The translations under genes and the position numbers were made by a program. Positions 1-64,000 of a DNA stretch of 64,000 bases are shown here, one piece after another. Location of the stretch: NCBI RefSeq assembly GCF_947500995.1, contig NZ_CANMUA010000001.1, positions 558,001 to 622,000 on the forward strand, given 5' to 3'. A model generated the notes under the pieces. The model did not search any database. It was not told the DNA's origin and worked only from the letters and a program-made list of their open reading frames with translations. The DNA is from an uncultured Serinicoccus sp. (GTDB lineage Bacteria; Actinomycetota; Actinomycetes; Actinomycetales; Dermatophilaceae). Within the stretch, counting starts at the first letter, position 1. Every line of letters starts with the position of its first letter.

Positions 1-1053
1 CGTGCCGTCGCTGCCGACCCCGGTGGCCAGCGCGGTCAGCTCGGCGCCGCGCACGAAGCGCAGGAGGAACTGCTCGGTCATCCGGACCCCCCGGATCTTG
101 GCCTCCTCGATGGTCTGGCTGCGGGTGGTGAGCAGGCCCCGGGTGGTGCGGATCTTGCCCCCGGCCTCGCGCACGAGGCTGAGGTTCCACCAGTTCAGCA
201 CGTAGGAGGCCGTGGACACGACCACCCAGCCGAGGACCACCACGACGGTCGCGCCGGCGACGAGGACGAGCAGGGCCTGCGCCGCCACCCAGCCCCACGC
301 GTCCTGCGCGACCTCGGTCTCGTCGAGCGGCAGGTCGTCGCCGAACTGGCCGAGCACACCGACGGCGCCGGCGACCACGACGAGGCTGGACAGGCTGAAC
401 GGCGCGTACCGGAGCCACCCCCAGTCGATCCGGGCCAGCTCGGTGTCCTCACCGCGGCGCGGCCCGCCCGTCCGGGCGGCGTCCTCGGACCCGCCCGCCG
501 CACCCGGCTCCTCGGTCTCGTCCACCTCGGCGGCGCTGGATCGCTGCAGCAGGTAGACCCGCAGCGAGGAGGCCTGGTCGCGGGTGAGCCCGTCGAGCTC
601 GATCTGCGAGTCGTCGACCCCGGTCCCGACCTTGGCCTTGGTGAGCCCGAGGACGCGGTGGATCGGGGTGGACTCCAGGTCGACGCTGCGGATGCGGTCC
701 AGCGGGGCCGTCACCACCTTGCGGCTCAGCACCCCGGTGCGCAGCTGCAGCTGCTCCTGGGTGAACCGGTAGCGGGTGAAGAACCAGGCGAGGACCCCGA
801 ACAGCACGGCCAGGACGGCGAAGACCGGGGCGGCCCAGAACCAGAAGCTGTTCCCGTCGCCACGGGTCACGCCGAAGACGACCAGGACGAGCGGCACGAT
901 CATCGAGCGGATGGCTCGCACCGGGTGGACGAGCAGCATGCGCGGGCTCAGGCGCTGCCAGTCCTGCGCCCCGCCCACCCCCGGCGGTGGTGGCGGGGTG
1001 CCCGGGTCGGCCGGGGCGAGGGGCTCGCCCGTGGGGGGCGGCAGCGCGGTCAC
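1..1053 (-). CDS. PH domain-containing membrane protein, YdbT-like (3' end outside window)
   Basis: The reading frame is open from the GTG at 1053 to the window edge (351 codons), so the C-terminus is missing. A proline-rich N-terminus is followed by a conserved-looking LSPRMLLVHPVRAIRSM stretch and two hydrophobic segments, then PH-like beta-strand sequence. Near the edge, RTTRGLLTTRSQTIEEAKIRG is the pattern of bacterial PH domain (bPH2/YdbT) proteins. The role of this membrane family is poorly defined; it usually sits beside a short YdbS partner, as here. The GTG start overlaps the stop of that upstream gene by four bases (GTGA), implying coupled translation. Confidence 0.85.
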   Translation of the reverse strand, partial: MTALPPPTGEPLAPADPGTPPPPPGVGGAQDWQRLSPRMLLVHPVRAIRSMIVPLVLVVFGVTRGDGNSFWFWAAPVFAVLAVLFGVLAWFFTRYRFTQEQLQLRTGVLSRKVVTAPLDRIRSVDLESTPIHRVLGLTKAKVGTGVDDSQIELDGLTRDQASSLRVYLLQRSSAAEVDETEEPGAAGGSEDAARTGGPRRGEDTELARIDWGWLRYAPFSLSSLVVVAGAVGVLGQFGDDLPLDETEVAQDAWGWVAAQALLVLVAGATVVVVLGWVVVSTASYVLNWWNLSLVREAGGKIRTTRGLLTTRSQTIEEAKIRGVRMTEQFLLRFVRGAELTALATGVGSDGT

Positions 1054-1571
1054 GTCGCGTCGCCGCGCGTCTGCCCGGTCACCCGCGCGAGCTCGGCGGT
1101 GACCCGGTCGGCGACGTCGGTGTCCAGGCAGGTGAGCCGGATCGGCCCGGCCGCCGAGGCGGTGGTGACGGTGACGTTGGCCAGCCGGAAGATCCGCATG
1201 AGCGGACCCCGCTCGGTGTCGACGGTCTGCACCCGCGACAGCGGGGCGATGCGCTGGTCCCGGGACAGCCACCCGGTCTGGGCGAAGACCCGCTCCCCGG
1301 TGACCTCCCACCGGGTGCGGCGGTAGCGGATGATCGGCTCCAGCGCCTGCTCCACGACCGTGTAGACGAGGATGGCCACGAAGACCGGCCCGAGCCACCG
1401 CTGCACCCCGTCGGGCACGAACCAGTAGACCGCGAACAGGACGCCCCAGACGACGACGGCGCCGAGGAAGCCCTGGAGGGCCCAGTAGCGCACCGCCCGC
1501 GGGCTCACCTGGTGCGCCGGCTCGTGCAGCGGCGCGGCGTCGGGCACGGAGGAGGGCTGCGTCACGGTCAT
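1050..1571 (-). CDS. PH domain-containing membrane protein, YdbS-like
   Basis: A 173-residue protein with two adjacent transmembrane segments (about residues 30-70) followed by a PH-like domain whose core [20 protein letters not shown] matches the bacterial PH (bPH2/YdbS) signature. It is the small partner of the larger YdbT-like protein downstream. Its ATG at 1571 overlaps the argF stop by four bases (ATGA) and its own TGA overlaps the next GTG, so argF, ydbS-like and ydbT-like form one translationally coupled unit. Function unknown; membrane location is inferred from the hydrophobic segments. Confidence 0.85.
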
Positions 1572-2572
1572 GCGAGCGTCGCCACCAGGAGCGCCTTGAT
1601 GGTGTGCAGGCGGTTCTCCGCCTGGTCGAAGACGATGCTGGCACCGGACTCGAAGACCTCGTCGGTGACCTCCAGCCCGTCCGCGAGCTCTGGATGGATG
1701 CTCATGAGCTGCTCCCCCACCTCGGTGTCCGTGTCGTGGAACGCCGGCAGGCAGTGCATGAACACGGCCTGCGGGTTCCCGGTCGCCTCCATCATCGCGC
1801 GGTCCACCCGGAAGGGCAGCAGCAGGTCGATCCGCTCCTGCCAGGCGCTGGCCGGCTCCCCCATGGAGACCCAGACATCGGTATGCACGGCGTCCACCCC
1901 GGCGACCGCCTCGCGGGGGTCCTCGGTCACCGTCAGCCGGGCGCGGGTGCCTCCGGCGACCTCCTCGCACAGGGCGACCACCTCGGGCGCGGGCTGCAGG
2001 CCCGCGGGGGCACCAATCCGCACGTCGCACCCCAGCTTGGCCCCGAGGAGCAGCAGCGAGTGGCCGGTGTTGTTGCGGGCGTCGCCCAGGTAGGCGAAGG
2101 ACGTCTCGGACCACGGCTTGGCCACGTGCTCGCGCATGGTGAGGGCGTCGGCGAGCATCTGCGTGGGGTGCCACTCGTCGGTGAGGCCGTTGTAGACCGG
2201 CACCCCGGCATACCGGTGCAGCTGCTCGACGGTCGCCTGTGCCGACCCGCGGTACTGGATCGCGTCGTACATCCGGCCCAGCACGCGCGCGGTGTCCTTG
2301 ATCGACTCCTTGTGCCCGATCTGGCTGCTGCGGGGGTCGAGGAAGGTGGTGGCCGCGCCCTGGTCGGCGGCGGCGACCTCGAAGGCGCTGCGGGTGCGGG
2401 TGGAGGTCTTCTCGAAGACGAGGGCGATGGACCGGCCGACCAGGCGTCGCTGCTCGGTGCGGGACCGCTTGGCCGCCTTGAGCTCGGCGGCGAGGTCCAG
2501 CAGCGCGAGGATCTCCTCGGGGGTCTCCTCGACCAGGGACAGCAGGCTGCGTCCCCGCAGGTCGACGGCCAT
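1568..2572 (-). CDS. argF: Ornithine carbamoyltransferase
   Basis: A 334-residue OTCase that joins carbamoyl phosphate and ornithine to make citrulline (arginine synthesis, or arginine breakdown if the enzyme is catabolic). The carbamoyl-phosphate motif STRTR is at about 57-61, SMG lies in the WVSMGEP loop and the catalytic HCLP begins near 273. I chose ATG 2572 rather than a more upstream codon because a GGGAG ribosome site lies 8 bases before it and [11 protein letters not shown] fits the family N-terminus. No other arg gene is nearby, and the length and TEVGEQ stretch resemble both ArgF and ArcB, so the anabolic/catabolic choice is open. It heads an operon with two PH-domain genes. Confidence 0.93.
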
Positions 2573-2670
2573 GGCAGGCTCCCTTCGTGGGTCGGGCACG
2601 CACCGCGCCGGGGGTGCGCTGGTGCGGGGTCAGCGTAGTCCGGACGCGGGTCCGCGTGGCCCCGGGGGAC

Positions 2671-2706
2671 GAGAAACGGCCCCGCCCGTGGGCGGGGCCG
2701 TTTCTC
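2671..2706 (-). terminator. Perfect 17-bp hairpin terminator after tRNA-Ala
   Basis: Arms at 2671-2687 and 2690-2706 are exact inverted repeats (GAGAAACGGCCCCGCCC and its complement) with a two-base centre. Read on the minus strand it begins 10 bases after the tRNA-Ala 3' end and its last arm ends TTTCTC, a weak T tract. It separates the tRNA from argF and could work in both directions. Confidence 0.85.
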
Positions 2707-2716
2707 GGTCACCGGG

Positions 2717-2789
2717 TGGAGCTGAGGGGAATCGAACCCCTGACCTTCTCATTGCGAACGAGACGCGCTACCAACTGCGCCACAGCCCC
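2717..2789 (-). tRNA. tRNA-Ala (anticodon CGC)
   Basis: 73 bases. The acceptor arm GGGGCTG pairs with CAGCTCC (one G-T pair) and the discriminator is A. The anticodon stem TCTCG/TGAGA encloses the loop TTCGCAA, giving CGC, which reads Ala GCG. The T arm contains TTCGATT between AGGGG and CCCCT. CCA is not encoded. A strong hairpin follows. Confidence 0.95.
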
Positions 2790-2849
2790 GTGTGCGTGTC
2801 CAGACTATACAGACCAGCCCGGCGCCGACCCAAACGCCGGTGGCACCGG

Positions 2850-3854
2850 TCAGCCCACGCGGTCGATGCGGGGGAGGTCCTCGAACTCCTCCTCCAGCGC
2901 CATCTCCGTGCCGTCCGCCGGGAGCTGGCCGGAACCGCTGCTGGGCTGGGGAGCACCGCGGTAGGCGCGGGCCTTGAGGGTGTAGGTCGGCGGCGGCACC
3001 GGGGTCGGGCTCCACGAGCCCGGTTCGGCCGGCGCGGGCTCGTCGGCCACCGCGGTCCGGGTCGGTGCCGGAGCCAGTCCGGCCTCGACCTCGTCGATGT
3101 CGAATAGGGCGGGTCGGGCCGGTTCGAGGTCCACCGCGCGGCGGGCCGGACGCGCGGCGGCGACCGCTCCGGCGGCGGCCCGGGCCTGCGCCGCGAGCGG
3201 GGAGTCCTGCGCCTGCGGCGTCGTGCTGACCGGTGCGCCGGCGTCGTCGGCGGCCGGTCGTCCGGCGCGCGCGGGAGCGCTGTCGGCACGACGACCGGGA
3301 CCGTCGCCGACCGCGGCACGGCCGGCGGCCGGACGGCCGGGGGCGGCCGAGCGAGGGCGCCTGCGGCCCGCGCGGGCCGAGCGGCGCACGAGCAGGAGGG
3401 TCACGCCGAGCACCCCGACACCGGCGAAGCTCCACCACCACCCCAGCACGGGGCTGACCCCGAGCGAGACCAGGGCGACCATGACGACCGACGCGCCGAG
3501 CAGCGCCACGGCGCGCAGCCGGGCGGCTCGGCGGGCCCGGCGCACGGCAGGGCTCGGACCCACGGCGGTCGCGCCCGCGGGCTGTCGGGCGGCTGCCGGG
3601 CGCCCGCCGCGCTTGACCGTGACCTCGGGGCGGGCCGGTCGCAGCGGCGAGACGGTGTAGGCGGCGGGGGCCTGGTCGGCCACGTCCGGGCGGGGCAGCG
3701 CGCGTCGCCGTTCCAGGACGCGCATGGCCTCGGAGAATCGGTCGACCGACCGGGCCGTCGCGAGGTGCTCGCGGCGGCGCACCCAGTGCTGGACCAGGTA
3801 GACAGCCCACACCGCCAGGATGACGACGAAGATGAGACTGCTGACCGGGGGCAC
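2850..3854 (-). CDS. sepX: SepX/GlpR-family divisome protein
   Basis: A 334-residue protein with an N-terminal transmembrane helix (about 5-22: SLIFVVILAVWAVYLVQHW), the family hallmark RSVDRFSEAMRVLERRR (about 35-51), a central pair of transmembrane helices (about 120-160) and a long Ala/Pro/Arg-rich tail. SepX is an actinobacterial membrane protein of the cell-division site known from Streptomyces. The GTG at 3854 has no ribosome site but is preceded 6 bases upstream by TACCGT, so the mRNA is probably leaderless. The neighbours (acetyltransferase, moeA, folate cyclo-ligase) match the usual actinobacterial surroundings of this gene, although galU is absent. Confidence 0.85.
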   Translation of the reverse strand: MPPVSSLIFVVILAVWAVYLVQHWVRRREHLATARSVDRFSEAMRVLERRRALPRPDVADQAPAAYTVSPLRPARPEVTVKRGGRPAAARQPAGATAVGPSPAVRRARRAARLRAVALLGASVVMVALVSLGVSPVLGWWWSFAGVGVLGVTLLLVRRSARAGRRRPRSAAPGRPAAGRAAVGDGPGRRADSAPARAGRPAADDAGAPVSTTPQAQDSPLAAQARAAAGAVAAARPARRAVDLEPARPALFDIDEVEAGLAPAPTRTAVADEPAPAEPGSWSPTPVPPPTYTLKARAYRGAPQPSSGSGQLPADGTEMALEEEFEDLPRIDRVG

Positions 3855-3952
3855 GAGACCACGGTAGGCGTCCCGCCGGGACGATCCGCTGAGGTCGCCG
3901 GAGTGTCGCCGGAGTTTCTCCTGTGCCTGGTGGGGGCGGCCGTGTGCGCAGC

Positions 3953-3991
3953 CGTGCGCGTCCGTGGCCCGACGAGGGCCACGAGGGCACA
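3953..3991. repeat. Divergent copy of the 39-bp palindromic intergenic repeat
   Basis: This contains the inner arms GTGGCCC (3963-3969) and GGGCCAC (3975-3981) around GACGA, with outer GTGCGCG and GGGCACAC arms that pair only partly. It lies between sepX and the acetyltransferase gene and matches the layout of the better copies at 38-39 kb and 49.6-49.9 kb. Confidence 0.6.
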
Positions 3992-4006
3992 CGGTCGGGT
4001 GCGCGC

Positions 4007-4633
4007 TCAGCCGGCGCGGCCGTGCAGGCTCGCGACCAGGCCCCCCGGGGCGTACCCGCCCGGGCGCAGGTCCTCGGCGAGGACCGCGAAGGAACGGTGG
4101 TCGGCCCATCCGCCGTCGACGTGCATGAGCCCCCGCTGCCGCCCCTCCTCGGGGATGCCGAGGCGGGCCACGACCGCGAGGGACGCGGCGTTCTCGGGCC
4201 GGATGGCGACCTCGACGCGGTGCAGGCCCACCTCGAGCAGCGCGTGGTCGACCAGGGCGGCCAGCGCCCAGGTCGCCACCCCCCGGCCGGTGGCCCCCCG
4301 GTCCAGCCAGTAGCCCGCCCACCCCGAGCGCCGGGCCCCCCAGAGCACGTCGAAGAGCTGCATCTGGCCCAGGACGCGGCCGTCCACGTCGATGACGAAG
4401 GGCAGGGTCAACCCGTCGCGGGCCGCACGGTCGTTGACCCGGCGCATCTGGTGGAAGGGCAGACCCCCCGAGCGGTCCTGCGGTGCCGTCGACTCCCAGG
4501 GCCGCAGCCAGGCGGCGTTGCGGCGGCGCAGGTCCTCCCACCCCGCGCGGTCGGCGCGGCTCAGCCCGCGCAGGGTGAGCTGCCGACCGTCCGGGAGCTC
4601 CTGGCTCACCCGCACCGGCCACGCCCAGCTCAC
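4007..4633 (-). CDS. GNAT family N-acetyltransferase (RimJ/RimL-like)
   Basis: A 208-residue single-domain GNAT protein. RGATGRGVATWALAALVDHAL (about 125-145) is the acetyl-CoA pyrophosphate loop, and LHRVEVAIRPENAASLAVVARLG is the RimJ/RimL-type motif B region. Such enzymes acetylate protein N-termini or small amines; the substrate here cannot be read from sequence. The GTG at 4633 overlaps the moaC stop (GTGA), so it is translated in the moeA-moaC operon. The same acetyltransferase commonly sits beside moeA and sepX in actinobacteria. Confidence 0.88.
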   Translation of the reverse strand: MSWAWPVRVSQELPDGRQLTLRGLSRADRAGWEDLRRRNAAWLRPWESTAPQDRSGGLPFHQMRRVNDRAARDGLTLPFVIDVDGRVLGQMQLFDVLWGARRSGWAGYWLDRGATGRGVATWALAALVDHALLEVGLHRVEVAIRPENAASLAVVARLGIPEEGRQRGLMHVDGGWADHRSFAVLAEDLRPGGYAPGGLVASLHGRAG

Positions 4634-5106
4634 TCCTGGCGCACCCAGTCCCCGGAGCGCCCGCCGGACTTGGCGACCACCCTGACGCCGGTCACGACGG
4701 CCAGCCGGTCGACCGCCTTGACCATGTCGATGAGCGCGAGCGCGGCCACGCTGACGCAGGTCAGCGCCTCCATCTCGATGCCGGTCCGGTCCGCGGTGCG
4801 CACGGTCGCGGTGATCTCCACGCCGCCGTCGTCGACCTCGAGGTCCACCGTGACGCCGTGGATGGCCACCGGGTGGCACAACGGCACCAGGTCGGGCGTG
4901 CGCTTGGCGGCCTGGATGCCCGCGACGCGCGCGACACCGAGGGCGTCACCCTTGGGCACCGTCCCACCGCGGAGCGCCGCGACGGCCTCCTCCGAGAGGT
5001 CGACGCGCCCGCGCGCGGTCGCCGTGCGCGCGGTGACCTCCTTGCCGCTGACGTCGACCATGTGGGCCGTCCCGTCGGCCCGCAGGTGGGTGAGCGGGTC
5101 ATTCAT
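4630..5106 (-). CDS. moaC: Cyclic pyranopterin monophosphate synthase MoaC
   Basis: A 158-residue enzyme of molybdenum cofactor synthesis that, after MoaA, rearranges the GTP-derived intermediate into cyclic pyranopterin monophosphate. All landmarks are visible: HMVDVSGK (15-22), KGDALGVARVAGI (52-64), the LCHPV motif (76-80), MEALT (112-116) and DMVKAVDR (127-134). Length is normal. Its ATG lies inside the last codons of moeA (8-base overlap ATGAATGA), and its stop overlaps the acetyltransferase start. No moaA, moaD or moaE gene is present here. Confidence 0.96.
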   Translation of the reverse strand: MNDPLTHLRADGTAHMVDVSGKEVTARTATARGRVDLSEEAVAALRGGTVPKGDALGVARVAGIQAAKRTPDLVPLCHPVAIHGVTVDLEVDDGGVEITATVRTADRTGIEMEALTCVSVAALALIDMVKAVDRLAVVTGVRVVAKSGGRSGDWVRQE

Positions 5107-6400
5107 CGCCGTCGCCCCGTTCGGCCCCGGCCCGCCCGGACTCCTCCTGCTCGCGCTGGCTCCTCAGCCGCGCGTCGATCTCCGCGCGCGGCCGCAGCAG
5201 CAGCAGCTCCACCTCGGACCCGGGGGCGACCTCCGTGGCCTCGGGGTCGGAGATCGCCAGCGCGTCGGCCCGGGCGAGCGCGGCCACGAGGTGCGATCCG
5301 GCACCGCCCGCCGGGGACACGGCATACGCGCCGGTGGGGTCGCGGTCGATCCGGACCCGGGTGTAGGTCCGCCGGTCCGGCGAGCTGCGCCACCCGGTCG
5401 TCGCGAGACCGGTGGTCCGCCGGCCACCCTCGTCCCTCCCCGCGCGCCGCTGCAGCGCCGGGCGCACGAAGACCTCGAAGCTGACGAGGGTGCTCACCGG
5501 GTTGCCCGGCAGCGTGAAGACCGGCACGTCGCGCCGTCCCAGCACCCCGAAGCCCTGCGGCTTGCCCGGCTGCATCGCCACCTCGACGAACTCCATCGTC
5601 CCCTGCCCGCTGAGCACCTTCTTGACGATGTCGAACTCGCCCTTGCTCACCCCGCCGGTGGTGATGACGACGTCGGCGTGGTCGAGCTGGCGGTGCAGCT
5701 GGCGGCGGGTCGCGCCCTCCTCGTCCGGCAGGTGGCCGAGGTGCACGACGTGGGCGCCGGCCCCGCGCACGAGGGCCTCCAGCATGGGACCGTTGGAGTC
5801 GACGATCTGCCCCGGCCCGACCGGCTCGCCCGGGCGCACCAGCTCGTCCCCGGTGGACAGGATCGCCACCCGCACCGGCCTGATCACCTCCACCTCCTGG
5901 ACCCCCGCCGAGAGCAGCGCCGCGATCTCACCGGCCCCGATGCGGCTGCCCGCCGGCAGCACGAGGTCACCGGCGCGGATGTCCTCGCCCGCCCGCCGGA
6001 TGTGGGCACCCTCCTCGGGGTGCACCCGCAGCTGCGGCTCGTGCGGGTGCCCGTCGGTGTCCTCGACCTTGACGACGGCGTCGGCCCCGTCCGGCATGGG
6101 GGCGCCGGTCATGATGCGCCACACCTGGCCCGGCACCATCTCGTGGCGTGCCTGGTCGCCCGCCGCCACGTCCCCGGTGACCGGCAGCACGACCGGGCTC
6201 TCGGAGGAGGCGCCCTCGAGATCGGCCCGGCGCACGGCATACCCGTCCATCGAGGAGTTGTCGAAGCGCGGCAGGTCGGCCAGGCTGCGGACGTCCGCCG
6301 TGGTGACCAGGCCCAGCGTGCGGCGGACCGGCAGGGTGACGGCGGGGACCGGCTCGATCTGAGCCAGCACGGCGTCCAGGTGCTCGTCGACGGATCTCAT
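5099..6400 (-). CDS. moeA: Molybdopterin molybdotransferase MoeA
   Basis: A 433-residue MoeA that inserts molybdate into adenylylated molybdopterin. FDNSSMDGYAVR (about 45-56) is the family N-terminal motif; IMTGAPMPDGADAVV, ILSTGDELV and TTGGVSKGEFD mark the MoCF-binding domain, followed by TLPGNPVSTLVSFEVFVRPAL and a C-terminal domain IV. The ATG at 6400 has no clear ribosome site but TAGGGT ends 6 bases before it, suggesting a leaderless transcript divergent from the folate cyclo-ligase gene. It is first in the moeA-moaC-acetyltransferase operon. Confidence 0.95.
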   Translation of the reverse strand: MRSVDEHLDAVLAQIEPVPAVTLPVRRTLGLVTTADVRSLADLPRFDNSSMDGYAVRRADLEGASSESPVVLPVTGDVAAGDQARHEMVPGQVWRIMTGAPMPDGADAVVKVEDTDGHPHEPQLRVHPEEGAHIRRAGEDIRAGDLVLPAGSRIGAGEIAALLSAGVQEVEVIRPVRVAILSTGDELVRPGEPVGPGQIVDSNGPMLEALVRGAGAHVVHLGHLPDEEGATRRQLHRQLDHADVVITTGGVSKGEFDIVKKVLSGQGTMEFVEVAMQPGKPQGFGVLGRRDVPVFTLPGNPVSTLVSFEVFVRPALQRRAGRDEGGRRTTGLATTGWRSSPDRRTYTRVRIDRDPTGAYAVSPAGGAGSHLVAALARADALAISDPEATEVAPGSEVELLLLRPRAEIDARLRSQREQEESGRAGAERGDGDE

Positions 6401-6437
6401 GGCCCCACCCTAGGAGCATGGGCCACAATCGGGCCGT

Positions 6438-7067
6438 ATGAGTGGTGCGCTGCCGGACTACCGCCCCTCGGGCGACGTGGCCGCCGACAAGGCGACCTGG
6501 CGCACCGCGGTGCGGGCCGCCCGCCGCGGGCTCGTCGACGGGTGGTCCGAGCAGGAGCGCGACACCGCGACGCGGGCGCTCGCGGAGGCGGGGCTCGAGC
6601 ACCTGCGGAGGTATGCCGTCGCGCACGGTCGCGACGGTCTCGCCGGGGCGACCGTCACCGCCTACGAGCCGATGCGCACCGAGCCACCGGTCCGGGGGCT
6701 GACCGATGCGCTGCGGCAGGCGGGGGTGCGGGTGCTCGTGCCGGTCACGCTGCAGCGGCCCCGGCTGGACTGGGTCGACCTCGACGACCCGGGACGCGTC
6801 CGCCTGGGCGAGGGGGTGCTGCGGGAGGTCGACCTGGCGTTCGTGCCCGGGCTCGCGGCCTCCCGGGCCGGGGTCCGGCTCGGTCAGGGTGGGGGGTACT
6901 ACGACACCGTCCTCCCCCGGCTGCGCCGGCTCTCCGGAGGTGCGCCGGTCGTCCTCGTCCTGCACGACCACGAGGTCGTCCCCCAGGTGCCGGCCGCCGG
7001 TCACGACGCGGTCGTGGACGCCGTGCTGCGACCCGCGACGGGGGTGCTGCGCCTGCCCCTGCCCTGA
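6438..7067 (+). CDS. 5-formyltetrahydrofolate cyclo-ligase
   Basis: A 209-residue enzyme that converts 5-formyl-THF to 5,10-methenyl-THF with ATP. The C-terminal RLGQGGGYYDTVLPRL (about 151-166) is the nucleotide/folate-binding signature, and the N-terminal basic helix KATWRTAVRAARR is also typical. Length is normal. ATG 6438 follows CACAAT by 8 bases with no ribosome site, so it is probably leaderless and divergent from moeA. Its TGA abuts the stop of the convergent hydrolase gene with no spacer; together they read TGATCA. Confidence 0.92.
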   Translation: MSGALPDYRPSGDVAADKATWRTAVRAARRGLVDGWSEQERDTATRALAEAGLEHLRRYAVAHGRDGLAGATVTAYEPMRTEPPVRGLTDALRQAGVRVLVPVTLQRPRLDWVDLDDPGRVRLGEGVLREVDLAFVPGLAASRAGVRLGQGGGYYDTVLPRLRRLSGGAPVVLVLHDHEVVPQVPAAGHDAVVDAVLRPATGVLRLPLP

Positions 7068-9752
7068 TCAGCCCTCGTCGGGCACCAGGGTCAGCGTCTG
7101 CGTCCCGGCCTCGTCCACCGCGGCCCGGGTGAAGGCCCACGGGTAGGTGTCGCCCTCGATCCAGGCCCGCGTCTGGTCGTCGTAGTTGGGGTGGAAGGGG
7201 TGGCCGGAGGTGCCGGTCTGGTTGACCCAGGTGGAGGCGTCGAGGTCGGCGAGGTCGACGACCATGCGCATGGACGGGGCCGAGGTGACGTCGAAGCTGC
7301 CGGTGCTGGCGTCCCAGTTCATGGCGTTGACCATGGCGCTGCTGCCCGGCACCGGGAAGGGGCCGCGGTTGACGAGGTCCTGCACCACCCCGGGCACGCC
7401 CTCCTCGCCGAGCACCTGGTGGCGCAGGTGGGCGCGGTGCAGCTCCCCCCAGCTCCAGTCCGCGGGGTCCTTGGAGATCTGCCGGGTGAGGTCGAGCCGC
7501 GCGTCCACCATGGCGGTGCGCAGCACCTCGTCGCGCGACTCGATGACGCCGGGGGTGCGTTGGTCGTCCCACCACACGCTCTCGGGGGAGGCCATGAGGT
7601 CGACCACGATCTGCATGGACCGGGAGTTGCCGGTCGCGCCGAGGTCCGGCGGCAGCTCGTCGTCGAAGACCGCCTCGAGCAGGTTGTCGTAGACGGCGTA
7701 GAAGTAGGCCGCGGCAGCGGTCTGGTCGCCGTCGGCCGGGCTGCTGCCGTCCCAGTCCCGCAGCAGGTCCTGCGGCGCGGTGTAGAAGTCGCCCTCGAGG
7801 TCGACCTCGGTGAGGTAGGGCACCATGTCGAGCGCGAAGGTGCTGACGTCGTCGAGCTGGATCTCGCTCATGTCCGCCCCCGTGAGCGGCCCCTGCTCGA
7901 GCCGTGAGCGCAGCAGCTCCAGGATGCGGGTGGAGCGGTATCCCTTGTCGTACTCCGTGGTGAGGAACGGCGTGGACCCTCGCACGACAGCCTGGTTGGC
8001 GGCGACGACGATGCCGTCCTCGGGGTTGTAGGCCGTGGGGAGGTCCTCGAAGTCCACCCACCCGCGCCAGGTGTACTGGTCGTCCCAGCCGGGGGCCGGG
8101 TAGTAACCGGGCGGGGTCGAGTAGGTCGCGCTGCGGCGGACCGGGACCAGGCCCGGGGCCTGGTAGCCGATGTTGCCCTCGGTGTCGGCGTAGAGGAGGT
8201 TCTGGGAGGGCACGGCGAACAGCTGCGCCGCGGAGCGGAACTCGTCCCAGTCACCGGCCGCGTTGAGGGCGAAGACGGCGTCGGCGGTGCGGGCGGGCTC
8301 CAGGCCGGTCCACCGCAGCGCCACCTCGAAGTCCCGGGAGGTCGCGACCCCGTCGAGCGGTCCGTTGTCCCCCATCAGGCCGACGTCCTCCAGCACGTCG
8401 GAGACGATCGGGCCGTGCGAGGTCTCCCGCACGGTGAGCTCGACGTCGTCGCCTCCGGCCACCCGGATCGTCTCGGTGCGCACGTCCATGGGGACGTAGT
8501 CCTCGTCGCGCAGCACCGTGTCGTCCACGGTGTCCTCGAGGTAGAAGTCGGTGACGTCGGGGTCGAGGTTGGTGAAGCCCCAGGCGATGGAACGGTTGTG
8601 GCCGATGACCACCCCCGGGAGCCCGGCGAAGGTGAAGCCGGTGACGTCGAAGGGGCACTCCTCGCTCAGCTCCCGGCAGTGCAGACCGCTCTGCATCCAG
8701 ATCCCGGGCTGGGAGATCGCGAGGTGCGGGTCGTTGGCGAGCAACGGCATACCCGTCTCGGTGTGGTCCCCGGAGACGACCCAGGAGTTGGAACCGATCC
8801 CCTCGCCGGAGCCCATGAGCTCGGGCACGGCCGCCAGGGCGGACGCGGTGTCCGCGAAGGCGTCCTGCGCCGGCCCGGCGAGCCACTGGCGCGTCTCGTC
8901 CGAGATCGGGCCGTCCGGGGCCACCGGGTCGCCGCGACCCACGAGGTCGGCGGCGTCGGACTGCCCCGGCACCGGGGCGAGCACCGTGCCCCTGGTCCCG
9001 CTCCGGCTGTCGGTGACCCCCGTCGGCGAGGTCTGCGGCGGCCTCCACTCGCTGCGGTCCAGGATGGGCGGGTGCTGGTCGAAGGGGTAGTCGGGGTAGA
9101 GGGTCTCGAGCTGGTCCAACGACAGCTGGCCGACGAGACGTCCGCGGGCGAGCTCGTCGGCGTAGTTGCCCCGCAGGTCCCAGGCCATCGCCTTCAGCCA
9201 GGCGAGCGAGTCCACCTCGTCCCACGGACGCACCATGTAGCCCGGGGCGTTGGAGGAGAGCAGGACGTACTCGATGCCCATGGCCGAGGGACCGCTGCGG
9301 CTGTCGATGTAGGCGTTGACCCCGGCGGCGTAGGCGGCGAGGTAGGTGCGCGCCTCCGGCGAGAGCAGCGACAGCTCCTGCTCGGCGACCCGGCGCCAGC
9401 CGAGGGTGCGGATGACCCGGTCCGTCTCCAGGCCCCCCTCTCCCACCAGCTCGCTGAGCCGGCCGCTGACGATGTGCCGCCGCAGGTCCATCTGGAAGAA
9501 GCGGTCCTGGGCAGCCACGAAGCCCTGCGCCCGGAAGAGGTCCTCGGCGGTGTCGGCGTAGATGTGCGCCACCCCCAGGTCGTCCCGCACCACCTCCACC
9601 TGCGCACCGAGCCCGGCCAGCTCCTGCTCCCCCGAGACCTGCGGGAAACCGCGCCGGGTCAGACCGACCGCGATGACGGCGGTGGCCACCACCACGACCA
9701 CGAGGATCGCCGCGATCGGCACGGCCAGACGCTGCCAGAGGGGACGGGACAC
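7068..9752 (-). CDS. Penicillin acylase family protein (Ntn hydrolase, S45)
   Basis: An 894-residue N-terminal nucleophile hydrolase precursor. Residues 11-30 form a membrane anchor or uncleaved signal. After the alpha-chain region (VVRDDLGVAHIYADT, about 55-69) there is a Gly-Ser-rich linker and the self-cleavage site GEGIG|SNSW, making Ser321 the predicted nucleophile. FTNLDPDVTDFY and YADTEGNIGYQAPG are beta-chain motifs of the family. Members hydrolyse amide bonds in acylated amino acids, beta-lactams or acyl-homoserine lactones; the substrate is unknown. The GTG at 9752 follows TAGGCT by 7 bases (leaderless). An extracytoplasmic location is inferred. Confidence 0.92.
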   Translation of the reverse strand: MSRPLWQRLAVPIAAILVVVVVATAVIAVGLTRRGFPQVSGEQELAGLGAQVEVVRDDLGVAHIYADTAEDLFRAQGFVAAQDRFFQMDLRRHIVSGRLSELVGEGGLETDRVIRTLGWRRVAEQELSLLSPEARTYLAAYAAGVNAYIDSRSGPSAMGIEYVLLSSNAPGYMVRPWDEVDSLAWLKAMAWDLRGNYADELARGRLVGQLSLDQLETLYPDYPFDQHPPILDRSEWRPPQTSPTGVTDSRSGTRGTVLAPVPGQSDAADLVGRGDPVAPDGPISDETRQWLAGPAQDAFADTASALAAVPELMGSGEGIGSNSWVVSGDHTETGMPLLANDPHLAISQPGIWMQSGLHCRELSEECPFDVTGFTFAGLPGVVIGHNRSIAWGFTNLDPDVTDFYLEDTVDDTVLRDEDYVPMDVRTETIRVAGGDDVELTVRETSHGPIVSDVLEDVGLMGDNGPLDGVATSRDFEVALRWTGLEPARTADAVFALNAAGDWDEFRSAAQLFAVPSQNLLYADTEGNIGYQAPGLVPVRRSATYSTPPGYYPAPGWDDQYTWRGWVDFEDLPTAYNPEDGIVVAANQAVVRGSTPFLTTEYDKGYRSTRILELLRSRLEQGPLTGADMSEIQLDDVSTFALDMVPYLTEVDLEGDFYTAPQDLLRDWDGSSPADGDQTAAAAYFYAVYDNLLEAVFDDELPPDLGATGNSRSMQIVVDLMASPESVWWDDQRTPGVIESRDEVLRTAMVDARLDLTRQISKDPADWSWGELHRAHLRHQVLGEEGVPGVVQDLVNRGPFPVPGSSAMVNAMNWDASTGSFDVTSAPSMRMVVDLADLDASTWVNQTGTSGHPFHPNYDDQTRAWIEGDTYPWAFTRAAVDEAGTQTLTLVPDEG

Positions 9753-9812
9753 GGCCCCCAGCCTAGGTGACGGTGCACGGTGCGGTCAGGAGGCGACGTA
9801 GAATCCGGGCTC

Positions 9813-10232
9813 GTGCCCACGTATTCATACGCCTGCAAGGACTGCGGTCACGCCTTCGACATCCAGCAGGCGTTCACCGACGACGCCCTGACCGTCTGCC
9901 CCCAGTGCGAGGGGCGGCTGCGCAAGGTCTTCAGCGCGGTCGGGGTCGTCTTCAAGGGCTCCGGCTTCTACCGCACGGACTCGCGGGGCTCGGGGTCCGG
10001 GAGCGGCGGCTCGACCTCCGGTGGGTCCGAGCGGAGCTCGGGCGACAAGGGCGGGTCCGGGGGGTCGGGGTCCGGCGAGTCCGGGGGGTCCGGCAGCTCG
10101 GCCGGCGGATCCGGCGGGTCAGGGTCGGGCTCGTCCGGCAGCGGCGGATCCTCCCCCAAGGGCAGCTCCGGCACCACGACGACGTCCACATCCTCCGGGG
10201 GCTCGGGCCCGTCGTCCACAGGCTCCGCCTGA
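9813..10232 (+). CDS. FmdB-type zinc ribbon protein with Gly/Ser-rich tail
   Basis: A 139-residue protein. Residues 1-50 form a CxxC...CxxC zinc ribbon (CKDC near 7-10, CPQC near 30-33) followed by GVVFKGSGFYRTDSR, the FmdB/CxxC_CXXC_SSSS signature. The remaining ~80 residues are almost only Gly and Ser with a few charged residues, much longer than usual for the family. Start GTG 9813 was chosen because PTYSYAC is the conserved N-terminus; TAGAAT at 9799-9804 lies 8 bases upstream (probably leaderless), while an AGGAGG at 9788-9793 is too far away. Function of FmdB proteins is not settled. Confidence 0.88.
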   Translation: MPTYSYACKDCGHAFDIQQAFTDDALTVCPQCEGRLRKVFSAVGVVFKGSGFYRTDSRGSGSGSGGSTSGGSERSSGDKGGSGGSGSGESGGSGSSAGGSGGSGSGSSGSGGSSPKGSSGTTTTSTSSGGSGPSSTGSA

Positions 10233-10272
10233 GCCCTGGCCGGCGAGGTCAGCGGCGCCTAGAGTCGCCGGG

Positions 10273-10908
10273 GTGACCCCAGCAGCAGGACCCTCCCCCG
10301 GCCGACCGCGCAGCAGGCGCACCGTGCGCCCCTCGCTCGCGCTGCCCGCCCGTCGGTGGGTGGCCGCGGGCCTGGCCGCGCTGGTCGTCGGCGGAGGTCT
10401 CCACCTCGTCGTCTCCCAGCCCCGGCCCGAGGACGTGGCCGCCGTGGTGGCGGCCCGAACCCTCCCGGTGGGTGCACCGCTGGGCGAGGGGGACACCGAG
10501 CTGCGCCACCTGCCGGAGTCGGCCCTGCCGGCCGGGGCGCTCCGGGAGCTCCCCGCCGGCGACGCCCGGGCGGCCGTCCCGCTGCAGGCCGGCGAGATCC
10601 TCAGCGTCGCCGACCTGCGCACCTCTGCCCTGCTCGAGGGCCTCCCCGGCCGGGTGGCGGTCTTCGTGCCCCTGGGTGAGGCGGCCCTCGCCGAGGCGAT
10701 GGGCTCCGGCGACGTGGTCGACGTGCACTCGCCGGTCGAGGGGTCCGTGGTCGCCCGGGAGGCGCTCGTCCTGCAGGTGCGGGGCGGGGAGGCTGCGGGA
10801 CTGTGGCTGGCCGTGGAGGAGGACACGGCGGTCGGGCTGGCCGCGGCACGCGGTGCCGACCCGGTGGGCGCGGCCCTGAGCGTGGCCCTGCGGCCGCCTC
10901 CTCCGTAG
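10273..10908 (+). CDS. SAF domain-containing membrane-anchored protein
   Basis: A 211-residue protein with a basic N-terminus, one transmembrane helix (about 31-52: RRWVAAGLAALVVGGGLHLVV) and then a SAF domain: VVAARTLPVGAPLGEGDTEL and ALPAGAL...VPLQAGEILSVADL match SAF/CpaB-like domains of pilus assembly and antifreeze-related proteins. No other pilus gene is near, so the role is open. GTG 10273 follows TAGAGT (10260-10265) by 7 bases, giving another leaderless start; an earlier in-frame start would overlap the FmdB gene. It lies between fmdB and mscL on the same strand. Confidence 0.82.
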   Translation: MTPAAGPSPGRPRSRRTVRPSLALPARRWVAAGLAALVVGGGLHLVVSQPRPEDVAAVVAARTLPVGAPLGEGDTELRHLPESALPAGALRELPAGDARAAVPLQAGEILSVADLRTSALLEGLPGRVAVFVPLGEAALAEAMGSGDVVDVHSPVEGSVVAREALVLQVRGGEAAGLWLAVEEDTAVGLAAARGADPVGAALSVALRPPPP

Positions 10909-10934
10909 GGGTGGGCGGGTCGCCCGGCTCCGCC

Positions 10935-10940
10935 TATACT
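10935..10940 (+). promoter_or_regulatory. -10 box TATACT upstream of mscL
   Basis: TATACT is the best -10 match in this stretch and lies about 100 bases before the mscL ATG. It is followed 6 bases later by a GTG, but the frame from that GTG gives no recognisable protein and runs out of frame through mscL, so I read it as the mscL promoter with a ~95-base 5' untranslated region. Confidence 0.55.
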
Positions 10941-11041
10941 CCTGCCGTGGCGCCAGGGGCGAGTCACGGCGCGGGCCACCCACATCCGACACCACCATGT
11001 GCGCACCGTCCTGCCCTGCGCGCGACCCGAGAGGAGAGGCC

Positions 11042-11449
11042 ATGCTCAGCGGCTTCAAGGACTTCATCTTGCGCGGCAACGTCATCGAGCTGGCCGTCGC
11101 GGTCGTCGTCGGCTCCGCCTTCGCGGCCGTCGTCGACACCATCGTCTCCAACATCATCACCCCCCTGCTCAACGCCGCCGGCGGCGCGCAGGTCGAGGGG
11201 CTGAAGCTCGAGATCATCAGCGGTCGACCCGACACCGCGATGGACTTCGCGGCCATCATCAACGCGGTCATCGTCTTCCTCATCACCGCGGCGGTCGTCT
11301 ACTTCGTGCTCGTCGGCCCCATGAACCGGATCACCGAGCGCATCAACCGCACCAAGGCGGTCGAGGAGGAGGTCATCTCCGAGGAGGTGGCCACCCTCCG
11401 CGAGATCCGCGACCTGCTGGCCCAGCGCCGCCCCGACGCCACCACCTGA
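11042..11449 (+). CDS. mscL: Large-conductance mechanosensitive channel MscL
   Basis: A 135-residue membrane channel that opens under tension to release solutes on hypo-osmotic shock. MLSGFKDFILRGNVIELAVAV is the family N-terminal helix, followed by TM1 (about 15-45), a periplasmic loop, TM2 (about 65-95) and a charged cytoplasmic helix VEEEVISEEVATLREIRDLLAQ that should form the C-terminal bundle. ATG 11042 has a strong GAGGAGAG ribosome site. A hairpin terminator follows. Confidence 0.96.
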   Translation: MLSGFKDFILRGNVIELAVAVVVGSAFAAVVDTIVSNIITPLLNAAGGAQVEGLKLEIISGRPDTAMDFAAIINAVIVFLITAAVVYFVLVGPMNRITERINRTKAVEEEVISEEVATLREIRDLLAQRRPDATT

Positions 11450-11468
11450 CTCACCGGACGGACGTCTG

Positions 11469-11509
11469 ACCGCACCGGACGCGCGTTCCGACCACGCGTC
11501 CGGTGCGGT
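11469..11509. terminator. 15-bp hairpin terminator after mscL
   Basis: Exact arms ACCGCACCGGACGCG (11469-11483) and CGCGTCCGGTGCGGT (11495-11509) with an 11-base loop. It sits between the mscL stop and the stop of the convergent 105-residue gene, so it can serve both. There is no T tract, as often in actinobacteria. Confidence 0.8.
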
Positions 11510-11520
11510 GGTGAGCGCCG

Positions 11521-11838
11521 TCAGTCCCAGTGCGGGGGGCGCTGCTCGAGGATCCAGCTGTCCCGGGGGTCGAGCCGGGTCGCGGCCGCCCCGTCGCCCG
11601 CGCGGCGCGCCTCGCGCTCGCGCCGACCGGGCGTCGGGGGGTCGTCGGTCTGGTCGGCGGCCGGGTTGGTCGGGGGTGCGACCACGCGCCCACGGGTATG
11701 CCGTCGGCCGGGTCGCCGCGCGCCACCACCGGGTGCTCCGCCGGTCCCGACGTCCTCGCCCTCGCCCTCGCCCTCGCCCTGGAGCGTGACCCGGGCGTCA
11801 TGGGCGTCCTGGCGTCGCTCGTCGGTGCCGGCGGACAT
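11521..11838 (-). CDS. Small charged hypothetical protein
   Basis: 105 residues, mostly hydrophilic: an acidic GEGEGEGED run, then an Arg/Pro-rich middle and a C-terminus DPRDSWILEQRPPHWD. I do not recognise the family, although the Trp-containing tail looks like a conserved short motif. Its ATG overlaps the TGA of the helicase-like gene by one base (TGATG), so it is translated from the same mRNA and may act with that protein. No signal peptide or membrane segment. Confidence 0.6.
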   Translation of the reverse strand: MSAGTDERRQDAHDARVTLQGEGEGEGEDVGTGGAPGGGARRPGRRHTRGRVVAPPTNPAADQTDDPPTPGRREREARRAGDGAAATRLDPRDSWILEQRPPHWD

Positions 11839-14800
11839 CAGCGTCTCGGTTGCTCGCGCAGGGCGTGCAGGACCCGGGCCACCTCGCGGGCGGGGTCGGT
11901 GAACACGTCGGTGGTGCGGACCCGCACCGGGGTCCACCCCATCCGGGTGAGCTGCTCGTGCCGCAACCGCACGTCGTCCCTGCCGGGTGCTCCCGCGGCG
12001 GACCGCCCGTCACCGTCGACGGCGACGGCATAGCGGTGCGGGTCGTCCTCGGCGACCACCGCGAGGTCGACGGCGTGCGGGCCGTGGCCGACGCCCTCGC
12101 GCACGTCCAGACCCTCGGCGCGCAGCCGGCGGACGAGCTCGGCGAGCACGGCCGAGCCGTGCCCGTGCTCCTCGGCGTCGGGGACGAGCGCGCGGGCCAC
12201 GATGCGGGCGCCGTGGGTGGCCGCCTCGGGCCAGGTCTCGACCGGGGCCTCGGTCACCAGGTCGACGCTGCGCCGCGCCGCCGCGAGCACGGCACCGGCG
12301 GTCTCCGGTGTCGTGACGCCCTCCGGGGACCCGAGCCACACCACCCGGTCCCTGGTCTGCCCGGCGACACGGTGCACCGGCAGCACGAGGAAGGCCTCGC
12401 TGTCCTGCTCGTCGTCCGAGAGCGAGGCGGGGAGCTCGCCGCCCCGCATGGCCTGCCGCAGCGCGATCCCCGCGTCCTCGGCGCCGGCCTCGTCGTCGGT
12501 GACGAGCAGGAGGCTCTCGGGTCCGGACCGGGCGTGCTTGAGCACGAGCCGGACGGCTGCCTCCACCCGGATGCTGACGTGCCCCTGCACGACGTGCTCG
12601 CGCACGCTCGGGACCCGGTCGACCCCGGGGAAGGAGTGCACGGGCCGGGGCATGAGCGGGGCCAGGGGCGCCACCAGCCCCTGGTCGAGGGCGCGGTAGT
12701 GCACCGCCAGGTGGCGCACCGGCAGCACGGCCGACGCGTCGCGCAGCAGGGAGGGCACCGTGGCCGCACCCGGGGCCGCCTCGGCCCGAGGGTCGGCCAC
12801 GACGGAGAAGTCGCGGGGCCCGGGGCCGCCGCTGTCTCCGACGACGAGCACCCGTCGCCCCCGGGCCAGCGCGGGTGCCGAGCGCGCCGTCGTCGTGCGC
12901 CCGGCGTGGTCCACGACCACGAGGTCGACCGTGAGGTCGGGTGGCAGCACGGCCGGCACCGCGAGCGGGCTGGTGAGCAGCACGGGGGCCGCGGCCAGCA
13001 CGACGTCCGGCGCACGGCTGATGATGTCGCGCGAGTCGACGGCACCCACCCGGCTCGCGTCCAGGGCACGCTGCCAGGCACCGAGCTGGGAGGCGTGCCC
13101 GGTGAGGGTCCGGCGCAGCCGCCGCAGCACGGCTCGTCGCGCACGCAGGGCGTTGCGGTGCAGGTGCGCGCGGTCGGCGGACCGGAAGGACCGCTCGGCC
13201 TCGCGCACCGCCTCGCCGCCGACCTGCTGCGGCACCGAGTCGGAGGTGAGGTGGTCCAGCACCGAGCTGCGGTGCACGAAACGCACCTCGGGGGTGACCC
13301 GATCGGCGGGCACCCCGCGCCGGGCGAGGTCGTCGACCAGCTCGCCGAGACCGCGCTCACGCAGCGGCGCCAGCAGCGGGTGCGCCTGCGCCGCGACGGC
13401 CGCGCGCTCGGCACGGGCGTCGAGGCGCACGAGCCGCTCCAGCACCGTGTCGAGATGGGTGGTCGACAGCTCGTGCCCGGCGGAGGTCCCGGTGAGGACC
13501 TGCTCCAGCCAGGCGAGGTCCTCCCCGAGCGGGGCGTGCGCGGCCAGCGCCTCGTCCCAGCCCTCGGGGGCCGTGGGCCGGGCGGCCTTGCCGGCCACCT
13601 CCTCCCACTCCCGATGCTCGTCCCGCGCCATGCGGACCCGGTGGGCGAGCTCGGGCGGGGGCGTCCCCGGGCGCAGCTGCTGCCGCACCTGGCGCCGCAG
13701 CCGGGCCCGGGCCACCGCTCCGGGGCGTTGCTCCACGTCGTCCCGGTCCGCGGTGGCCGCGACCATGTCGTCCAGCGGTGCGTCGTAGATCCCGGGGGAG
13801 AAGTGGTCGAGGGTCTCGCTCGCCCGGGCGATCAGGCCCAGCCGGTGCGCCCACTGGGCGAGGGTCGCCGGCGCCGGCATCCCGGCGGCGCGGCAGACGG
13901 CGTCGGCCTGCTCGCGGGCCGTGCTGAACTCGCCGGTGACCAGACGCCCGACGATCTCGGTGGCTCGGGCGGCCTCGTCCTCGCTGGCCAGGCGCGCGGC
14001 ATACCAGGGGTCCTCGGTGCGCGCCGCCGACCAGGCCCCGCAGTCGGCGGCCTCGATGAGGGCGTCGGTGACGGCGGAGAGCTCCTCCTCGGTGAGCTCG
14101 CCGAGGACGTCCAGCGGCAGCCGGACGCGGGACGCCGGCGGGTGCGCCAGGGTGGCCAGCGCCGCGAGGTCGTCCTCGGTCCGGGCCAGGCTGAGCGACC
14201 AGGGCGCGTGCTCGCGGTGCAGCACCTCCTGCTCCCGACGGAGCACGGAGAGGGCGTCGGCACGGGCCGGAAGGGGGTCCGGGCCGAGGTCCGGCTCGTC
14301 CTCGGCGGGCAGGCGGTCCAGGGTGTGCCGCACCCGCGCCAGCGTCTGGCGCATGGAGGCGGGGTCCTCGGCCAGGTGGAGGCACAGGTCACCCAGCCCC
14401 ACGTGGTCCAGGCGTCGGCGCAGCGCCTCGAGGGAGGTGCGGTCCTCCGAGCACACCATGACCGTGCGGCCCTCGGAGAGCGCACCGACGACGACGTTGG
14501 CGATGGTCTGGGTGGCGCCGGTGCCGGACGGGGTGTCGAGGACGAGGTCGCCACCGTGGGAGACCTCGTCCACGACGAGACGCTGGGAGGCGTCGGCGTC
14601 CAGGGCGCTGAGCTCCCGGGCCGGGTCGTCGGCGCGCTCCTGGTCGGGGGACGTGTTGGCCAGCCGCACGTCGGCGCCCGCGAGCGCGGCGACCACGTCG
14701 TGGGTGGCCAGCGGCTCCGGGTCGCCGGTGTAGGACGTCACCAGGGGCAGCTTGGCCCACGGGAAGGTGCTGATGACCATCTGCGGGCCGATGGCGAAGC

Positions 14801-15410
14801 CGGCCATCTCGACGCAGATGTCCTCCAGCGCGCGATAGGTCAGCCGGGGGTCGAAGCCGTGGCTCTGGGCGGACAGCCCGGCCAGCAGCGCCGGGTCGGG
14901 CTGGAGGTGCGCCTCGCTGCGGAGGTAGTGCTCGAGGACCGGGTTGAAGACGACGTCCTCGTGCAGCTCGAGCACGAAGTCGGAGTGGGCCGCGTCGGTC
15001 GGCGTGATGGTGCACGCGCGCAGCAGCACGGGGGCGCGCGGCGGCACCGGCACGCGGTGCAGGGTCCAGGTCGCCAGGCCGATGGCGAGGAAGCTCGTCT
15101 CCAGCCCGTGCTCCCGGCGCATCTCGGTGACCTTGTCGCGGATGCCGCCCAGCCGGCGGGCCGCGTCGGTGAACGCCACCTGCTCGCGCACCAGGTCCGA
15201 CAGCGGCGTCGGGCGACCCGACAGCAGCTTGGCAACCCCTCCGGGGTGCGCGAGGTTGAGGTCGAAGGTGCCGGTGAGGGAGGTGCGGTGCCACAGCAGC
15301 GTGTTGGCACCCCCGAGCTCGGCGACCTCGTGGCGCCAGCGCGTCCGGGCGCGCTGGACCGCCTCGACACGGGCCTCGTCGAGGGTGTGGGGGGGACGCA
15401 GCGAACTCAC
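11838..15410 (-). CDS. Helicase-like P-loop protein with degenerate ATPase motifs and C-terminal nuclease-like domain
   Basis: About 1190 residues with the layout of large actinobacterial DUF4011/superfamily 1-like helicases: N-terminal beta-rich domain, split helicase core around a long charged helical insert, and a C-terminal Vsr/DUF559-like fold (VDGDGRS...LRHEQLTRMGWTPVRVRTTDVF). The motifs look inactive: the Walker A position reads DTPSGTGATQT (about 292-302), with no Lys; the Walker B position reads VVVDHAGRT rather than DEA; the next motif is VVGDSGG. Start: GTG 15410 sits 6 bases after the -10-like TAGCCT, so I prefer it over the GTG two codons earlier, which would lie inside the leader. 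DNA binding without ATP hydrolysis is a possibility (inference). Confidence 0.75.
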   Translation of the reverse strand: MSSLRPPHTLDEARVEAVQRARTRWRHEVAELGGANTLLWHRTSLTGTFDLNLAHPGGVAKLLSGRPTPLSDLVREQVAFTDAARRLGGIRDKVTEMRREHGLETSFLAIGLATWTLHRVPVPPRAPVLLRACTITPTDAAHSDFVLELHEDVVFNPVLEHYLRSEAHLQPDPALLAGLSAQSHGFDPRLTYRALEDICVEMAGFAIGPQMVISTFPWAKLPLVTSYTGDPEPLATHDVVAALAGADVRLANTSPDQERADDPARELSALDADASQRLVVDEVSHGGDLVLDTPSGTGATQTIANVVVGALSEGRTVMVCSEDRTSLEALRRRLDHVGLGDLCLHLAEDPASMRQTLARVRHTLDRLPAEDEPDLGPDPLPARADALSVLRREQEVLHREHAPWSLSLARTEDDLAALATLAHPPASRVRLPLDVLGELTEEELSAVTDALIEAADCGAWSAARTEDPWYAARLASEDEAARATEIVGRLVTGEFSTAREQADAVCRAAGMPAPATLAQWAHRLGLIARASETLDHFSPGIYDAPLDDMVAATADRDDVEQRPGAVARARLRRQVRQQLRPGTPPPELAHRVRMARDEHREWEEVAGKAARPTAPEGWDEALAAHAPLGEDLAWLEQVLTGTSAGHELSTTHLDTVLERLVRLDARAERAAVAAQAHPLLAPLRERGLGELVDDLARRGVPADRVTPEVRFVHRSSVLDHLTSDSVPQQVGGEAVREAERSFRSADRAHLHRNALRARRAVLRRLRRTLTGHASQLGAWQRALDASRVGAVDSRDIISRAPDVVLAAAPVLLTSPLAVPAVLPPDLTVDLVVVDHAGRTTTARSAPALARGRRVLVVGDSGGPGPRDFSVVADPRAEAAPGAATVPSLLRDASAVLPVRHLAVHYRALDQGLVAPLAPLMPRPVHSFPGVDRVPSVREHVVQGHVSIRVEAAVRLVLKHARSGPESLLLVTDDEAGAEDAGIALRQAMRGGELPASLSDDEQDSEAFLVLPVHRVAGQTRDRVVWLGSPEGVTTPETAGAVLAAARRSVDLVTEAPVETWPEAATHGARIVARALVPDAEEHGHGSAVLAELVRRLRAEGLDVREGVGHGPHAVDLAVVAEDDPHRYAVAVDGDGRSAAGAPGRDDVRLRHEQLTRMGWTPVRVRTTDVFTDPAREVARVLHALREQPRR

Positions 15411-15480
15411 CGACACAGGCTAACGACTCCCGGCGGCAACGCCGCCTCCGCCACACCCGCGTGGCCGTCCCGCGGGCCGC

Positions 15481-16743
15481 CTACACCCCGACCGGGCTCC
15501 GCTCGCGGTCACCGCGCGCCACGGTGTAAGCCGCGAGCCCCGTAGCGGCGAGGGCGGCGACCGCGCAGAGCACGGCATACCCGAAGACGTCCATGACGAC
15601 CCCGGCCAGGGCGCCCCCCACCGCGGCGGTCAGACCCATGACCAGGTCGGCAGCGCCCTGCACCGAGGCCCGCTGGCCGACGGGCACCGACCCGGCCACC
15701 GTGCCGGAGCCGGCCACGAAGGTGCAGGACCAGCCCAGCCCCAGCAGCACGAGGCCCGCGGTGAGACCCGCCGAGAAGCCGGCGTGGCTGAGCGCCGCCA
15801 AGAGGCAGGCGAGCACCAGCAGCCCGACCCCGAGGAGGACCACCGGGCGCGCCCCCAGGCGGTCGGTGAGCTGGCCGGTGACGGGCGCGAGGCCGTACAT
15901 CCCGAGGATGTGCAGGCTGATGACCAGCCCGATGAGCTCGATCTCCGCCTGCCCGTGCCGCATGTGCAGCGGGGTCATGACCATGACCGCCACCATGACG
16001 ACGTGCCCGACGGTGACCGCGGAGGTGGCCCACAGCGCGGTGGGCGTGGCCGCGATGATCCGCAGCCCGTCGACGACGTTGCCCTCCCGTCCCGGCGGGC
16101 GGTCGGTCTCCGCCCGGGCCAGCCGGCGGGCGGTGAGCAGCGGGTCGGGGCGCAGCAGGACGTGCAGGAGCACCGCGGCCAGGAGGAAGCCGAGGCAGGA
16201 GAAGACCCAGGCGCCGGCCAGCGGGGGCAGCCCGAGCATCCCGGCGACCGCCTTGCCGGGCCCGACCATGTTGGGCCCGAGGACGGAGCCGATGGTCGTC
16301 GCCCACACCACCCAGCTCAGCTGCCGCCCGCGGCGCTCGGGCGCGGCGAGGTCGGTCGCGGCATACCTCGCCTGGCTGTTGGCCGTGGTCGAGGCGCCGA
16401 AGAGGGTGGTGCCGAGGAGCAGCAGCCAGAAGGTGCCGGTCGCGGTCGCGGTGATCGCGAGGGCGGCACCCACCCCCCCGACGAGGTATGCCGTCGCCAG
16501 GCCGACGCGGCGCCCGTGCCGCCCCATGAGCGCCGCGATGGGGATGGTGAACAGCGCTCCCCCCAGCACCTGGGTGGTCGTGGCCAGTCCCGACAGCGCG
16601 TCGCGGCCGCTGACGTCCGCGGCCACGATCGCCCCGACGGCGATCCCGCTGGCCACCCCGATGCCACCGAGCGTCTGGCTGCCCATGAGGGTCAGCACGG
16701 TGCGCGACTGCACCGAGGCGGGACTGCTCACCGGCTCGCTCAT
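15481..16743 (-). CDS. MFS transporter
   Basis: A 420-residue major facilitator with about 12 transmembrane segments. ALMGRHGRRVGLATAYLVGG (about 68-87) is the loop 2-3 GxxxDRxGRR-type motif, QARYAATDLAAPERRGRQLS is the intracellular loop signature, and a second loop motif TGQLTDRLGARPVV occurs in the C-terminal half. Probably a drug or metabolite exporter; substrate unknown. ATG 16743 was chosen over an upstream in-frame start because MSEPVSSP begins close to TM1 and GATAGT lies 6 bases upstream (leaderless pattern). Monocistronic by spacing. Confidence 0.87.
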   Translation of the reverse strand: MSEPVSSPASVQSRTVLTLMGSQTLGGIGVASGIAVGAIVAADVSGRDALSGLATTTQVLGGALFTIPIAALMGRHGRRVGLATAYLVGGVGAALAITATATGTFWLLLLGTTLFGASTTANSQARYAATDLAAPERRGRQLSWVVWATTIGSVLGPNMVGPGKAVAGMLGLPPLAGAWVFSCLGFLLAAVLLHVLLRPDPLLTARRLARAETDRPPGREGNVVDGLRIIAATPTALWATSAVTVGHVVMVAVMVMTPLHMRHGQAEIELIGLVISLHILGMYGLAPVTGQLTDRLGARPVVLLGVGLLVLACLLAALSHAGFSAGLTAGLVLLGLGWSCTFVAGSGTVAGSVPVGQRASVQGAADLVMGLTAAVGGALAGVVMDVFGYAVLCAVAALAATGLAAYTVARGDRERSPVGV

Positions 16744-16806
16744 GCCAGCACTATCCCAGCAGCAGCGGCCCCCGCCCACACCGGCTGCACGGCCGGTCTC
16801 GGCGAC

Positions 16807-17151
16807 TCAGCGGATCTGCCGGCGCCAGTCCGACGGCACCGCCCCGGCCGGACCGGGCACCGGCTGGTCCACCGGCCTGCTCGTGGGACCGGCCAACGGC
16901 GGACCGTCGACCACCTCGCCCCTGTCGTAGTCCCAGAACCACTCCTCCCCCGGCTCGAAGCTCTGGACGACGGCGTGCCCGGTGGCCCGCGCGTGGGCCG
17001 TGGCGTGCTGCGAGGGGGAGGAGTCGCAGCACCCGACGTGGCCGCACCCGGCGCAGCGCCGCAGATGCACCCACCACCCGCCGCCGTCCAGGCACTCCAC
17101 GCACCCGGTGCCGCTGGGCGGCACGGTGGGGTCGATCAGCTCGTTGCTCAT
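16807..17151 (-). CDS. UBP-type zinc finger domain protein
   Basis: 114 residues with Cys/His spacing of a UBP (ubiquitin-hydrolase type) zinc finger: GCVECLDGGGWWVHLRRCAGCGHVGCCDSSPSQHATAHARATGHAVVQSFEPGE compressed into residues 16-69, so Cys pairs near 17/20, 33/36 and 41/42 and His near 49, 53 and 59 can ligate zinc. Small stand-alone proteins of this kind are common in actinobacteria and have no established role. The ATG has an AGGA ribosome site. It is separated from the FUSC gene by about 75 bases. Confidence 0.85.
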   Translation of the reverse strand: MSNELIDPTVPPSGTGCVECLDGGGWWVHLRRCAGCGHVGCCDSSPSQHATAHARATGHAVVQSFEPGEEWFWDYDRGEVVDGPPLAGPTSRPVDQPVPGPAGAVPSDWRRQIR

Positions 17152-17225
17152 GTCGTCCTGCCCGTCTCGCCTCGTGGTGTCACCGATACCCCAGGGTAGG
17201 GCCGACAGCACCCGGCCCGCGCGCC

Positions 17226-18287
17226 TCAGCCGGAGCGGACGACCTCCGAGGTCGCGACGTCGTCCACGATGGTGATGATGGCCCGCGCCATTTCGATGAG
17301 GCCGCCGTAGAGCGGCCAGCGCAGGTCCGGCAGCCCTCCGTCGGACAGGTCCGAGGCCAGCCGGTCGGTCCAGGAGCGCAGCTCCTGCACGTCCGCCTCG
17401 GGGTCCTCCACGCGCCGACCCAGCTCGTCGAGCAGCTCGATGAAGGGGTCGCGGAAGGCAGGGTCCCACTCCTCGGCGGCGACCGCGGACTCGTGCACGA
17501 GCCGGGACATCCCCCGCACCTGGGCGATGCCCTCCTCCAGCCGGGTGAGCACCCGCGAGAGCTCCTCGCTGCTGGAGGCACGGCGCCGGCGCGGGTTGCC
17601 CCACGTGCTCTCCTGCGCCTCGTAGACCAGCCGCCAGGCGCTGTCGAGCCTCCGGTCCAGGGTCCGGGTGCGGTCCACCCAGTCCCCGGTGGGCGCGTCG
17701 TCGGCCTGGTCCCGCAGCCCCGCAGCCATGTCCCGCAGGAGCTGGCCCAGACCGCGGTCGATCTCCCCCACCTGCTGCCGAGCGCTCTCGTCGCGCAGGG
17801 GGGCGGCGAGGACGGTGTTGACGACCAGGGCCAGCACCACGCCGATGGCGGTGGCGGCCAGCCGGTCGCCCAGGCCGCTCCAGCTGGTGTCGGTCGAGGC
17901 GGTGATGACGAACAGCACGGTGGTCGCCACGGTGATCCCCTCGTGCCGCAGCAGCCCCACCCGGGCGAAGCCCATCGCCAGCAGCAGCGCTAGCCCGAGC
18001 GTCAGGGTGCCGTGGCCGCCCACCTGCACGGCGGCGAACGCGAGCACGACCCCGACGGAGGTGGCGAGCACGGCCTGGGTCCCTCGGGACACCGTCCGGT
18101 AGACGGTCGCGTGCACCGTCAGGAGTGCGGTCCAGGGGGCGAGGAAGGCCTGGTCGAGGTCGAGCAGCGTGTCGGCGACGAGCCACGCCGCCACCGCGGC
18201 GAGCACGCTCTTGAGGATCTGGACGAGGTCGCTGCGGACGTCAGGCCGGCTGAGCCAGCGCCGCAGGCGCTGGGAACGGGTGGGCAT
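17226..18287 (-). CDS. FUSC / aromatic acid exporter-like membrane protein
   Basis: 353 residues. The first ~170 carry about six transmembrane segments including WLVADTLLDLDQAFLAPWTALL and TVYRTVSRGTQAVLATSVGVVLA, the FUSC/ArAE pattern; the rest is a cytoplasmic helical domain rich in charged residues. Relatives export aromatic acids or are of unknown role. ATG 18287 is preceded by CATAGT with 7 bases between (leaderless). Divergent from the GyrI-like gene. Confidence 0.82.
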   Translation of the reverse strand: MPTRSQRLRRWLSRPDVRSDLVQILKSVLAAVAAWLVADTLLDLDQAFLAPWTALLTVHATVYRTVSRGTQAVLATSVGVVLAFAAVQVGGHGTLTLGLALLLAMGFARVGLLRHEGITVATTVLFVITASTDTSWSGLGDRLAATAIGVVLALVVNTVLAAPLRDESARQQVGEIDRGLGQLLRDMAAGLRDQADDAPTGDWVDRTRTLDRRLDSAWRLVYEAQESTWGNPRRRRASSSEELSRVLTRLEEGIAQVRGMSRLVHESAVAAEEWDPAFRDPFIELLDELGRRVEDPEADVQELRSWTDRLASDLSDGGLPDLRWPLYGGLIEMARAIITIVDDVATSEVVRSG

Positions 18288-18376
18288 GGCCCTGACTATG
18301 ACATCCGTCCCGGGGTCGCACCAGCAGCGATGCCACCCCGGCCACCGGCCACGGCCCGGACGCGAGAGGATGCAGC

Positions 18377-18853
18377 ATGACCGAGCACGCACCCACCCTC
18401 GTGACCATCGACCCGCGGCACGTCGCCGTCGTCTCCGGACTCGGCCTCCCCTCAGAGGAGGTGCGGTCCTTCTTCGACAGCGCCTTCCGGACCCTGCACC
18501 GCCAGCTGGAGAGCCAGCACCTGGCACCCGGCGGGCCCGCCTTCGCCTGGTTCCTCGGTCCCCCCGGGGACACCACCGACGTCCAGGTGGGGCACGAGGT
18601 CGACCTGTCCTTCGTCCCCACGGCACCGGTCGACACCCTGCAGCTGCCCGGCGGGCAGGCCGCCCAGCTCGTGCACGAAGGGTCCTACGACGACCTCGGC
18701 GAGTCCTGGCAGCGGCTCGTCGACTGGGTCCGGTCGCACGGTCTGGACGCCGGGGGCGGCATGCTCGAGGAGTACCTCACCGAGCCCGGTCCCGACGTCG
18801 ACCCGGACACGGTGCAGACCCGGCTGAGCTGGTTCGTCACCCGGCAGGAGTGA
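18377..18853 (+). CDS. GyrI-like small-molecule-binding domain protein
   Basis: 158 residues matching the GyrI-like/effector-binding fold: an N-terminal strand TLVTIDPRHVAVVSG, AFAWFLGPP in the middle, VDLSFVPTAPV and LPGGQAAQLVHEGSYDDLGESW, ending EEYLTEPGPDVDPDTVQTRL, which is the fold's typical WEVYL-type closing motif (here EEYLTEP). There is no DNA-binding domain. Such stand-alone modules bind hydrophobic ligands. ATG 18377 has a GAGAGGA ribosome site. Confidence 0.85.
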   Translation: MTEHAPTLVTIDPRHVAVVSGLGLPSEEVRSFFDSAFRTLHRQLESQHLAPGGPAFAWFLGPPGDTTDVQVGHEVDLSFVPTAPVDTLQLPGGQAAQLVHEGSYDDLGESWQRLVDWVRSHGLDAGGGMLEEYLTEPGPDVDPDTVQTRLSWFVTRQE

Positions 18854-18859
18854 CCCGCC

Positions 18860-19471
18860 TCACCGGACCTGCTCCTTCCCCGTCTCCTGCCGACGCTGAC
18901 GCACCACGACGAAGGTCGCGGCACCCAGGAGCACGCCGGCGACCACGGTGGCGACCGTCGCGGCGGTGCTGCCGAGCAGCTGCTCCAGGAGCACCCGGCT
19001 CTGGGAGGTCGGGTCGGCCAGCACCACGGTGACGAAAGCAGTGACCAGGACGGTCGCCAGGATGCCGGGCACCTGCTGCCACCGGCCGGTCAGCCCGAGC
19101 CGCTGGCGCAGCAACCTGCCCGCCTTGAGGATCCGGCCGGCCCGGATCAGCCGCAGCGCGCCGACCACGCGCAGCAGCCGGAGCAGCTGGAGGGGGCCGA
19201 CGGCCAGGACCACGGCGAGCACCACGGCGACCGTGAGCAGGATCAGCCACCAGTTGCGGCGGACCCACGCCCGCTTGTCGCCGGCGACGAGGAAGAGGAT
19301 GAGGGTCTCGGCGAGCAGGACCGCTCCGGTGAGCCAGTTGGTGACGGCGCCCACGGTGGCGTAGGGGTCGTCCAACAGGGTGAGGAAGACGGCGGGGACG
19401 GAGGCGAGGGCCGCGACCACGACGGGCAGCGCGAGGCGCTCCTCCCACTCCGCCTCCCGGTCCTGGCTCAC
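18860..19471 (-). CDS. Voltage-sensor-like ion channel family protein lacking a K+ selectivity filter
   Basis: 203 residues with about six hydrophobic segments (near 10-30, 35-57, 66-88, an Arg-rich S4-like helix 91-122, then two more). The S4-like segment repeats basic residues every third position (RLLRVVGALRLIRAGR). The stretch between the last two helices is short and has no TVGYGD-type filter, unlike true K+ channels. Start GTG 19471 was chosen because the longer frame would run into tRNA-Arg. The convergent GyrI-like gene ends 6 bases away. Function unproven; a voltage-sensor-only or non-selective membrane protein is possible. Confidence 0.72.
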   Translation of the reverse strand: MSQDREAEWEERLALPVVVAALASVPAVFLTLLDDPYATVGAVTNWLTGAVLLAETLILFLVAGDKRAWVRRNWWLILLTVAVVLAVVLAVGPLQLLRLLRVVGALRLIRAGRILKAGRLLRQRLGLTGRWQQVPGILATVLVTAFVTVVLADPTSQSRVLLEQLLGSTAATVATVVAGVLLGAATFVVVRQRRQETGKEQVR

Positions 19472-19498
19472 CGGGTGCCTCCGGGATGCGTCAGCACG

Positions 19499-19571
19499 TG
19501 CCCCCGGCAGGATTCGAACCTGCGACACCCGCTTTAGGAGAGCGGTGCTCTATCCCCTGAGCTACGAGGGC
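19499..19571 (-). tRNA. tRNA-Arg (anticodon CCT)
   Basis: 73 bases. Acceptor arm GCCCTCG/CGGGGGC, discriminator A; D arm with AGCTCAGGGGATAGAGC; anticodon stem CCGCT/AGCGG enclosing CTCCTAA, anticodon CCT for the Arg codon AGG; T arm with GTTCGAATCC. CCA is not encoded. I saw no integrase or direct repeat marking it as an integration site. Confidence 0.95.
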
Positions 19572-19680
19572 GGACCGGGCCCGAGGGCGCCGGAACCGGC
19601 CCATCGTCTCACGCCGACCGCGGCGGCCACGGCCAGGTCGCTGCCCGACGGGCTGCCGGTGGCCGGGCAGACCGACGACG

Positions 19681-19715
19681 GACGCCCGCCGTGCGACAGG
19701 GGCACGGCGGGCGTC
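19681..19715 (-). terminator. 14-bp hairpin terminator after the SRPBCC gene
   Basis: Exact arms GACGCCCGCCGTGC (19681-19694) and GCACGGCGGGCGTC (19702-19715), 7-base loop, beginning 16 bases past the SRPBCC stop on the minus strand. No T tract. Confidence 0.78.
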
Positions 19716-19731
19716 GAGGGAGGTACGGGGC

Positions 19732-20196
19732 TCAGCCGGTGGTGGCGGCGGCGAGGTTGCCCAGGCTCGTCTCCAGCTCCTCCTCGGAGACGAGCGGGAA
19801 GCTGACCTTCTTGAGCAGCGCCTGATCGGTGACCTTGCCCCAGTCGTAGGTCAGCCGGACCTCGGTGTGGTCCGGGCCCTGCGGGGTGAGCTCCCAGACC
19901 CACTCCCAGCCGGGCGGGTCGGTGTCGGCCGGCGCGGTCTGCCAGGCCACGAGCTTGTCCTTGTCGTAGCCGGTGACGTGGTTGTCGGTCTGGTAGTCGC
20001 CACCCATGTGGTCGCCGCTCATGTTCATCCGGAAGGTCTGCCCGGTCGAGGTGATGCGGTCGCCGTGGTCGACGGACAGGACGAATCCGGACCCGTCGAT
20101 CCCGACGTGGTTGTCCGGCAGGGTGAGCACCTCGAACACGTCCTTGGCGGACGCGTCGATGGTGCGGCTGACGGTGAGGCTCGTCTGATCAGTCAT
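19732..20196 (-). CDS. SRPBCC (START-like) family protein
   Basis: 154 residues with the helix-grip fold order: SLTVSRTIDASAKDVFEVLTLPDNH at the N-terminus, WEWVWELTPQGPDHTEVRLTYDW in the core strands, and a C-terminal helix SEEELETSLGNLA. These proteins bind hydrophobic ligands or act as polyketide cyclase-like or stress proteins; no ligand can be named. ATG 20196 follows TAGCGT by 6 bases (leaderless). Divergent from the OsmC gene. Confidence 0.87.
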   Translation of the reverse strand: MTDQTSLTVSRTIDASAKDVFEVLTLPDNHVGIDGSGFVLSVDHGDRITSTGQTFRMNMSGDHMGGDYQTDNHVTGYDKDKLVAWQTAPADTDPPGWEWVWELTPQGPDHTEVRLTYDWGKVTDQALLKKVSFPLVSEEELETSLGNLAAATTG

Positions 20197-20276
20197 ACCC
20201 CGACGCTAACGAGCGGGCCGGGCTCGCGCGACCTGAGGCCGAGCCTGCCTCCGCCGACGCGTGGCACGCTGGCCCC

Positions 20277-20744
20277 ATGGCGACGCACACCTTCGCGCTG
20301 GAGCTGACGTGGACGGGCAACCGCGGGACGGGGACGTCCGGGTACCGCGACTACGACCGGGCCGTGCTGGCCCGCAGCACGGGTATGCCGGACCTCGAGC
20401 TCTCCGCCGACCGGGCCTTCCGTGGCGACCGGGCACGGTGGAACCCCGAGGTCCTGCTCGTCGCCGCCCTGAGCGAGTGCCACCTGCTGTCCTTGCTGCA
20501 CGTCGCCGTCACCCGTGGGGTCACGGTCGTGGACTACGAGGACGCACCGGTGGGCACGATGGAGCAGTCCGGGCTCGGGGGCCGGTTCACCGAGGTCCGG
20601 CTGCGACCGGTCGTCACGGTGGCCGACCCCGGGCACCTGGACCTCGTGCCGCAGCTGCACGCCGAGGCCGCACAGGCGTGCTTCATCGCCGCTTCGGTGA
20701 ACTTCCCGGTGCACCACGAGCCCACGACCCGGGTGGCCGGGTGA
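20277..20744 (+). CDS. OsmC family peroxiredoxin-like protein
   Basis: 155 residues of the OsmC/Ohr fold. The two conserved cysteines are present in ALSECHLLSLL (about 68) and AQACFIAASVNFPV (about 139), so thiol-dependent organic peroxide reduction is plausible. The N-terminal WTGNRGTGTSGYRDYDRA stretch is also typical. ATG 20277 is preceded by CACGCT with 6 bases between, a weaker leaderless promoter. The gene ends 34 bases from the stop of the convergent SbcC-like gene. Confidence 0.9.
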   Translation: MATHTFALELTWTGNRGTGTSGYRDYDRAVLARSTGMPDLELSADRAFRGDRARWNPEVLLVAALSECHLLSLLHVAVTRGVTVVDYEDAPVGTMEQSGLGGRFTEVRLRPVVTVADPGHLDLVPQLHAEAAQACFIAASVNFPVHHEPTTRVAG

Positions 20745-20778
20745 GCCTCGAGCGGAGCAGGAGCCTCGCCCGCTCCGG

Positions 20779-23595
20779 TCAGGAGGCCGCCAGCCGGACC
20801 GTGTGGGCGTCGGGGATCGCGGCGTAGCGGTCCGGGGTGCAGGTGAGCAGGATGACCTGGACGTCCTCACCGGCCGTGCCCCGGGCGAAGGAGAAGACCC
20901 GGCCCATCTGCTCGAGGCGCTGCGGGTCGGAGTAGCCCAGCGCGTCGTCGATGACCACCGGCACCCCCTGGGCGGGGTCCACCAGATGCGCCACGGCGAT
21001 CCGGGCGAGGATGCCGAGCTGCTCCTTGGCTCCGCCGGAGAGCTCCTCGAAGGGCACCGTCAGCCCGTCGAGCGTGCGGGCGCGCACGCTCAGCTGCTCG
21101 TCGACCGTGACGGCGAAGGTCGGCCCGTAGACCTGTCGCCCGAGCCGCTCGAGCGCGTCGGTGAAGGGCCGGACGTAGGCCCGGTGCGCCGACTCGCGGT
21201 GCTCGCGCAGGGTGCTGCGGAGGTGTCGCACCGCGCGGGCCCGGCGGTCCAGGCCGCCGAGGCGTCGCTCGGCGTCCTCGAGCGCCGACTCGGCGAGGGA
21301 GTAGAGCTCCTGTCGACCCTCGCCGGCCGCCAGCTCGACCTGGCCGGTGAGGGTGTGCAGCCGCTCGCGGGCCTGCTCCACGTCGTCCCGGGCGTGGCCG
21401 AGCGCCACCTGTGCCGCCTGCACCCGCGCGGCCAGACCCGGGACGTCCGCGGCACGCACGGCGTCCTCGGCGCGGCGGAGCTCGTCGCGGGCCGTCTCGA
21501 GCGCCTCCGTGCGGTCCCGGGCGAGGTCGAGCAGCACCTCGTCCGGGCGTTCTGCCCGCTCGCGCTCCAGCAGCTGCCTCTCCTGCTCCAGGCGGGGGCG
21601 CTCGCTCGTGAGGCGGCCGTGCAGCCGGTCCAGGGCGGCCGTCGCCGCGGCGGCCTCGTCCCGCGCCGCGGCGGCCGTGGCGGCGGCGTCGCGACGGGCC
21701 TCTCGCGCCTGCCGGACGCGGCGGCCGGCAGCTCGCTCGGCCTCCACCGCCGCCGCCCCCGCACGCTGGTCCTGCTCCTCGGTGACCTCCCACCCACCGT
21801 CGCCGCCCCCGGCGTCGTCCGCCCCGGTGGGCGGGCCTGGCTGGCGGGCACCCGGGTCGCGACCCGGGCCGGCCACCCCGGCCTCGAGGAGCGCCACCCG
21901 CTCGCGGCAGGCCCGGACCCGGTCCTGCAGGGCGGGCGGCAGGCACCCCGAGGCGAGGGCCTCGCGCCGGTCCGGCTCGCGGATCCCACGTGCGGCGAGC
22001 ATGGAGGTGAGGTCGCGCTCGGCGTCGCGCAGCCGCTCGGCCGCCTCCGCCGCGGCGACGGCCCGAGCCCGGACCTCCTCGACGCTCTCGCAGCCCAGGT
22101 CCTGCAGGGTGCGGGTCAGGGTCGTGCGCGCCCCCTCGAGCTCGGCCCGGCGTGCGTCCCCGTCCGGCGAGCGGACCACCACCCGGGCCGCTCCCGGCAC
22201 GATCACCTCGAGGTCGTCGGTCGCCGTCAGCTCGCACGCCTGCCCCGCCCCGAGGTCGGTGGCGGCGACGCCGGACCCGTCCACCGCGCCCACCCTCACG
22301 CCGGAGGACGACGCCTCGACGCGCACCGCGGCACTGGCGGCCTCGTGTCGCGCCCGGAGCACGTCGACCTCCTGCGCCCGCCGGTCGACCTCCTGGCGCT
22401 GGGCCTCGGTGACGAGCGACCCGGGGCCGGCGGCCCGCTCGCGCAGGACGACCTGCAGCTGCTCCTGCAGGGTCGCCACCACCTGCTCGAGCCCGCTCAG
22501 CTCGGTGCGGCAGCGACCGAGCTCGAGGCGTCGGTCGGCCGCCTCGCGCGCGTCCCGCGCCTGCTCCAGCAGATCCTCGGCCTCCTCCAGTGCGGCCTCG
22601 GCGCTCATGAGGTCCCCCTGCGCCGTGGTGAGCCGCTCCCGCAGCGCCTCGCCCCGGTCGGCGAGGTCGGCCAGCTGCTGCTCGAGCGCCGCCACCACCT
22701 CGTCCAGGCGCGCCACGCCCTCGACCCGCTCGTGGCGGTGCGCGTGCGCCTGCCGGGCCGCCTCGGCGGCCGTGCGAGCGCGCTCGAACCGGTCCGCGGC
22801 CCGCTCGTGCCCGGCCACCACCTCGGCCACCGCATCGGCCCGCTCGCGGGCGTCACGCAGGTCGCCCTCGCGGACGCCCACCTGCTGCACCGCCCGACCG
22901 ACGGCCTCCCGCGCCCGCTGCTGGCGGTCCAGGAGGTCCTCGGCCTCGACCAGGCGCCGGTGCGCCTCGGCGACCTCGGCCTGCGCGGCGTGGTAGGCCT
23001 CGATGGCCCCCCGGTAGTCCCCCGTGGGCCTGCCGGTCCGTGCGGTGAAGTAGCGGAGGTACTCCTCTTCGACGAGGCCCAGCACCTGTTCGCCGTCGCC
23101 GTCGTGCAGGTGCGCGTCCGCCGCGGAGTCCAGCGCCTGCTGGAGCACACCGCTGGACATCAACGGCACGAGGGTGCCGTCGTCGGACTGAGCCAGCCGC
23201 AGCGCGTCCCACAGGGTGGTGTCGAGGTGGGAGACGAGCTGCTCCAGGCGTGCCTGCGCCGCCGACCCGGCCAGCTGCTCGGGGCGCTCGCCCAGCACCT
23301 CCAGCTCGGTGCGCGGGCTGCGCAGCCACTGCTTGGCCAGCCGCACCCGGGTCCCACCGATGGTGAACTCGGCCTCGACGAACGGGCCCACGTCGCGCCC
23401 GATCGGCTGCAGCGCCTGGGCCCTCGCGCTGCGCGACGTGGCCTTGAGGTCCAGCAGCCGGTCGAAGGCCTCCAGCAGGGTCGACTTGCCGATCTCGTTG
23501 GGCCCCTCCACCACGACCACCCCGCTCTCCGGGAGGTGGACGGTGCGGGCGGTGACGCCACGCACGTCGCGCAGGGTGATCCGGTGCAGCCTCAT
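20779..23595 (-). CDS. SMC/SbcC-like ATPase (YhaN type) of a DNA-end processing pair
   Basis: 938 residues. N-terminal FRGV-like start MRLHRITLRDVRG and Walker A GPNEIGKST (31-39); a long charged coiled-coil (about 180-760) without a CxxC zinc hook; C-terminal ABC signature ELSGGAKEQLGILARIA and Walker B VPVVIDDALGYSD. This is the short YhaN/SbcC layout. With the overlapping nuclease gene it should form an ATP-driven Mre11/Rad50-type complex that trims DNA ends. Its ATG overlaps the nuclease stop (ATGA). No strong ribosome site is needed because of that coupling. Confidence 0.87.
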   Translation of the reverse strand: MRLHRITLRDVRGVTARTVHLPESGVVVVEGPNEIGKSTLLEAFDRLLDLKATSRSARAQALQPIGRDVGPFVEAEFTIGGTRVRLAKQWLRSPRTELEVLGERPEQLAGSAAQARLEQLVSHLDTTLWDALRLAQSDDGTLVPLMSSGVLQQALDSAADAHLHDGDGEQVLGLVEEEYLRYFTARTGRPTGDYRGAIEAYHAAQAEVAEAHRRLVEAEDLLDRQQRAREAVGRAVQQVGVREGDLRDARERADAVAEVVAGHERAADRFERARTAAEAARQAHAHRHERVEGVARLDEVVAALEQQLADLADRGEALRERLTTAQGDLMSAEAALEEAEDLLEQARDAREAADRRLELGRCRTELSGLEQVVATLQEQLQVVLRERAAGPGSLVTEAQRQEVDRRAQEVDVLRARHEAASAAVRVEASSSGVRVGAVDGSGVAATDLGAGQACELTATDDLEVIVPGAARVVVRSPDGDARRAELEGARTTLTRTLQDLGCESVEEVRARAVAAAEAAERLRDAERDLTSMLAARGIREPDRREALASGCLPPALQDRVRACRERVALLEAGVAGPGRDPGARQPGPPTGADDAGGGDGGWEVTEEQDQRAGAAAVEAERAAGRRVRQAREARRDAAATAAAARDEAAAATAALDRLHGRLTSERPRLEQERQLLERERAERPDEVLLDLARDRTEALETARDELRRAEDAVRAADVPGLAARVQAAQVALGHARDDVEQARERLHTLTGQVELAAGEGRQELYSLAESALEDAERRLGGLDRRARAVRHLRSTLREHRESAHRAYVRPFTDALERLGRQVYGPTFAVTVDEQLSVRARTLDGLTVPFEELSGGAKEQLGILARIAVAHLVDPAQGVPVVIDDALGYSDPQRLEQMGRVFSFARGTAGEDVQVILLTCTPDRYAAIPDAHTVRLAAS

Positions 23596-24803
23596 GACCT
23601 GCTCCTGCTCAGCCGGTAGAGCAGCGAGAGTGCGTCCCGGGCGCTCTCCTCGTCGTCGGCCCGGCCGACGACGAAACCGTCCCCGGAGGCCGGCGCCGGT
23701 GCTGGTGCCTGCGGCTGCTCCAGCGCCTGGCTCTGCATCTCGTCGACCGCCGCCGCGAGGTAGCCACCCAGGCCGAGCTCACGCCATACCTCGTCGTCGG
23801 AGACGACCACGACCTGGCGGTGCTGCTCGCGCTCGACCATCGCCCCGAGGTGGTCGCGGTGCCGCTCCCGCAGCTCCTCGAGGCGTGCGTGCTGGGCGAC
23901 GGTCAGGGTGCCGCGCAGGTTGAGGAAGAGGACCGTGCGGTCCTTGTCCACCAGGCCGCGCAGCTCGGCGTCCAGGGCGTCCAGGTCCGCGTCGGTGTCC
24001 ACCTCCCGCTCGAGCACGAGGAAACGCCACGTCGCGACGGGGTGCGGCGTCACCTGCACGCGCTCGCCCACGGCCCGACCGGGGTCGACGTCGACGACGA
24101 GCGCGTGCCCGGGGTCGACCTCCGTCTCCCGGGTGGGCTCCGGCGCGCCGGGGTAGTGGATGTCCTCGCGGCCGGCCACCGCGGTGCGGGAGTGCCGGTC
24201 GCCCAGCGCCACGTAGTGGACCCGCCCCTCGTCCAGCGCGGCCGCGAGGGACGCCGTGCGGATCGTCGCCGCGTCGCGCCACTGCGGGTCGAAGTCGTCC
24301 ACCCCTCCGTGCCCGACGACCACGCGCACGACACCGTCCGGGGCCGGGCCCTCGGGCAGCAGGTCGACCGCCTCGCCCACGAGGTCGCGCCCCGGGTGCT
24401 TGCTCTCCCAGGGTGCCGCGACGAGCTCCAGCCCCGGCGCCACCTCGTGCACCCCGGCGGCGTCCAGGACGTGCACGTGCGGGGGGCACTCGCGCGTGAA
24501 GACGTCGGAGCTGTAGACGGAGGCGGCGTCGAGCGGGTCGTGGTTGCCGGGCAGGAGGTAGACCGGCACCGGCACCGCTCGCAGGGCCTCCAGGGCACGA
24601 CGCACCGTCTGCCCGGTGAGGTGGTTGCTCTCGAAGACGTCCCCGCTCACCACGACGAGCGCGCAGCCCTGCTCCTGGGCCACCCGCCCGAGGGCGCGGA
24701 TCGCCTCGACGCGGGCAGCGCTGAACCGCGCCTGGGCCTCCGGCTCGAGGAAGCGGCGGGTCAGCCCGATCTGCCAGTCGGCGGTGTGCAGGATCCGCAC
24801 CAT
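23592..24803 (-). CDS. Metallophosphoesterase DNA exonuclease (SbcD/YhaO type)
   Basis: 403 residues. Phosphoesterase motifs appear in order: HTADWQIG (6-13), VVVSGDVFE, LLPGNHDPLDAA, VVVGHGGVDDFD and YVALGDRHSRT. The first motif has Gln where many SbcD proteins have His (DWQ versus DWH). The C-terminal ~150 residues form the capping and SbcC-contact region and end in a Pro/Ala linker and RLSRSRS. ATG 24803 has a GGAGGG ribosome site. First gene of a two-gene operon with the SbcC-like ATPase. Confidence 0.88.
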   Translation of the reverse strand: MVRILHTADWQIGLTRRFLEPEAQARFSAARVEAIRALGRVAQEQGCALVVVSGDVFESNHLTGQTVRRALEALRAVPVPVYLLPGNHDPLDAASVYSSDVFTRECPPHVHVLDAAGVHEVAPGLELVAAPWESKHPGRDLVGEAVDLLPEGPAPDGVVRVVVGHGGVDDFDPQWRDAATIRTASLAAALDEGRVHYVALGDRHSRTAVAGREDIHYPGAPEPTRETEVDPGHALVVDVDPGRAVGERVQVTPHPVATWRFLVLEREVDTDADLDALDAELRGLVDKDRTVLFLNLRGTLTVAQHARLEELRERHRDHLGAMVEREQHRQVVVVSDDEVWRELGLGGYLAAAVDEMQSQALEQPQAPAPAPASGDGFVVGRADDEESARDALSLLYRLSRSRS

Positions 24804-24921
24804 CTCGTCCGCCCTCCTCTCGTCTCCGGCCGGGGTGTCGCTCCCACGGTAGGAGAGCGCACCGACAGACCCCGGCAGGCTCCGGCCGTGTCGGCGATCC
24901 GGGGCTCGTGCGCGCAGGGCC

Positions 24922-25296
24922 TCACGCCCCCACGACGGCGACGGTCGCGGCCCGGGCCAGCAGCGCGGTCGGGATGCCGAGGGCGAGGGTGAGGACGAGG
25001 TATGCCGCCGCCCGGCCCCGCGACCGCCGCCCGATCTCCCAGGTGTGCACCGCCAGGGTGCTCCACGTGGTCAGGGCCCCGCACAGCCCCGTGCCCAGGA
25101 GCAGGAGGAGCCAGGGGGCGAGGGTCCCGGACAGCCCGACCAGCACGCCCAGCGCGCCGGCCCCCACGACGTTGACGACCAGCACGCCGCGCACGGGTCC
25201 GAGCGGCGGCCGCGAGGCCAGGTGGCGCAGCACCGCACCGAGGGCCCCGCCCAGGGCGATGCACAGGACCGCCACCAGGGCGGGGACGCCGGTCAC
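24922..25296 (-). CDS. crcB: Fluoride channel CrcB/Fluc (second of a pair)
   Basis: 124 residues, four transmembrane helices. GGALGAVLRHLAS (about 16-28), VNVVGAGALGVLVG and GLCGALTTWSTLAVHTWE match the Fluc family, which exports F- from the cytoplasm. GTG 25296 overlaps the stop of the paired crcB gene (GTGA). Tandem crcB genes often encode oppositely oriented subunits of a heterodimer. No crcB-type fluoride riboswitch was recognised upstream of the pair. Confidence 0.93.
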   Translation of the reverse strand: MTGVPALVAVLCIALGGALGAVLRHLASRPPLGPVRGVLVVNVVGAGALGVLVGLSGTLAPWLLLLLGTGLCGALTTWSTLAVHTWEIGRRSRGRAAAYLVLTLALGIPTALLARAATVAVVGA

Positions 25297-25712
25297 CGTC
25301 GGACCCGCCGCAGCGCTGCTCCCCCGGCCAGCGCCGCGGCCCCGACGCAGAGCAGCACCGTGGCGAGGAGGTAGAGCAGGGAGGTGACCGGGTCGACCGT
25401 CCCGAGGACGGCCACCTGCACCGCATACGTGGAGAAGGTCGTGAACCCGCCGAGCAGCCCGGTGCCCACCCCGGGCCGCAGCCACCACGCGTGAGCGGCG
25501 TGGTCGTCGTGGACGACCAGCCACGCCAGGGCCGCGCTGCCGAGCACGTTGACCAGCATCGTCGCCCACGGCCACCCGCCCGACCCGGGCTCGTGCACGA
25601 GCACCGACTCGACGACCCACCGCAGCAGGGACCCCGCCGCCCCGCCGACGGCGACGGCCGCCAGGGTCTGCGGGTGCAGCGGGTGCCGGGCGGACCCTGG
25701 GGACGAGGACAC
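25293..25712 (-). CDS. crcB: Fluoride channel CrcB/Fluc (first of a pair)
   Basis: 139 residues with GGAAGSLLRWVVES, LVNVLGSAALAWLVV and GLLGGFTTFSTYAVQVAVL, the Fluc G-x-R and TTFST motifs. It is a few residues longer at the N-terminus than its partner. GTG 25712 follows TAGGGT (25719-25724) by 6 bases, so the two-gene mRNA is probably leaderless. The promoter is back to back with that of the transporter genes on the plus strand. Confidence 0.93.
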   Translation of the reverse strand: MSSSPGSARHPLHPQTLAAVAVGGAAGSLLRWVVESVLVHEPGSGGWPWATMLVNVLGSAALAWLVVHDDHAAHAWWLRPGVGTGLLGGFTTFSTYAVQVAVLGTVDPVTSLLYLLATVLLCVGAAALAGGAALRRVRR

Positions 25713-25718
25713 GGGGCG

Positions 25719-25740
25719 ACCCTACCCGCGGTCGTACACT
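25719..25740. promoter_or_regulatory. Back-to-back leaderless promoters for crcB pair and transporter operon
   Basis: The minus-strand -10 TAGGGT occupies 25719-25724, 6 bases before the crcB GTG; the plus-strand -10 TACACT occupies 25735-25740, 7 bases before ATG 25748. The whole intergenic control region is only 35 bases. Confidence 0.6.
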
Positions 25741-25747
25741 GGGCGGC

Positions 25748-25843
25748 ATGGATCGATGGGGCACCGACGCGCAACCTCCGAGTCCCGGGCCGGGCGGCAC
25801 CCCCGCCCGGCTGACCTGCAGCACGGGGGCCGCCACGTGCTGA
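25748..25843 (+). CDS. Putative 31-residue leader peptide overlapping the transporter start
   Basis: ATG 25748 lies 7 bases after TACACT, where a leaderless mRNA would begin. The frame encodes 31 residues, Pro/Gly/Thr-rich and ending LTCSTGAATC, with its TGA (25841-25843) overlapping the proposed GTG (25837) of the following transporter gene. Ribosomes that finish this ORF could restart on the transporter. I know no family; it could instead be an N-terminal artefact of a leader RNA. The evidence is position and promoter spacing only. Confidence 0.4.
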   Translation: MDRWGTDAQPPSPGPGGTPARLTCSTGAATC

Positions 25844-27282
25844 TCGTGGGCGGCATCGCCGTCATCGTCGTCCTCACCCTCATGACGGGCTACTTCGTCG
25901 CCCAGGAGTTCGCCTACGTCAGCGTCGACCGCGGTCGGCTGCGCCAGCTCGCCGATGACGGGGACGCCCCGGCGCAGCGGGCGCTCAAGGTCACCTCCCG
26001 GCTGTCGTTCACCCTCTCCGGCGCGCAGTTCGGCATCACCGTGACGGCGCTCATGGTCGGCTACCTCGGCGAGGCCCTGCTGGTGCGGGGGTTGACCGAG
26101 TCGTATGCCGAGTCCGGCTGGCTCGCGCGCGCCGCCATGATCTCGCTCTTCTCGATCGGCACCCTCACCTTCTCCACGGTCCTGCAGATGGTCATCGGTG
26201 AGCTGGGCCCGAAGAACTGGGCGATCGCCCGCCCGGTGCCGCTGGCCCGGGCGCTCTCGCGCAGCACGCTGGTCTACCTCACCGTGCTCGGCCCCGTCAT
26301 CTCGTTCTTCGACAAGGCCTCCAACGCGCTGCTGCGCTCGGTGGGCATCGAGCCGGTGGAGGAGCTCCCGCAGGGAGCCACCCCGGAGGACCTCACCCGC
26401 ATCATCGCCGAGTCGCACAGCGGCGGCACCCTCGACGAGGAGCTGTCCGTCCTGCTGGGCCGCGGCCTCGCCTTCCGCGACCGGGTCGCCGAGGAGGTCA
26501 TGACGCCGCGGACCTCGGTGCAGACGATCCAGGCCGACGAGCCGGCCGGGGTGGTGCTCGAGGCGCTGGAGAGCGGGCACTCCCGCTTCCCCGTCGTGGG
26601 CCGGGACATCGACGACATCGTCGGCGTCATCGGTCTGCACGACCTGCTGGCCGTCGAGCCGCGGGCCCGGCACACCACCCTCGTGCGCGACCTCACCGAC
26701 GACGCCCTCATCCTGCCCGAGTCGCTCCCCCTGCCGAAGGTGCTGGAGGCGCTGCGGGCCGGTCATCAGCAGCTGGCGGTGGTGGTCGACGAGTACGGCG
26801 GCTTCGCCGGCATCGTCACCTTCGAGGACGTGGCGGAGGAGGTCGTCGGGGAGATCTGGGACGAGGACGACGACGACGAGGCGACCAGCGCGGCCCGCGC
26901 CGGGGGGGTCTGGGACCTGTCGGCCCGGCTGCGCATCGACGAGGTCGCCCAGCTCACCGGGGTCGAGCTGCCCACGCACGAGCACTACGACACCTTGTCC
27001 GGGCTCGTCCTGGACCAGCTGGGGCGCACCGCCGAGGACGGCGACAGCGTCGTCGTCACGTGGACCAGCCGCGACGGCGAGGGCGACGAGTACGTCCATC
27101 TCGCCCGCCTCGACGTCGTGCGGACGCGGCGCTTCGTGCCCGAGGTCGTGACCCTCAGCCCGATGGTGACGCGGACCCTGGAGGAGTGGCAGGAGCTCGC
27201 CGAGGAGGAGCGCGAGCACCTCGGCGACGGGCTGGTGATCGCCGCACCCTCGGGCGGCGACGGCGCGGAGGTGGCCCGGTGA
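25837..27282 (+). CDS. Hemolysin C/CorC (CNNM-type) family transporter
   Basis: 481 residues: DUF21/CNNM transmembrane domain (about 1-190, with VIGELGPKNWAIARP as the conserved helix), two CBS domains (about 205-330, EEVMTPRTSVQTIQADEP... and VVDEYGGFAGIVTFEDVAEEVVG) and a C-terminal CorC/HlyC domain (about 350-430). Members move or sense Mg2+/Co2+ at the membrane. GTG 25837 is used because the membrane helix begins at once; GTG 25846 is an alternative. It overlaps a small upstream ORF and is followed by a second family member. Confidence 0.9.
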   Translation: MLIVGGIAVIVVLTLMTGYFVAQEFAYVSVDRGRLRQLADDGDAPAQRALKVTSRLSFTLSGAQFGITVTALMVGYLGEALLVRGLTESYAESGWLARAAMISLFSIGTLTFSTVLQMVIGELGPKNWAIARPVPLARALSRSTLVYLTVLGPVISFFDKASNALLRSVGIEPVEELPQGATPEDLTRIIAESHSGGTLDEELSVLLGRGLAFRDRVAEEVMTPRTSVQTIQADEPAGVVLEALESGHSRFPVVGRDIDDIVGVIGLHDLLAVEPRARHTTLVRDLTDDALILPESLPLPKVLEALRAGHQQLAVVVDEYGGFAGIVTFEDVAEEVVGEIWDEDDDDEATSAARAGGVWDLSARLRIDEVAQLTGVELPTHEHYDTLSGLVLDQLGRTAEDGDSVVVTWTSRDGEGDEYVHLARLDVVRTRRFVPEVVTLSPMVTRTLEEWQELAEEEREHLGDGLVIAAPSGGDGAEVAR

Positions 27283-28379
27283 GCACCACCCAGGCCCTCC
27301 TCGTCAGCGTGCTGCTGCTCGTCGCCAACGGCTTCTTCGTCGGGTCCGAGTTCGCGGTCGTGGCCGCCAAGCGGCACCGGCTGGAGGAGCGGGCGGAGGC
27401 CGGCAGCCGCGCCGCCCGGGCGGCCGTCGACGCCTCGCGCGAGCTCTCCCTCATGCTGGCCGGGGCGCAGCTGGGCATCACGCTCTGCACGCTGGCGCTG
27501 GGCGCGCTGGCCAAGCCCGCCGTCGCCTACCTCCTCGAGCCGGTCATCGATGCCCTCGGGGTGCCCGACGTGGCCGTGCACGCCATCGCGGTGGCCATCG
27601 CGGTCTCCGTCGTGGTCTTCCTGCACATGGTGGTCGGGGAGATGGCGCCGAAGTCGTGGGCCATCTCCCACCCGGAGAGCTCGGCCATGATGCTGGCGCT
27701 GCCCTTCCGTGCCTTCACCTGGGTCGCGCGCCCGGTGCTCTGGTTGATGAACGCCCTGGCCAACCAGCTGCTGCGCCTCGGAGGGATCGACCCCGTCGAC
27801 GCCCTCGGCAACGCCCAGACCCCGGCCGACCTGCAGCTGCTCCTCGCCCAGTCCCACGAGCACGGGGTGCTGGAGGACGCCGACCACCAGATCCTCACCG
27901 GTGCGCTGCGGCTGGAGGAGGAGACGGTGGAGTCGGTGATGTTCCCGACCACCCAGGCGGTGACGGTCCTGCGGACCGCCACCGCGGCGGACGTCGAGCG
28001 CCTCAGCCACGGCAGCGGACGCTCCCGGCTGTTCGTCGTCGAGCCCACCGGCCGCGAGGGTCAGCAGCGCATCCGCGGCCTGGTGCACGTGCGCGACGCG
28101 ATCCTCGCCTCGGCCCAGGGCCGGGGCGACCGCCCGCTCGGGGACTTCCTCCAGCCGGTCGCCTCCCTGCCGGCGTCGATGCCGCTCATCGACGCCGTCT
28201 CCAGCCTGCGCCAGCAGCGCGGCCAGCTCGCCCTCGTGCGGGACGACCAGGGGCGGGCCGTGGGCATGGTCTCCATGGAGGACATCCTCGAGCAGATCCT
28301 CGGCGAGTTCGACGACGAGTCCGACACCGGGTCGGCCGACGAGCCGGGCGCGGTGGCCGCCCGCCCCAGCCACGCCTGA
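27279..28379 (+). CDS. Hemolysin C/CorC family transporter, short form
   Basis: 366 residues with the same DUF21 domain (VVGEMAPKSWAISHPESS near 117-134) and two CBS domains (ending VRDDQGRAVGMVSMEDILEQILGEF), but it stops soon after and lacks the C-terminal CorC/HlyC domain of its neighbour. The GTG overlaps the previous stop by four bases, so the two are co-translated and may form a mixed complex (inference). A long and a short copy side by side is common in actinobacteria. Confidence 0.9.
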   Translation: MSTTQALLVSVLLLVANGFFVGSEFAVVAAKRHRLEERAEAGSRAARAAVDASRELSLMLAGAQLGITLCTLALGALAKPAVAYLLEPVIDALGVPDVAVHAIAVAIAVSVVVFLHMVVGEMAPKSWAISHPESSAMMLALPFRAFTWVARPVLWLMNALANQLLRLGGIDPVDALGNAQTPADLQLLLAQSHEHGVLEDADHQILTGALRLEEETVESVMFPTTQAVTVLRTATAADVERLSHGSGRSRLFVVEPTGREGQQRIRGLVHVRDAILASAQGRGDRPLGDFLQPVASLPASMPLIDAVSSLRQQRGQLALVRDDQGRAVGMVSMEDILEQILGEFDDESDTGSADEPGAVAARPSHA

Positions 28380-28401
28380 GCGCCGACCCGCCCGCCACGC
28401 G

Positions 28402-29262
28402 TCAGCGGTAGCGGTGGTCGACGGCCTCGCCCTCCGGGGTCGGCGCGAGCACGTTGCCCGGCCCGTCGCGGCCGTGGTCGATGCCGCGCTCGAGGCCGAA
28501 CGCCTCGAACAACGGGGTGATCATGGCGTCGTAGGCCCAGGGCGCCCAGCGGTACCCCCACGCGGTGGGTGCGGTCAGCGCGCCCACACGTCGCAGCCGA
28601 CGCGGGCGGGCGAGCACCCGGACCACCTGTCGGGCCGCGTGCTCCGTGGACACCGAGGGCGGGGCGGGGCGACCGCGCCGGCCCTGGTAGGTGCCGGCCT
28701 GCACGTAGACCGGGGTGCGGACCGCCCCCAGCCCGACCAGGCTCACGTGCACCTGCGGCAGGGAGCGGGTCTCCACCTGCAGGCACCGAGCGAGCCCGTG
28801 CACCCCCCACTTGGCGGTGCAGTAGGACGACATCGTGGGCACCGGGATCTCACCGAGGAGGGACCCGACCAGCACCAGGTGGCCCGCGTCCCCCGCCCGG
28901 GCGAAGGCCCGCAGCGCCTCCTGCGCCACGTGCGCGGTGCCGTTCAGGGTGGTCCGGACCGCGGCGTCGAAGACGTCCGCCGGGACGTCCTCGAACCTGC
29001 CGTAGGCCAGCGTGGCGGGCGCGTGGACGACGGCGTCGGGCGGCGGCACACCCGCCAGGAGGCGGGCGACCGCCGAGCGGTCCGCGACGTCGCAGACGTG
29101 CACGGTCACCTCGCCGGCACCGTGGGCCCGGCACTCCGCGGCGGCGTCCTCCAGCGGGCCGGGGCTGCGCGAGGCGAGGTGCAGGTCCCAGCCCGCGGCC
29201 GCGAGCTGGTGCGCGGTGGCCCGGCCCACCCCGCTGGATGCTCCGGTGATCAGGGCGCGCAC
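28402..29262 (-). CDS. SDR family NAD(P)-dependent oxidoreductase (third of three)
   Basis: 286 residues. Rossmann motif LITGASSGVGRATAH (5-19), VCDVADRSAV cofactor contact, active site Ser in LVLVGSLLG and YCTAKWG (YxxxK). The usual NAG motif reads HAPA. A C-terminal extension of about 60 residues includes RWAPWAYDAMITPLFEAFG, possibly membrane-associated. GTG 29262 overlaps the preceding SDR gene by 13 bases. Substrate unknown; this subgroup is often annotated only as SDR. Confidence 0.85.
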   Translation of the reverse strand: MRALITGASSGVGRATAHQLAAAGWDLHLASRSPGPLEDAAAECRAHGAGEVTVHVCDVADRSAVARLLAGVPPPDAVVHAPATLAYGRFEDVPADVFDAAVRTTLNGTAHVAQEALRAFARAGDAGHLVLVGSLLGEIPVPTMSSYCTAKWGVHGLARCLQVETRSLPQVHVSLVGLGAVRTPVYVQAGTYQGRRGRPAPPSVSTEHAARQVVRVLARPRRLRRVGALTAPTAWGYRWAPWAYDAMITPLFEAFGLERGIDHGRDGPGNVLAPTPEGEAVDHRYR

Positions 29263-30245
29263 TCGTCCTCCAGGGACCGGGCCGCCCGGCCGTGGCGGGG
29301 CGGCACGCGACCGGCGCGGACCCGGTCCAGCGGCCTCCCGGGCCGCACCCATCCGCCGTGCACCTGCTCACCCTCGACGGGGGCGAAGAGGTTGCCCTCG
29401 CTGTGCTCGGCGGAGGTGCGGGTCATCGCGACCGCGTGGAAGACCCGGGTGACGATGGCGTCGTAGAGGCCGGGGAGCACCGTGAAGCCCAGGGCGACCC
29501 ACGGTCCCAGCGTGCCCACCATCGCCGTCCGGCGGGGCCGGTCCAGGCAGGACAGGATCGCCTCGGCCACGGACTCCGGGCTGTCGACCGGGAGCGGGGG
29601 GCGCCGCCCCAGCCGCAGCCGGCTGGCGGCGTGCTCGTAGATGGGGGTGTCCACCGGGCCCGGGGCCACCAGGCTGACCCGGACGTGGCGGTGCCGGCGC
29701 TGCTCCACCTGCACGGTCCGGACCAGCCCGTGCAGGGCCCACTTGGCCGTGATGTAGCTCGACATGTAGGGGGTCACGACCCGACCGAGCAGCGAGCCGA
29801 CCACCACCAGGTCGCCCCGGGAACCCCGGGAGTGGAAGTGGTGCAGCGCCGACCGGATGACGTTGGCAGCGCCGAGCAGCGTCACCTCCAGCACCCGGTC
29901 CAGGTGCTCCTCGGGCAGCTCGCGGAACTCCGCGTAGGCGATGACCCCGGCCGCCTGGACGACGGCCTCGACCGGCCCCGCCTGCGCGAAGGCCTCCTCC
30001 ACCGCGGCCCGGTCGGTGACGTCGCAGACCATGGTGCCGACCGACGGGGAGCCCGCGGCGCGGCACTGCCGGGCCGCCTCCGCGAGGGCCGGGGCGGAGC
30101 GGGACAGGAGCACGAGCGGAGTGCCCCGCGCGGCGAGGGCCAGAGCGGTGGCCAGCCCGATGCCGCTGGACCCACCGGTCACCAGCACCGGACCGCGCGC
30201 GTCGCCGGGCACGTCCCTCCGCGACCGCCGCGACCGAGCCGTCAC
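29250..30245 (-). CDS. SDR family NAD(P)-dependent oxidoreductase (second of three)
   Basis: 331 residues. VLVTGGSSGIGLATALALA (about 19-37) is the cofactor loop, CDVTDRAAVEEAF follows, VQAAGVIAYAEF carries the NAG-like position, and the active site is VVVGSLLG...SSYITAKWALHG. Overall similarity to the third gene (same SLLG, SSYxTAKW and C-terminal YDAIVTRVFHA patterns) suggests duplication. The C-terminal ~40 residues are Arg-rich. GTG 30245 overlaps the stop of the first SDR gene (GTGA). Confidence 0.85.
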   Translation of the reverse strand: MTARSRRSRRDVPGDARGPVLVTGGSSGIGLATALALAARGTPLVLLSRSAPALAEAARQCRAAGSPSVGTMVCDVTDRAAVEEAFAQAGPVEAVVQAAGVIAYAEFRELPEEHLDRVLEVTLLGAANVIRSALHHFHSRGSRGDLVVVGSLLGRVVTPYMSSYITAKWALHGLVRTVQVEQRRHRHVRVSLVAPGPVDTPIYEHAASRLRLGRRPPLPVDSPESVAEAILSCLDRPRRTAMVGTLGPWVALGFTVLPGLYDAIVTRVFHAVAMTRTSAEHSEGNLFAPVEGEQVHGGWVRPGRPLDRVRAGRVPPRHGRAARSLEDECAP

Positions 30246-31006
30246 AGCCGCCTCACCCAGGGCTGGCGCAGCACCGGGGTCAGGTGGGGCCACAGCCCCG
30301 CCGGCACGAGGCGGGCACCCGTCATGAGCGCCCGCATCCGGCGGGGGAAGACGAGCACCGAGCGGTCCCGGGCCAGCCCGTGGAGGATCCGCGCGGCCGC
30401 GTCCTCGGCGGTGATCTTGAAGGGCTGCGGGAAGTCGGCCGAGTCCGTCATCTCGCTGCGCACGAAGCCCGGCAGCACCGACATCACCCGCACCCCGTCC
30501 GCACGCAGGGAGGCGCGCAGGGCCTCCAGCAGGTTGACCACGGCCGCCTTGGTGGGCCCGTAGTAGTCGGCGCCCGGGACTCCCCGGTAGGCGGCCACCG
30601 AGGCGACCCCGACGACGGTGCCGCCGCCCTGGGCCCGCAGGGTCGGCAGGGTGACGTCGAGGCACTGGCCCAGGCCGAGCAGGTTGGTGCTCACGTGCTG
30701 CTCGAAGGACTCCTGGTCCCACTCCCCCACGTCCGACACCTGCCAGGTGCCGGCGCAGTAGACGACGAGGTCGAGACCCCCGAGCTCGGCCAGCACGCCG
30801 TCGTAGGCGCTGCGCACGCTGTCGGCGTCGGTCACGTCCACGGTGACCGGGCGCATCCCCGTGCCCTCGCACAGCTCACGCAGCCGCTCCTCGCGCCGGG
30901 CGCTGACGACCACCTCGGCCCCGGCCTCGTCCAGCGCCCGGGCGAGCGCCGCCCCCAGGCCGCTGGAGGCCCCGACCATCCAGCACCGCGCACCCTCGAC
31001 CTGCAC
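30242..31006 (-). CDS. SDR family NAD(P)-dependent oxidoreductase (first of three)
   Basis: 254 residues, a classical-length SDR. The cofactor loop is MVGASSGLGAALARAL (about 10-25), VDVTDADSV the adenine contact, YCAGTWQVSD the NAG position, and VGVASVAAYRG...DYYGPTKAAVVNLLEAL holds the catalytic Ser and YxxxK. It is the most distant of the three and lacks their C-terminal extension. GTG 31006 has a strong AGGAGGT ribosome site, so it begins the operon. Confidence 0.88.
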   Translation of the reverse strand: MQVEGARCWMVGASSGLGAALARALDEAGAEVVVSARREERLRELCEGTGMRPVTVDVTDADSVRSAYDGVLAELGGLDLVVYCAGTWQVSDVGEWDQESFEQHVSTNLLGLGQCLDVTLPTLRAQGGGTVVGVASVAAYRGVPGADYYGPTKAAVVNLLEALRASLRADGVRVMSVLPGFVRSEMTDSADFPQPFKITAEDAAARILHGLARDRSVLVFPRRMRALMTGARLVPAGLWPHLTPVLRQPWVRRL

Positions 31007-31108
31007 GGGGACCTCCTGGTTCGGGACACGGTGACGCCGCCGGGGCGACCGGTCCCACGGTAGTCAGCCCGGGCCGTGCGCGCGCGTCGGCCTGCCCGGG
31101 TATGACGA

Positions 31109-31143
31109 AGCCCCGGTTCCGCACACGGGGTGCGGCCGGGGCT
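31109..31143 (-). terminator. Hairpin terminator after the NlpC/P60 gene
   Basis: Outer arms AGCCCCGG (31109-31116) and CCGGGGCT (31136-31143) with inner arms CCGCA (31119-31123) and TGCGG (31131-31135), interrupted by a two-base bulge. It lies 40 bases past the NlpC/P60 stop. Confidence 0.75.
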
Positions 31144-31183
31144 GTCGTCGGGGCGGGAGCGTGCTCGCCGCGGTGGGCTGGGG

Positions 31184-32026
31184 TCAGCCGACCCGGCCGT
31201 AACCGGAGACACCGTCGAACACCGGGCGCAGATCGAGGACCTTGCCCGGTCGGGGCGAGTCGTACATCATGCCGTTGCCGGCGTAGATGCCGATGTGGTA
31301 GGCGGGGTACCCGTAGAAGATCAGGTCGCCGGGCTGCGGGTCGCTGACCGGGGTGGCGTACGCCTGCTGGGCGGCGGCGGTGCGCGGCAGCGAGATGCCC
31401 ACCGCCGCGAAGACGTAGCTGGTGAAGCCGGAGCAGTCGAAACCGGCCGGGGTGCTGCCACCCCACTGGTAGGGCGTGCCGACCAGGCCGGCGGCGATAC
31501 CGAGCACGCCACCGGTCGGGGCGGGAGCCGCGGCGGGCTCCGGCTGGGACTGGACGGCCGGCTCGGCCGGGGCCGCGGGCTCCGGGGTGGCGGTGCGCTC
31601 GTTGGTGCGGCTCGCGCTGGTCTCCTCACGGGCGGAGACCTGCTCGGTGACCTGCTCCTGCGCGGGAGCGGCCTGCTCCTGCTGCGCGGGGGCGGCCTGC
31701 GCCGGCTCCTCGACCTCCACCTCGACCTCGGGGGTGTAGGCGGAGAACCCGCCGATCCCGAAGGAGTCGAGCTCGATGTCGGACGGGGCGGCGACGGCCT
31801 CGGCCGGACGGTCCACGGTGACCGTGCGGTCGGCGCTGACGCCCACACCGAGACGGAGCAGGCCGTCACGGTCCTGGGGCACCTCGGGTGCTGCGTTGGC
31901 GCTCAGCGCCGCACCGGCCAGCAGGCCGGTCGACGTCGCGGCCACGGCCGCCGTGCGGGTCAGGGTGATGCTGGTCGTGCGGAGACGACCGGGCCGACGG
32001 TGGCGGCCGGTGGTGCGCTGCGTCAT
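31184..32026 (-). CDS. Secreted NlpC/P60 family peptidoglycan hydrolase
   Basis: 280 residues. A basic N-terminus and hydrophobic segment (about 19-45, ending ALSANAAPE) form a signal peptide. A Val/Glu then Ala/Pro/Gln-rich linker (about 95-170) could span the wall. The C-terminal NlpC/P60 domain (about 172-280) has the catalytic Cys in FDCSGF, His in AYHIGIY and a further polar residue near MMYDSPR, as needed to cut peptide cross-links. The start has a GGAGGAT ribosome site. The mRNA carries a ydaO-type c-di-AMP riboswitch, common for such genes in actinobacteria. Confidence 0.92.
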   Translation of the reverse strand: MTQRTTGRHRRPGRLRTTSITLTRTAAVAATSTGLLAGAALSANAAPEVPQDRDGLLRLGVGVSADRTVTVDRPAEAVAAPSDIELDSFGIGGFSAYTPEVEVEVEEPAQAAPAQQEQAAPAQEQVTEQVSAREETSASRTNERTATPEPAAPAEPAVQSQPEPAAAPAPTGGVLGIAAGLVGTPYQWGGSTPAGFDCSGFTSYVFAAVGISLPRTAAAQQAYATPVSDPQPGDLIFYGYPAYHIGIYAGNGMMYDSPRPGKVLDLRPVFDGVSGYGRVG

Positions 32027-32039
32027 GTAGATCCTCCAG

Positions 32040-32210
32040 TGCCTGCGGGGTGAGCTGTCGGGCTTCGGGCTGGAGTGCCCCTGGACCGGGTTGGCCGGTC
32101 CTTCGCCCCAAGGAGCCGCAGGGGCGGCTCCAGAGGTGGTTCCCCCGCTCCTGTCAAAGCGGTGTCGTACGTGCCACGGCCCCGATCGGCGCGCGGACAG
32201 GACTAGGCAG
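32040..32210 (-). ncRNA. Cyclic di-AMP riboswitch (ydaO/yuaA type)
   Basis: Read on the minus strand, this 5' leader has the conserved blocks of the ydaO class in order: GCCTAGTCCTGTCCG near the 5' end, GACAGGAGCGGGGGAACCAC (about 32154-32135), TTGGGGCGAAG, then AGCCCGAAGCCCGACAGCTC and ACCCCGCAGGC at the 3' end. TGCCT (32209-32205) can pair with AGGCA (32044-32040) as P1. The ribosome site and ATG of the NlpC/P60 gene follow within 15 bases. In known cases c-di-AMP binding turns expression off (family knowledge). Confidence 0.92.
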
Positions 32211-32248
32211 TCGCGCTCGGGGGTCCCCCCAGGGAGGAGGACTCTTCG

Positions 32249-32278
32249 AGGTTACACAGGGGTGCCACCAAATGTCAC
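32249..32278 (-). promoter_or_regulatory. Promoter of the riboswitch-controlled NlpC/P60 gene
   Basis: -35 GTGACA (32278-32273), 18-base spacer, -10 TAACCT (32254-32249). Transcription would start near 32242, about 30 bases before the first conserved riboswitch block. Confidence 0.55.
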
Positions 32279-32320
32279 GCTCAGGTAACGACGGTGTGGA
32301 CGGCCCGTGACCCCGTCACC

Positions 32321-32346
32321 CGTCGCAGGGCACCTGACCTGCGACG
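32321..32346 (-). terminator. Possible hairpin terminator after the DtxR-family gene
   Basis: Arms CGTCGCAGG (32321-32329) and CCTGCGACG (32338-32346) with an 8-base loop, about 40 bases beyond the DtxR-family stop. Confidence 0.55.
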
Positions 32347-32386
32347 ATGCCGAACCACTTGACCATTCTTCCAGGTAACGAGTGAG

Positions 32387-33094
32387 TCATCTCACAGCAA
32401 CATCGGCGCCGGTGACGACACAGAACACGTGCCCGGCCACGTCCTGCGGCAGGGACACGGCCTCCCCGTCGACGGCTCCGACGATGGTCCGCCCCTCCTC
32501 GCCCCAGATCTCCACGTCGGCCCCCGGGCGGATGCCGGAGTCGAGGAGCAGGCCCAGCACCTCGGGGTCCACCTGCACCGGTTCGCCCAGACGTGCGACC
32601 CGGGCCGTCGTGCGCCCGCCCCGCTCGGCGATCTCGCTGCTGGCCTCTCCGTCCGCCGCCGGGGCGTCGTCGCGCCCGAGCTCGGCGAGACCGGGCACCG
32701 GGTTGCCGTAGGGCGAGCTCGTGCCGTCCTCGACCAGCTCCAGGATGCGCCGCTCGACCTGCTCGCTCATGACGTGCTCCCACCGGCACGCCTCGTCGTG
32801 CACGAAGGCGGGGTCGAGGCCGATGACGTCGGTGAGCAGGCGCTCGGCGAGCCGGTGCTTGCGCATGACCCGCACGGCAGCGGTGCGCCCCGCCTCGGTG
32901 AGCACGAGGTGGCGGTCCTCGGCCAGCTCCAGCAGGCCGTCGCGCTCCATCCTCGCCACGGTCTGGGAGACCGTGGGACCCGACTGCCCCAGCCGCTCGG
33001 CGATCCGCGCCCGCATGGGCAGGACGCCGTCCTCCTCCAGCTCGAAGACGGTCTTGAGGTACATCTCCGTCGTGTCGATCAGATCGCCGCTCAC
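32387..33094 (-). CDS. DtxR/IdeR/MntR family metal-dependent regulator
   Basis: 235 residues: N-terminal winged helix (about 5-70, TTEMYLKTVFELEEDG...GQSGPTVSQTVARMERDGLL), metal-binding/dimer domain (about 71-140, with HRLAERLL, ACRWEHVMS and VERRIL, which supply the usual His/Glu/Cys ligands) and a C-terminal SH3/FeoA-like domain (about 165-235). It is expected to repress iron or manganese uptake genes when metal is plentiful. GTG 33094 follows TAGGAT by 6 bases (leaderless). I saw no clear DtxR box in this window. Confidence 0.92.
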   Translation of the reverse strand: MSGDLIDTTEMYLKTVFELEEDGVLPMRARIAERLGQSGPTVSQTVARMERDGLLELAEDRHLVLTEAGRTAAVRVMRKHRLAERLLTDVIGLDPAFVHDEACRWEHVMSEQVERRILELVEDGTSSPYGNPVPGLAELGRDDAPAADGEASSEIAERGGRTTARVARLGEPVQVDPEVLGLLLDSGIRPGADVEIWGEEGRTIVGAVDGEAVSLPQDVAGHVFCVVTGADVAVR

Positions 33095-33143
33095 GGCGCC
33101 ATCCTACGGTCGAGGTCCGACATCGCGTCCCGGTCGGCGGAGG

Positions 33144-33836
33144 TCACGGCTGGATCCGCCCGCGCCGCCAGGAGTCGGGCTCGTCCAGCCCGCCGGGCGC
33201 CACCCGGGTCCAGACCAGCCGGTCGTGCAGCCGGTTGCGCCGGCCGCCCCAGACCTCGACCCGCTCGGCCCGCACGCGATAGCCGCCCCAGTGGGCGGGC
33301 AGGGGCACGTCGTCGGCGTCGCCGGTGTCCGGCCAGCGCTCCTCGCACTGGCGGTATGCCTCCTCCAGCACCGCGCGGTCCGCCACCGGGTCGCTCTGGG
33401 CCGAGGCGTGGGCGCTGATCCGCGAGCCGTAGGGGCGGCTGCGGAAGTAGTCGGCGACGAGGTCGTGCTCCAGCGCCTCGGCATACCCCCGGAAGCGCAC
33501 GGCGCGGAACATCGAGGGCCAGGTCAGCGAGACCGCCACCGCGTCGTTCTCCCGCAGCTGCCGCCCCTTGGCCGAGGCGGTGCTGGTGAGGAACCCGGGG
33601 CCGCGGCCGTCCAGGAAGCGCATGAGCACGGTGCGGACGTCCGGCATACCGCTGCCGTCGACGGTGGCCACCGAGATGGCCGACGGCTCGGGCACGTCAC
33701 CCTGCTCCTGCTGCCGCGCGATCGCGGCGTCCAGCCACGCCTGCACCAGGGGCAGCGGCGCGTCCGGTGCGTCCGCCTCGACGATGCCCTCGCCGCTGTA
33801 GTCGGTGCGCCCGCCCAGGGCCGGCGTGCCGGTCAC
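33144..33836 (-). CDS. pdxH: Pyridoxamine 5'-phosphate oxidase
   Basis: 230 residues. It oxidises pyridoxine/pyridoxamine phosphate to pyridoxal phosphate using FMN. Visible motifs: MPDVRTVLMRFLDGRGPGFLT (about 64-84), SAKGRQLRENDAVAVSLTW (FMN site), VRFRGYAE, YFRSRPYGSRISAHASAQSDPV and the C-terminal WRRGRIQP. GTG 33836 overlaps the stop of the upstream small gene (GTGA). The next gene downstream (DtxR family) has its own promoter. Confidence 0.95.
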   Translation of the reverse strand: MTGTPALGGRTDYSGEGIVEADAPDAPLPLVQAWLDAAIARQQEQGDVPEPSAISVATVDGSGMPDVRTVLMRFLDGRGPGFLTSTASAKGRQLRENDAVAVSLTWPSMFRAVRFRGYAEALEHDLVADYFRSRPYGSRISAHASAQSDPVADRAVLEEAYRQCEERWPDTGDADDVPLPAHWGGYRVRAERVEVWGGRRNRLHDRLVWTRVAPGGLDEPDSWRRGRIQP

Positions 33837-34228
33837 CGCTTGCCCCGTCGGGGCAGGTGCACGGTGCGGCGCAGCTCGTCCGGGGTCTGCCGCTTGCCCG
33901 GGTCGGCGTTGAGCAGCAGGGTGTCGAAGGCGGCGTCGGTGTGCGGGTGGACCCCCACCGGCTCGTTGCGCGAGAACACCACCCAGTAGGGGTGGCCCCG
34001 GTGGAAGACCTGCTGCAGCGACCCGTCCACCACGGTGTCGGCGTGCGCCATCGCGTGCTTGCGCGGGTTGGTGCGCGCCTTGGAGGCCTGGTCCTGCACG
34101 AACTTCGTCGCCGGCTCGCGCTGCTTGAGGATCTGGTCCACCACCTGGGGGCCGTACTTCTGGGCCAGGGCGTAGACGACCGGACCGTACTTGATCGCCT
34201 GCTTGGCCAACCGTGTCTTGCCAGCCAC
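33833..34228 (-). CDS. Conserved hypothetical protein upstream of pdxH
   Basis: 131 residues, basic and soluble-looking. KTRLAKQAIKYGPVVYALAQKYGPQVVDQILKQREPA is helical, and the C-terminal half (HRGHPYWVVFSRNEPVGVHPHTDAAFDTLLLNADPGKR) is strand-rich. I do not recognise a named family, though such proteins occur in actinobacteria. GTG 34228 has a strong AGGAGGA ribosome site. It is the first gene of a pair with pdxH. Confidence 0.75.
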   Translation of the reverse strand: MAGKTRLAKQAIKYGPVVYALAQKYGPQVVDQILKQREPATKFVQDQASKARTNPRKHAMAHADTVVDGSLQQVFHRGHPYWVVFSRNEPVGVHPHTDAAFDTLLLNADPGKRQTPDELRRTVHLPRRGKR

Positions 34229-34289
34229 GGGTCCTCCTGCGGGTCTCGGGGTGCGCTGCCAGCCTAGGCGGTGCACCGGTGTCGATAGG

Positions 34290-36116
34290 TCAACGCCCGA
34301 CGGCATACCCCTGCATCCCGCGCGGGTTGGCCGCGGCGCCGAGCACGCCGGTGTCCGGGTCGCGGCTGACCGCGCACATCCGCCCGAGGCTCCACGGTCC
34401 CTGGTCGAGCACCTCGTGGCCGCGTGACCGCAGCCCGTCCACCACCTCCTCGCCGAGGCGGGACTCGGCGACGAGGACGCCGGGCTCGCTGGCGCGGGGG
34501 TGGAAGGAGCCGGGGAAGCTCGTCGTGTGCACGTTGGGGGCGTCCACGGCCTCCTGCAGCCCGAGCCCGCCGACGAGGTGGCGCAGCAGGAAGACGCTCT
34601 GCCACTGGTCCTGCTGGTCGCCGCCGGGGGTGCCGCAGGCGAGCACGGGTATGCCGTCGCGCAGGACCATGGTCGGCGTGAGGGTGGTCCGGGGACGCCG
34701 CCCGGGGACCAGCGAGCTGGGCAGCCCCTGCTCGAGCCACATCATCTGCAACCGGCTGCCCAGCGCGAACCCCAGCTCGGGGATGAACGGGCTGGACTGC
34801 AGCCAGCCTCCGCTCGGGGTCGCCGAGACGAGCATGCCCCAGCGGTCGACGACGTCCACGTGGCACGTGTCGCCGCGGGTGACGCCGTCGCGCTGGACCG
34901 TGGGCTCCCCGGCCGTGGCGTCGCCGGGCTCCACCTCGGCCCCCTCGGTCTGCCGGGCCTGGGCCGCGACCCGCGGGGTGCGGCCACCGGGCGACCCCGG
35001 GCGCAGCTCGCGCGAGGCCTGGGCGGAGATGAGCGCGGCCCGCTGGGCGAGGTAGTCCTGGGCCAGCAGCTCGGCCACGGGCACGTGGACCTCGGAGCCC
35101 TCCTCGGCGCTGTCCCCGAACCACGCCTCCCGGTCGGCCATGGCCAGCTTCCAGGACTCGACGAGGGTGTGCACGCCCTCGACCGTGTCCAGGTCGACGT
35201 CGGCCCCCGGCCCGCCGGCGGCCTCGTCGACCATGGCGAGCACCTGCAGCAGCGCCGGTCCCTGGCCCCACGGACCGGTCTTGGCGATCGTGTGCCCGCG
35301 CCACTGCGTGGTGACGGCGTCCTCCCAGGTCGCCTCGAAGGAGGCGACGTCGTCGGCGGTGATCACGCCGGGGAGCACGGCGCCGCCGCTGTGCCGGAAG
35401 GCGCGCTCGGCGAAGGCCCCGACGGCCTCGGCGACGAAGCCCTGCCGCCATGCCCGCAGCACCGCGTCGATGCCACCCTCCCGGGTGGCTCCTCCCTGCA
35501 CGGCGGCCTGCTCCTCCGCGAGCAGCCGCTCCAGGGTGTCCGCCCACGCCGGGTTGGTGACGAGGCTGCCCGGCTCTGGCGGCGCGCCGTCGACGAGCCA
35601 CTGCTCGGCGGAGGTGTGCCAGTCGTCGGTGAAGAGCTCGGCCACCGAGGCGATGGTCGCGCTCACCCGCGGCAGGACCGGGTGGCCGTGCCGCGCGTAG
35701 TGCAGCGCCGGCTCCAGGGCCTGCCGGGCGCTCATCGTGCCCCGGTCGCGCAGCAGGGTGAGCCACGCGTCGACCGCCCCCGGCACGGCGGTGGCCAGCG
35801 GCCCGGACCCGGGGACCCGGTCCAGCCCCGCCTGGGCGAAGTGCTCCGGGGTGGCGCCCGCGGGGGCGGGCCCCTGCCCGCACAGCACCCGCGGGGTCGG
35901 GTCGTCCACGGAGGAGACGATGAGCGGCAGGTCACCGCCCGGCCCGTTGAGGTGGGGCTCGACGACCTGCAGGACGAAGCCGGCGGCGACCGCCCCGTCG
36001 GCGGCGTTGCCGCCGAGCTCGAGCATCCGCATACCGGCCGAGGACGCGGTCCAGTGCGTGCTCGACACCATGCCGAAGGTGCCGCTGAGGGTGGGGCGCG
36101 TGGTGAACGTCGTCAT
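34290..36116 (-). CDS. ggt: Gamma-glutamyltransferase family protein
   Basis: 608 residues. NAADGAVAAGFVLQVVEPHLNGPGGDLPLIV (about 36-66) is the family N-terminal block. GDTCHVDVVD near residue 410 supplies the Thr nucleophile at the autocleavage point (HTTH in many relatives). RRPRTTLTPTMVLRDG and CGTPGGDQQDQWQ are small-subunit motifs. It hydrolyses or transfers gamma-glutamyl groups, as from glutathione or related thiols. No signal peptide, so possibly cytoplasmic. It starts 5 bases after a tiny membrane-protein ORF and shares the marR-MFS operon. Confidence 0.9.
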   Translation of the reverse strand: MTTFTTRPTLSGTFGMVSSTHWTASSAGMRMLELGGNAADGAVAAGFVLQVVEPHLNGPGGDLPLIVSSVDDPTPRVLCGQGPAPAGATPEHFAQAGLDRVPGSGPLATAVPGAVDAWLTLLRDRGTMSARQALEPALHYARHGHPVLPRVSATIASVAELFTDDWHTSAEQWLVDGAPPEPGSLVTNPAWADTLERLLAEEQAAVQGGATREGGIDAVLRAWRQGFVAEAVGAFAERAFRHSGGAVLPGVITADDVASFEATWEDAVTTQWRGHTIAKTGPWGQGPALLQVLAMVDEAAGGPGADVDLDTVEGVHTLVESWKLAMADREAWFGDSAEEGSEVHVPVAELLAQDYLAQRAALISAQASRELRPGSPGGRTPRVAAQARQTEGAEVEPGDATAGEPTVQRDGVTRGDTCHVDVVDRWGMLVSATPSGGWLQSSPFIPELGFALGSRLQMMWLEQGLPSSLVPGRRPRTTLTPTMVLRDGIPVLACGTPGGDQQDQWQSVFLLRHLVGGLGLQEAVDAPNVHTTSFPGSFHPRASEPGVLVAESRLGEEVVDGLRSRGHEVLDQGPWSLGRMCAVSRDPDTGVLGAAANPRGMQGYAVGR

Positions 36117-36121
36117 ACCGC

Positions 36122-36205
36122 TCAGCCCAGCGTCGCGAGGACGGGGACGAGGATGAGGGCGGCCAGGGCCACCAGGACGACGACGCGACGGGTTCGGGCG
36201 CTCAT
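36122..36205 (-). CDS. 27-residue single-helix membrane microprotein
   Basis: ATG 36205 overlaps the MFS stop by one base (TGATG), and its TGA is 5 bases before the ggt ATG, so the reading frame fills the gap exactly. The product is a basic head (MSARTRR) followed by one hydrophobic helix VVVLVALAALILVPVLATLG. Position and composition argue for a real gene. Function unknown; it could be a transporter accessory peptide or only a coupling ORF. Confidence 0.6.
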   Translation of the reverse strand: MSARTRRVVVLVALAALILVPVLATLG

Positions 36206-37485
36206 CAGACCACCTTCTCAGGGAGGGGCTCGGTCATGCGCACCAGGTAGACCGGGCGCGGCCAGGTGGCGCGGAAGCGCAGCCGCAGCTGGTCGTGGCG
36301 CATGAGGTAGAGGGTCGCCAGCACCGCCGTGCCGCCGCACATGAGGGTGGCGATGAGCACGGTCGGGCGGGCGCCGAACTGCTCGGCGAACCAGCCGAGG
36401 AACGGCGAGCCCACCGGGGTGCCGCCCATGAAGACGGCCATGTAGAGCGCCATCACCCGGCCGCGCACCGCCTGGTCGACGGTGAGCTGCACCATGGCGT
36501 TGGCGCTGACCATGACGGTGAGCGCGCAGAGCCCGGTCGGCACGAGCAGGATCGTGTATGCCGTGAAGCTCGGCGCGAACGCGAGCGCGCCGGTGAGGAC
36601 GGCGAAGGCGAAGAGGGACCCGAGCAGGAGCCGCCACCGCGGACGCTCCCGCCGGGCGGCCATGAGGGCCCCCGCGAGGGAGCCGATCGCCATGACCGAG
36701 CCGGTGATCCCGAAGTCGGTGACGCCCTTGCCGAAGACCTGGGTGGACATCAGGGCGTTGAAGATCTGGAAGTTCATCCCGAACGTGCCGTGCATGAAGG
36801 CGACGACGAGGATGAGCATGATGTCCGGTCGGCCGCGCACGTAGGCGATGCCCTCGCGGACCCGGCCGCGCGGTCCGGTGCGCGGCTTGCTCGTGAGCTG
36901 GCGCGGGTCCATCGCCAGCAGGGCCACGATGACGGCGACGAAGGTCAGCGCGTTGAGCAGCAGGGTGGGGCCGGTGCCGAAGGCAGCGATGAGCAGGCCC
37001 GCGACGCCCGGCCCGAGCAGCCGCCCGGAGTGGAAGGAGGCGGAGTTGAGGCCGACGGCGTTGGTGAGCTGCGCCTTGGGCACCATCTCGGAGACGAAGG
37101 ACTGCCGGGCGGGGGCGTCCACGGCGGCGGCGGTGCCGGACAGGAAGGCCAGCACGAACATGTGCCACAGCTCCATGTGCCCGGTGAGCACGGCCACGCC
37201 CATGACCACGCCGAAGAAGGCCATGGCCGACTGGCTGACGAGCATGACGGAGCGCTTGGAGAAGTTGTCGCTGATGGCCCCCGCGAAGGGCGTGAAGAGC
37301 AGGATGGGCAGGAACTGCAGGCCGGTGACGATGCCGAGGGCCTGCGCCGAGTTGTCGGTGAGCTCGGTGAGCACCACCCAGTCCTGGGCCACCCGGCCCA
37401 TCCAGGTGCCGGTGTTGGAGATAATGGCGCCGGTGGCGTAGATCCGGTAGTTGCGCACCGACAGCGCGGAGAACATCGCGCTCAC
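36205..37485 (-). CDS. MFS transporter in a marR-led operon
   Basis: 426 residues, about 12 transmembrane helices. It opens MFSALSVRNYRIYATGAIISNTGTWM, matching the enterobactin exporter-like (EntS/MFS_3) subgroup; ISDNFSKRSVMLVSQ is the loop 2-3 motif and AVDAPARQSFVSEMVP the loop 4 motif of that subgroup. Likely a drug or small-molecule exporter. GTG 37485 overlaps the marR stop (GTGA), so the regulator probably controls it directly. Confidence 0.9.
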   Translation of the reverse strand: MSAMFSALSVRNYRIYATGAIISNTGTWMGRVAQDWVVLTELTDNSAQALGIVTGLQFLPILLFTPFAGAISDNFSKRSVMLVSQSAMAFFGVVMGVAVLTGHMELWHMFVLAFLSGTAAAVDAPARQSFVSEMVPKAQLTNAVGLNSASFHSGRLLGPGVAGLLIAAFGTGPTLLLNALTFVAVIVALLAMDPRQLTSKPRTGPRGRVREGIAYVRGRPDIMLILVVAFMHGTFGMNFQIFNALMSTQVFGKGVTDFGITGSVMAIGSLAGALMAARRERPRWRLLLGSLFAFAVLTGALAFAPSFTAYTILLVPTGLCALTVMVSANAMVQLTVDQAVRGRVMALYMAVFMGGTPVGSPFLGWFAEQFGARPTVLIATLMCGGTAVLATLYLMRHDQLRLRFRATWPRPVYLVRMTEPLPEKVV

Positions 37486-37958
37486 CGGCCCTCCCCCCGG
37501 CGGGCCGTGCGGTCGCCCGCCCGGTCGGCCTCGAGGATCTGCTCGACGAGGTCCGTGGCCCGGCGCAGCAGGGCGCGGTCCTGCTCGCTCAGCCCCTCGA
37601 GCCGGGCGGCCATCCACGCGTCCCGGTGCTCGCGCTCGCGCTCGACGACCTCCCGGCCCTCCCCCGTCAGCGAGAGCCGGACCAGGCGACCGTCGTCGGC
37701 GTCGGGCGAGCGGACGACATACCCCTGGTCGGCGAGCTGGGCGACGCTGCGGCTCATGCTCGGCGCGCTCACCTGCTCGATCGCGGCCAGCTCGCCGAGG
37801 GTGCGCGGCTGCTCGTGCAGGCGCACCAGCACGCTGAAGTGGTGCGGGGCGATGGTGTTGTCGGCGTCGAAGCGCACCCGCCGCGCCACCCGCATGCAGG
37901 CGATGCGCAGGTCGTGCGCCAGGGCCGCGGTGGCGGGGTCCGGCGTGAGGTCAGGCAT
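37482..37958 (-). CDS. MarR family transcriptional regulator
   Basis: 158 residues with a winged helix (about 40-105: HFSVLVRLHEQPRTLGELAAIEQVSAPSMSRSVAQLADQGYVVRSPDADDGRLVRLSLTGEG split into helix, recognition helix and wing) and flanking dimer helices. Expected to repress its own operon with the MFS exporter and release DNA on binding a ligand. A 9-bp inverted repeat lies directly before the ATG, overlapping a TAAACT -10 box 9 bases upstream. Confidence 0.92.
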   Translation of the reverse strand: MPDLTPDPATAALAHDLRIACMRVARRVRFDADNTIAPHHFSVLVRLHEQPRTLGELAAIEQVSAPSMSRSVAQLADQGYVVRSPDADDGRLVRLSLTGEGREVVEREREHRDAWMAARLEGLSEQDRALLRRATDLVEQILEADRAGDRTARRGEGR

Positions 37959-37960
37959 AC

Positions 37961-37996
37961 GGTCGTTAGTTTAACTCATTACCTGACCTAACGACC
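37961..37996. promoter_or_regulatory. Palindromic operator/promoter of the marR-MFS operon
   Basis: GGTCGTTAG (37961-37969) and CTAACGACC (37988-37996) are exact inverted repeats 18 bases apart in an AT-rich patch (TTTAACTCATTACC) in otherwise GC-rich DNA. A minus-strand -10 TAAACT overlaps the inner edge of the first arm. The layout fits autoregulation by the adjacent MarR protein. Confidence 0.65.
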
Positions 37997-38073
37997 TGCC
38001 GAGGGGGTATGCCGTCGGCCCCGCTGCCCGTGGTCCGCCACCGACCTGCTGGCTGCCGTGGGGACGGCATGCC

Positions 38074-38112
38074 GTGCGCGGTCATGGCCCCGAGAGGGCC
38101 ACGGGCTCGCAC
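38074..38112. repeat. 39-bp palindromic repeat, copy 1 of the DUF559-flanking set
   Basis: Left arm GTGCGCGGT, then C, ATGGCCC, loop CGAGA, GGGCCAC and a degenerate right arm ending TCGCAC. It is located between the marR promoter and the DUF559 gene end. Confidence 0.75.
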
Positions 38113-38168
38113 AGCCTCCTGCCCTCACGTCCCGACACCGCCCCGGCTCAGCCCCAGCACGCACCTCC

Positions 38169-38207
38169 GTGCGCGGTCATGGCCCCGAGACGGCCACCAC
38201 CGCGCAC
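38169..38207. repeat. 39-bp palindromic repeat, copy 2 of the DUF559-flanking set
   Basis: Outer arms GTGCGCGGT (38169-38177) and ACCGCGCAC (38199-38207) pair perfectly; the inner arms are TGGCC and GGCCA. It is 34 bases from the stop of the DUF559 gene and could act as its terminator. Confidence 0.8.
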
Positions 38208-38241
38208 AGCCGCTCGCCCGCAGTGCCGCACAACGGGTGGC

Positions 38242-39207
38242 CTACGGGGACACCAGCCTCGCGTCGGTGGTGAAGGCGCAGCTCGGCGAGCAGGGCCCCG
38301 GCCGGCCGTCCCAGCCGTGTCGCCGCTGCACCAGTGCCACCTCGACCGCGAGCTCGCACGGGTGCAGGACGACATCGCTCCAGCCGGCCCGGAGCATGGC
38401 CCGGCCCTGCACCAGGCCGTTGCGGTCGCGGGCCCGGTCGAGGTGCTCGCGGTCCGCGTGGAACAGCGCCCCGTCGATCTCGACCCCGACACCGCGCTCC
38501 GGGTCGAGCAGGTCGAGGTACTGCAGCCCCTCCGTGGGGGTGGCCCCTCGGGTGCCGACCAGCTCACCCGACGGGGCCACCGCCACCTGTGGGGTCATGG
38601 TGGGGAGCCCGTGGGGCCGCTCGACGTCGCGGACGTAGCGCCACTCCGCCACGCTGCCCAGGCCCAGCTCGGCCGCCTCCAGCACCGTCTCGAGCTCGGC
38701 CCGCCGGGGATGGCTCGGGTGGTGGGCCAGCTCGGCCCGGAGCACGGCCGGGCTCGAGCGACCCGGCCGGCAGGCCCGCAGCAGCAGGGCCACCATCTCG
38801 TCGTCATCGGTCCGGGGCAGAGCCAGGACGTCGAGGACGCTCTGGTGCAGCCCGCTCACGGGGATGCCGGAGCGGACCGCCCGGGTCAACCGCCGTCGAC
38901 GGCGCACCCGGACACCACGCAGGTCCGCGCGCAGGGTGCGGGCGGCCGGGATCGCGACGGTGATGACCGGCGGCCGACGGTCGCTGAGGCCCCACAGTGG
39001 CAGGGCGCACTCCTCGCTCGCGACGGCTCCCGGGCCGGCGGCCAGCACCGCTGCCGCCACGCGCTCCTGCCAGACGATGGGTCCGGAATGGGTGAGGTAG
39101 ACCCCGCGGTGCATCACCTGCCACTGCCTCCGGGCGAGCAGGCCGCGGACCTGCTTGGCCGACCGCCCGGCCGCCAGCGCCTGCTTCCTCGTCACGACCC
39201 CCTGCAC
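38242..39207 (-). CDS. AbiEi-like N-terminal plus DUF559 (Vsr-like fold) protein
   Basis: 321 residues. The N-terminus VVTRKQALAAGRSAKQVRGLLARRQWQVMHRGVYL (about 4-38) is a winged-helix AbiEi/type IV antitoxin-like start. The C-terminal third carries the DUF559 endonuclease-like pattern VGVEIDGALFHADREHLDRARDRNGL, with E and D in the EID position and a conserved DR. No toxin gene of the AbiEii type is adjacent. GTG 39207 was chosen for the match to the conserved start; CAGGCT 6 bases upstream could be a -10 box. Copies of a 39-bp palindrome lie on both sides. Role unknown. Confidence 0.78.
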   Translation of the reverse strand: MQGVVTRKQALAAGRSAKQVRGLLARRQWQVMHRGVYLTHSGPIVWQERVAAAVLAAGPGAVASEECALPLWGLSDRRPPVITVAIPAARTLRADLRGVRVRRRRRLTRAVRSGIPVSGLHQSVLDVLALPRTDDDEMVALLLRACRPGRSSPAVLRAELAHHPSHPRRAELETVLEAAELGLGSVAEWRYVRDVERPHGLPTMTPQVAVAPSGELVGTRGATPTEGLQYLDLLDPERGVGVEIDGALFHADREHLDRARDRNGLVQGRAMLRAGWSDVVLHPCELAVEVALVQRRHGWDGRPGPCSPSCAFTTDARLVSP

Positions 39208-39269
39208 GGGTCCAGCCTGACAGTGCGGCGACGTCCTTGGGCCCGTCGTCCACAGGGCACCCTCCCGCC

Positions 39270-39339
39270 GTGCACGGTCGTGGCCCCCAGAGGGCCACAG
39301 GTGCGCACAGTCATGGCCCCGAGGTGGCCTCCAGCCGCT
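39270..39339. repeat. 39-bp palindromic repeat (39270-39308) with an overlapping partial copy
   Basis: The full copy has left arm GTGCACGGT, inner arms GTGGCCC and GGGCCAC around CCAGA, and right arm GTGCGCAC. Those last 8 bases are reused as the start of a partial copy (39301-39339) with TGGCCCC and GTGGCC. It lies just upstream of the DUF559 gene. Confidence 0.75.
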
Positions 39340-39352
39340 CCACCCACCCGCC

Positions 39353-39391
39353 GTGCGCGGTCGTGGCCCCCAGAGGGCCACGGGGGCGCAC
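39353..39391. repeat. 39-bp palindromic repeat before the purine permease stop
   Basis: GTGCGCGGT, C, GTGGCCC, loop CCAGA, GGGCCAC and a right arm ending GGCGCAC. It ends 2 bases before the permease stop codon, so on the minus strand it is a hairpin directly after that gene. Confidence 0.8.
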
Positions 39392-39393
39392 GG

Positions 39394-40857
39394 TCAGACG
39401 CCGAGCAACCCCCGGATCGGGTCGATGCCGAAGTAGACGAGGAAGAGCACGGCCACCAGCCACATGAGCGGGTGCACCTGCTTGGCCTTGCCGCGCACCA
39501 CCTTGAGCAGGACCCACGTGACGAAGCCGGCGCCGATGCCCGCGGTGATGGAGTAGGTGAACGGCATGAAGACGATGGTGAGGAAGGCCGGGAAGGCGAT
39601 CTCGAGGTCGTCCCAGTCGATGCCGACGACCTGCTGCATCATGAGGAAGCCCACGACGACCAGCGCCGGCGTCGCGGCCTCGTGCGGCACGATCGCGACC
39701 AGCGGCGACAGGAAGGTCGTGAGCAGGAAGAGCACGCCGGTGACCACGGAGGCCAGCCCGGTCCGCGCGCCCTCGCCGACCCCCGAGGCGCTCTCGATGT
39801 ATGACGTGTTGCTGCTCACCCCGCCGGCGCCACCGGCGATGGCACCGATGGAGTCGACGACGAGGATCTGCCGGGTCCGGGGCGGGTTGCCCTCCTCGTC
39901 CAGCAGCCCGGCCTCGGCGCCGACCGCGACCATGGTGCCCATGGTGTCGAAGAAGTCGGCCAGCATGAGGGTGAAGACGAGCAGGAACAGCGCCGTGAAC
40001 CCGATGGCCTCGACCGAGCCCAGCAGGCTGAACTGACCCAGCAGCGAGAAGTCCGGAGCGGCCACGACGCTGTCCGGCAGGGCGGGCACCCCCAACCCCC
40101 ACCCGGTGGGGTTGCTGCCGTCGGGGGCCTGCGGCCCGATCTCGAAGACCGCCTCGACGAGGATCGCCAGGAGGGTCCCGCCGACGATGCCGTAGAGGAT
40201 CGCCCCCTGCACCCGCAGGGCCATGAGCGCGGCGATCGCGAAGAGCCCGACGAGGAAGACCACCGTCGGCCAGCCGGCGAGGAAGCCGCCGACGCCGAGC
40301 TCGACCGGGACCGGGCCGCTGGCGGGCCGGCGCACGATCCCGGCGTCGACCAGGCCGATGATGGTGATGAACAGGCCGATGCCGACGCTGATCGCCGTCT
40401 TGAGCTGGGTGGGCACGGCGCGGAAGACCGCCTCCCGGAACCCGGTCAGCACGAGCACGAGGATGATGATGCCCTCGAGCACGACGAGCCCCATCGCGTC
40501 GGCCCAGGTCATCCCGTCCAGGCTCGCGATGCCGTAGGCGACGAAGGCGTTGAGGCCCAGCCCGGTCGCGAGCGCCAGCGGGTAGTTCGCCACCACCCCC
40601 ATGAGCACCGACAGCACCCCCGCGACGAGGGCGGTGCACGCGGCGATGACGGCCAGGTCCCCGCCCGCGAGCAGCTCGCCGGTGCCGTCGGGCACGGTGC
40701 CGATGATGAGCGGGTTGAGCACGACGATGTAGGCCATCGTGAAGAAGGTCGCGAGCCCGCCCCGGAGCTCTCGCGCGAGCGTGGACCCGCGCTGCGAGAT
40801 CTGGAAGAAGCCGTCGAGGGAACCCGGGGAGCGCGTGTCCGGCGCGGTGGTCGACAT
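39394..40857 (-). CDS. AzgA-type purine (guanine/hypoxanthine) permease, NCS2 family
   Basis: 487 residues, about 12-14 transmembrane segments. The motifs ALATGLGLNAFVAYGIA (about 90-106) and SSNTSYIESASGVGEGART (about 340-358) are those of the AzgA branch of nucleobase:cation symporters, which import guanine, hypoxanthine or adenine. ATG 40857 was chosen over an in-frame upstream start because TACGCT ends 7 bases before it (leaderless) and a longer version would overlap the divergent gene. Its promoter shares a -10 box with that gene. Confidence 0.9.
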   Translation of the reverse strand: MSTTAPDTRSPGSLDGFFQISQRGSTLARELRGGLATFFTMAYIVVLNPLIIGTVPDGTGELLAGGDLAVIAACTALVAGVLSVLMGVVANYPLALATGLGLNAFVAYGIASLDGMTWADAMGLVVLEGIIILVLVLTGFREAVFRAVPTQLKTAISVGIGLFITIIGLVDAGIVRRPASGPVPVELGVGGFLAGWPTVVFLVGLFAIAALMALRVQGAILYGIVGGTLLAILVEAVFEIGPQAPDGSNPTGWGLGVPALPDSVVAAPDFSLLGQFSLLGSVEAIGFTALFLLVFTLMLADFFDTMGTMVAVGAEAGLLDEEGNPPRTRQILVVDSIGAIAGGAGGVSSNTSYIESASGVGEGARTGLASVVTGVLFLLTTFLSPLVAIVPHEAATPALVVVGFLMMQQVVGIDWDDLEIAFPAFLTIVFMPFTYSITAGIGAGFVTWVLLKVVRGKAKQVHPLMWLVAVLFLVYFGIDPIRGLLGV

Positions 40858-40863
40858 GCGCGT

Positions 40864-40870
40864 TAGCGTA
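40864..40870. promoter_or_regulatory. Divergent leaderless promoters sharing one -10 box
   Basis: TAGCGTA reads TAGCGT on the plus strand (40864-40869, 6 bases before GTG 40876) and TACGCT on the minus strand (40870-40865, 7 bases before ATG 40857). The two -10 hexamers overlap by five bases in a gap of 18 bases. Confidence 0.65.
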
Positions 40871-40875
40871 GTCGG

Positions 40876-41157
40876 GTGAGCACCGGTCCCCAGCACGCCG
40901 ACGACGACCCCGCCGCGGCCGGCCGCGGCGGACACCTCGCCCCCCTGCAGCCGCCGGAGGTGCCGCTGCGCACGATCACGCTGGTCCGCTGGGGGACCCT
41001 CGCCTGGGGGGTCGTGCTGCTCGTGCTGCTCGTCGTGCCGACGCTGCGCAGCGGCGACCGCGACTGGTGGGTGTGGGTGCCCGTCGCCGGGATCGTCGGT
41101 GGCCTGCTGGGGTATAGCTACCTGCGCCGCGGCAAGGGCAACGCCGCCGCGGCGTGA
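40876..41157 (+). CDS. DUF2530 membrane protein
   Basis: 93 residues: hydrophilic N-terminus, PPEVPLRTITLVRWGTLAWGVVLLVLLVVP as TM1, a DRDWWVWVPVAGIVGGLLGYSYLRR TM2 with the conserved Trp pair and a basic end. This matches DUF2530, a small actinobacterial two-helix protein of unknown role usually located beside the permease, DUF3027 and cold-shock genes, as here. Leaderless start. It converges on the DUF3027 gene with 9 bases between stops. Confidence 0.85.
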   Translation: MSTGPQHADDDPAAAGRGGHLAPLQPPEVPLRTITLVRWGTLAWGVVLLVLLVVPTLRSGDRDWWVWVPVAGIVGGLLGYSYLRRGKGNAAAA

Positions 41158-41166
41158 CTCCGGGGC

Positions 41167-41922
41167 TCAGCGCTCGGTGAAGACGATCTCGGTCTCGTCG
41201 TCGAGCACCGGGGGGTCGATCTCCTCGCTGGGCCGCTGCTCGACGTCGACCTCGCTGTGGGCGCCGCAGCCGAAGTCGAGGGCCACGACGGCACCGTCGG
41301 CCGGCGACCACTCGTTGGCGCAGACGCCGAAGACCGAGCGCAGCGCGCCGGACATGGGGACGAAGTAGCCGCAGGTGCGGCACGGCGCGGGCGCCTTCCG
41401 GGCGCCCTCGCTGGCGGGTCCGTGCTCGCCGTCGTGCCAGCGGGTCGCCGCCGCGTCGCGACCCTCGGGCGAGAGGACGCGGGGGCGACCCAGGCCGAGC
41501 TCCCACAGGGCGACGGCGTCGACGTCCTCCTCGCCGGTGGCCTCGAAGCCGGCCTCCAGCCGCGGGTCGTCCTCGACGAAGGCGGTGCGGTCCCCGGGGC
41601 CGATGTCGCCGGGTGCCAGACGTTCGGCGTACGGCACCCACTCCGGCGCGAGCAGCGCGCCCTCGCCGGGCAGCAGGTGCACCTCGCTGACGGTGGCCTT
41701 GCGCGCCCGCGGGACCCGGGAGAGGGTGACCGCCCAGCGCCAGCCCGGGTAGGCGGAGGCGGAACAGGCGAAGTAGTGCGTCGCCAGCCGCTCGGCCTCC
41801 AGCACCACCTCGAGGTGCTCGCCGACCGTCCCGGGCTCGGCGATCTCGAGAGCGGCGGCGCGGGCGACCTCGACCGCCCCGGTCAGGACGGCATCGCTCT
41901 TCGGGCTCCTCGCGGTGGGCAT
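41167..41922 (-). CDS. DUF3027 family protein
   Basis: 251 residues. HYFACSASAYPGWRWAVTLSRVPR (about 49-72), SEVHLLPGEGALLAPEWVPYAERLAPGD and CRTCGYFVPMSGALRSVFGVCANEWSPADGAVVALDFGCGAHSE match DUF3027, an actinobacterial family of unknown role. Four Cys in the C-terminal part (CxxC, then C and C) suggest a zinc site. ATG 41922 lies 5 bases after the cold-shock gene stop, so they are one operon; the pairing is conserved in actinobacteria. Confidence 0.88.
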   Translation of the reverse strand: MPTARSPKSDAVLTGAVEVARAAALEIAEPGTVGEHLEVVLEAERLATHYFACSASAYPGWRWAVTLSRVPRARKATVSEVHLLPGEGALLAPEWVPYAERLAPGDIGPGDRTAFVEDDPRLEAGFEATGEEDVDAVALWELGLGRPRVLSPEGRDAAATRWHDGEHGPASEGARKAPAPCRTCGYFVPMSGALRSVFGVCANEWSPADGAVVALDFGCGAHSEVDVEQRPSEEIDPPVLDDETEIVFTER

Positions 41923-41927
41923 CCGGG

Positions 41928-42329
41928 TTACTTCCCCGCCTCGAACTGGTCGGCGACCGCGCGCAGCGCCTTCGCCATGGCCGTGCCGTGCGGGCGGTCG
42001 GGGTAGTGACCCCGGCGCAGCGAGGTGGAGGCCTGGTCCAGCAGGGTGATGAGGTCCTCGACGACGACCACCATCTCCTCGGCCGGCTTGCGGTCCCGCA
42101 TCGACAATCCGCGGGAGACCGAGGGCGCCGGGTCCATGAGCCGCACGTGCAGCGCCTGGTCGCCGCGCTTGCCGGCGACGATGTCGAACTCGACCTTGCT
42201 GCCGCGCTCCAGCGCACCGACGCCGTCGGGCAGCGCGGAGCGGGGTACGTAGACGTCGTGGCCCTCGTCGCTGGACAGGAAGCCGAAGCCCTTGTCCTCG
42301 TCGAAGAACCTGACCTTGCCGGTGGGCAC
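41928..42329 (-). CDS. Cold shock domain protein with C-terminal extension
   Basis: 133 residues. The first ~65 are a cold shock domain: VPTGKVRFFDEDKGFGFLSSDEG has the RNP1 motif KGFGF, and HDVYVPRSAL replaces the usual VFVHxS RNP2. A further ~65 residues (MRDRKPAEEMVVVVEDLITLLDQASTSLRRG...) form a helical tail not found in CspA. It should bind single-stranded RNA/DNA. GTG 42329 was chosen by the domain start, with TGAGG upstream. Operon with DUF3027. Confidence 0.9.
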   Translation of the reverse strand: MPTGKVRFFDEDKGFGFLSSDEGHDVYVPRSALPDGVGALERGSKVEFDIVAGKRGDQALHVRLMDPAPSVSRGLSMRDRKPAEEMVVVVEDLITLLDQASTSLRRGHYPDRPHGTAMAKALRAVADQFEAGK

Positions 42330-42420
42330 GGAGAACCTCACGAAGGGTGTGGGGGATGAACGGGGTCCACCGAGGATATCCCGCACGAGGGCGCGGGTCG
42401 AATGGCTTCCCCGGGGCAGA

Positions 42421-42460
42421 CCTCACCCCCGGTGCCGGATGGGCGGCACCGGGGGTGAGG
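42421..42460 (-). terminator. 16-bp hairpin terminator after amt
   Basis: Exact arms CCTCACCCCCGGTGCC (42421-42436) and GGCACCGGGGGTGAGG (42445-42460) with an 8-base loop, 24 bases beyond the amt stop. Confidence 0.85.
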
Positions 42461-42484
42461 CGACTCGCGTGTCGCCCCGAGCGA

Positions 42485-43750
42485 CTAGACGCGGGCCTCC
42501 TCAGCGATGGGGTCGTAGGAGGCATCCCCCTCACTGAAGGCATAGGCGGACTCGCTGTGCTCGGACAGGTCGATGCCGCGCTCCTCGTCCTCCGGGCTGA
42601 CCCGGAAGCCGATGGTCTTGGCGATGACGAGGGCGATGACCGTCGTCATGACACCCGTGTAGAGCAGCGTGAAGACGGTGGCCACGACCTGGGCGACCAT
42701 CTGGTCCATGCCGCCACCGTAGAACAGGCCGCCGCCCTCGCCCTCGACCGGCAGGGCCACGAAGCCGATCATGACGGTGCCGATGATGCCGGCGACGAGG
42801 TGGACGCCCACCACGTCGAGCGCGTCGTCGTAGCCGAACTTGTACTTCAGGCCGACGGCGAGCGCCGAGCCGATCCCGGCGACCACGCCGAGGAGCAGGG
42901 CGCCCAGCGGGGAGACGCTGGCGCAGGCCGGGGTGATGGCGACCAGACCGGCGACGACACCGGAGGCCGCACCGATCGAGGTGGCGTGGCCGTCACGGAC
43001 CTTCTCGGTGACCAGCCAGGCGAGCATCGCCGCGGCCGGGGCGGCCAGGGTGTTGACCCAGATGAGGCCGGCCTCCTCGGCGGAGCCCGCGGCGCCGCCG
43101 TTGAAGCCGAACCACCCGAACCACAGCAGGGCGGTGCCGATCATGACCAGGGGGATGTTGTGCGCCTTGTGGAAACCCTTGGCGAAGCCGGCGCGCGAGC
43201 CGATGACGTAGACGAGGACGAGCGCGGCCAGCCCGGCGTTGATGTGGACGACCAGGCCGCCGGCGAAGTCGATGGCCTCGCCGAAGGTGCTGCCGATCCA
43301 GCCGTCGGCCGAGAGCAGGCCGCCGCCCCAGACCATGAAGGCCAGGGGGCAGTAGACCAGGGTGACCCAGACGGGCACGAAGACCGTCCAGGACGCGAAG
43401 CGGGTGCGGTCGGCGATGGCGCCGGAGATGAGGGCGACCGTGATGATCGCGAAGGTGGCGCCGAAGCCGATGCCGATGAGGTCGCTGGTGCCGACCGCGC
43501 CGGTCAGGCCGAAGTCACCGGCCGGGTTGCCGACGATGCCCCCGAGCAGCGGCGGGGCCGAGCTCATGCCGTAGCCCCACAGGACCCAGATGACGCCGAC
43601 CAGACCGATGGAGATGAAGGACATCATCACCATGTTGAGCGCGGCCTTGGCCCGGGCCATGCCGCCGTAGAAGAACGCGAGACCGGGGGTCATGAGCAGC
43701 ACGAGCGCCGCGGACACCATGACCCAGACATCGCTTGTCGAGAGTTCCAT
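42485..43750 (-). CDS. amt: Ammonium transporter Amt
   Basis: 421 residues, 11 transmembrane helices. GLAFFYGGMARAKAALNMVMMS (about 23-44), the signature DFAGGLVVHINAGLAALV (about 161-178), the pore His in KAHNIPLVMIGTALLWFGWFGFNGG and a second His in DVVGVHLVAGIIG are all present. The tail holds an acidic stretch and SPEDEERGIDLSEHSESAYAF. It imports ammonium under nitrogen limitation. No glnK/glnD follows, unlike in many actinobacteria. A GlnR-like site lies about 150 bases upstream. Confidence 0.95.
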   Translation of the reverse strand: MELSTSDVWVMVSAALVLLMTPGLAFFYGGMARAKAALNMVMMSFISIGLVGVIWVLWGYGMSSAPPLLGGIVGNPAGDFGLTGAVGTSDLIGIGFGATFAIITVALISGAIADRTRFASWTVFVPVWVTLVYCPLAFMVWGGGLLSADGWIGSTFGEAIDFAGGLVVHINAGLAALVLVYVIGSRAGFAKGFHKAHNIPLVMIGTALLWFGWFGFNGGAAGSAEEAGLIWVNTLAAPAAAMLAWLVTEKVRDGHATSIGAASGVVAGLVAITPACASVSPLGALLLGVVAGIGSALAVGLKYKFGYDDALDVVGVHLVAGIIGTVMIGFVALPVEGEGGGLFYGGGMDQMVAQVVATVFTLLYTGVMTTVIALVIAKTIGFRVSPEDEERGIDLSEHSESAYAFSEGDASYDPIAEEARV

Positions 43751-43894
43751 CGTTGTGCCTCCAGTGAGTGGTGCGGACGAGTGACCTCCCTGGGGTCACG
43801 TCGTCGGGGTGGGAGGTCACGTCGCTGTGGGCACCAGTCAAGACCGGCCATGTTTCAGGACCAGGCGCATCCGCGTAACAAGTGTGTTGCCGAT

Positions 43895-43910
43895 GTTTCC
43901 GTCGCGTAAA
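43895..43910 (-). promoter_or_regulatory. Putative GlnR-binding half-site upstream of amt
   Basis: On the minus strand TTTAC (43910-43906), six bases, GAAAC (43899-43895) matches the GTnAC-n6-GAAAC half of the actinobacterial GlnR consensus. A GTTAC follows at 43879-43875 and a GAAAC about 18 bases further, but their spacing departs from the full consensus. Nitrogen control of amt by GlnR is well known in the group. Confidence 0.5.
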
Positions 43911-43939
43911 TCTTTCGCCGCCACCGCGGGGTCCGGCCC

Positions 43940-44956
43940 TCAGGGGGACTGGAGCAGGGCGTGCGCGCGGGTCAGCCGGGCGCGCCACCAGGCCTCGCGC
44001 TCCGCGCCCCCCCGGTATGCCGTGAGCGCGGCCGGGTCGACCGCGTCCCGGGCCGCGTCGGCCCGGAGCACGGTGAGCCCTCCCCCCGCCGGCACGAGCG
44101 GCTCGGCGACGACGTCGGCGGCGAGCAGGGCCCCGGTGCCCAGGCCGCAGTCGTGCTCCAGGACGGGCAGCGCCGCGGCGAGCCGCACCCCCAGGGCCAG
44201 CCCCACCGAGGTGTCCAGGGCGGAGGAGACGACGGCGGGGAGGCCGGCCTGCTCGATGACGGCCAGCGCCCGCGCGACGCCGCCCAGCGGCGCCGCCTTG
44301 ACCACCACCAGGTCGGCCGCCCCCCGGCGGGCGACCTCCACCGGGTCCTCGGCACGGCGCACCGACTCGTCCGCGGCCACGGGGACGTCGACCCCGGCCC
44401 GCGCCAGCGCCAGCCGGAGGGCGGCCAGCTCCGGCACGGTGGCGCACGGCTGCTCGGCATACTCCAGCCCCAGCGGCGCGAGGGCGGTGAGGGCCCGCAC
44501 GGCGTCGTCCACCGACCAGGCGCCGTTGGCGTCGACGCGGATCCGCGCGGCCGGGCCGAGGACGCGCCGCACCTCGCGGACCCGCCCGAGGTCGTCGGCG
44601 AGCGACTGCCTGGCCTCCGCCACCTTGACCTTGGCGGTCCGCCGCGCGTCGTACCGCGCGAGCACCCCTTCGACCTCACCCGCGGCGACCGCCGGCACCG
44701 TCGCGTTGACCCCGACCGTGTCGCGCACCGGGTCCGGCAGCCCGCCCCACCCGGCCTCCACCGCGGCCTCGAGCCAGCGCGCGGCGTCCGCGTCGGCGTA
44801 CTCGGTGAACGGCGCCCACTCGGCCCACCCGCGCGGCCCCCGCAGCAGCACCGCCTCCCGCTCGGTCACCCCGCGGAAGCGCACCCGCAGCGGCAGGGTC
44901 ACCACGTGCGCGGAGGCCAGCAGCTCGTCGAGGTCGGGGGTCGGCGTCGGGGGCAC
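43940..44956 (-). CDS. menC: o-Succinylbenzoate synthase
   Basis: 338 residues, enolase superfamily. It dehydrates SHCHC to o-succinylbenzoate in menaquinone synthesis. The motifs are VGVNATVPAV (about 96-105), the catalytic Lys in KVKVAE, metal ligands in RVDANGAW, EYAEQP and VAADES, and the second Lys in VVVKAAPLGG. GTG 44956 follows TACCCT by 6 bases (leaderless), which settled the start against longer frames. Divergent from the VOC and menB genes. Confidence 0.93.
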   Translation of the reverse strand: MPPTPTPDLDELLASAHVVTLPLRVRFRGVTEREAVLLRGPRGWAEWAPFTEYADADAARWLEAAVEAGWGGLPDPVRDTVGVNATVPAVAAGEVEGVLARYDARRTAKVKVAEARQSLADDLGRVREVRRVLGPAARIRVDANGAWSVDDAVRALTALAPLGLEYAEQPCATVPELAALRLALARAGVDVPVAADESVRRAEDPVEVARRGAADLVVVKAAPLGGVARALAVIEQAGLPAVVSSALDTSVGLALGVRLAAALPVLEHDCGLGTGALLAADVVAEPLVPAGGGLTVLRADAARDAVDPAALTAYRGGAEREAWWRARLTRAHALLQSP

Positions 44957-45053
44957 CGCCCCAGGGTAGGCGGGCCCCGGAGATCCGCCTCGCGGACGCC
45001 CGCTGACCGGGTCGCGGAGCACACTGGGGACCTCGATCGAGAGAGGACGCCCC

Positions 45054-45464
45054 ATGGCACTGAAGTGGTACACCGTCGTCGTCGACTGCGCGGACCCCCA
45101 GGCGCAGGCCCGCTGGTGGGCCGAGGCGCTCGACTGGCTCGTGGTCTACGACACCCCGGACGAAGCGGTGGCCGTCCCCCGCCAGGCGATGGAGGCGCCG
45201 CAGCACGAGCCGGACCTCGACGCCTGGATGCAGCGCGGGCAGGGTCTGGTCTTCGTGCCGGTGCCGGAGGGCAAGGAGGTCAAGAACCGCCTCCACATCG
45301 ACCTCGCCCCGCACACCAGCCAGGACCGCGACGCCGAGATCCAGCGGCTGCTCGACCTGGGTGCGACCCGCGTGGACGTGGGTCAGACCGAGGAGCACAC
45401 CTGGACGGTGCTGGCCGACCCCGAGGGCAACGAGTTCTGCGTGCTGTCGACCCGCGACGGCTGA
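45054..45464 (+). CDS. VOC family (glyoxalase-like) protein
   Basis: 136 residues with a glyoxalase/bleomycin-resistance fold: KWYTVVVDCADPQAQARWWAEALDW at the start, LHIDLAPHTSQDRDAEIQRLLDLGATRVDVG in the second half, and the metal-type end VLADPEGNEFCVLS. Likely the actinobacterial PF18029-like branch; substrate unknown. ATG 45054 has a GAGAGGA ribosome site. It lies between menC and menB. Confidence 0.88.
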   Translation: MALKWYTVVVDCADPQAQARWWAEALDWLVVYDTPDEAVAVPRQAMEAPQHEPDLDAWMQRGQGLVFVPVPEGKEVKNRLHIDLAPHTSQDRDAEIQRLLDLGATRVDVGQTEEHTWTVLADPEGNEFCVLSTRDG

Positions 45465-45504
45465 CCGCCCGGACCGGCCCCGCCCACCGCCTAGGCTGGC
45501 CCGC

Positions 45505-46446
45505 GTGAGCGAACAGAGCACCACGGCAGGCCACCCCTTCGACCCCGACCAGTGGGAGCCGGTCGAGGGCTTCGACCTCACCGACCTCACCTACCACCGG
45601 CACCGCGAGCTGGGCTGCGTCCGCATCGCCTTCGACCGCCCGGAGGTCCGCAACGCCTTCCGCCCGCACACCGTCGACGAGCTCTACCGCGCCCTCGACC
45701 ACGCCCGGATGACCCCGGACGTCGGCGTGGTCCTGCTCACCGGCAACGGACCCTCGCCCAAGGACGGGGGCTGGGCGTTCTGCTCCGGCGGCGACCAGCG
45801 CATCCGCGGCCGCAGCGGCTACCAGTACTCCTCCTCCCCCGACGCCGACCCCACCCGCGGCGGGGTGGACGAGGCCCGGGTCCGGGCCGAGGGCGGGCGG
45901 CTGCACATCCTGGAGGTCCAGCGGCTCATCCGCACCATGCCCAAGGTCGTCGTGGCGGTGGTCGGCGGGTGGGCGGCCGGGGGCGGGCACAGCCTGCACG
46001 TCGTCTGCGACCTCACGATCGCCTCCCGCCAGCACGCGCGGTTCAAGCAGACCGACGCCGACGTCGGCAGCTTCGACGCCGGCTACGGCTCGGCATACCT
46101 CGCCAAGATGGTGGGGCAGAAGAACGCCCGCGAGATCTTCTTCCTCGGCCGCGCCTACGACGCCGAGCAGATGCAGCGGATGGGGGCGGTCAACATCGTC
46201 GCCGACCACGCCGACCTCGAGACCGAGGCGGTGCAGGCGGCCCGCGAGATCCTCGGCAAGAGCCCGACCGCGCAGCGGATGCTGAAGTTCGCGCTCAACC
46301 TCACCGACGACGGCCTCATGGGCCAGCAGGTCTTCGCCGGCGAGGCGACCCGGCTCGCCTACATGACCGACGAGGCCGTCGAGGGCCGCGACTCCTTCCT
46401 GGAGAAGCGCGCCCCGGACTGGCGCGCCTACCCCTGGTACTTCTGA
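45505..46446 (+). CDS. menB: 1,4-Dihydroxy-2-naphthoyl-CoA synthase
   Basis: 313 residues, crotonase fold. It cyclises o-succinylbenzoyl-CoA. Visible: RPEVRNAFRPHTVDEL (about 49-64), FCSGGDQRIRG (oxyanion hole), VVGGWAAGGGHSLHVVCDL, TDADVGSFDAGYGSAYLAK with the catalytic Asp region and the C-terminal DWRAYPWYF typical of MenB. GTG 45505 follows TAGGCT by 7 bases (leaderless). It heads the plus-strand menaquinone block. Confidence 0.95.
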   Translation: MSEQSTTAGHPFDPDQWEPVEGFDLTDLTYHRHRELGCVRIAFDRPEVRNAFRPHTVDELYRALDHARMTPDVGVVLLTGNGPSPKDGGWAFCSGGDQRIRGRSGYQYSSSPDADPTRGGVDEARVRAEGGRLHILEVQRLIRTMPKVVVAVVGGWAAGGGHSLHVVCDLTIASRQHARFKQTDADVGSFDAGYGSAYLAKMVGQKNAREIFFLGRAYDAEQMQRMGAVNIVADHADLETEAVQAAREILGKSPTAQRMLKFALNLTDDGLMGQQVFAGEATRLAYMTDEAVEGRDSFLEKRAPDWRAYPWYF

Positions 46447-46561
46447 GCGGCCCGCACCCGGGGCGGTCCGTACCCCCGGCTGCCGCACCCCGGGGGCCGG
46501 CGCCCCACCGTGAGAGGATGACGGGGCCGATCACGGCCGCGACCAGGGAGGACCTTCCGCG

Positions 46562-47188
46562 ATGCGACGCCCACTCATGGCCCTGCTGGCCGCCCCCGCC
46601 CTGTTCCTCGCCGCCTGCGACGGCGGCGCGGAGGTCGTCGAGACCACCGGCGGGACCTCCGCGGAGGGCACGGACGACGCGGCCCTGACCAGCGGGGCAG
46701 GCGCCTCCGACGAGACCGCCGCCACCGACGACGCGGCGGTGACCAGCGCCGCGCCCGACGGGGTCGAGGGCGGCGAGGAGGGGCAGGCCGCCGCCGACCG
46801 CGCCAAGGAGTTCCTGCTCGCCCTGGTCGACGCGGACCCGGCGGCCTGCGGCCTCATGCTCTCCTTCACCGACACCAGCCGGCCGATGTCCGAGGTGCCC
46901 GAGGACCTCGAGCTCTGCGAGGAGCAGCTGCCCGAGACCATGTCGGCCGCCGTCGAGGCCCAGGGCCTCGGCGAGGAGGGCCGGGACATCCTCGGCGCCA
47001 TGCAGCTACGGGGTGCCGAGATCGGCGCCGAGGGCGACACGGCCGTCATCGACGAGGACAACTACTCCGAGCTCTTCGCCGAGTCGATGGGGGACTCGAC
47101 CATCACCCTGGTCCGGATCGACGGCGAGTGGTTCATCGACGTCGAGCGCTTCCTGCAGACCCCCGAGCCCGGTGACGGCGGACGCTGA
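46562..47188 (+). CDS. Putative lipoprotein between menB and menE
   Basis: 208 residues. The signal MRRPLMALLAAPALFLAAC ends in a lipobox (LAAC, Cys19), followed by an acidic Thr/Ser/Gly-rich linker (about 20-75) and a compact C-terminal domain AKEFLLALVDADPAACGLML...TITLVRIDGEWFIDVERFLQ, resembling DUF4878/NTF2-like lipoproteins. Two further Cys may form a disulfide. A strong GGGAGGA ribosome site precedes the ATG. The 3' end overlaps menE by 17 bases. Function unknown. Confidence 0.8.
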   Translation: MRRPLMALLAAPALFLAACDGGAEVVETTGGTSAEGTDDAALTSGAGASDETAATDDAAVTSAAPDGVEGGEEGQAAADRAKEFLLALVDADPAACGLMLSFTDTSRPMSEVPEDLELCEEQLPETMSAAVEAQGLGEEGRDILGAMQLRGAEIGAEGDTAVIDEDNYSELFAESMGDSTITLVRIDGEWFIDVERFLQTPEPGDGGR

Positions 47189-48323
47189 CGACCTGGTCGT
47201 GCCGCCCGGCGCGACCTGGGCCGACCTCGGGCCGCCGCTGCGCGCGCTGATGGACGGCGCCGACGGACGCCCCGTCGTCGTCGCGACCTCCGGCTCCAGC
47301 GGGACCCCGAAACGTGTCCGGCTCCCCGCCGCGGCGCTGCGCGCCTCGGGCACCGGCACGGCCGAGCGGCTCGGCGGGCACGGGCAGTGGCTGCTCGCCC
47401 TGCCCACCCACCACGTCGCCGGGCTGCAGGTGCTCGCCCGGTCCGCGCTGGCCGGCACCGAGCCGGTCGAGCTGGACGCCGCGCGCCCGTTCACCGCGAC
47501 GGTCCTCGCCGCGGCCGTCGGCAGGCTGGACCCCGGCACCCGCCGCTACGCCTCCCTCGTCCCGACCCAGCTGCACCGTGCCCTCGCCGACCCCGGGGGC
47601 GTGGCCGCCCTGCGGGACCTGGACGCGGTCCTCGTGGGCGGTGCGGCCACCGACGACGGGTTGCTCGCACGGGCGCGGGCGGCCGGCGCCCGCGTCGTCA
47701 CGACCTACGGCATGTCCGAGACCTGCGGCGGCTGCGTCTACGACGGGGTGCCGCTGCCCGGGGTGCGGGTCGAGGTGACCGCCGAGGGCCGCGTCCGGCT
47801 GGGCGGGCCGGTCCTGGCCGAGGGCTACGTCGACGACCCGGACCGCACGGCGCGGTCCTTCGTCACCGACGCCTCCGGCCGGTGGTTCCTCACCGAGGAC
47901 CGCGGGGTATGCCGTGCCGGTCGGCTCACCGTCCTCGGCCGGGTCGACGACGTGGTCGTCTCCGGTGGGCACAAGGTCGAGCCGCGCGACGTGGAGGCGG
48001 CGCTGCGGGCGCTGCCCGAGGTGCAGGACGCCCTGGTCGTCGGCCTGCCCGACCCCGAGTGGGGGCAGCGCGTGGCCGCCCTGGTCACCCTCGAGCCGGG
48101 CCCGGCCTCCGCCGCCCAGGACGACGCGCAGCGGCACCGCGCCGAGCCCACGGTGGCCGACGACCTGCGCGCCGCCCTGCGCCGGAACCTGCCCGCGCAC
48201 GCGGTTCCGCGGCAGGTCGAGGTGGTGGACGGCATACCGGCGCTGCCCACCGGCAAGCCGGACCGGGCGGCGGCGCGGCGACTGCTCGACGCGGGTGGCA
48301 GAATGAAGCCTCACCTGCACTGA
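47172..48323 (+). CDS. menE: o-Succinylbenzoate-CoA ligase
   Basis: 383 residues, short acyl-adenylate enzyme. Motifs: VVVATSGSSGTPKRVRL (P-loop, about 36-52), VTTYGMSETCGGCVYDG, FLTEDRGV, GRVDDVVVSGGHKVEPRDVEA and the catalytic Lys in LPTGKPDRAAARRL near the end. It activates o-succinylbenzoate with CoA and ATP for MenB. GTG 47172 overlaps the lipoprotein gene, implying coupled translation. Its length is shorter than typical AMP ligases but usual for actinobacterial MenE. Confidence 0.92.
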   Translation: MTADADDLVVPPGATWADLGPPLRALMDGADGRPVVVATSGSSGTPKRVRLPAAALRASGTGTAERLGGHGQWLLALPTHHVAGLQVLARSALAGTEPVELDAARPFTATVLAAAVGRLDPGTRRYASLVPTQLHRALADPGGVAALRDLDAVLVGGAATDDGLLARARAAGARVVTTYGMSETCGGCVYDGVPLPGVRVEVTAEGRVRLGGPVLAEGYVDDPDRTARSFVTDASGRWFLTEDRGVCRAGRLTVLGRVDDVVVSGGHKVEPRDVEAALRALPEVQDALVVGLPDPEWGQRVAALVTLEPGPASAAQDDAQRHRAEPTVADDLRAALRRNLPAHAVPRQVEVVDGIPALPTGKPDRAAARRLLDAGGRMKPHLH

Positions 48324-48340
48324 CGTGGAAGGAGGCAGAC

Positions 48341-48619
48341 GTGCTCCGTGTGGTCGTCGCCGTAGCGCTCCTGGCGTTCGTCGTCTTCACCGTCGTCGAC
48401 GCCGTGCAGACCGACAAGCACCAGGTGCGCGGTCTGCCGAAGCCGGTGTGGGTCGTCGTGTGCGTGATCCTCCCGGGCATCGGCGGCCTGGCCTGGCTCG
48501 TCGCCGGGCGCCCCCGCAGCCTGCTCGACATCATCTTCGGGGACCGGGGCGGACGCTCCGGGCGCCCCCGCGGCCCGCTCGGGCCGGACGACGACCCCGA
48601 CTTCCTGCGAGACCTGTAG
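48341..48619 (+). CDS. PLD nuclease N-terminal (PLDc_N) domain membrane protein
   Basis: 92 residues, two transmembrane helices: VVVAVALLAFVVFTVVDAV and VWVVVCVILPGIGGLAWLVAG with the conserved KPVW and LPGIGGLAW pattern of PLDc_N, then a basic/acidic tail. It occurs without a phospholipase domain. GTG 48341 has an AAGGAGG ribosome site. Located between menE and menA; this neighbourhood is common in actinobacteria. Role unknown. Confidence 0.87.
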   Translation: MLRVVVAVALLAFVVFTVVDAVQTDKHQVRGLPKPVWVVVCVILPGIGGLAWLVAGRPRSLLDIIFGDRGGRSGRPRGPLGPDDDPDFLRDL

Positions 48620-48629
48620 GAGCCCGCCG

Positions 48630-49505
48630 ATGGCCACCCTCGCCCAGTGGATCGAGGGCGCGCGACCGCGCACCCTCCCCGCCGCGCTCGCCCCCGTGCT
48701 CGTCGGCACCGCCGCCGCGGACGCCCTCGGCGCCGCGGACCTCGGTCTCGCGGTGCTGGCGCTGTGCGTCGCGCTCGGCTTCCAGATCGGCGTCAACTAC
48801 GCCAACGACTACTCCGACGGGATCCGCGGCACCGACGAGGAGCGGGTCGGACCGGTCCGGCTGGTCGGGCAGCGGCTGGCCGACCCCGCCAACGTCCGGA
48901 CCGCCGCGTTCGCCGCGTTCTTCGGCGCGGGCCTGTGTGGCCTGGCCCTCGTGGCGCTGTCCGGGGCGTGGCTGCTCATCGTGCTCGGCCTGCTGGCCGT
49001 GTGGGCGGCCTGGCACTACACCGGCGGCGCGAAGCCCTACGGCTACCGCGGGCTCGGCGAGGTCATGGTCTTCGTCTTCTTCGGGCTCGTCGCCGTGCTC
49101 GGCACCACCTGGACGCAGGCGCAGGCCCTCGACCTCGCGGCCCTCGGCGGCGCCGTCGGCTGCGGCCTGCTCGCCAGCGCCATTCTCGTCACGAACAACC
49201 TGCGTGACCTCGAGGGCGACCGCGCCGCGGGCAAGCGCACCCTCGCCGTCCGCATCGGCTTCCGGCGCACCCGCCGGCTCTACGCCGGGCTCCTCGTCGG
49301 TGCCTTCGTCGCGGTCCTGGTCGCCGCGCTGGCCCACCCCCTGGCCCTGACCGGCCTGCTCGCCGCCCCGCTCGCCTGGCGCCCGTACCGCCTGGTCACC
49401 GACCCCGACGCCTACGGCCCGGCGCTGCTGCCGGCGCTGGCGCAGACCGGGGTCCTGCAGCTGGGGTATGCCGTCGCCCTGTCGATCGGCCTCGTCCTGT
49501 CCTGA
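48630..49505 (+). CDS. menA: 1,4-Dihydroxy-2-naphthoate polyprenyltransferase
   Basis: 291 residues, UbiA superfamily membrane enzyme that attaches the isoprenoid tail in menaquinone synthesis. NYANDYSDGIRG (about 56-67) is the first Asp-rich Mg site and NNLRDLEGDRAAGKRTLAVRIG (about 190-211) the second. ARPRTLPAALAPVLVG is the usual start. ATG follows the upstream stop by 10 bases. Downstream lies a cluster of palindromic repeats. Confidence 0.94.
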   Translation: MATLAQWIEGARPRTLPAALAPVLVGTAAADALGAADLGLAVLALCVALGFQIGVNYANDYSDGIRGTDEERVGPVRLVGQRLADPANVRTAAFAAFFGAGLCGLALVALSGAWLLIVLGLLAVWAAWHYTGGAKPYGYRGLGEVMVFVFFGLVAVLGTTWTQAQALDLAALGGAVGCGLLASAILVTNNLRDLEGDRAAGKRTLAVRIGFRRTRRLYAGLLVGAFVAVLVAALAHPLALTGLLAAPLAWRPYRLVTDPDAYGPALLPALAQTGVLQLGYAVALSIGLVLS

Positions 49506-49909
49506 GGTGGCCTGGGGCCTGGGGCCCGTGCCCGCCCACGCCGGCAGCGCCTGCGCGATCCCGTCCCCAGGGGCTCTTGCGTGTGCGGTCGTGGCCCTTG
49601 GAGGGCCACCACCGCGCACAAGCCAGCCCACCCGACCGCTCGACCAGCCTCGCCAAGCTCTACGTGCGCAGTTCTGGCCCCTGGAGGGCCACCACCGCAC
49701 ACAGACCAGCCCCACCTGATCGCTCAGGCCCCGGCGAGGCCCCGTCCTGTGCCACACGGCCTCCGCGAGCCCTACGTGTGTGCGGTCGTGGCCCTTGGAG
49801 GGCCACCACCGCGCACAAGCCAGCCCACCCGACCGCTCGACCAGCCTCGCCAAGCCTCCACGTGTGCGGTCGTGGCCCCTGGAGGGCCACCACCGCGCAC
49901 GACCGCGGC
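49506..49909. repeat. 404-bp gene-free region with four 39-bp palindromes
   Basis: Palindrome copies lie at 49581-49619, 49664-49702, 49778-49816 and 49862-49900. In the best copies the arms are GTGTGCGGT and ACCGCGCAC (outer) and GTGGCCC and GGGCCAC (inner), with a 5-base centre. A 78-bp segment, 49581-49658, is repeated exactly at 49778-49855 (palindrome plus 39 bases of spacer), so the array grew by duplication of a two-palindrome unit of about 197 bp. It lies between the converging ends of menA and the DUF4229 gene. Confidence 0.88.
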
Positions 49910-50158
49910 TCAGTCCTCCTCGTCGACCCGCTCGTCCTCGATCTGGGCCCGGCGGCGCTCCATGCGGTCCTCGACGCGCCGCTCGAGGCCGGCCGCGAGC
50001 CGCTCCCGGTCCGGGGCCAGGAGGAAGTAGGAGACGACCATGGAGGCCACCGCCGCCAGCACGGCCGCCCACAGCACGTTCAGGGTGAGCAGCCGGCCGA
50101 GGGCGAAGAAGCCGATGAAGACGAGCAGCCGCATCGCGGTGTAGCGGGCGACGATCAA
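49910..50158 (-). CDS. DUF4229 membrane protein
   Basis: 82 residues: VARYTAMRLLVFIGFFALGRLL and NVLWAAVLAAVASMVVSYFLLAPDRERLA form two helices, followed by a charged tail. This matches DUF4229, a short actinobacterial membrane family of unknown function found next to cytochrome c maturation genes. The start is taken as TTG 50158, which overlaps the ccsB stop in a TTGA arrangement; an internal ATG (8 codons on) is an alternative. Confidence 0.8.
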   Translation of the reverse strand: MIVARYTAMRLLVFIGFFALGRLLTLNVLWAAVLAAVASMVVSYFLLAPDRERLAAGLERRVEDRMERRRAQIEDERVDEED

Positions 50159-51153
50159 TTCGCGACCCCCGAGTAGGAGTGCAGCCCGGTCATGAGCAGG
50201 TTGACCACGGTGTAGTTGACGACGATGCAGGCGAACCCGGCGATGGCGACCCAGGTCGCCCGACGCGTCGTCCACCCGGACGTCGCGCGTGCGTGCAGGT
50301 AGGCGGCGTAGACCACCCAGATGACGAAGCTCCACGTCTCCTTGGGATCCCACCCCCAGTAGCGGCCCCAGGCCTGCTCGGCCCACACGGCGCCCGACAT
50401 CACCGCGAAGGTCCACAGCGGGAAGGCCACGATGTGCACGCCGTAGGTGATCCGCTCGAGCTTCACCGCCTCCGGCAGCGCGGCCAGCCAACCCCGCACC
50501 TCCCCCTTGCGCTGGGCGCTGTCGCGGAGCAGGTAGGCCGTCGCGACCGCCGCTCCGATCAGGAAGAGGGCGATGGACAGGGTGGCGACCGTGACGTGGA
50601 TGACCAGCCAGATGTTGTCCAGGGCCGGCATGAGCTGGGAGGCCTCGGTGTACCACCACAGCTTGGCGGCCCCGAGGATGAGCAGCACCGGCACGACGAC
50701 GAAGGCGCCGAGCCAGAGGCGGTCCTTGCGCAGGCTCCACGCGGAGTAGACGACCAGCGCGAAGGAGGCCGTGAACAGCGCGAACTCGTACATGTTGCCC
50801 AGCGGGGCGCGGGTCACCGACAGACCGCGCAGCACCGTGCCGGCCACGACGAGGAAGGTCCCCAGCCAGGTGAGCTGCAGGCCGACCACACCCCAGCGGC
50901 GGGTGGGCGCGGGGGTGTCGGGGGCCGGCGCGAGGACCGTGCCGGACCCGACCCCGGCAGGGCTCGGCGGCACCGCGCGGCCGGCTCCGGCCGCCACCGG
51001 GACGTCCTCCCGCGCCGTGCGGTCGGCGCGGCGGGTGCGCCTCGAACCGGTGACCGCGAGGTGCACCGAGAAGGCGACCATCGCCAGGGCCAGCACCACG
51101 ATGCTGGTCCAGATCGCGAGGTCGCTGGCCTGGGCCAGGGAAGCGTTCGTCAT
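50155..51153 (-). CDS. ccsB: Cytochrome c biogenesis protein CcsB/ResC
   Basis: 332 residues, about eight transmembrane helices. AEQAWGRYWGWDPKETWSFVIW (about 262-283) holds the WWD-type haem motif, and conserved His occur in VIHVTVATLS and GVHIVAFP. It delivers haem across the membrane for attachment to apocytochromes with ResB. An Arg/Pro-rich loop (about 36-85) after TM1 is an actinobacterial feature. The stop overlaps the DUF4229 TTG and the ATG overlaps the resB stop. Confidence 0.93.
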   Translation of the reverse strand: MTNASLAQASDLAIWTSIVVLALAMVAFSVHLAVTGSRRTRRADRTAREDVPVAAGAGRAVPPSPAGVGSGTVLAPAPDTPAPTRRWGVVGLQLTWLGTFLVVAGTVLRGLSVTRAPLGNMYEFALFTASFALVVYSAWSLRKDRLWLGAFVVVPVLLILGAAKLWWYTEASQLMPALDNIWLVIHVTVATLSIALFLIGAAVATAYLLRDSAQRKGEVRGWLAALPEAVKLERITYGVHIVAFPLWTFAVMSGAVWAEQAWGRYWGWDPKETWSFVIWVVYAAYLHARATSGWTTRRATWVAIAGFACIVVNYTVVNLLMTGLHSYSGVAN

Positions 51154-52841
51154 ACCTCATCCTTGTCTCGCGCGTCGTCCCGCGCCGCGTCCGCGGCGTC
51201 ACCGGTCGCCCGGTCGGGCTCGAGGACCCGGCCGCCGCTCGCCCCGGCGATCTGCTCGACGAGCTCGTCGACCAGGTCGTCCAGGCCGGGGTCGGTGCCC
51301 TTGGGCAGGGCGGCGACGCTCAGTCCAGTATGCCGCGAGCCCGGGTCGGCGGGGTCGCCCGCACCCGGGTGGACGCGGACGAAGACCCGGCGCCGCCGGA
51401 CGCCGAGCATGAGCACCAGCCCGACCAGCGCCGTGCCGGCGAAGAGCAGGGCCGGCAGACGACCCGGGTCGTGCCGCACGAGCAGGCCGCCCCAGCGGAT
51501 GACCGTCTCCATCTCGATGGTGCCCCGGTCGCCGGGGATCTCCAGGGTGTCGCCCGGGCGCAGCAGCATCCGGCTGGGTTGGCCGTCGTCCTGCATGACC
51601 TGGTCCAGGGACTCGGTGGGCAGCGAGAAGACCGACTGCGAGCGCCCCTCCGGGAAGAGCTCGCCCTCGTAGGCCGTGAGCACCAGGGCCGGGTCGACCA
51701 GACCCGGGAAGGAGGACGTCATCCCGGCCTCGCTGATGTCCAGGGTGGGCAGGAAGCCGCCGGCGAAGCCCAGCCCGGGCTCGGCGCCGGGCACCTTGAT
51801 GACGCCGTCCGAGCCGTAGGTGTTGTCCTGCGGCAGGAAGGTCACGGCGTCGGAGAAGAGGATCTCCCCGGCCGCGTCACGGACGGTGACGACCGGGGCG
51901 TAGCCGTTGCCGAGGAGGAACATCGAGGTGCCGTCGATGGACAGCGGGTCGTTGACCCCGAAGCCGACCTGGCGCTCGGACCCGTCGGCCTCGATGGTGG
52001 CCACCCCCCGGAAGACCCGAGGCTGGCCGAACTGCGCGCCCTCGGCCTGCGCCTCGAACTGCACGTCGAGGTCGTCCACCCGGACCGTGAACGCCGGGAT
52101 GTCGGACTCGTCGACGAGCGGGCCGAGGCTCAGGGTGTCGAAGGTGCCCGCCCCCGCCGTCCAGGACTCGCCCTCCTTGATGATGATCTCGCCGCGCCAG
52201 CCGAAGAGGTGGCCCACCGCGACGGCGACGATGATGCCGAGCAGCGCCAGGTGGAAGAGCAGGTTGCCGGTCTCTTTGGCGAAGCCCTTCTCGGCGGCCA
52301 CGACGAGGGCGCCGTCCTCCTCCTCGCGCAGCCGGAAGCGCCGTGCGGACAGCCGGGCCCGGGCCGCCGCCACCACGTCGTCGGGCGCGGCGTCCAGCAC
52401 GACGTGGCGGTGCACCGGGAGCCGCCCGAGCCGGGCCGGGGTGCGCGGCGGCTGCGCCCGGACGGCCCGCAGGTGCTGGCGCATCCGCGGCAGGACGCAC
52501 CCGACCAGGCTGATCATGAGCAGCAGGTAGATCGAGGCGAACCACGGCGAGGAGTAGACCTCGAACATCCCGAACCGGTCCAGCCACCGGGCCAGGCCGG
52601 GGTCGTCCTCGAAGTACTGCCGCACCCGGACCGGGTCGACGCCGCGCTGGGGGAAGATCGACCCGGGGATGGCGGCGACCGCCAGCAGCAGCAGGAGGGC
52701 CAGGGCCGTGCGCATGCTGGTGAGCTGCCGCCAGGCCCAGCGCGCCCACCCCAGCGGGCCGAGCCGGGGCCCGCCGAGGGTGGTGCGGTCCTTGGGGTAG
52801 CTCGACTCGATCCGCTGCCGGGCCTGCTGGTCGGTCGCCAT
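51150..52841 (-). CDS. resB: Cytochrome c biogenesis protein ResB
   Basis: 563 residues. The N-terminal WAWRQLTSMRTALALLLLLAVAAIPGSIFPQR is the family start, with DRFGMFEVYSSPWFASIYLLLMISL next; TM3 is near 195-215, then a long extracytoplasmic domain (about 215-450) and a last helix GLLVRHDPGRLPALLFAGTALVGLVLML. With CcsB it forms the System II haem lyase. The ATG begins immediately after the ccdA stop with no gap. A charged C-terminal tail follows the last helix. Confidence 0.93.
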   Translation of the reverse strand: MATDQQARQRIESSYPKDRTTLGGPRLGPLGWARWAWRQLTSMRTALALLLLLAVAAIPGSIFPQRGVDPVRVRQYFEDDPGLARWLDRFGMFEVYSSPWFASIYLLLMISLVGCVLPRMRQHLRAVRAQPPRTPARLGRLPVHRHVVLDAAPDDVVAAARARLSARRFRLREEEDGALVVAAEKGFAKETGNLLFHLALLGIIVAVAVGHLFGWRGEIIIKEGESWTAGAGTFDTLSLGPLVDESDIPAFTVRVDDLDVQFEAQAEGAQFGQPRVFRGVATIEADGSERQVGFGVNDPLSIDGTSMFLLGNGYAPVVTVRDAAGEILFSDAVTFLPQDNTYGSDGVIKVPGAEPGLGFAGGFLPTLDISEAGMTSSFPGLVDPALVLTAYEGELFPEGRSQSVFSLPTESLDQVMQDDGQPSRMLLRPGDTLEIPGDRGTIEMETVIRWGGLLVRHDPGRLPALLFAGTALVGLVLMLGVRRRRVFVRVHPGAGDPADPGSRHTGLSVAALPKGTDPGLDDLVDELVEQIAGASGGRVLEPDRATGDAADAARDDARDKDEV

Positions 52842-53609
52842 CTAGAGCACCGTCTCGAAGCCGCTGACCAGCTGCGCCTGCACCCACGCGGTCAGGCCCG
52901 CCCACACCCCGCTGAGCATGAGCAGCCCCAGCACGACGAGCAGCCCGCCGCCCACGCGCTGGATGACCAGGTAGTGGTCGCGCAGCCACCGGGAGGCCCG
53001 GCTCACCCAGCCGACCCCCGCCGCCACGAGGAGGAAGGGCAGGCCCAGGCCGAGGCTGTAGGCCGTGCCCAGCACCAGCGCGCGGCCCACCTGGTCCTCC
53101 CCCGGCACGATCGAGGTGCCGAGGGTCTGGATCGCCGCGAGCGCCGGGCCGGTGCAGGCGGTGAAGCCCAGCCCGAAGGCCACGCCCAGCAGGGGCGCCC
53201 CGGCCAGGCCGGCGGCCGGCCGCCAGCGCAGCTGCCAGGAGGCGCTCGGCTGCACGACCATCACGAGCCCGAGGACGAGCACGACCGCCCCGGCCACGCG
53301 CAGCAGCACTCCCTGGTGCTGGACGAGGGCCAGTCCCAGCCCGGAGATGGCCACGCTCATGAGGAGGAAGACCGCGGTGAAGCCCAGCACGAAGAGCAGC
53401 GCGCCGAGCACCAGCCGGCCCCGCGCCCGTCCCGCGCCGCCGGCCGCCGCCGCGTCCTCGCCCGGGCGACCGGGCGTCATACCGCCGAGGTAGCCGAGGA
53501 AGCCGGGCACGAGCGGGAGCACGCAGGGCGAGGCGAAGGAGACCACGCCCGCGAGCGCGGCCACACCCACGGCCAGCAGCAGCGGACCGGTGAGGACGAG
53601 GTCGCTCAC
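52842..53609 (-). CDS. ccdA: Cytochrome c biogenesis protein CcdA
   Basis: 255 residues, six transmembrane helices. SFASPCVLPLVPGFLGYLGGM (about 24-44) and GFTACTGPALAAIQTLG (about 148-164) hold the two redox Cys that carry electrons from cytoplasmic thioredoxin to the outside thiol-reductase. The gene overlaps resA by four bases and abuts resB. A Gly/Ala/Arg-rich loop follows TM1. Confidence 0.95.
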   Translation of the reverse strand: MSDLVLTGPLLLAVGVAALAGVVSFASPCVLPLVPGFLGYLGGMTPGRPGEDAAAAGGAGRARGRLVLGALLFVLGFTAVFLLMSVAISGLGLALVQHQGVLLRVAGAVVLVLGLVMVVQPSASWQLRWRPAAGLAGAPLLGVAFGLGFTACTGPALAAIQTLGTSIVPGEDQVGRALVLGTAYSLGLGLPFLLVAAGVGWVSRASRWLRDHYLVIQRVGGGLLVVLGLLMLSGVWAGLTAWVQAQLVSGFETVL

Positions 53610-54265
53610 CCGGCCGCCCCCTCCCCGCCCGCCTGCACGGTGCCGTCGGCCAGGACGTCGTCGACGAGGCCGCGCAGGGTGGTGGCGTCGACCTCACCGC
53701 TGACCCGGGCCGCGAGCCGGCCCTCCCCGTCGATCACCAGGGTGGTCGGGGTGGCCACCGCCAGGCTGCCGAGCTGGGCGCGGGTGCGACCGCCGTCGTC
53801 CTGAAGGGACGGGTAGGGGACGTCGTACCTCGTCTCGAAGGCCAGCGCGTTGGGGATGGTGTCGCGCGAGTTGAGGCCGATGAAGGTCACCGGCTCCCCC
53901 GCCTCCCGCAGCGCGGTCTCGACCTCGACGAGGTCGGGGACCTCGGCCACGCAGGGTCCGCACCAGGAGCCCCAGACGTTGACCACGACCACCTCGCCGG
54001 CGTGGTCCGTGCTGCTCCAGGGCTCGTCCTCCAGGGTGGTGCCCTCGAGGGTCACCTCCTGGTCGCGCTCGCCGACGGCGACCTGCTGGATGGTCCCGTC
54101 ACCGGCGACGTAGCCCTTCTGGTCGCCCTGCCGCATCTGCTCGTTGATGCTCGTGCCGTCGTCCCCGGTGCAGCCCGCGAGGAGGGCCACGGGGAGGAGT
54201 GCGGGGGCCAGGAGGACCCTCGTCGCCCGTGGGCGACGGCCGCCGCGCGTCGGTGCCGCGCTCAC
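53606..54265 (-). CDS. resA: ResA/TlpA-like thiol-disulfide lipoprotein
   Basis: 219 residues. LLPVALLAGC gives a lipobox (Cys32), so it is anchored outside the membrane. The thioredoxin-like domain has SWCGPCVAEVPDL (CxxC) and the cis-Pro in VATPTTLVID. It keeps apocytochrome c CxxCH cysteines reduced, receiving electrons from CcdA. GTG 54265 was chosen because it overlaps the preceding stop (GTGA) and places the signal peptide correctly; a longer frame lacks a usable signal. Confidence 0.92.
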   Translation of the reverse strand: MSAAPTRGGRRPRATRVLLAPALLPVALLAGCTGDDGTSINEQMRQGDQKGYVAGDGTIQQVAVGERDQEVTLEGTTLEDEPWSSTDHAGEVVVVNVWGSWCGPCVAEVPDLVEVETALREAGEPVTFIGLNSRDTIPNALAFETRYDVPYPSLQDDGGRTRAQLGSLAVATPTTLVIDGEGRLAARVSGEVDATTLRGLVDDVLADGTVQAGGEGAAG

Positions 54266-54972
54266 CGCGCCACCTCGCCGGCCTCGCCGGTCACGTCGAC
54301 GGCCGCGTCGAGCAGATGACCGGCCGGCTCGGCATACATGACCCGGACGGGCAGCGGGCCGTGGAAAAGGACGGTGGTCACCGAGGCCAGGCTGCACCGG
54401 CGCCGCCGCGGGTGGTGCCACAGCCGCTCCCCCTGCACGGCGCGGCGCAGCGTCCAGATCGGCAGCTGGTGGCTGACCACGACGCCCTCGTAGCCCTTGA
54501 CCTGCTGGCGCAGGGCGTCCAGCCCGGCCCGCATCCGGGTGGCGATCTCGGCGTAGGGCTCGCCCCAGGAGGGCCGGAAGGGGTTGACGTAGAGCGGCCA
54601 GTGCCGGGGGTCGGCCAGCATGCGCCGGTCCACCCGCTCACCCTCGAAGGCGTTGCCGCTCTCCAGGAAGCGCTCGTCGACCTCGACCTCCAGGCCGTGG
54701 GCCCCCGCGATCGGCTGCGCCGTCTCCCGGGCCCGCTCCAGGGGGGAGCTCACGACCCGTCGGACGTCCCGGTCGGCCAGGTGCTCCGCGGTGGCCTGCG
54801 CCATCCGCCGACCGAGGTCGGACAGGTGGTAGCCGGGGAGCCGGCCGTAGAGGACGCGCTCGGGGTTGTGCACCTCGCCGTGCCGCACGACGTGCACGAG
54901 GGTGACGGGGGTGCCGTCGTGGAGGGTCCGTGGGGTGCCCTCGCTGGGGGGCAGACCGTCGGCTCCAGACAT
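54262..54972 (-). CDS. Histidine phosphatase family protein
   Basis: 236 residues. VVRHGEVHNPERVLYGRLPGYHLSDLGRRMA (about 27-57) contains the RHG motif with the phosphorylated His; VVSSPLERARETA gives the second Arg and VVVSHQLPIWTLR the second His. Substrates in this family range from phosphosugars to proteins. ATG 54972 follows GACAAT by 7 bases, so this gene probably carries the promoter for the resA-ccdA-resB-ccsB operon, with which it overlaps. Confidence 0.9.
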   Translation of the reverse strand: MSGADGLPPSEGTPRTLHDGTPVTLVHVVRHGEVHNPERVLYGRLPGYHLSDLGRRMAQATAEHLADRDVRRVVSSPLERARETAQPIAGAHGLEVEVDERFLESGNAFEGERVDRRMLADPRHWPLYVNPFRPSWGEPYAEIATRMRAGLDALRQQVKGYEGVVVSHQLPIWTLRRAVQGERLWHHPRRRRCSLASVTTVLFHGPLPVRVMYAEPAGHLLDAAVDVTGEAGEVAR

Positions 54973-55018
54973 ACGCGCGATTGTCCCACGGCTCGCTGAG
55001 CAGACGCTGGGACGCCCC

Positions 55019-56341
55019 TCAGGCGACCTCCGCCGCACTCTCCCCGATCGCCCGCACCGCGTGCTCGACCGCCTCGTCGTCGTGCGCGGCGGAGACGAAC
55101 CACGACTCGAAGCAGCTCGGCGGCAGGTGCACCCCCCGGCGCAGCATGGCGTGGAAGAACCGGCCGAAGAGGGCGGTGTCCTGGTCCTTGGCGTCCTCGT
55201 AGCCGGTGACCTGGCCCTCCCGGAAGAAGACGCTGAACATCGAGCCCGCCCACTGGATGCGGTGGGGTATGCCGTGGCGCGTGAAGGCGTCGGTGACGGC
55301 ACCGGCGAGCGCCTCGCTCACCTCGTCGAGGCGCTGGTAGACCTCGTCCGTGCACCGCTGCAGGGTGGCGAGCCCGGCGGCCGAGGCGACCGGGTTCCCC
55401 GACAGCGTCCCGGCCTGGTAGACGGGTCCGTCCGGGGCGAGCCGGGCCATGACGTCGGCCCGGCCGCCGAAGGCCGCCGCCGGGAAACCGCCGCCCATGA
55501 CCTTGCCGAAGGTGAACAGGTCGGGCGCGCCGCCCTCGGGGACCCCCTCCAGACCGAGCCACCCCGAGGCCGAGCAGCGGAAGCCGGTCATGACCTCGTC
55601 GCTGACCAGCAGGGCCCCGTGCTCACGGGTGAGCCGCCGCAGCGCATCGGTGAAACCGGGCGCCGGCGGCACCACGCCCATGTTGCCCGCCGCGGCCTCG
55701 GTGATGACCGCGGCGATCTCCGGGCCCCGCTCGGCGAAGGCCGCCTCGAGCGCGGGGACGTCGTTGTAGGGCAGCACCACGGTCTCGGCAGCCGCGCTGG
55801 CCGGGACACCCGGGCTGTCCGGGAGACCGAAGGTCGCCACCCCCGACCCGGCCGAGGCCAGCAGCGCGTCGACGTGCCCGTGGTAGCAGCCGGCGAACTT
55901 CACGACGACGGACCGCTCGGTGAAGCCCCGGGCCAGCCGGATGGCGCTCATGGTGGCCTCGGTGCCCGAGCTGACCAGGCGCACCTGCTCGACCGGTTCC
56001 ACCCGGGCCACGATCTCCTCGGCGAGGGCGACCTCCCGGGCCGTGGGCATACCGAAGGAGAAGCCGTCGGCGGCGGCCTCGGTGACCGCGGCCCGGACCT
56101 CCGGGTGCGCGTGGCCGAGGATCATCGGGCCCCACGAGCAGACGAGGTCGAGGTAGCGGCGCCCGTCGGCGTCCCACAGCCAGGGGCCCTGCGCCCGCTC
56201 CATGAACCTCGGCGTGCCCCCGACCGAGCGGAAGGCGCGCACCGGCGAGTTCACGCCGCCGGGGATGACGGACCGGGCGCGGGCGAGGAGGGCGTCGGAG
56301 GCCGGGGCGGTGTCCGGGTGGGTCACGGGTTCGGCGGTCAT
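55019..56341 (-). CDS. hemL: Glutamate-1-semialdehyde 2,1-aminomutase
   Basis: 440 residues, PLP enzyme converting glutamate-1-semialdehyde to 5-aminolevulinate. [13 protein letters not shown] (25-37) is the family start, [15 protein letters not shown] binds PLP phosphate, SDEVMTGFR holds the Asp, and [11 protein letters not shown] carries the Schiff-base Lys280. ATG 56341 follows TAGGCT by 7 bases (leaderless), so it has its own promoter downstream of the marR gene. Confidence 0.96.
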
Positions 56342-56389
56342 GTCGACCAGCCTACGAGTGGGACCGCGCCGGCCTGCCCGGTGGGAGCC

Positions 56390-56863
56390 TCAGACGGCGT
56401 CGAGCGCCTCGTCCTCGCCGTGGCGGATCGCCAGCACCACCCGGCGCATCAGGTCGCCGTGGGTGATGAGCTCCTCGCGGGTGAGGTGGTCGAGCAGCGC
56501 CGCGCGCACGCTCTGCACGTGCACGGGCGCGAGCTTGTGCAGCTGCGCCTGCCCGGCCTCGGTGAGCACCAGCACGACGCCGCGTCGGTCCTGGGGGGCG
56601 CGCACCCGCTCCACCCAGCCGCGCTTCTCGAGCCGGTTGGCGGTGTGGCTCACCCGGCTGCGCGACTGCACCACCAGGTGGGCCAGCTCGGCCATGCGCA
56701 TCCGGCCCCCGGGCGCCTCCGAGACCATGCTCATCAGCTCGTACTCACCGAGGGAGACCCCGAGCTCGTCCAGCGCCTCCTCCATGAGGAGCCGCACGAG
56801 GTGCGAGCCCCGCAGGATCGAGCGCCAGGCCCGCTGCTCCTCGTCGTCCAGCCAGCGCACCAT
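56390..56863 (-). CDS. MarR family regulator in the hem cluster
   Basis: 157 residues with the winged helix (about 40-110: GEYELMSMVSEAPGGRMRMAELAHLVVQSRSRVSHTANRLEKRGWVERVRAP broken by the usual wing DRRG). The AGGAGG of its ribosome site is formed by the last codons of hemB, and its ATG is 4 bases after that stop, so it is the last gene of the rex-hem operon. What it regulates cannot be read here; a redox or haem-related role is a guess from position. Confidence 0.9.
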   Translation of the reverse strand: MVRWLDDEEQRAWRSILRGSHLVRLLMEEALDELGVSLGEYELMSMVSEAPGGRMRMAELAHLVVQSRSRVSHTANRLEKRGWVERVRAPQDRRGVVLVLTEAGQAQLHKLAPVHVQSVRAALLDHLTREELITHGDLMRRVVLAIRHGEDEALDAV

Positions 56864-56867
56864 CCCG

Positions 56868-57860
56868 TCATCCTCCTAGGAGTCGTGCCGCCTCCGTCGC
56901 GTAGTAGGTCAGCACCACCTGGGCCCCTGCCCGGCGGATCGACGTCAACGTCTCCACCACCATACGGTCCCTGTCCAGCAGTCCCTGGGACGCGGCCGCC
57001 TCGATCATGGCGTACTCCCCGCTCACCTGGTAGGCCGCCACCGGCACGTCCGCGGCCGTGGCCACGTCGGAGAGCACGTCGAGGTAGGGCAGGGCCGGTT
57101 TGACCATGACCATGTCGGCACCCTGCTCGAGGTCCAGGCGCAGCTCGCGCAGGCTCTCGCCCCGGTTGGCCGGGTCCTGCTGGTAGGTCGCGCGGTCGCC
57201 GGTGAGCGTGGAGGCGACGGCCTCGCGGAACGGGCCGTAGCAGGCACTGGCGTACTTCGCGGTGTAGGCGAGCACCGCGACGTCCGTGCGGCCGGCGCCG
57301 TCGAGGGCCTCCCGGACCACCTGGACCTGACCGTCCATCATCCCGCTGGGGCCGACGACGTGCGCCCCCGCGCGTGCCTGCGCAAGGGCCATCTCGGCAT
57401 ACACCTCGAGCGTGGCGTCGTTGTCGACCCCTCCGGCGTCGTCGAGGACCCCGCAGTGGCCGTGGTCGGTGAACTCGTCCAGGCACAGGTCGCTCATGAG
57501 CACCGTGCTGTCGCCCAGCTCCTCACGCAGGGTGCGCAGCGCGGTGTTCAGCACGCCGTCGTCGCGCAGCCCGGCCCGCCCCACGGCGTCCTTGTCCTCC
57601 GGCCGCGGCACCCCGAAGACCATGAGGCCGCCCACCCCGGCGTCGCGGGCCTCCTGGGCGGCCCGCACCAGGCTCGTCGGCGTGTGCTGGACCACGCCCG
57701 GCATGGAGCGGATCGGCTGCGGCTCGCTGATGCCGTCACGGACGAAGACCGGCAGCACCAGGTCGGCCGGGTGCAGGCGGGTCTGCGCGACGAGCCGGCG
57801 CAGGGCCGGGGTCGCGCGCAGCCGTCGCGGGCGTTCGTGCGGTCGGGTGTATGCCGTCAC
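56868..57860 (-). CDS. hemB: Porphobilinogen synthase (delta-aminolevulinate dehydratase)
   Basis: 330 residues. It condenses two 5-aminolevulinates. [17 protein letters not shown] carries the first Schiff-base Lys and [12 protein letters not shown] the second; [16 protein letters not shown] is the metal region, with Cys, Asp and Cys rather than three Cys, so the Zn/Mg preference is uncertain. GTG 57860 overlaps the hemD stop (GTGA). Length is normal. Confidence 0.95.
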
Positions 57861-59500
57861 CGGCGCGACCGTGCGCGCCGCGGCGCCGGCTTGCGCAGGC
57901 TCGGGCGCACGAACTCCTCGCCCTGGGCGTGGGCCTGCGCCATGAGCTCCCGCGTGTGCTCCGCGAGCGCGTCGACCAGGCTGGTCGAGCTGGGCTCGGG
58001 GGCCACCACGTCGACCCGCAGACCGTGCTCCTCGGCCGCCTTCGCGGTGGCCGGCCCGATGCACGCGACCACGGTGTGGGGGTGCGGCTTGCCGGCGATC
58101 CCCACGAGGTTGCGGACGGTCGAGGAGGAGGTGAAGCAGACGGCGTCGAAGGCGCCGCCCTTGATCGCCTCACGGACCGAGGCGGCGGGCGGCGCGGCCC
58201 GGACGGTGCGGTAGGCGGTCACGTCGTCGACCTCCCAGCCCATGGCCTCCAGCCCCGCCACGAGGGTGTCGGTCGCGATGTCCGCGCGCGGCAGGAAGAC
58301 CCGGTTGATCGGGTCGAGCACGTCGTCGAAGGGAGGCCAGGACTCCAGCAGACCCTGCGCCGACTGCTCGCCCTCCGGGACCAGGTCGGGCTCCAGGCCC
58401 CACTCGCGCAGCGCCTGCGCGGTGACCCCGCCCACGGCCGCGAGCTTGAGCCCGGCGAAGGCCCGGGCGTCCAGCCCGAGCGCCTCGAACTTCTCGCGGA
58501 CCGCCCGCACGGCGTTCACCGAGGTGAAGCCGATCCACTCGTAGCGGCCGGTCACCAGGCCCTTGACCGCACGGTCCATCTGCTGCGGGGTCCGGGGCGG
58601 CTCCACGCTGATGGTGGGGACGACCGAGGCACTCGCGCCATAGCCGGCGATGCGGTCGGCCATCGGTCCCGACTGCTCCTTGGTCCGCGGCACGAGGATG
58701 GACCAGCCGAACAGCGGCTTGGACTCCCACCAGGACAGCTCGGCCTGGAGCTCCACCGGGTGACCGACGACGGCGACCGTGTCCTCACCCAGGTCCGCGG
58801 CCTCGTCCAGCGCCTCCTGGAGGGTCGTCACCCGGGTCTGCTGGGTGGTGGTGGTGCCGTGCTCGGTGAGGGCGGTCGGGCTGTCCCCGGCACGCCCCGC
58901 CTGCAGCAGCTGCTGCAGGGCGCGCTGCAGGCGCCCCTGGGAGCCGCGCACGACGACCGTCACCTCCTCGGCGACCGAGTGCGACCAGTCGACCCCGGTG
59001 TCGGCCGCGTCCACGACGTGGACCTGACCGCGCTGGCCGTCGGGCAGCACACCGGCGTAGGCCGGGACCGCCCAGGCGGCGCTCACCCCCGGGACGATCT
59101 CGAAGGCGACCCCGGCGTCGTGGCACGCGCGGGCCTCCTCGACCAGCGACCCGCCGGAGACGTCGTCGGCGAGCAGCCGGACCACCAGGTGAGAGGCGTC
59201 GTCGAAACCGCGGGCGGTCCGCACGAGCAGCTTGGAGCGTGCGGCGGGGGTCAGGGCAGGGCCCTCCTCACCGCAGACGGTGCGGACGATCTCGGTGTGC
59301 TCCCCCACCCAGGACCGCACGTCCTGCTCCTGGTGGGCCGCGTCGACGACGACGACGTCGGCGACCGCGAGGTAGTCCCGCGCCCGCACGGTGAGCAGCC
59401 CCGGGTCACCGGGACCGGCACCGACGAAGGCGACGCGGGCGGCGGCGCTCGTGGGCAGCGGGGCGTGGGTCAGGTGGACGGGGGCGGCGTCGGTGCTCAC
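57857..59500 (-). CDS. hemD: Uroporphyrinogen-III synthase with N-terminal methyltransferase-like domain
   Basis: 547 residues. The first ~255 resemble a CobA/SUMT precorrin methyltransferase: [28 protein letters not shown] (about 23-50) is well kept, but the later RxxxGDP motif reads RLLADDVSG and the GVP motif is GVLPDGQRG, so activity is doubtful. The C-terminal ~280 are Hem[52 protein letters not shown] and [16 protein letters not shown]. This fusion is usual in actinobacteria. Overlaps hemC and hemB by four bases each. Confidence 0.92.
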
Positions 59501-60510
59501 AGGTCGGACTCCGGGGTGTGTGACCCGGCAGCGACGAGGCCGCTCGGGTCGGGACGGTTCAGCAGGAGCGCGGCCATGGCACGGCCCAGCTCCTCCGGCG
59601 CGTCGACCGCGCCGGATGTCACGCGTCGCTGGGCCCCGGTGTCCAGGGCGGCGAAGGCGTGCAGGATGAGGGTGGCGGACGGCGGACCGTCGGCGGGGTG
59701 GTCCTCGGCGGACGAGCCGGGCTGAGCGAGGGCGCCCACGGGGGCGGTGCACCCGGCCTCGAGCGCGGCGAGCGCGGCGCGCTCGGCGCTGACCGCGGCC
59801 CGGGTGGCCGGGTGGTCGAGGATCCCGGCCAGCTCGGCCGCGAGTCCCGTGTCGTCGGCACGGCACTCGACGGCCAGGGCACCCTGGCCGGCGGCCGGGA
59901 TCATGTCCTCGGTGTCGAGGACCTGGGTGGCCTCGTCGAGCCGGCCCAGCCGGGCCAGTCCGGCGCGGGCCAGGACCACGGCGTCCAGCACCTGGTCACG
60001 GACCATCCGGATGCGGGAGTCGACGTTGCCGCGGATGTCGCGGATCTCCAGGTCGGGCCGCAGCAGCCCCAGCTGGGCCGCTCGTCGCGGCGACCCGGTG
60101 CCGACCACCGCGCCGGCGGGCAGGTCCGCCAGCGCGAGACCGTCGCGGGCGACCAGCACGTCGCGCGGGTCCTCCCGCTCGGGGACCGCCGCGACCACCA
60201 GGCCGTCGGCCGGGGCCGTGGGCAGGTCCTTGAGGGAGTGGACGGCCAGGTCGATCCGCCCGTCGAGCAGCGCCCCCCGCAGGGCGGAGGCGAAGACGCC
60301 CGTGCCGCCGATCTCGGTGAGGCTGCGGCGCGAGGTGTCGCCCTCGGTGGTCACGAGCACCAGCTCGATCTCGCGCCCGGCCTCGCGCAGCCGGTCCGCG
60401 ACCCAGCCGGACTGGCTGGTGGCGAGCGCGCTGCGGCGGGTGCCGAGCCGGAGCGGGCGGGCGGCGGCCTCGGCGGGCGGTGCGGGGGTTCCGGTGCCGG
60501 GGTCAGTCAT
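59497..60510 (-). CDS. hemC: Hydroxymethylbilane synthase
   Basis: 337 residues. It polymerises four porphobilinogens. RLGTRRSALATSQSGWVAD (21-39), AVHSLKDLPT (89-98) with catalytic Asp, GTGSPRRAAQL, RGNVDSRI, and EAGCTAPVGA with Cys254 that binds the dipyrromethane cofactor. The last ~30 residues extend beyond the standard fold. ATG 60510 lies within the end of hemA (8-base overlap). Confidence 0.96.
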   Translation of the reverse strand: MTDPGTGTPAPPAEAAARPLRLGTRRSALATSQSGWVADRLREAGREIELVLVTTEGDTSRRSLTEIGGTGVFASALRGALLDGRIDLAVHSLKDLPTAPADGLVVAAVPEREDPRDVLVARDGLALADLPAGAVVGTGSPRRAAQLGLLRPDLEIRDIRGNVDSRIRMVRDQVLDAVVLARAGLARLGRLDEATQVLDTEDMIPAAGQGALAVECRADDTGLAAELAGILDHPATRAAVSAERAALAALEAGCTAPVGALAQPGSSAEDHPADGPPSATLILHAFAALDTGAQRRVTSGAVDAPEELGRAMAALLLNRPDPSGLVAAGSHTPESDL

Positions 60511-61873
60511 CGCCGCCCCCGTCCACCGTGGGGTCCGCGGCCCGCTCGACCACGCCGAGCGGTGGCGTCGACACGCTCGCGACCTCTCGGCTGTCGAGGT
60601 CGAAGAGCTCACGCAGGGCGTGGGCGTAGTCGGCGGGGACCTCGTCGTAGCCGGCCTGCAGCTGCTTGACCCGGGTGGTCGGCGTGTGCAGCAGCTTGTC
60701 GACCACCCGCTGCACGGTCTGCCTGACCTCGGCGCGCTCGTCGTCCGGCAGGTGCGGCAGCCGGTGGTCCAGCCGGCTCATCTCCGCGTCGACGACCCGG
60801 GCGGCGCTGGTGCGCAGGGCGGCCAGCGTGGGCCCCAGCCGCGCCGCGTGGCGTTCGGCGAGATAGCCGGCGACCTCGCCGGTCACCAGCCCGCGGACGG
60901 CCTCGACGGCGCCGGGCTCGCCCGTGCCGGCGTCGGCGCGCTCCTGCGCGGGCCGCTGGAGGTCGGCCAGGCCCCACAGGTGGACGCCGCGCAGCCGGGT
61001 GACCCCCGGGTCGACGTCACGCGGGAGGGCGAGATCGAGCAGGACGGTCGGCGCACCGGTCCGGCCGGCCTGGCTCCGGGCCCTGGCGACCAGCGGCTCG
61101 TCGAGGACGTTCCCCACGGCGCCGGTGCAGGTGAGCACCAGGTCGGCGGACCCGACCGCGGCGCCCAGGTCGGCCCACGGGAGGGCGCGCACGCCGTGCT
61201 GCTCCGCGAGCCGCTCCGCGCGGGCCGGGGTCCGGTTGACCACGACGACGTCGCCGACGCCCTCGCGCACGAGGGTGGCGACCGCCAGTCCGGACATCGC
61301 GCCGGCGCCGATGACCACGGTGCGCGCGGCACCCAGGTCACCGAGGACCGCCCGGGCGTGGTCGAGCCCGAGGGTGACCAGCGACCGGGAGACTTGGTCG
61401 ATGCCGGTCTCGGCGTGCGCCCGCTTGCCGACCCGGAGGGCCTGCTGGACGAGGGGGTTGAGCGAGGCCCCCAGGTGCCCGTGCCGCTGGGCCTGGGCGA
61501 GCGCCTGGCGGAGCTGGCCGAGCACCTGGCTCTCGCCCACGGCCATGGAGTCCAGCCCGCACGCCAGCTCGAAGAGGTGGGCGACCGCGCGGTCGTCGTA
61601 GTGGACGAAGAGGTGCTCGGTCAGCTGGTCCCGGGTGAGCCCTCCGACCTCGGTCAGGGCCGCACCGATCTCCTCCAGCGCCCCGTGGAAGGTGCCGGCC
61701 TCGACGACGACCTCGAGCCGGTTGCAGGTGGAGAGGACCAGCGCCTCGTGGACGTGGTCGCCGGCGCGGAGCCGGCCCGCGAGCCGGTGCGACGCCTCCT
61801 CGTCCAGGACCACCTGCTCGAGCAGGGAGATGGGGGCCGACCGGTGGGACAGCCCCACCACGAGCGCGCTCAC
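60503..61873 (-). CDS. hemA: Glutamyl-tRNA reductase
   Basis: 456 residues. First committed step of C5-pathway haem synthesis. VVGLSHRSAPISLLE (5-19), LSTCNRLEV with the nucleophile Cys50, GESQVLGQLRQAL, and the NADPH Rossmann motif VVIGAGAMSGLAVATLV followed by NRTPARAERLA are all present; the C-terminal dimer helix has LPHLPDDERAEVRQ. GTG 61873 overlaps the rex stop (GTGA). Confidence 0.96.
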   Translation of the reverse strand: MSALVVGLSHRSAPISLLEQVVLDEEASHRLAGRLRAGDHVHEALVLSTCNRLEVVVEAGTFHGALEEIGAALTEVGGLTRDQLTEHLFVHYDDRAVAHLFELACGLDSMAVGESQVLGQLRQALAQAQRHGHLGASLNPLVQQALRVGKRAHAETGIDQVSRSLVTLGLDHARAVLGDLGAARTVVIGAGAMSGLAVATLVREGVGDVVVVNRTPARAERLAEQHGVRALPWADLGAAVGSADLVLTCTGAVGNVLDEPLVARARSQAGRTGAPTVLLDLALPRDVDPGVTRLRGVHLWGLADLQRPAQERADAGTGEPGAVEAVRGLVTGEVAGYLAERHAARLGPTLAALRTSAARVVDAEMSRLDHRLPHLPDDERAEVRQTVQRVVDKLLHTPTTRVKQLQAGYDEVPADYAHALRELFDLDSREVASVSTPPLGVVERAADPTVDGGGDD

Positions 61874-62535
61874 GAGACCTCCTCCACGTCCGAGCCGGAG
61901 ACCGCCACCGCACGCTGGTGCTGGTGGAAGGTGAGGATCTGCAGCTCGGTGGCGAGGTCCACGCGGCGGACGTCCACGTCCGAGGGGACCTCGAGAACCC
62001 CCGGGGCGAAGGTGAGGAGGGAGTGCACACCCAATCCGACCAGGACGTCGGCCACCTCCTGGGCGGCGTGCGGCGGGGTGGTGATGACGCCCACCGCCAC
62101 CGGACCGTCGGGACGCAGGTCCCCCAGCGCCTGCACCGTCATCCCCTCGACGCGGCTCCCCACGACAGCCGGGTCGTTGTCGGCCAGGGCGACGACGTGG
62201 AAACCCCGGGTCGCCAGACCCTCGTAGCTCGCGAGCGCACGACCGAGGTTGCCCATCCCCACGATGACCACCGGCCAGTCCCTGCTGAGCCCGAGCTCGG
62301 CCGAGACCTGCTCGGCGAGCCGGGCGACGTCGTACCCCACGCCGCGCACGCCGTAGGTCCCGAGGTGGGAGAGGTCCTTGCGCACCTGCGCCGACCGGAC
62401 CCCCGCGAGACCGGCCAGCTCCTCGCTGGAGATCGAGGCCCGCCCCTGCTCGGCCAGGGTGGACAGCGCCTGGAGGTAGCCCGGGAGTCTGCCGACGGTG
62501 GCCTCTGGCACACCTCGCCGGTTCGACTCAGCCAT
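61870..62535 (-). CDS. rex: Redox-sensing transcriptional repressor Rex
   Basis: 221 residues: winged helix (about 12-85, RLPGYLQALSTLAEQGRASISSEELAGLAGVRSAQVRKDLSHLG is the conserved DNA-binding block) and a Rossmann domain with VIVGMGNLGRALASY and ADNDPAVVG for NADH/NAD+. Rex senses the NADH/NAD+ ratio and represses respiratory genes when NADH is low. I chose ATG 62535; GTG 62538 just before it is equally possible. A GAGAGGAGCC ribosome site lies slightly far upstream. In Streptomyces rex also heads a hem operon. No clear Rex palindrome was seen upstream. Confidence 0.94.
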   Translation of the reverse strand: MAESNRRGVPEATVGRLPGYLQALSTLAEQGRASISSEELAGLAGVRSAQVRKDLSHLGTYGVRGVGYDVARLAEQVSAELGLSRDWPVVIVGMGNLGRALASYEGLATRGFHVVALADNDPAVVGSRVEGMTVQALGDLRPDGPVAVGVITTPPHAAQEVADVLVGLGVHSLLTFAPGVLEVPSDVDVRRVDLATELQILTFHQHQRAVAVSGSDVEEVS

Positions 62536-62690
62536 CACGGCGGCACCGGCTCCTCTCTGGATGGGCAGCGCCGACCCGGTGGGGGCTTATATCAGACCCT
62601 CGTGCACCGATCGGCGCGGACCCCATCAACTCTAGGCTCGGACCCCGTCTTCCGCCAAAACGACGCCAGGCCGCAGGCTTCCCCGCGACG

Positions 62691-62972
62691 CTACCGGCGT
62701 CGCCCGGAGGACAGGGCGGCCCGCAGGTCCGCCGGGTCGATCTCCCAGCGGGCGACGGGCTCCCCGTCGACGAGCAGCACGGGGACCTGGGTGGTCCAGC
62801 CGTCGTGCTCGCGCTGGTCCATGACCCCCGCCCGCCGTTCCGCGTCGATGTCCCGGACGACCACCGCGGGCACCTGCTGCGAGACCACCTGGAACATCTG
62901 CTCGCACAGGTGGCACCCCGGGCGCGACAGCATCTCGACGCGCGGCGCCCGGGCTCGGCGCGGCAGGCGCAT
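62691..62972 (-). CDS. Glutaredoxin-family (DUF836-like) thiol protein
   Basis: 93 residues, thioredoxin fold: VEMLSRPGCHLCEQMFQVV (12-30) with the active CxxC (CHLC), RDIDAERRAGVMDQREHDGWTTQVPVLLVDGEPV with the cis-Pro. Such small glutaredoxin-like proteins sit beside rex/hemA in many actinobacteria. The strong ribosome site GGAGGG precedes ATG 62972. Reduction of disulfides is the likely job; partners unknown. Confidence 0.9.
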   Translation of the reverse strand: MRLPRRARAPRVEMLSRPGCHLCEQMFQVVSQQVPAVVVRDIDAERRAGVMDQREHDGWTTQVPVLLVDGEPVARWEIDPADLRAALSSGRRR

Positions 62973-62993
62973 GGACCCTCCCTCCGGAGACGA

Positions 62994-63022
62994 CGAGGCG
63001 CCCCGGTGGACGGGGCGCCTCG
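62994..63022 (-). terminator. 12-bp hairpin terminator after the bS22 gene
   Basis: Exact arms CGAGGCGCCCCG (62994-63005) and CGGGGCGCCTCG (63011-63022), 5-base loop, 31 bases past the bS22 stop and before the glutaredoxin gene. Confidence 0.8.
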
Positions 63023-63052
63023 GTCGGGTCGTCGGCGGTGTCGCCGGACGTC

Positions 63053-63151
63053 CTACTTCTTGTTGCGACGCTGGTGACGCGTCTTGCGCAGCAGCTTGCG
63101 GTGCTTCTTCTTGGCCATCCGCTTGCGGCGCTTCTTGATCACAGAGCCCAT
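63053..63151 (-). CDS. Small basic ribosomal protein bS22 (AURKAIP1/COX24 domain)
   Basis: 32 residues: [20 protein letters not shown] followed by [12 protein letters not shown]. Over half the residues are Lys or Arg. This exact type of peptide is the actinobacterial bS22 protein seen in mycobacterial 30S subunits. Translation runs from ATG 63151 to TAG 63053. The order HTH protein, bS22, then other genes is kept in many actinobacteria. Confidence 0.93.
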
Positions 63152-63320
63152 GGGGCCATCCTTCTCGTCGTCGGTCCGGGTGGTGCAGCCGGCGGCCCGG
63201 TCCACGAGGACCTCGGGCGGCGCTGCACAGCCACGTCAGCGTAGCGCGAGGGGCGCCGGGCTCCCAAAAGCCGGGGTCACCCGGTGGTTGGCACGCCGGT
63301 GGCGACGGGCACGGACGGGG

Positions 63321-63521
63321 TCACGCGGTGCCGTGGTAGGACTCCTCCAGGTAGGCGTGCACCGCCTTCTCGGGCACCCGGAAGGAGCGACCGACGCGCA
63401 CCGCGGGCAACTCGCCCGAGTGCACCAGCCGGTACACGGTCATCTTCGACACACGCATGACGGCAGCCACCTCGGCCACGGTCATGAACGTCATCTCAGC
63501 GAGCTGGCGCTCATCTGCCAT
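63321..63521 (-). CDS. Small helix-turn-helix (excisionase-like/BldC-like) DNA-binding protein
   Basis: 66 residues: MTVAEVAAVMRVSKMTVYRLVHSGELPAVRVGRSFRVPEKAVHAYL is a MerR-type/excisionase winged helix filling the whole protein. ATG 63521 has GGGAT upstream; other in-frame starts at 63530 or TTG 63542 would add 3-7 residues. Upstream lie a short ORF with a good ribosome site and two CAAATATGT repeats, so autoregulation is possible. Widely conserved in actinobacteria next to bS22, where it is not part of a phage. Confidence 0.9.
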   Translation of the reverse strand: MADERQLAEMTFMTVAEVAAVMRVSKMTVYRLVHSGELPAVRVGRSFRVPEKAVHAYLEESYHGTA

Positions 63522-63538
63522 AGGACGCATCCCGTCTC

Positions 63539-63580
63539 TCAAATATGTGCAGGCAGCGCGCGCGGCTTCCCCTCCGGCAT
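63539..63580 (-). CDS. Possible 13-residue upstream ORF before the HTH gene
   Basis: ATG 63580 is preceded by GGAGG at ideal spacing (CGGAGGTAGGCAGC) and encodes MPEGKPRALPAHI before TGA at 63541-63539, 8 bases before a candidate HTH start (63530). This may be a coupling or attenuating leader. Evidence is only the ribosome site and position. Confidence 0.35.
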   Translation of the reverse strand: MPEGKPRALPAHI

Positions 63581-63605
63581 GCTGCCTACCTCCGTTGTCG
63601 GGCTA

Positions 63606-63634
63606 ACACTAGGGGCAGGAGTGCAGGTTGCGAA
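63606..63634 (-). promoter_or_regulatory. Promoter upstream of the HTH-bS22 genes
   Basis: Minus strand: -35 TTCGCA (63634-63629), 17-base spacer, -10 TAGTGT (63611-63606). Transcription would start near 63599, about 20 bases before the upstream ORF. Confidence 0.5.
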
Positions 63635-63745
63635 AGTCGTGACGACAAATATGTCCAGCGCGACACGCCGTGCGTGACCAAAGATGCAGGTGGGCGCCGT
63701 GTGTCTCCGTGGTGCTGGAGTGCGGACACGCCGTGCGACCGGCCC

Positions 63746-64000
63746 TCAGTCGAGGTAGGGGTCCAGCCCCCAGCCCGGAAAACAGGCCCGTCGGGTCGCC
63801 ATGACGGCCAGGTCGACCGGGTCGTCGAGGTCGTGGCCGTCCTCCCACCGACCGACCCTGATCTCCCGGCCGCCCCGGTCCCCCATGCTCCGCGGGGCGT
63901 CCTGGCCGTAGACCTCCTCGACGTGGCGCCGCCAGGTCTCCGGGACGGGGGTGGTGGGGTCGACCGGCCGGCCCGTCACCACCCCGATGAGGTGGGTCCA
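63746..64000 (-). CDS. C-terminal fragment, probably acetoin utilization protein AcuC-like (5' end outside window)
   Basis: Frame open from the window edge (TGG ACC CAC...) to TGA at 63746-63748, about 84 residues: HLIGVVTGRPVDPTTPVPETWR, then EEVYGQDAPRSMGD and the ending AVMATRRACFPGWGLDPYLD. This tail resembles the C-terminus of actinobacterial AcuC/histone-deacetylase-like proteins, especially DP...P..W and the closing ATRRA.FP..GLDP. No catalytic part is inside the window, so the name is tentative. Confidence 0.5.
   Translation of the reverse strand, partial: WTHLIGVVTGRPVDPTTPVPETWRRHVEEVYGQDAPRSMGDRGGREIRVGRWEDGHDLDDPVDLAVMATRRACFPGWGLDPYLD

Follow-up and report, generated by a model that had tools for sequence, protein, structure and literature searches.

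The closest described parallels to the locus examined here are REP/BIME elements with their RAYT transposases, and AbiEi antitoxins. REP/BIME elements are dispersed, imperfect palindromes of 20-40 bp that lie in convergent or codirectional gaps, are partly clustered and vary in sequence between species, while RAYT genes have two inverted flanking copies of the same palindromes (PMC2817692 and PMC3733652). AbiEi antitoxins, among them S. agalactiae AbiEi and M. tuberculosis Rv2827c, belong to the type IV toxin-antitoxin system AbiE; according to PMC7319586, AbiEi proteins bind paired 23-bp inverted repeats of their own promoters, S. agalactiae AbiEi doing so cooperatively and bending the DNA. 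The present family shares the REP-like traits, down to a gene with its palindromes on both sides, but this gene encodes a different, unrelated type of protein, with a predicted AbiEi-like module joined to a DUF559/Vsr-like domain. Near-symmetric copies, in arrays, flank this gene on either side in all five Serinicoccus-clade genomes, and the family is further set apart from REP/RAYT by the absence of Y1 from the genus, of a clear GTAG/CGTC tag and of general complementary change, and by helically phased arrays. As in AbiE systems, the N-terminal region matches AbiEi models and a palindrome lies upstream of the protein's own gene; unlike them, the protein has a C-terminal nuclease-like domain, and palindromes also occur behind the gene and at many other genome places. 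With Vsr/DUF559 endonucleases it shares weak profile matches and conserved D and E-x-D residues, and it differs from them in the fusion to an AbiEi-like module, in three invariant cysteines and in being palindrome-bracketed.

The window, i.e., the whole stretch of 64,000 nucleotides analysed from an uncultured Serinicoccus sp., contains the following features (palindromes are listed without strand).

3954..3992: 39-bp palindrome, sequence divergent, following a GNAT acetyltransferase gene by 14 bp, at a site common to three other genomes
38074..38112: 39-bp palindrome behind the AbiEi-nuclease gene, second copy from it
38169..38207: 39-bp palindrome behind the AbiEi-nuclease gene, closest copy, about 35 bp past the stop
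38242..39207, minus strand: palindrome-bracketed gene (321 aa, GTG start) with a predicted AbiEi-like DNA-binding module and DUF559/Vsr-like nuclease-type domain
39270..39308: 39-bp palindrome in operator position, 62 bp before the AbiEi-nuclease start codon
39314..39330: incomplete copy, a one-mismatch inner core
39353..39391: 39-bp palindrome, +83 bp from the 39270 copy, 2 bp past a permease gene
49581..49619: 39-bp palindrome, array copy 1 of 4, between convergent UbiA and DUF4229 genes
49664..49702: 39-bp palindrome, array copy 2 of 4, same gap, +83 bp
49778..49816: 39-bp palindrome, array copy 3 of 4, same gap, +114 bp
49862..49900: 39-bp palindrome, array copy 4 of 4, same gap, +84 bp

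A sequence-only reading had proposed at least nine 39-bp copies in the window, all intergenic and next to gene 3′ ends, and indeed nine were found, each 39 bp long and each in a gap adjoining a gene 3′ end according to a simple gene caller. Near the copy at 39270, where it had noted an overlapping partial, a partial core lies at 39314-39330. Eight of its start coordinates are correct, but the divergent copy starts at 3954 rather than 3953, and the outer arms it gave (GTGYGCGGT/ACCGCGCAC) are exact only at 38169, 49581, 49778, and 49862, the other five copies differing in spacer or arm. The wider search it had suggested yielded further copies: 30 in the genome with the full pattern at ≤2 mismatches (reversed-pattern control, 0), and 167 at 74 sites across the five Serinicoccus-clade genomes. 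The inner core alone, one mismatch allowed, matched 12 times against 7.4 expected, no clear excess over chance given that 12 was attained in 8 of 100 shuffles. Chance hits (window 27350, L037 1690) and chance-like 3-mismatch hits (G108 3336648, G126 C8:721, G133 C5:49014) were removed before counting, and one 4-mismatch copy of a G108 array was added.

The conserved consensus consists of four hexamers at 11-bp steps, GTGYGC-N5-TGGCCC-N5-GGGCCA-N5-GCRCAC. Hexamer columns carry 1.6-2.0 bits, except for the C/T position 4 (0.97), and spacers 0.5-1.0. Copies with zero to five hexamer mismatches number 106, 49, 9, 2, 1, and 2, respectively, and beyond this counts are near the reversed control; this distribution derives from 706 kb around known sites, so that lone decayed copies elsewhere would escape. 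A literature search covering part of the work on bacterial stem-loop families met no earlier description of the 39-bp family. By flanking genes, 35 of the 74 sites are convergent, 37 codirectional, and 2 divergent, and at 72 the gap borders on a gene 3′ end; a single gap holds up to 10 copies, and overlap with a called gene is seen in one copy of 167. Most sites (65/74) are common to more than one species, which indicates that spread is slow or past. Eight are common to all five genomes, two of these being the two flanks of the AbiEi-nuclease gene. A common function of neighbour genes was rejected, as 10 proteins at five sampled shared sites were unrelated.

Conservation and spacing of the copies fit a site in duplex DNA. 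Between copies at shared sites, differences affect 35 of 1188 hexamer positions (2.9%), 149 of 540 spacer positions (28%), and 114 of 270 loop positions (42%). The proposed selection for a hairpin is unsupported and was rejected, since the variable arm positions are complementary less often than in shuffles: across 151 distinct copies, pair 10/30 matches in 17% (shuffles, 42%) and pair 4/36 in 43% (shuffles, 51%). Nor do the arm changes previously regarded as compensating form a general pattern, the exceptions being two isolated copies with a paired double change inside a hexamer. Distances between copies instead follow whole helical turns of ~10.4 bp (R 0.69 at 10.5 bp, 93 spacings). This phasing was equalled by none of 2000 jittered sets for the 72 distinct within-array spacings, and a set reduced to a single spacing for each shared site (n = 14) gave an R of 0.89 at 10.4 bp (p ~1.6e-5), a period picked after the earlier spacing scan. 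Two orientation markers disagree regarding transcription: among codirectional copies, with arrays counted per copy, position 4 gave 24 same, 18 opposite, and 29 undecided, and position 10 gave 12, 34, and 25. Taken together, hexamer conservation, helical phasing, and lack of pairing covariation fit a protein-binding site, making the palindrome a candidate site read in duplex DNA. CRISPR-like arrays were rejected because repeats of the 63-bp arrays diverge and some linkers are duplicated, and an Rfam RNA because no match was found at the copies.

The AbiEi-nuclease gene, which lies between two palindrome clusters, went unremarked in the sequence-only reading. Its nearest upstream palindrome is 60-62 bp from the start in all five genomes. 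The N-terminal region matches the PADLOC AbiEi model (1.5e-22), and 27 of 35 homologs match Pfam AbiEi_4 (at best 1.6e-10), the window protein itself scoring 19.2 bits, under the 25-bit cut-off. For the C-terminal domain, the DUF559 profile gave weak matches in 7 of 35 homologs and the Vsr profile in 1 of 35, while acidic residues are conserved across 62 homologs (D232 and D245, 100%; E243, 98%). We read these three as putative PD-(D/E)XK-type catalytic residues, although the nuclease assignment of this domain is a weak one. A structure model (mean pLDDT 49) is usable for the N-terminal helix-turn-helix region only. Carriage of the gene by plasmids (no plasmid match) or phages (one phage record, covering 56% of the query) was rejected.

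Homologs elsewhere are bracketed by other palindromes, with upstream matched to downstream copies in 27 of 58 cases compared to 0 of 716 control genes; many homologs are related, and a Fisher p for this comparison overstates independence. The set includes 40 other-genus homologs, the better full-length places among the matches listed, and omits L169 for its assembly gap, L177-L183 as broken, distant, or lacking a match, and L173-L176, which earlier had yielded no palindrome; with the last four included the count is 27/62. A matched pair is thus absent at about half of the homologs examined. Upstream and downstream palindromes match in 27 of 30 within-gene comparisons and 40 of 870 between genes, and bracketing recurs at non-syntenic places with different palindromes. 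When homologs are set against controls of like intergenic length, the surplus persists upstream (19/38 homologs vs. 9/58) but not downstream (10/21 vs. 10/24), a region in which ordinary terminators may be present as well.

Based on these sequence comparisons, we consider it reasonably probable that the palindromes are sites of the AbiEi-like nuclease-domain protein (38242-39207), forming a REP-like family derived from its flanks. One protomer would take a 17-bp half (GTGYGC-N5-TGGCCC), i.e., two hexamers one helical turn apart, and two protomers would bind the inverted pair of halves; array sites would be kept on the same helix face, allowing contact between bound dimers. The gene's operator would be the copy ~60 bp upstream of it. 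Dispersed copies would derive from the gene's own flanks, probably aided by the nuclease, with those beside gene 3′ ends now held there by selection. That the protein binds the copies, regulates its own gene, acts as a nuclease, and helped in the spread is inferred.

That the palindromes are instead terminators or 3′-end RNA hairpins, stopping or stabilising transcripts of converging or tandem genes, appears unlikely. Their near-exclusive placement beside gene 3′ ends, often between convergent genes, would suit such a role, as would the paired double change in two copies and the strong inverted repeats that follow many ordinary genes of these genomes as well (the 10 of 24 matched control gaps). 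However, TTTT occurs within 12 nt on either side of 0 of 167 copies, on which ground an intrinsic terminator with T-run was rejected, and a role in RNA accounts poorly for below-chance pairing, helical-turn spacing, and up to 10 copies per gap. Upstream palindromes of homologs are also equally common with divergent (13/18) and codirectional neighbours (28/39). Far less probable still is a true REP/BIME family mobilised by a RAYT transposase. The REP/BIME resemblance drawn in the sequence-only reading extends to length, clustering, dispersal beside gene 3′ ends, and a bracketed gene, but Y1_Tnp (PF01797) matches neither the own genome nor any of 31 from the genus, compared to 5 of 14 control genomes, and RAYT was rejected as mobiliser. 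Similarly, GTAG and CGTC show no clear enrichment near the ends: up to 8 bp away they occur at 6 and 13 of 334 ends, relative to 6 and 31 of 668 stretches further out.

Hexamer conservation and phasing call for a DNA-binding protein, not for the AbiEi-nuclease protein specifically, and the sites could thus belong to another DNA-binding or topological protein (nucleoid, gyrase-like) acting at gene ends, with the AbiEi-nuclease gene a mere neighbour. Unrelated neighbours at the sampled shared sites are consistent with this, as is genome G117, in which the ACCGCGGT family numbers about 11 copies and which has no close homolog (closest match, 2.0e-12), indicating that copies can exist without the gene. 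We nevertheless regard this alternative as improbable, given that matched palindromes of different sequence bracket homologs at non-syntenic places and not control genes, and that the gene's two flanks are among the eight sites common to five genomes.

Under the preferred assignment to the AbiEi-nuclease protein, the repeated pairing in relatives suggests that a protein and its scattered target sites form a partnership not described before. A broader possibility, which we put forward tentatively, is a second, independent REP-like system, in which an AbiEi/Vsr-like fusion recognises, spreads, or renews species-specific palindromes, its target changing along with the copies at its flanks when the gene relocates between places and genera. 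If true, a different protein would be tied to dispersed palindromes, implying that such a life style arose more than once; this would hint at what an uncharacterised class of actinobacterial proteins does and provide natural protein/target pairs whose specificity varies by species. The binding idea lends itself to direct testing through the helical phasing. In a genome-wide search of four palindrome families (G121 places counted, positions unlisted), all four were dispersed, and the bracketing palindrome was dispersed in G118, G123, G139, G140, and G144. Several observations weigh against the assignment. G117 and G121 hold one 39-bp copy each, although neither has a gene bracketed by this family. 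Arrays of the ACCGCGGT family have a 38-bp step, not a whole number of turns. Palindrome and protein similarity were only weakly correlated across all non-syntenic pairs (Spearman 0.065, p 0.04), with a matrix correlation of 0.23 that none of 2000 permutations matched.

Every one of the nine palindrome copies named in a sequence-only reading of this DNA proved real in a pattern search of the window, and the further copies which that reading proposed to look for were found genome-wide and in relatives. The window's genome has 30 copies of the 39-bp element (GTGYGC-N5-TGGCCC-N5-GGGCCA-N5-GCRCAC), grouped in 16 clusters, and the Serinicoccus-clade relatives G108, G109, G126, and G133 have 36, 36, 22, and 43 copies, respectively, for a total of 167 over the five genomes. 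Allowing up to two mismatches, a survey of 186 genomes of the family found matches in 10, with more than two copies only in these five. An exact scan of a genome collection of 84,980 species, from which records close to the window's own were possibly omitted, yielded 34 stretches with the element, all within three assemblies (Serinicoccus chungangensis, S. sediminis, and an uncultured Serinicoccus isolate), and Rfam gave no match at the copies. Sites found in more than one of the five species made up 65 of 74, and 8 of 27 site groups were present in all five genomes. The genus members G117 and G121, otherwise devoid of this family, each carry one copy identical over 39/39 bp to a G126 copy, at the same convergent site and with a well-conserved flank (L048 6087, L049 5731, and L050 6338).

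The four hexamers, set at 11-bp steps, were nearly invariant across 151 distinct copies save for C/T at position 4, and the 5-bp spacers and centre were variable. Counted in the 706 kb surrounding known sites, copies with zero to five hexamer mismatches numbered 106, 49, 9, 2, 1, and 2, and those with six were near the reversed control (13 vs. 10). In 54 copy pairs, matched in order at shared sites having equal copy number, hexamers differed at 35/1188 positions, and spacers, loops, and position 4 differed at 149/540, 114/270, and 32/108 positions, respectively. Judged from sequence comparison, the palindrome sites are old and their hexamers are under constraint.

The sequence-only reading had taken unit length and compensating changes to suggest selection for a hairpin, which the 151 copies do not support: variable arm positions matched less often than in shuffles, both at pair 10/30 (17% vs. 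42%) and at pair 4/36 (43% vs. 51%), so the stem is not maintained there. Inheritance from an asymmetric ancestor may account for part of this deficit, and paired double changes, found in one copy each at pairs 1/39 and 14/26, count against a no-stem reading but are isolated. Sites were convergent (35), codirectional (37), or divergent (2) according to a simple in-house gene caller, with one of the 167 copies overlapping a called gene and none having TTTT within 12 nt. Ten neighbour proteins from five shared sites showed no common theme.

Within arrays, the copies are helically phased. Neighbour distances below 250 bp (n = 93) fell at 62-66, 71-74, 80-85, 93-98, 104, 112-114, and 119-125 bp, plus 157, 184, and 187 bp, leaving 67-70, 75-79, and 86-92 bp empty. 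The resultant at 10.5 bp was 0.69 for all 93 spacings and 0.64 for the 72 distinct within arrays, and jittering these 72 spacings 2000 times never gave a value as high as their observed maximum over 10-11 bp. When each shared site contributed a single spacing (n = 14), the median resultant was 0.89 at 10.4 bp (p ~1.6e-5), and 77% of 43 distinct spacings lay within 1.5 bp of a multiple of 10.4 bp, vs. 29% expected; four spacings of 119-121 bp are about half a turn out of phase. Proteins bound on one helix face would account for this spacing, and an RNA hairpin would not.

One gene stands alone between two palindrome clusters, an arrangement common to the five genomes, in each of which the closest upstream copy lies 60-62 bp ahead of the start codon:

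38242-39207, minus strand: AbiEi-nuclease gene (321 aa), sole gene between palindrome clusters 38074-38207 and 39270-39391

The N-terminal part of its product matches AbiEi models (PADLOC 1.5e-22, residues 2-170), and the C-terminal part weakly resembles DUF559/Vsr nucleases (DUF559 match in 7/35 homologs, best 0.0035). For the N-terminal part the best PDB profile matches were 6y8q and 9hlo, and for the C-terminal part 3hrl, an 'Endonuclease-Like Protein'; none was significant (E 0.48-1.2). Across 62 homologs, residues D232, E243, D245, E188, C284, C306, and C310 are each 98-100% conserved; the three invariant cysteines, near the C-terminus, mark this subfamily and may, at a guess, be metal ligands. 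An ARAGORN tRNA-Thr call at 38209-38292, overlapping the gene's 3' end, has no counterpart in the Rfam results and is therefore probably false.

Elsewhere in the genus, the homolog lies at different genomic places, with none of the window's permease, MarR, and MFS genes within 1.5 kb on each side, yet it is flanked by palindromes of other sequence. In G118 and G121, for instance, these have ACCGCGGT arms, in G123 they have GTGGTGACCCC arms, and in G135 they read GTGGCGA..TGGCCC..GGGCCA..TCGCCAC. An inverted repeat was present upstream of 17/22 inspected genus homologs and downstream of 11/22. Among homologs from other genera, strong inverted repeats occurred upstream in 20/40 (control flanks 13/183) and downstream in 18/40 (14/141); against length-matched intergenic controls the upstream excess persisted (19/38 vs. 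9/58), with no downstream excess (10/21 vs. 10/24). A more discriminating comparison asks if the palindromes on the two sides of a gene are the same, which was so for 27/58 homologs vs. 0/716 control genes, and for 24/53 homologs excluding the five genomes; 39 of the 716 control genes had palindromes on both sides, none matched. Upstream and downstream palindromes were similar in 27/30 comparisons within a gene vs. 40/870 between genes. Non-syntenic homolog pairs shared palindromes in 15/34 cases at ≥58% protein identity vs. 9/557 below 40%, with a weak rank correlation between palindrome and protein similarity over all such pairs (0.065, p 0.04).

All four palindrome families searched genome-wide, the 39-bp Serinicoccus element among them, were dispersed. 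The ACCGCGGT family has 52 copies in G118 and 12 each in G117 and G121, with 0-8 matches in the remaining genus genomes (reversed controls 0-4). The G123 family has 6 copies there, two at the gene, and none in 30 other genomes; the CTCTGAAGGAT family of another genus has 20, 6, and 5 copies in G139, G144, and G140, two each at the gene, and none in 8 other genomes. The gene was bracketed by the same family in 11 of the 12 genomes with more than two copies of one of the four families. The sole exception, G117, has ~11 ACCGCGGT-family copies and no close AbiEi-nuclease homolog (best 2.0e-12), possibly an orphan family left by gene loss. Beyond the genus, the only matches to the Serinicoccus pattern were in the family genomes G036, at one chance-like place, and G151, whose palindromes at C186:47717-47755 and 48902 (from L054) flank a homolog at C186:47803-48651. 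This unplanned check agrees, at the sequence level, with a gene-palindrome pairing. In G118 arrays, ACCGCGGT palindromes tile at a 38-bp step with shared ends, in contrast to the helical phasing of the arrays in Serinicoccus.

The DNA targets of AbiEi proteins are 23-bp inverted repeats located in the promoters of their own genes: S. agalactiae AbiEi binds two repeats 3 bp apart cooperatively and bends the DNA, and for Rv2827c the paired repeats lie 13 bp apart (PMC7319586). The palindrome ahead of the AbiEi-nuclease gene fits, by analogy, a putative operator. The scatter of one palindrome at gene ends and around one gene recalls REP repeats, which prefer gene 3' ends (PMC3733652), and the RAYT gene, for which flanking by a pair of inverted REPs is reported as invariable (PMC2817692); no RAYT transposase was found in 31 genus genomes. 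Taking the operator likeness, REP-like scatter, and absence of RAYTs together, we lean towards the 39-bp elements being dispersed candidate cognate sites of the AbiEi-like nuclease-domain protein. The nuclease may have spread these sites, or they may be maintained for a regulatory, topological, or defence-related role. Among the open-licence papers listed for REP families, Serinicoccus, Micrococcales, DUF559, AbiEi, and Vsr, none was seen to report such a pairing, which is weak evidence of absence; the words actinobacter-, actinomycet-, and Streptomyces are absent from the main text of PMC3733652.

The convergent UbiA/DUF4229 gap (49506-49909, orthologous loci L186-L215) is a hot spot. In its array at 49581-49900, copies 1 and 3 are identical and have most of the downstream linker in common, which points to a segmental duplication within the array. 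Read by eye, the gap holds other hairpins or repeats in relatives without the 39-bp family (G117, G135, G115, G106, G112, G122, and G128), is longer with other content in G110, G118, and G121, and spans just 3-87 bp in many other relatives. Elsewhere in the window, a c-di-AMP (ydaO/yuaA) riboswitch at 32025-32171 on the minus strand scores above the Rfam gathering threshold.
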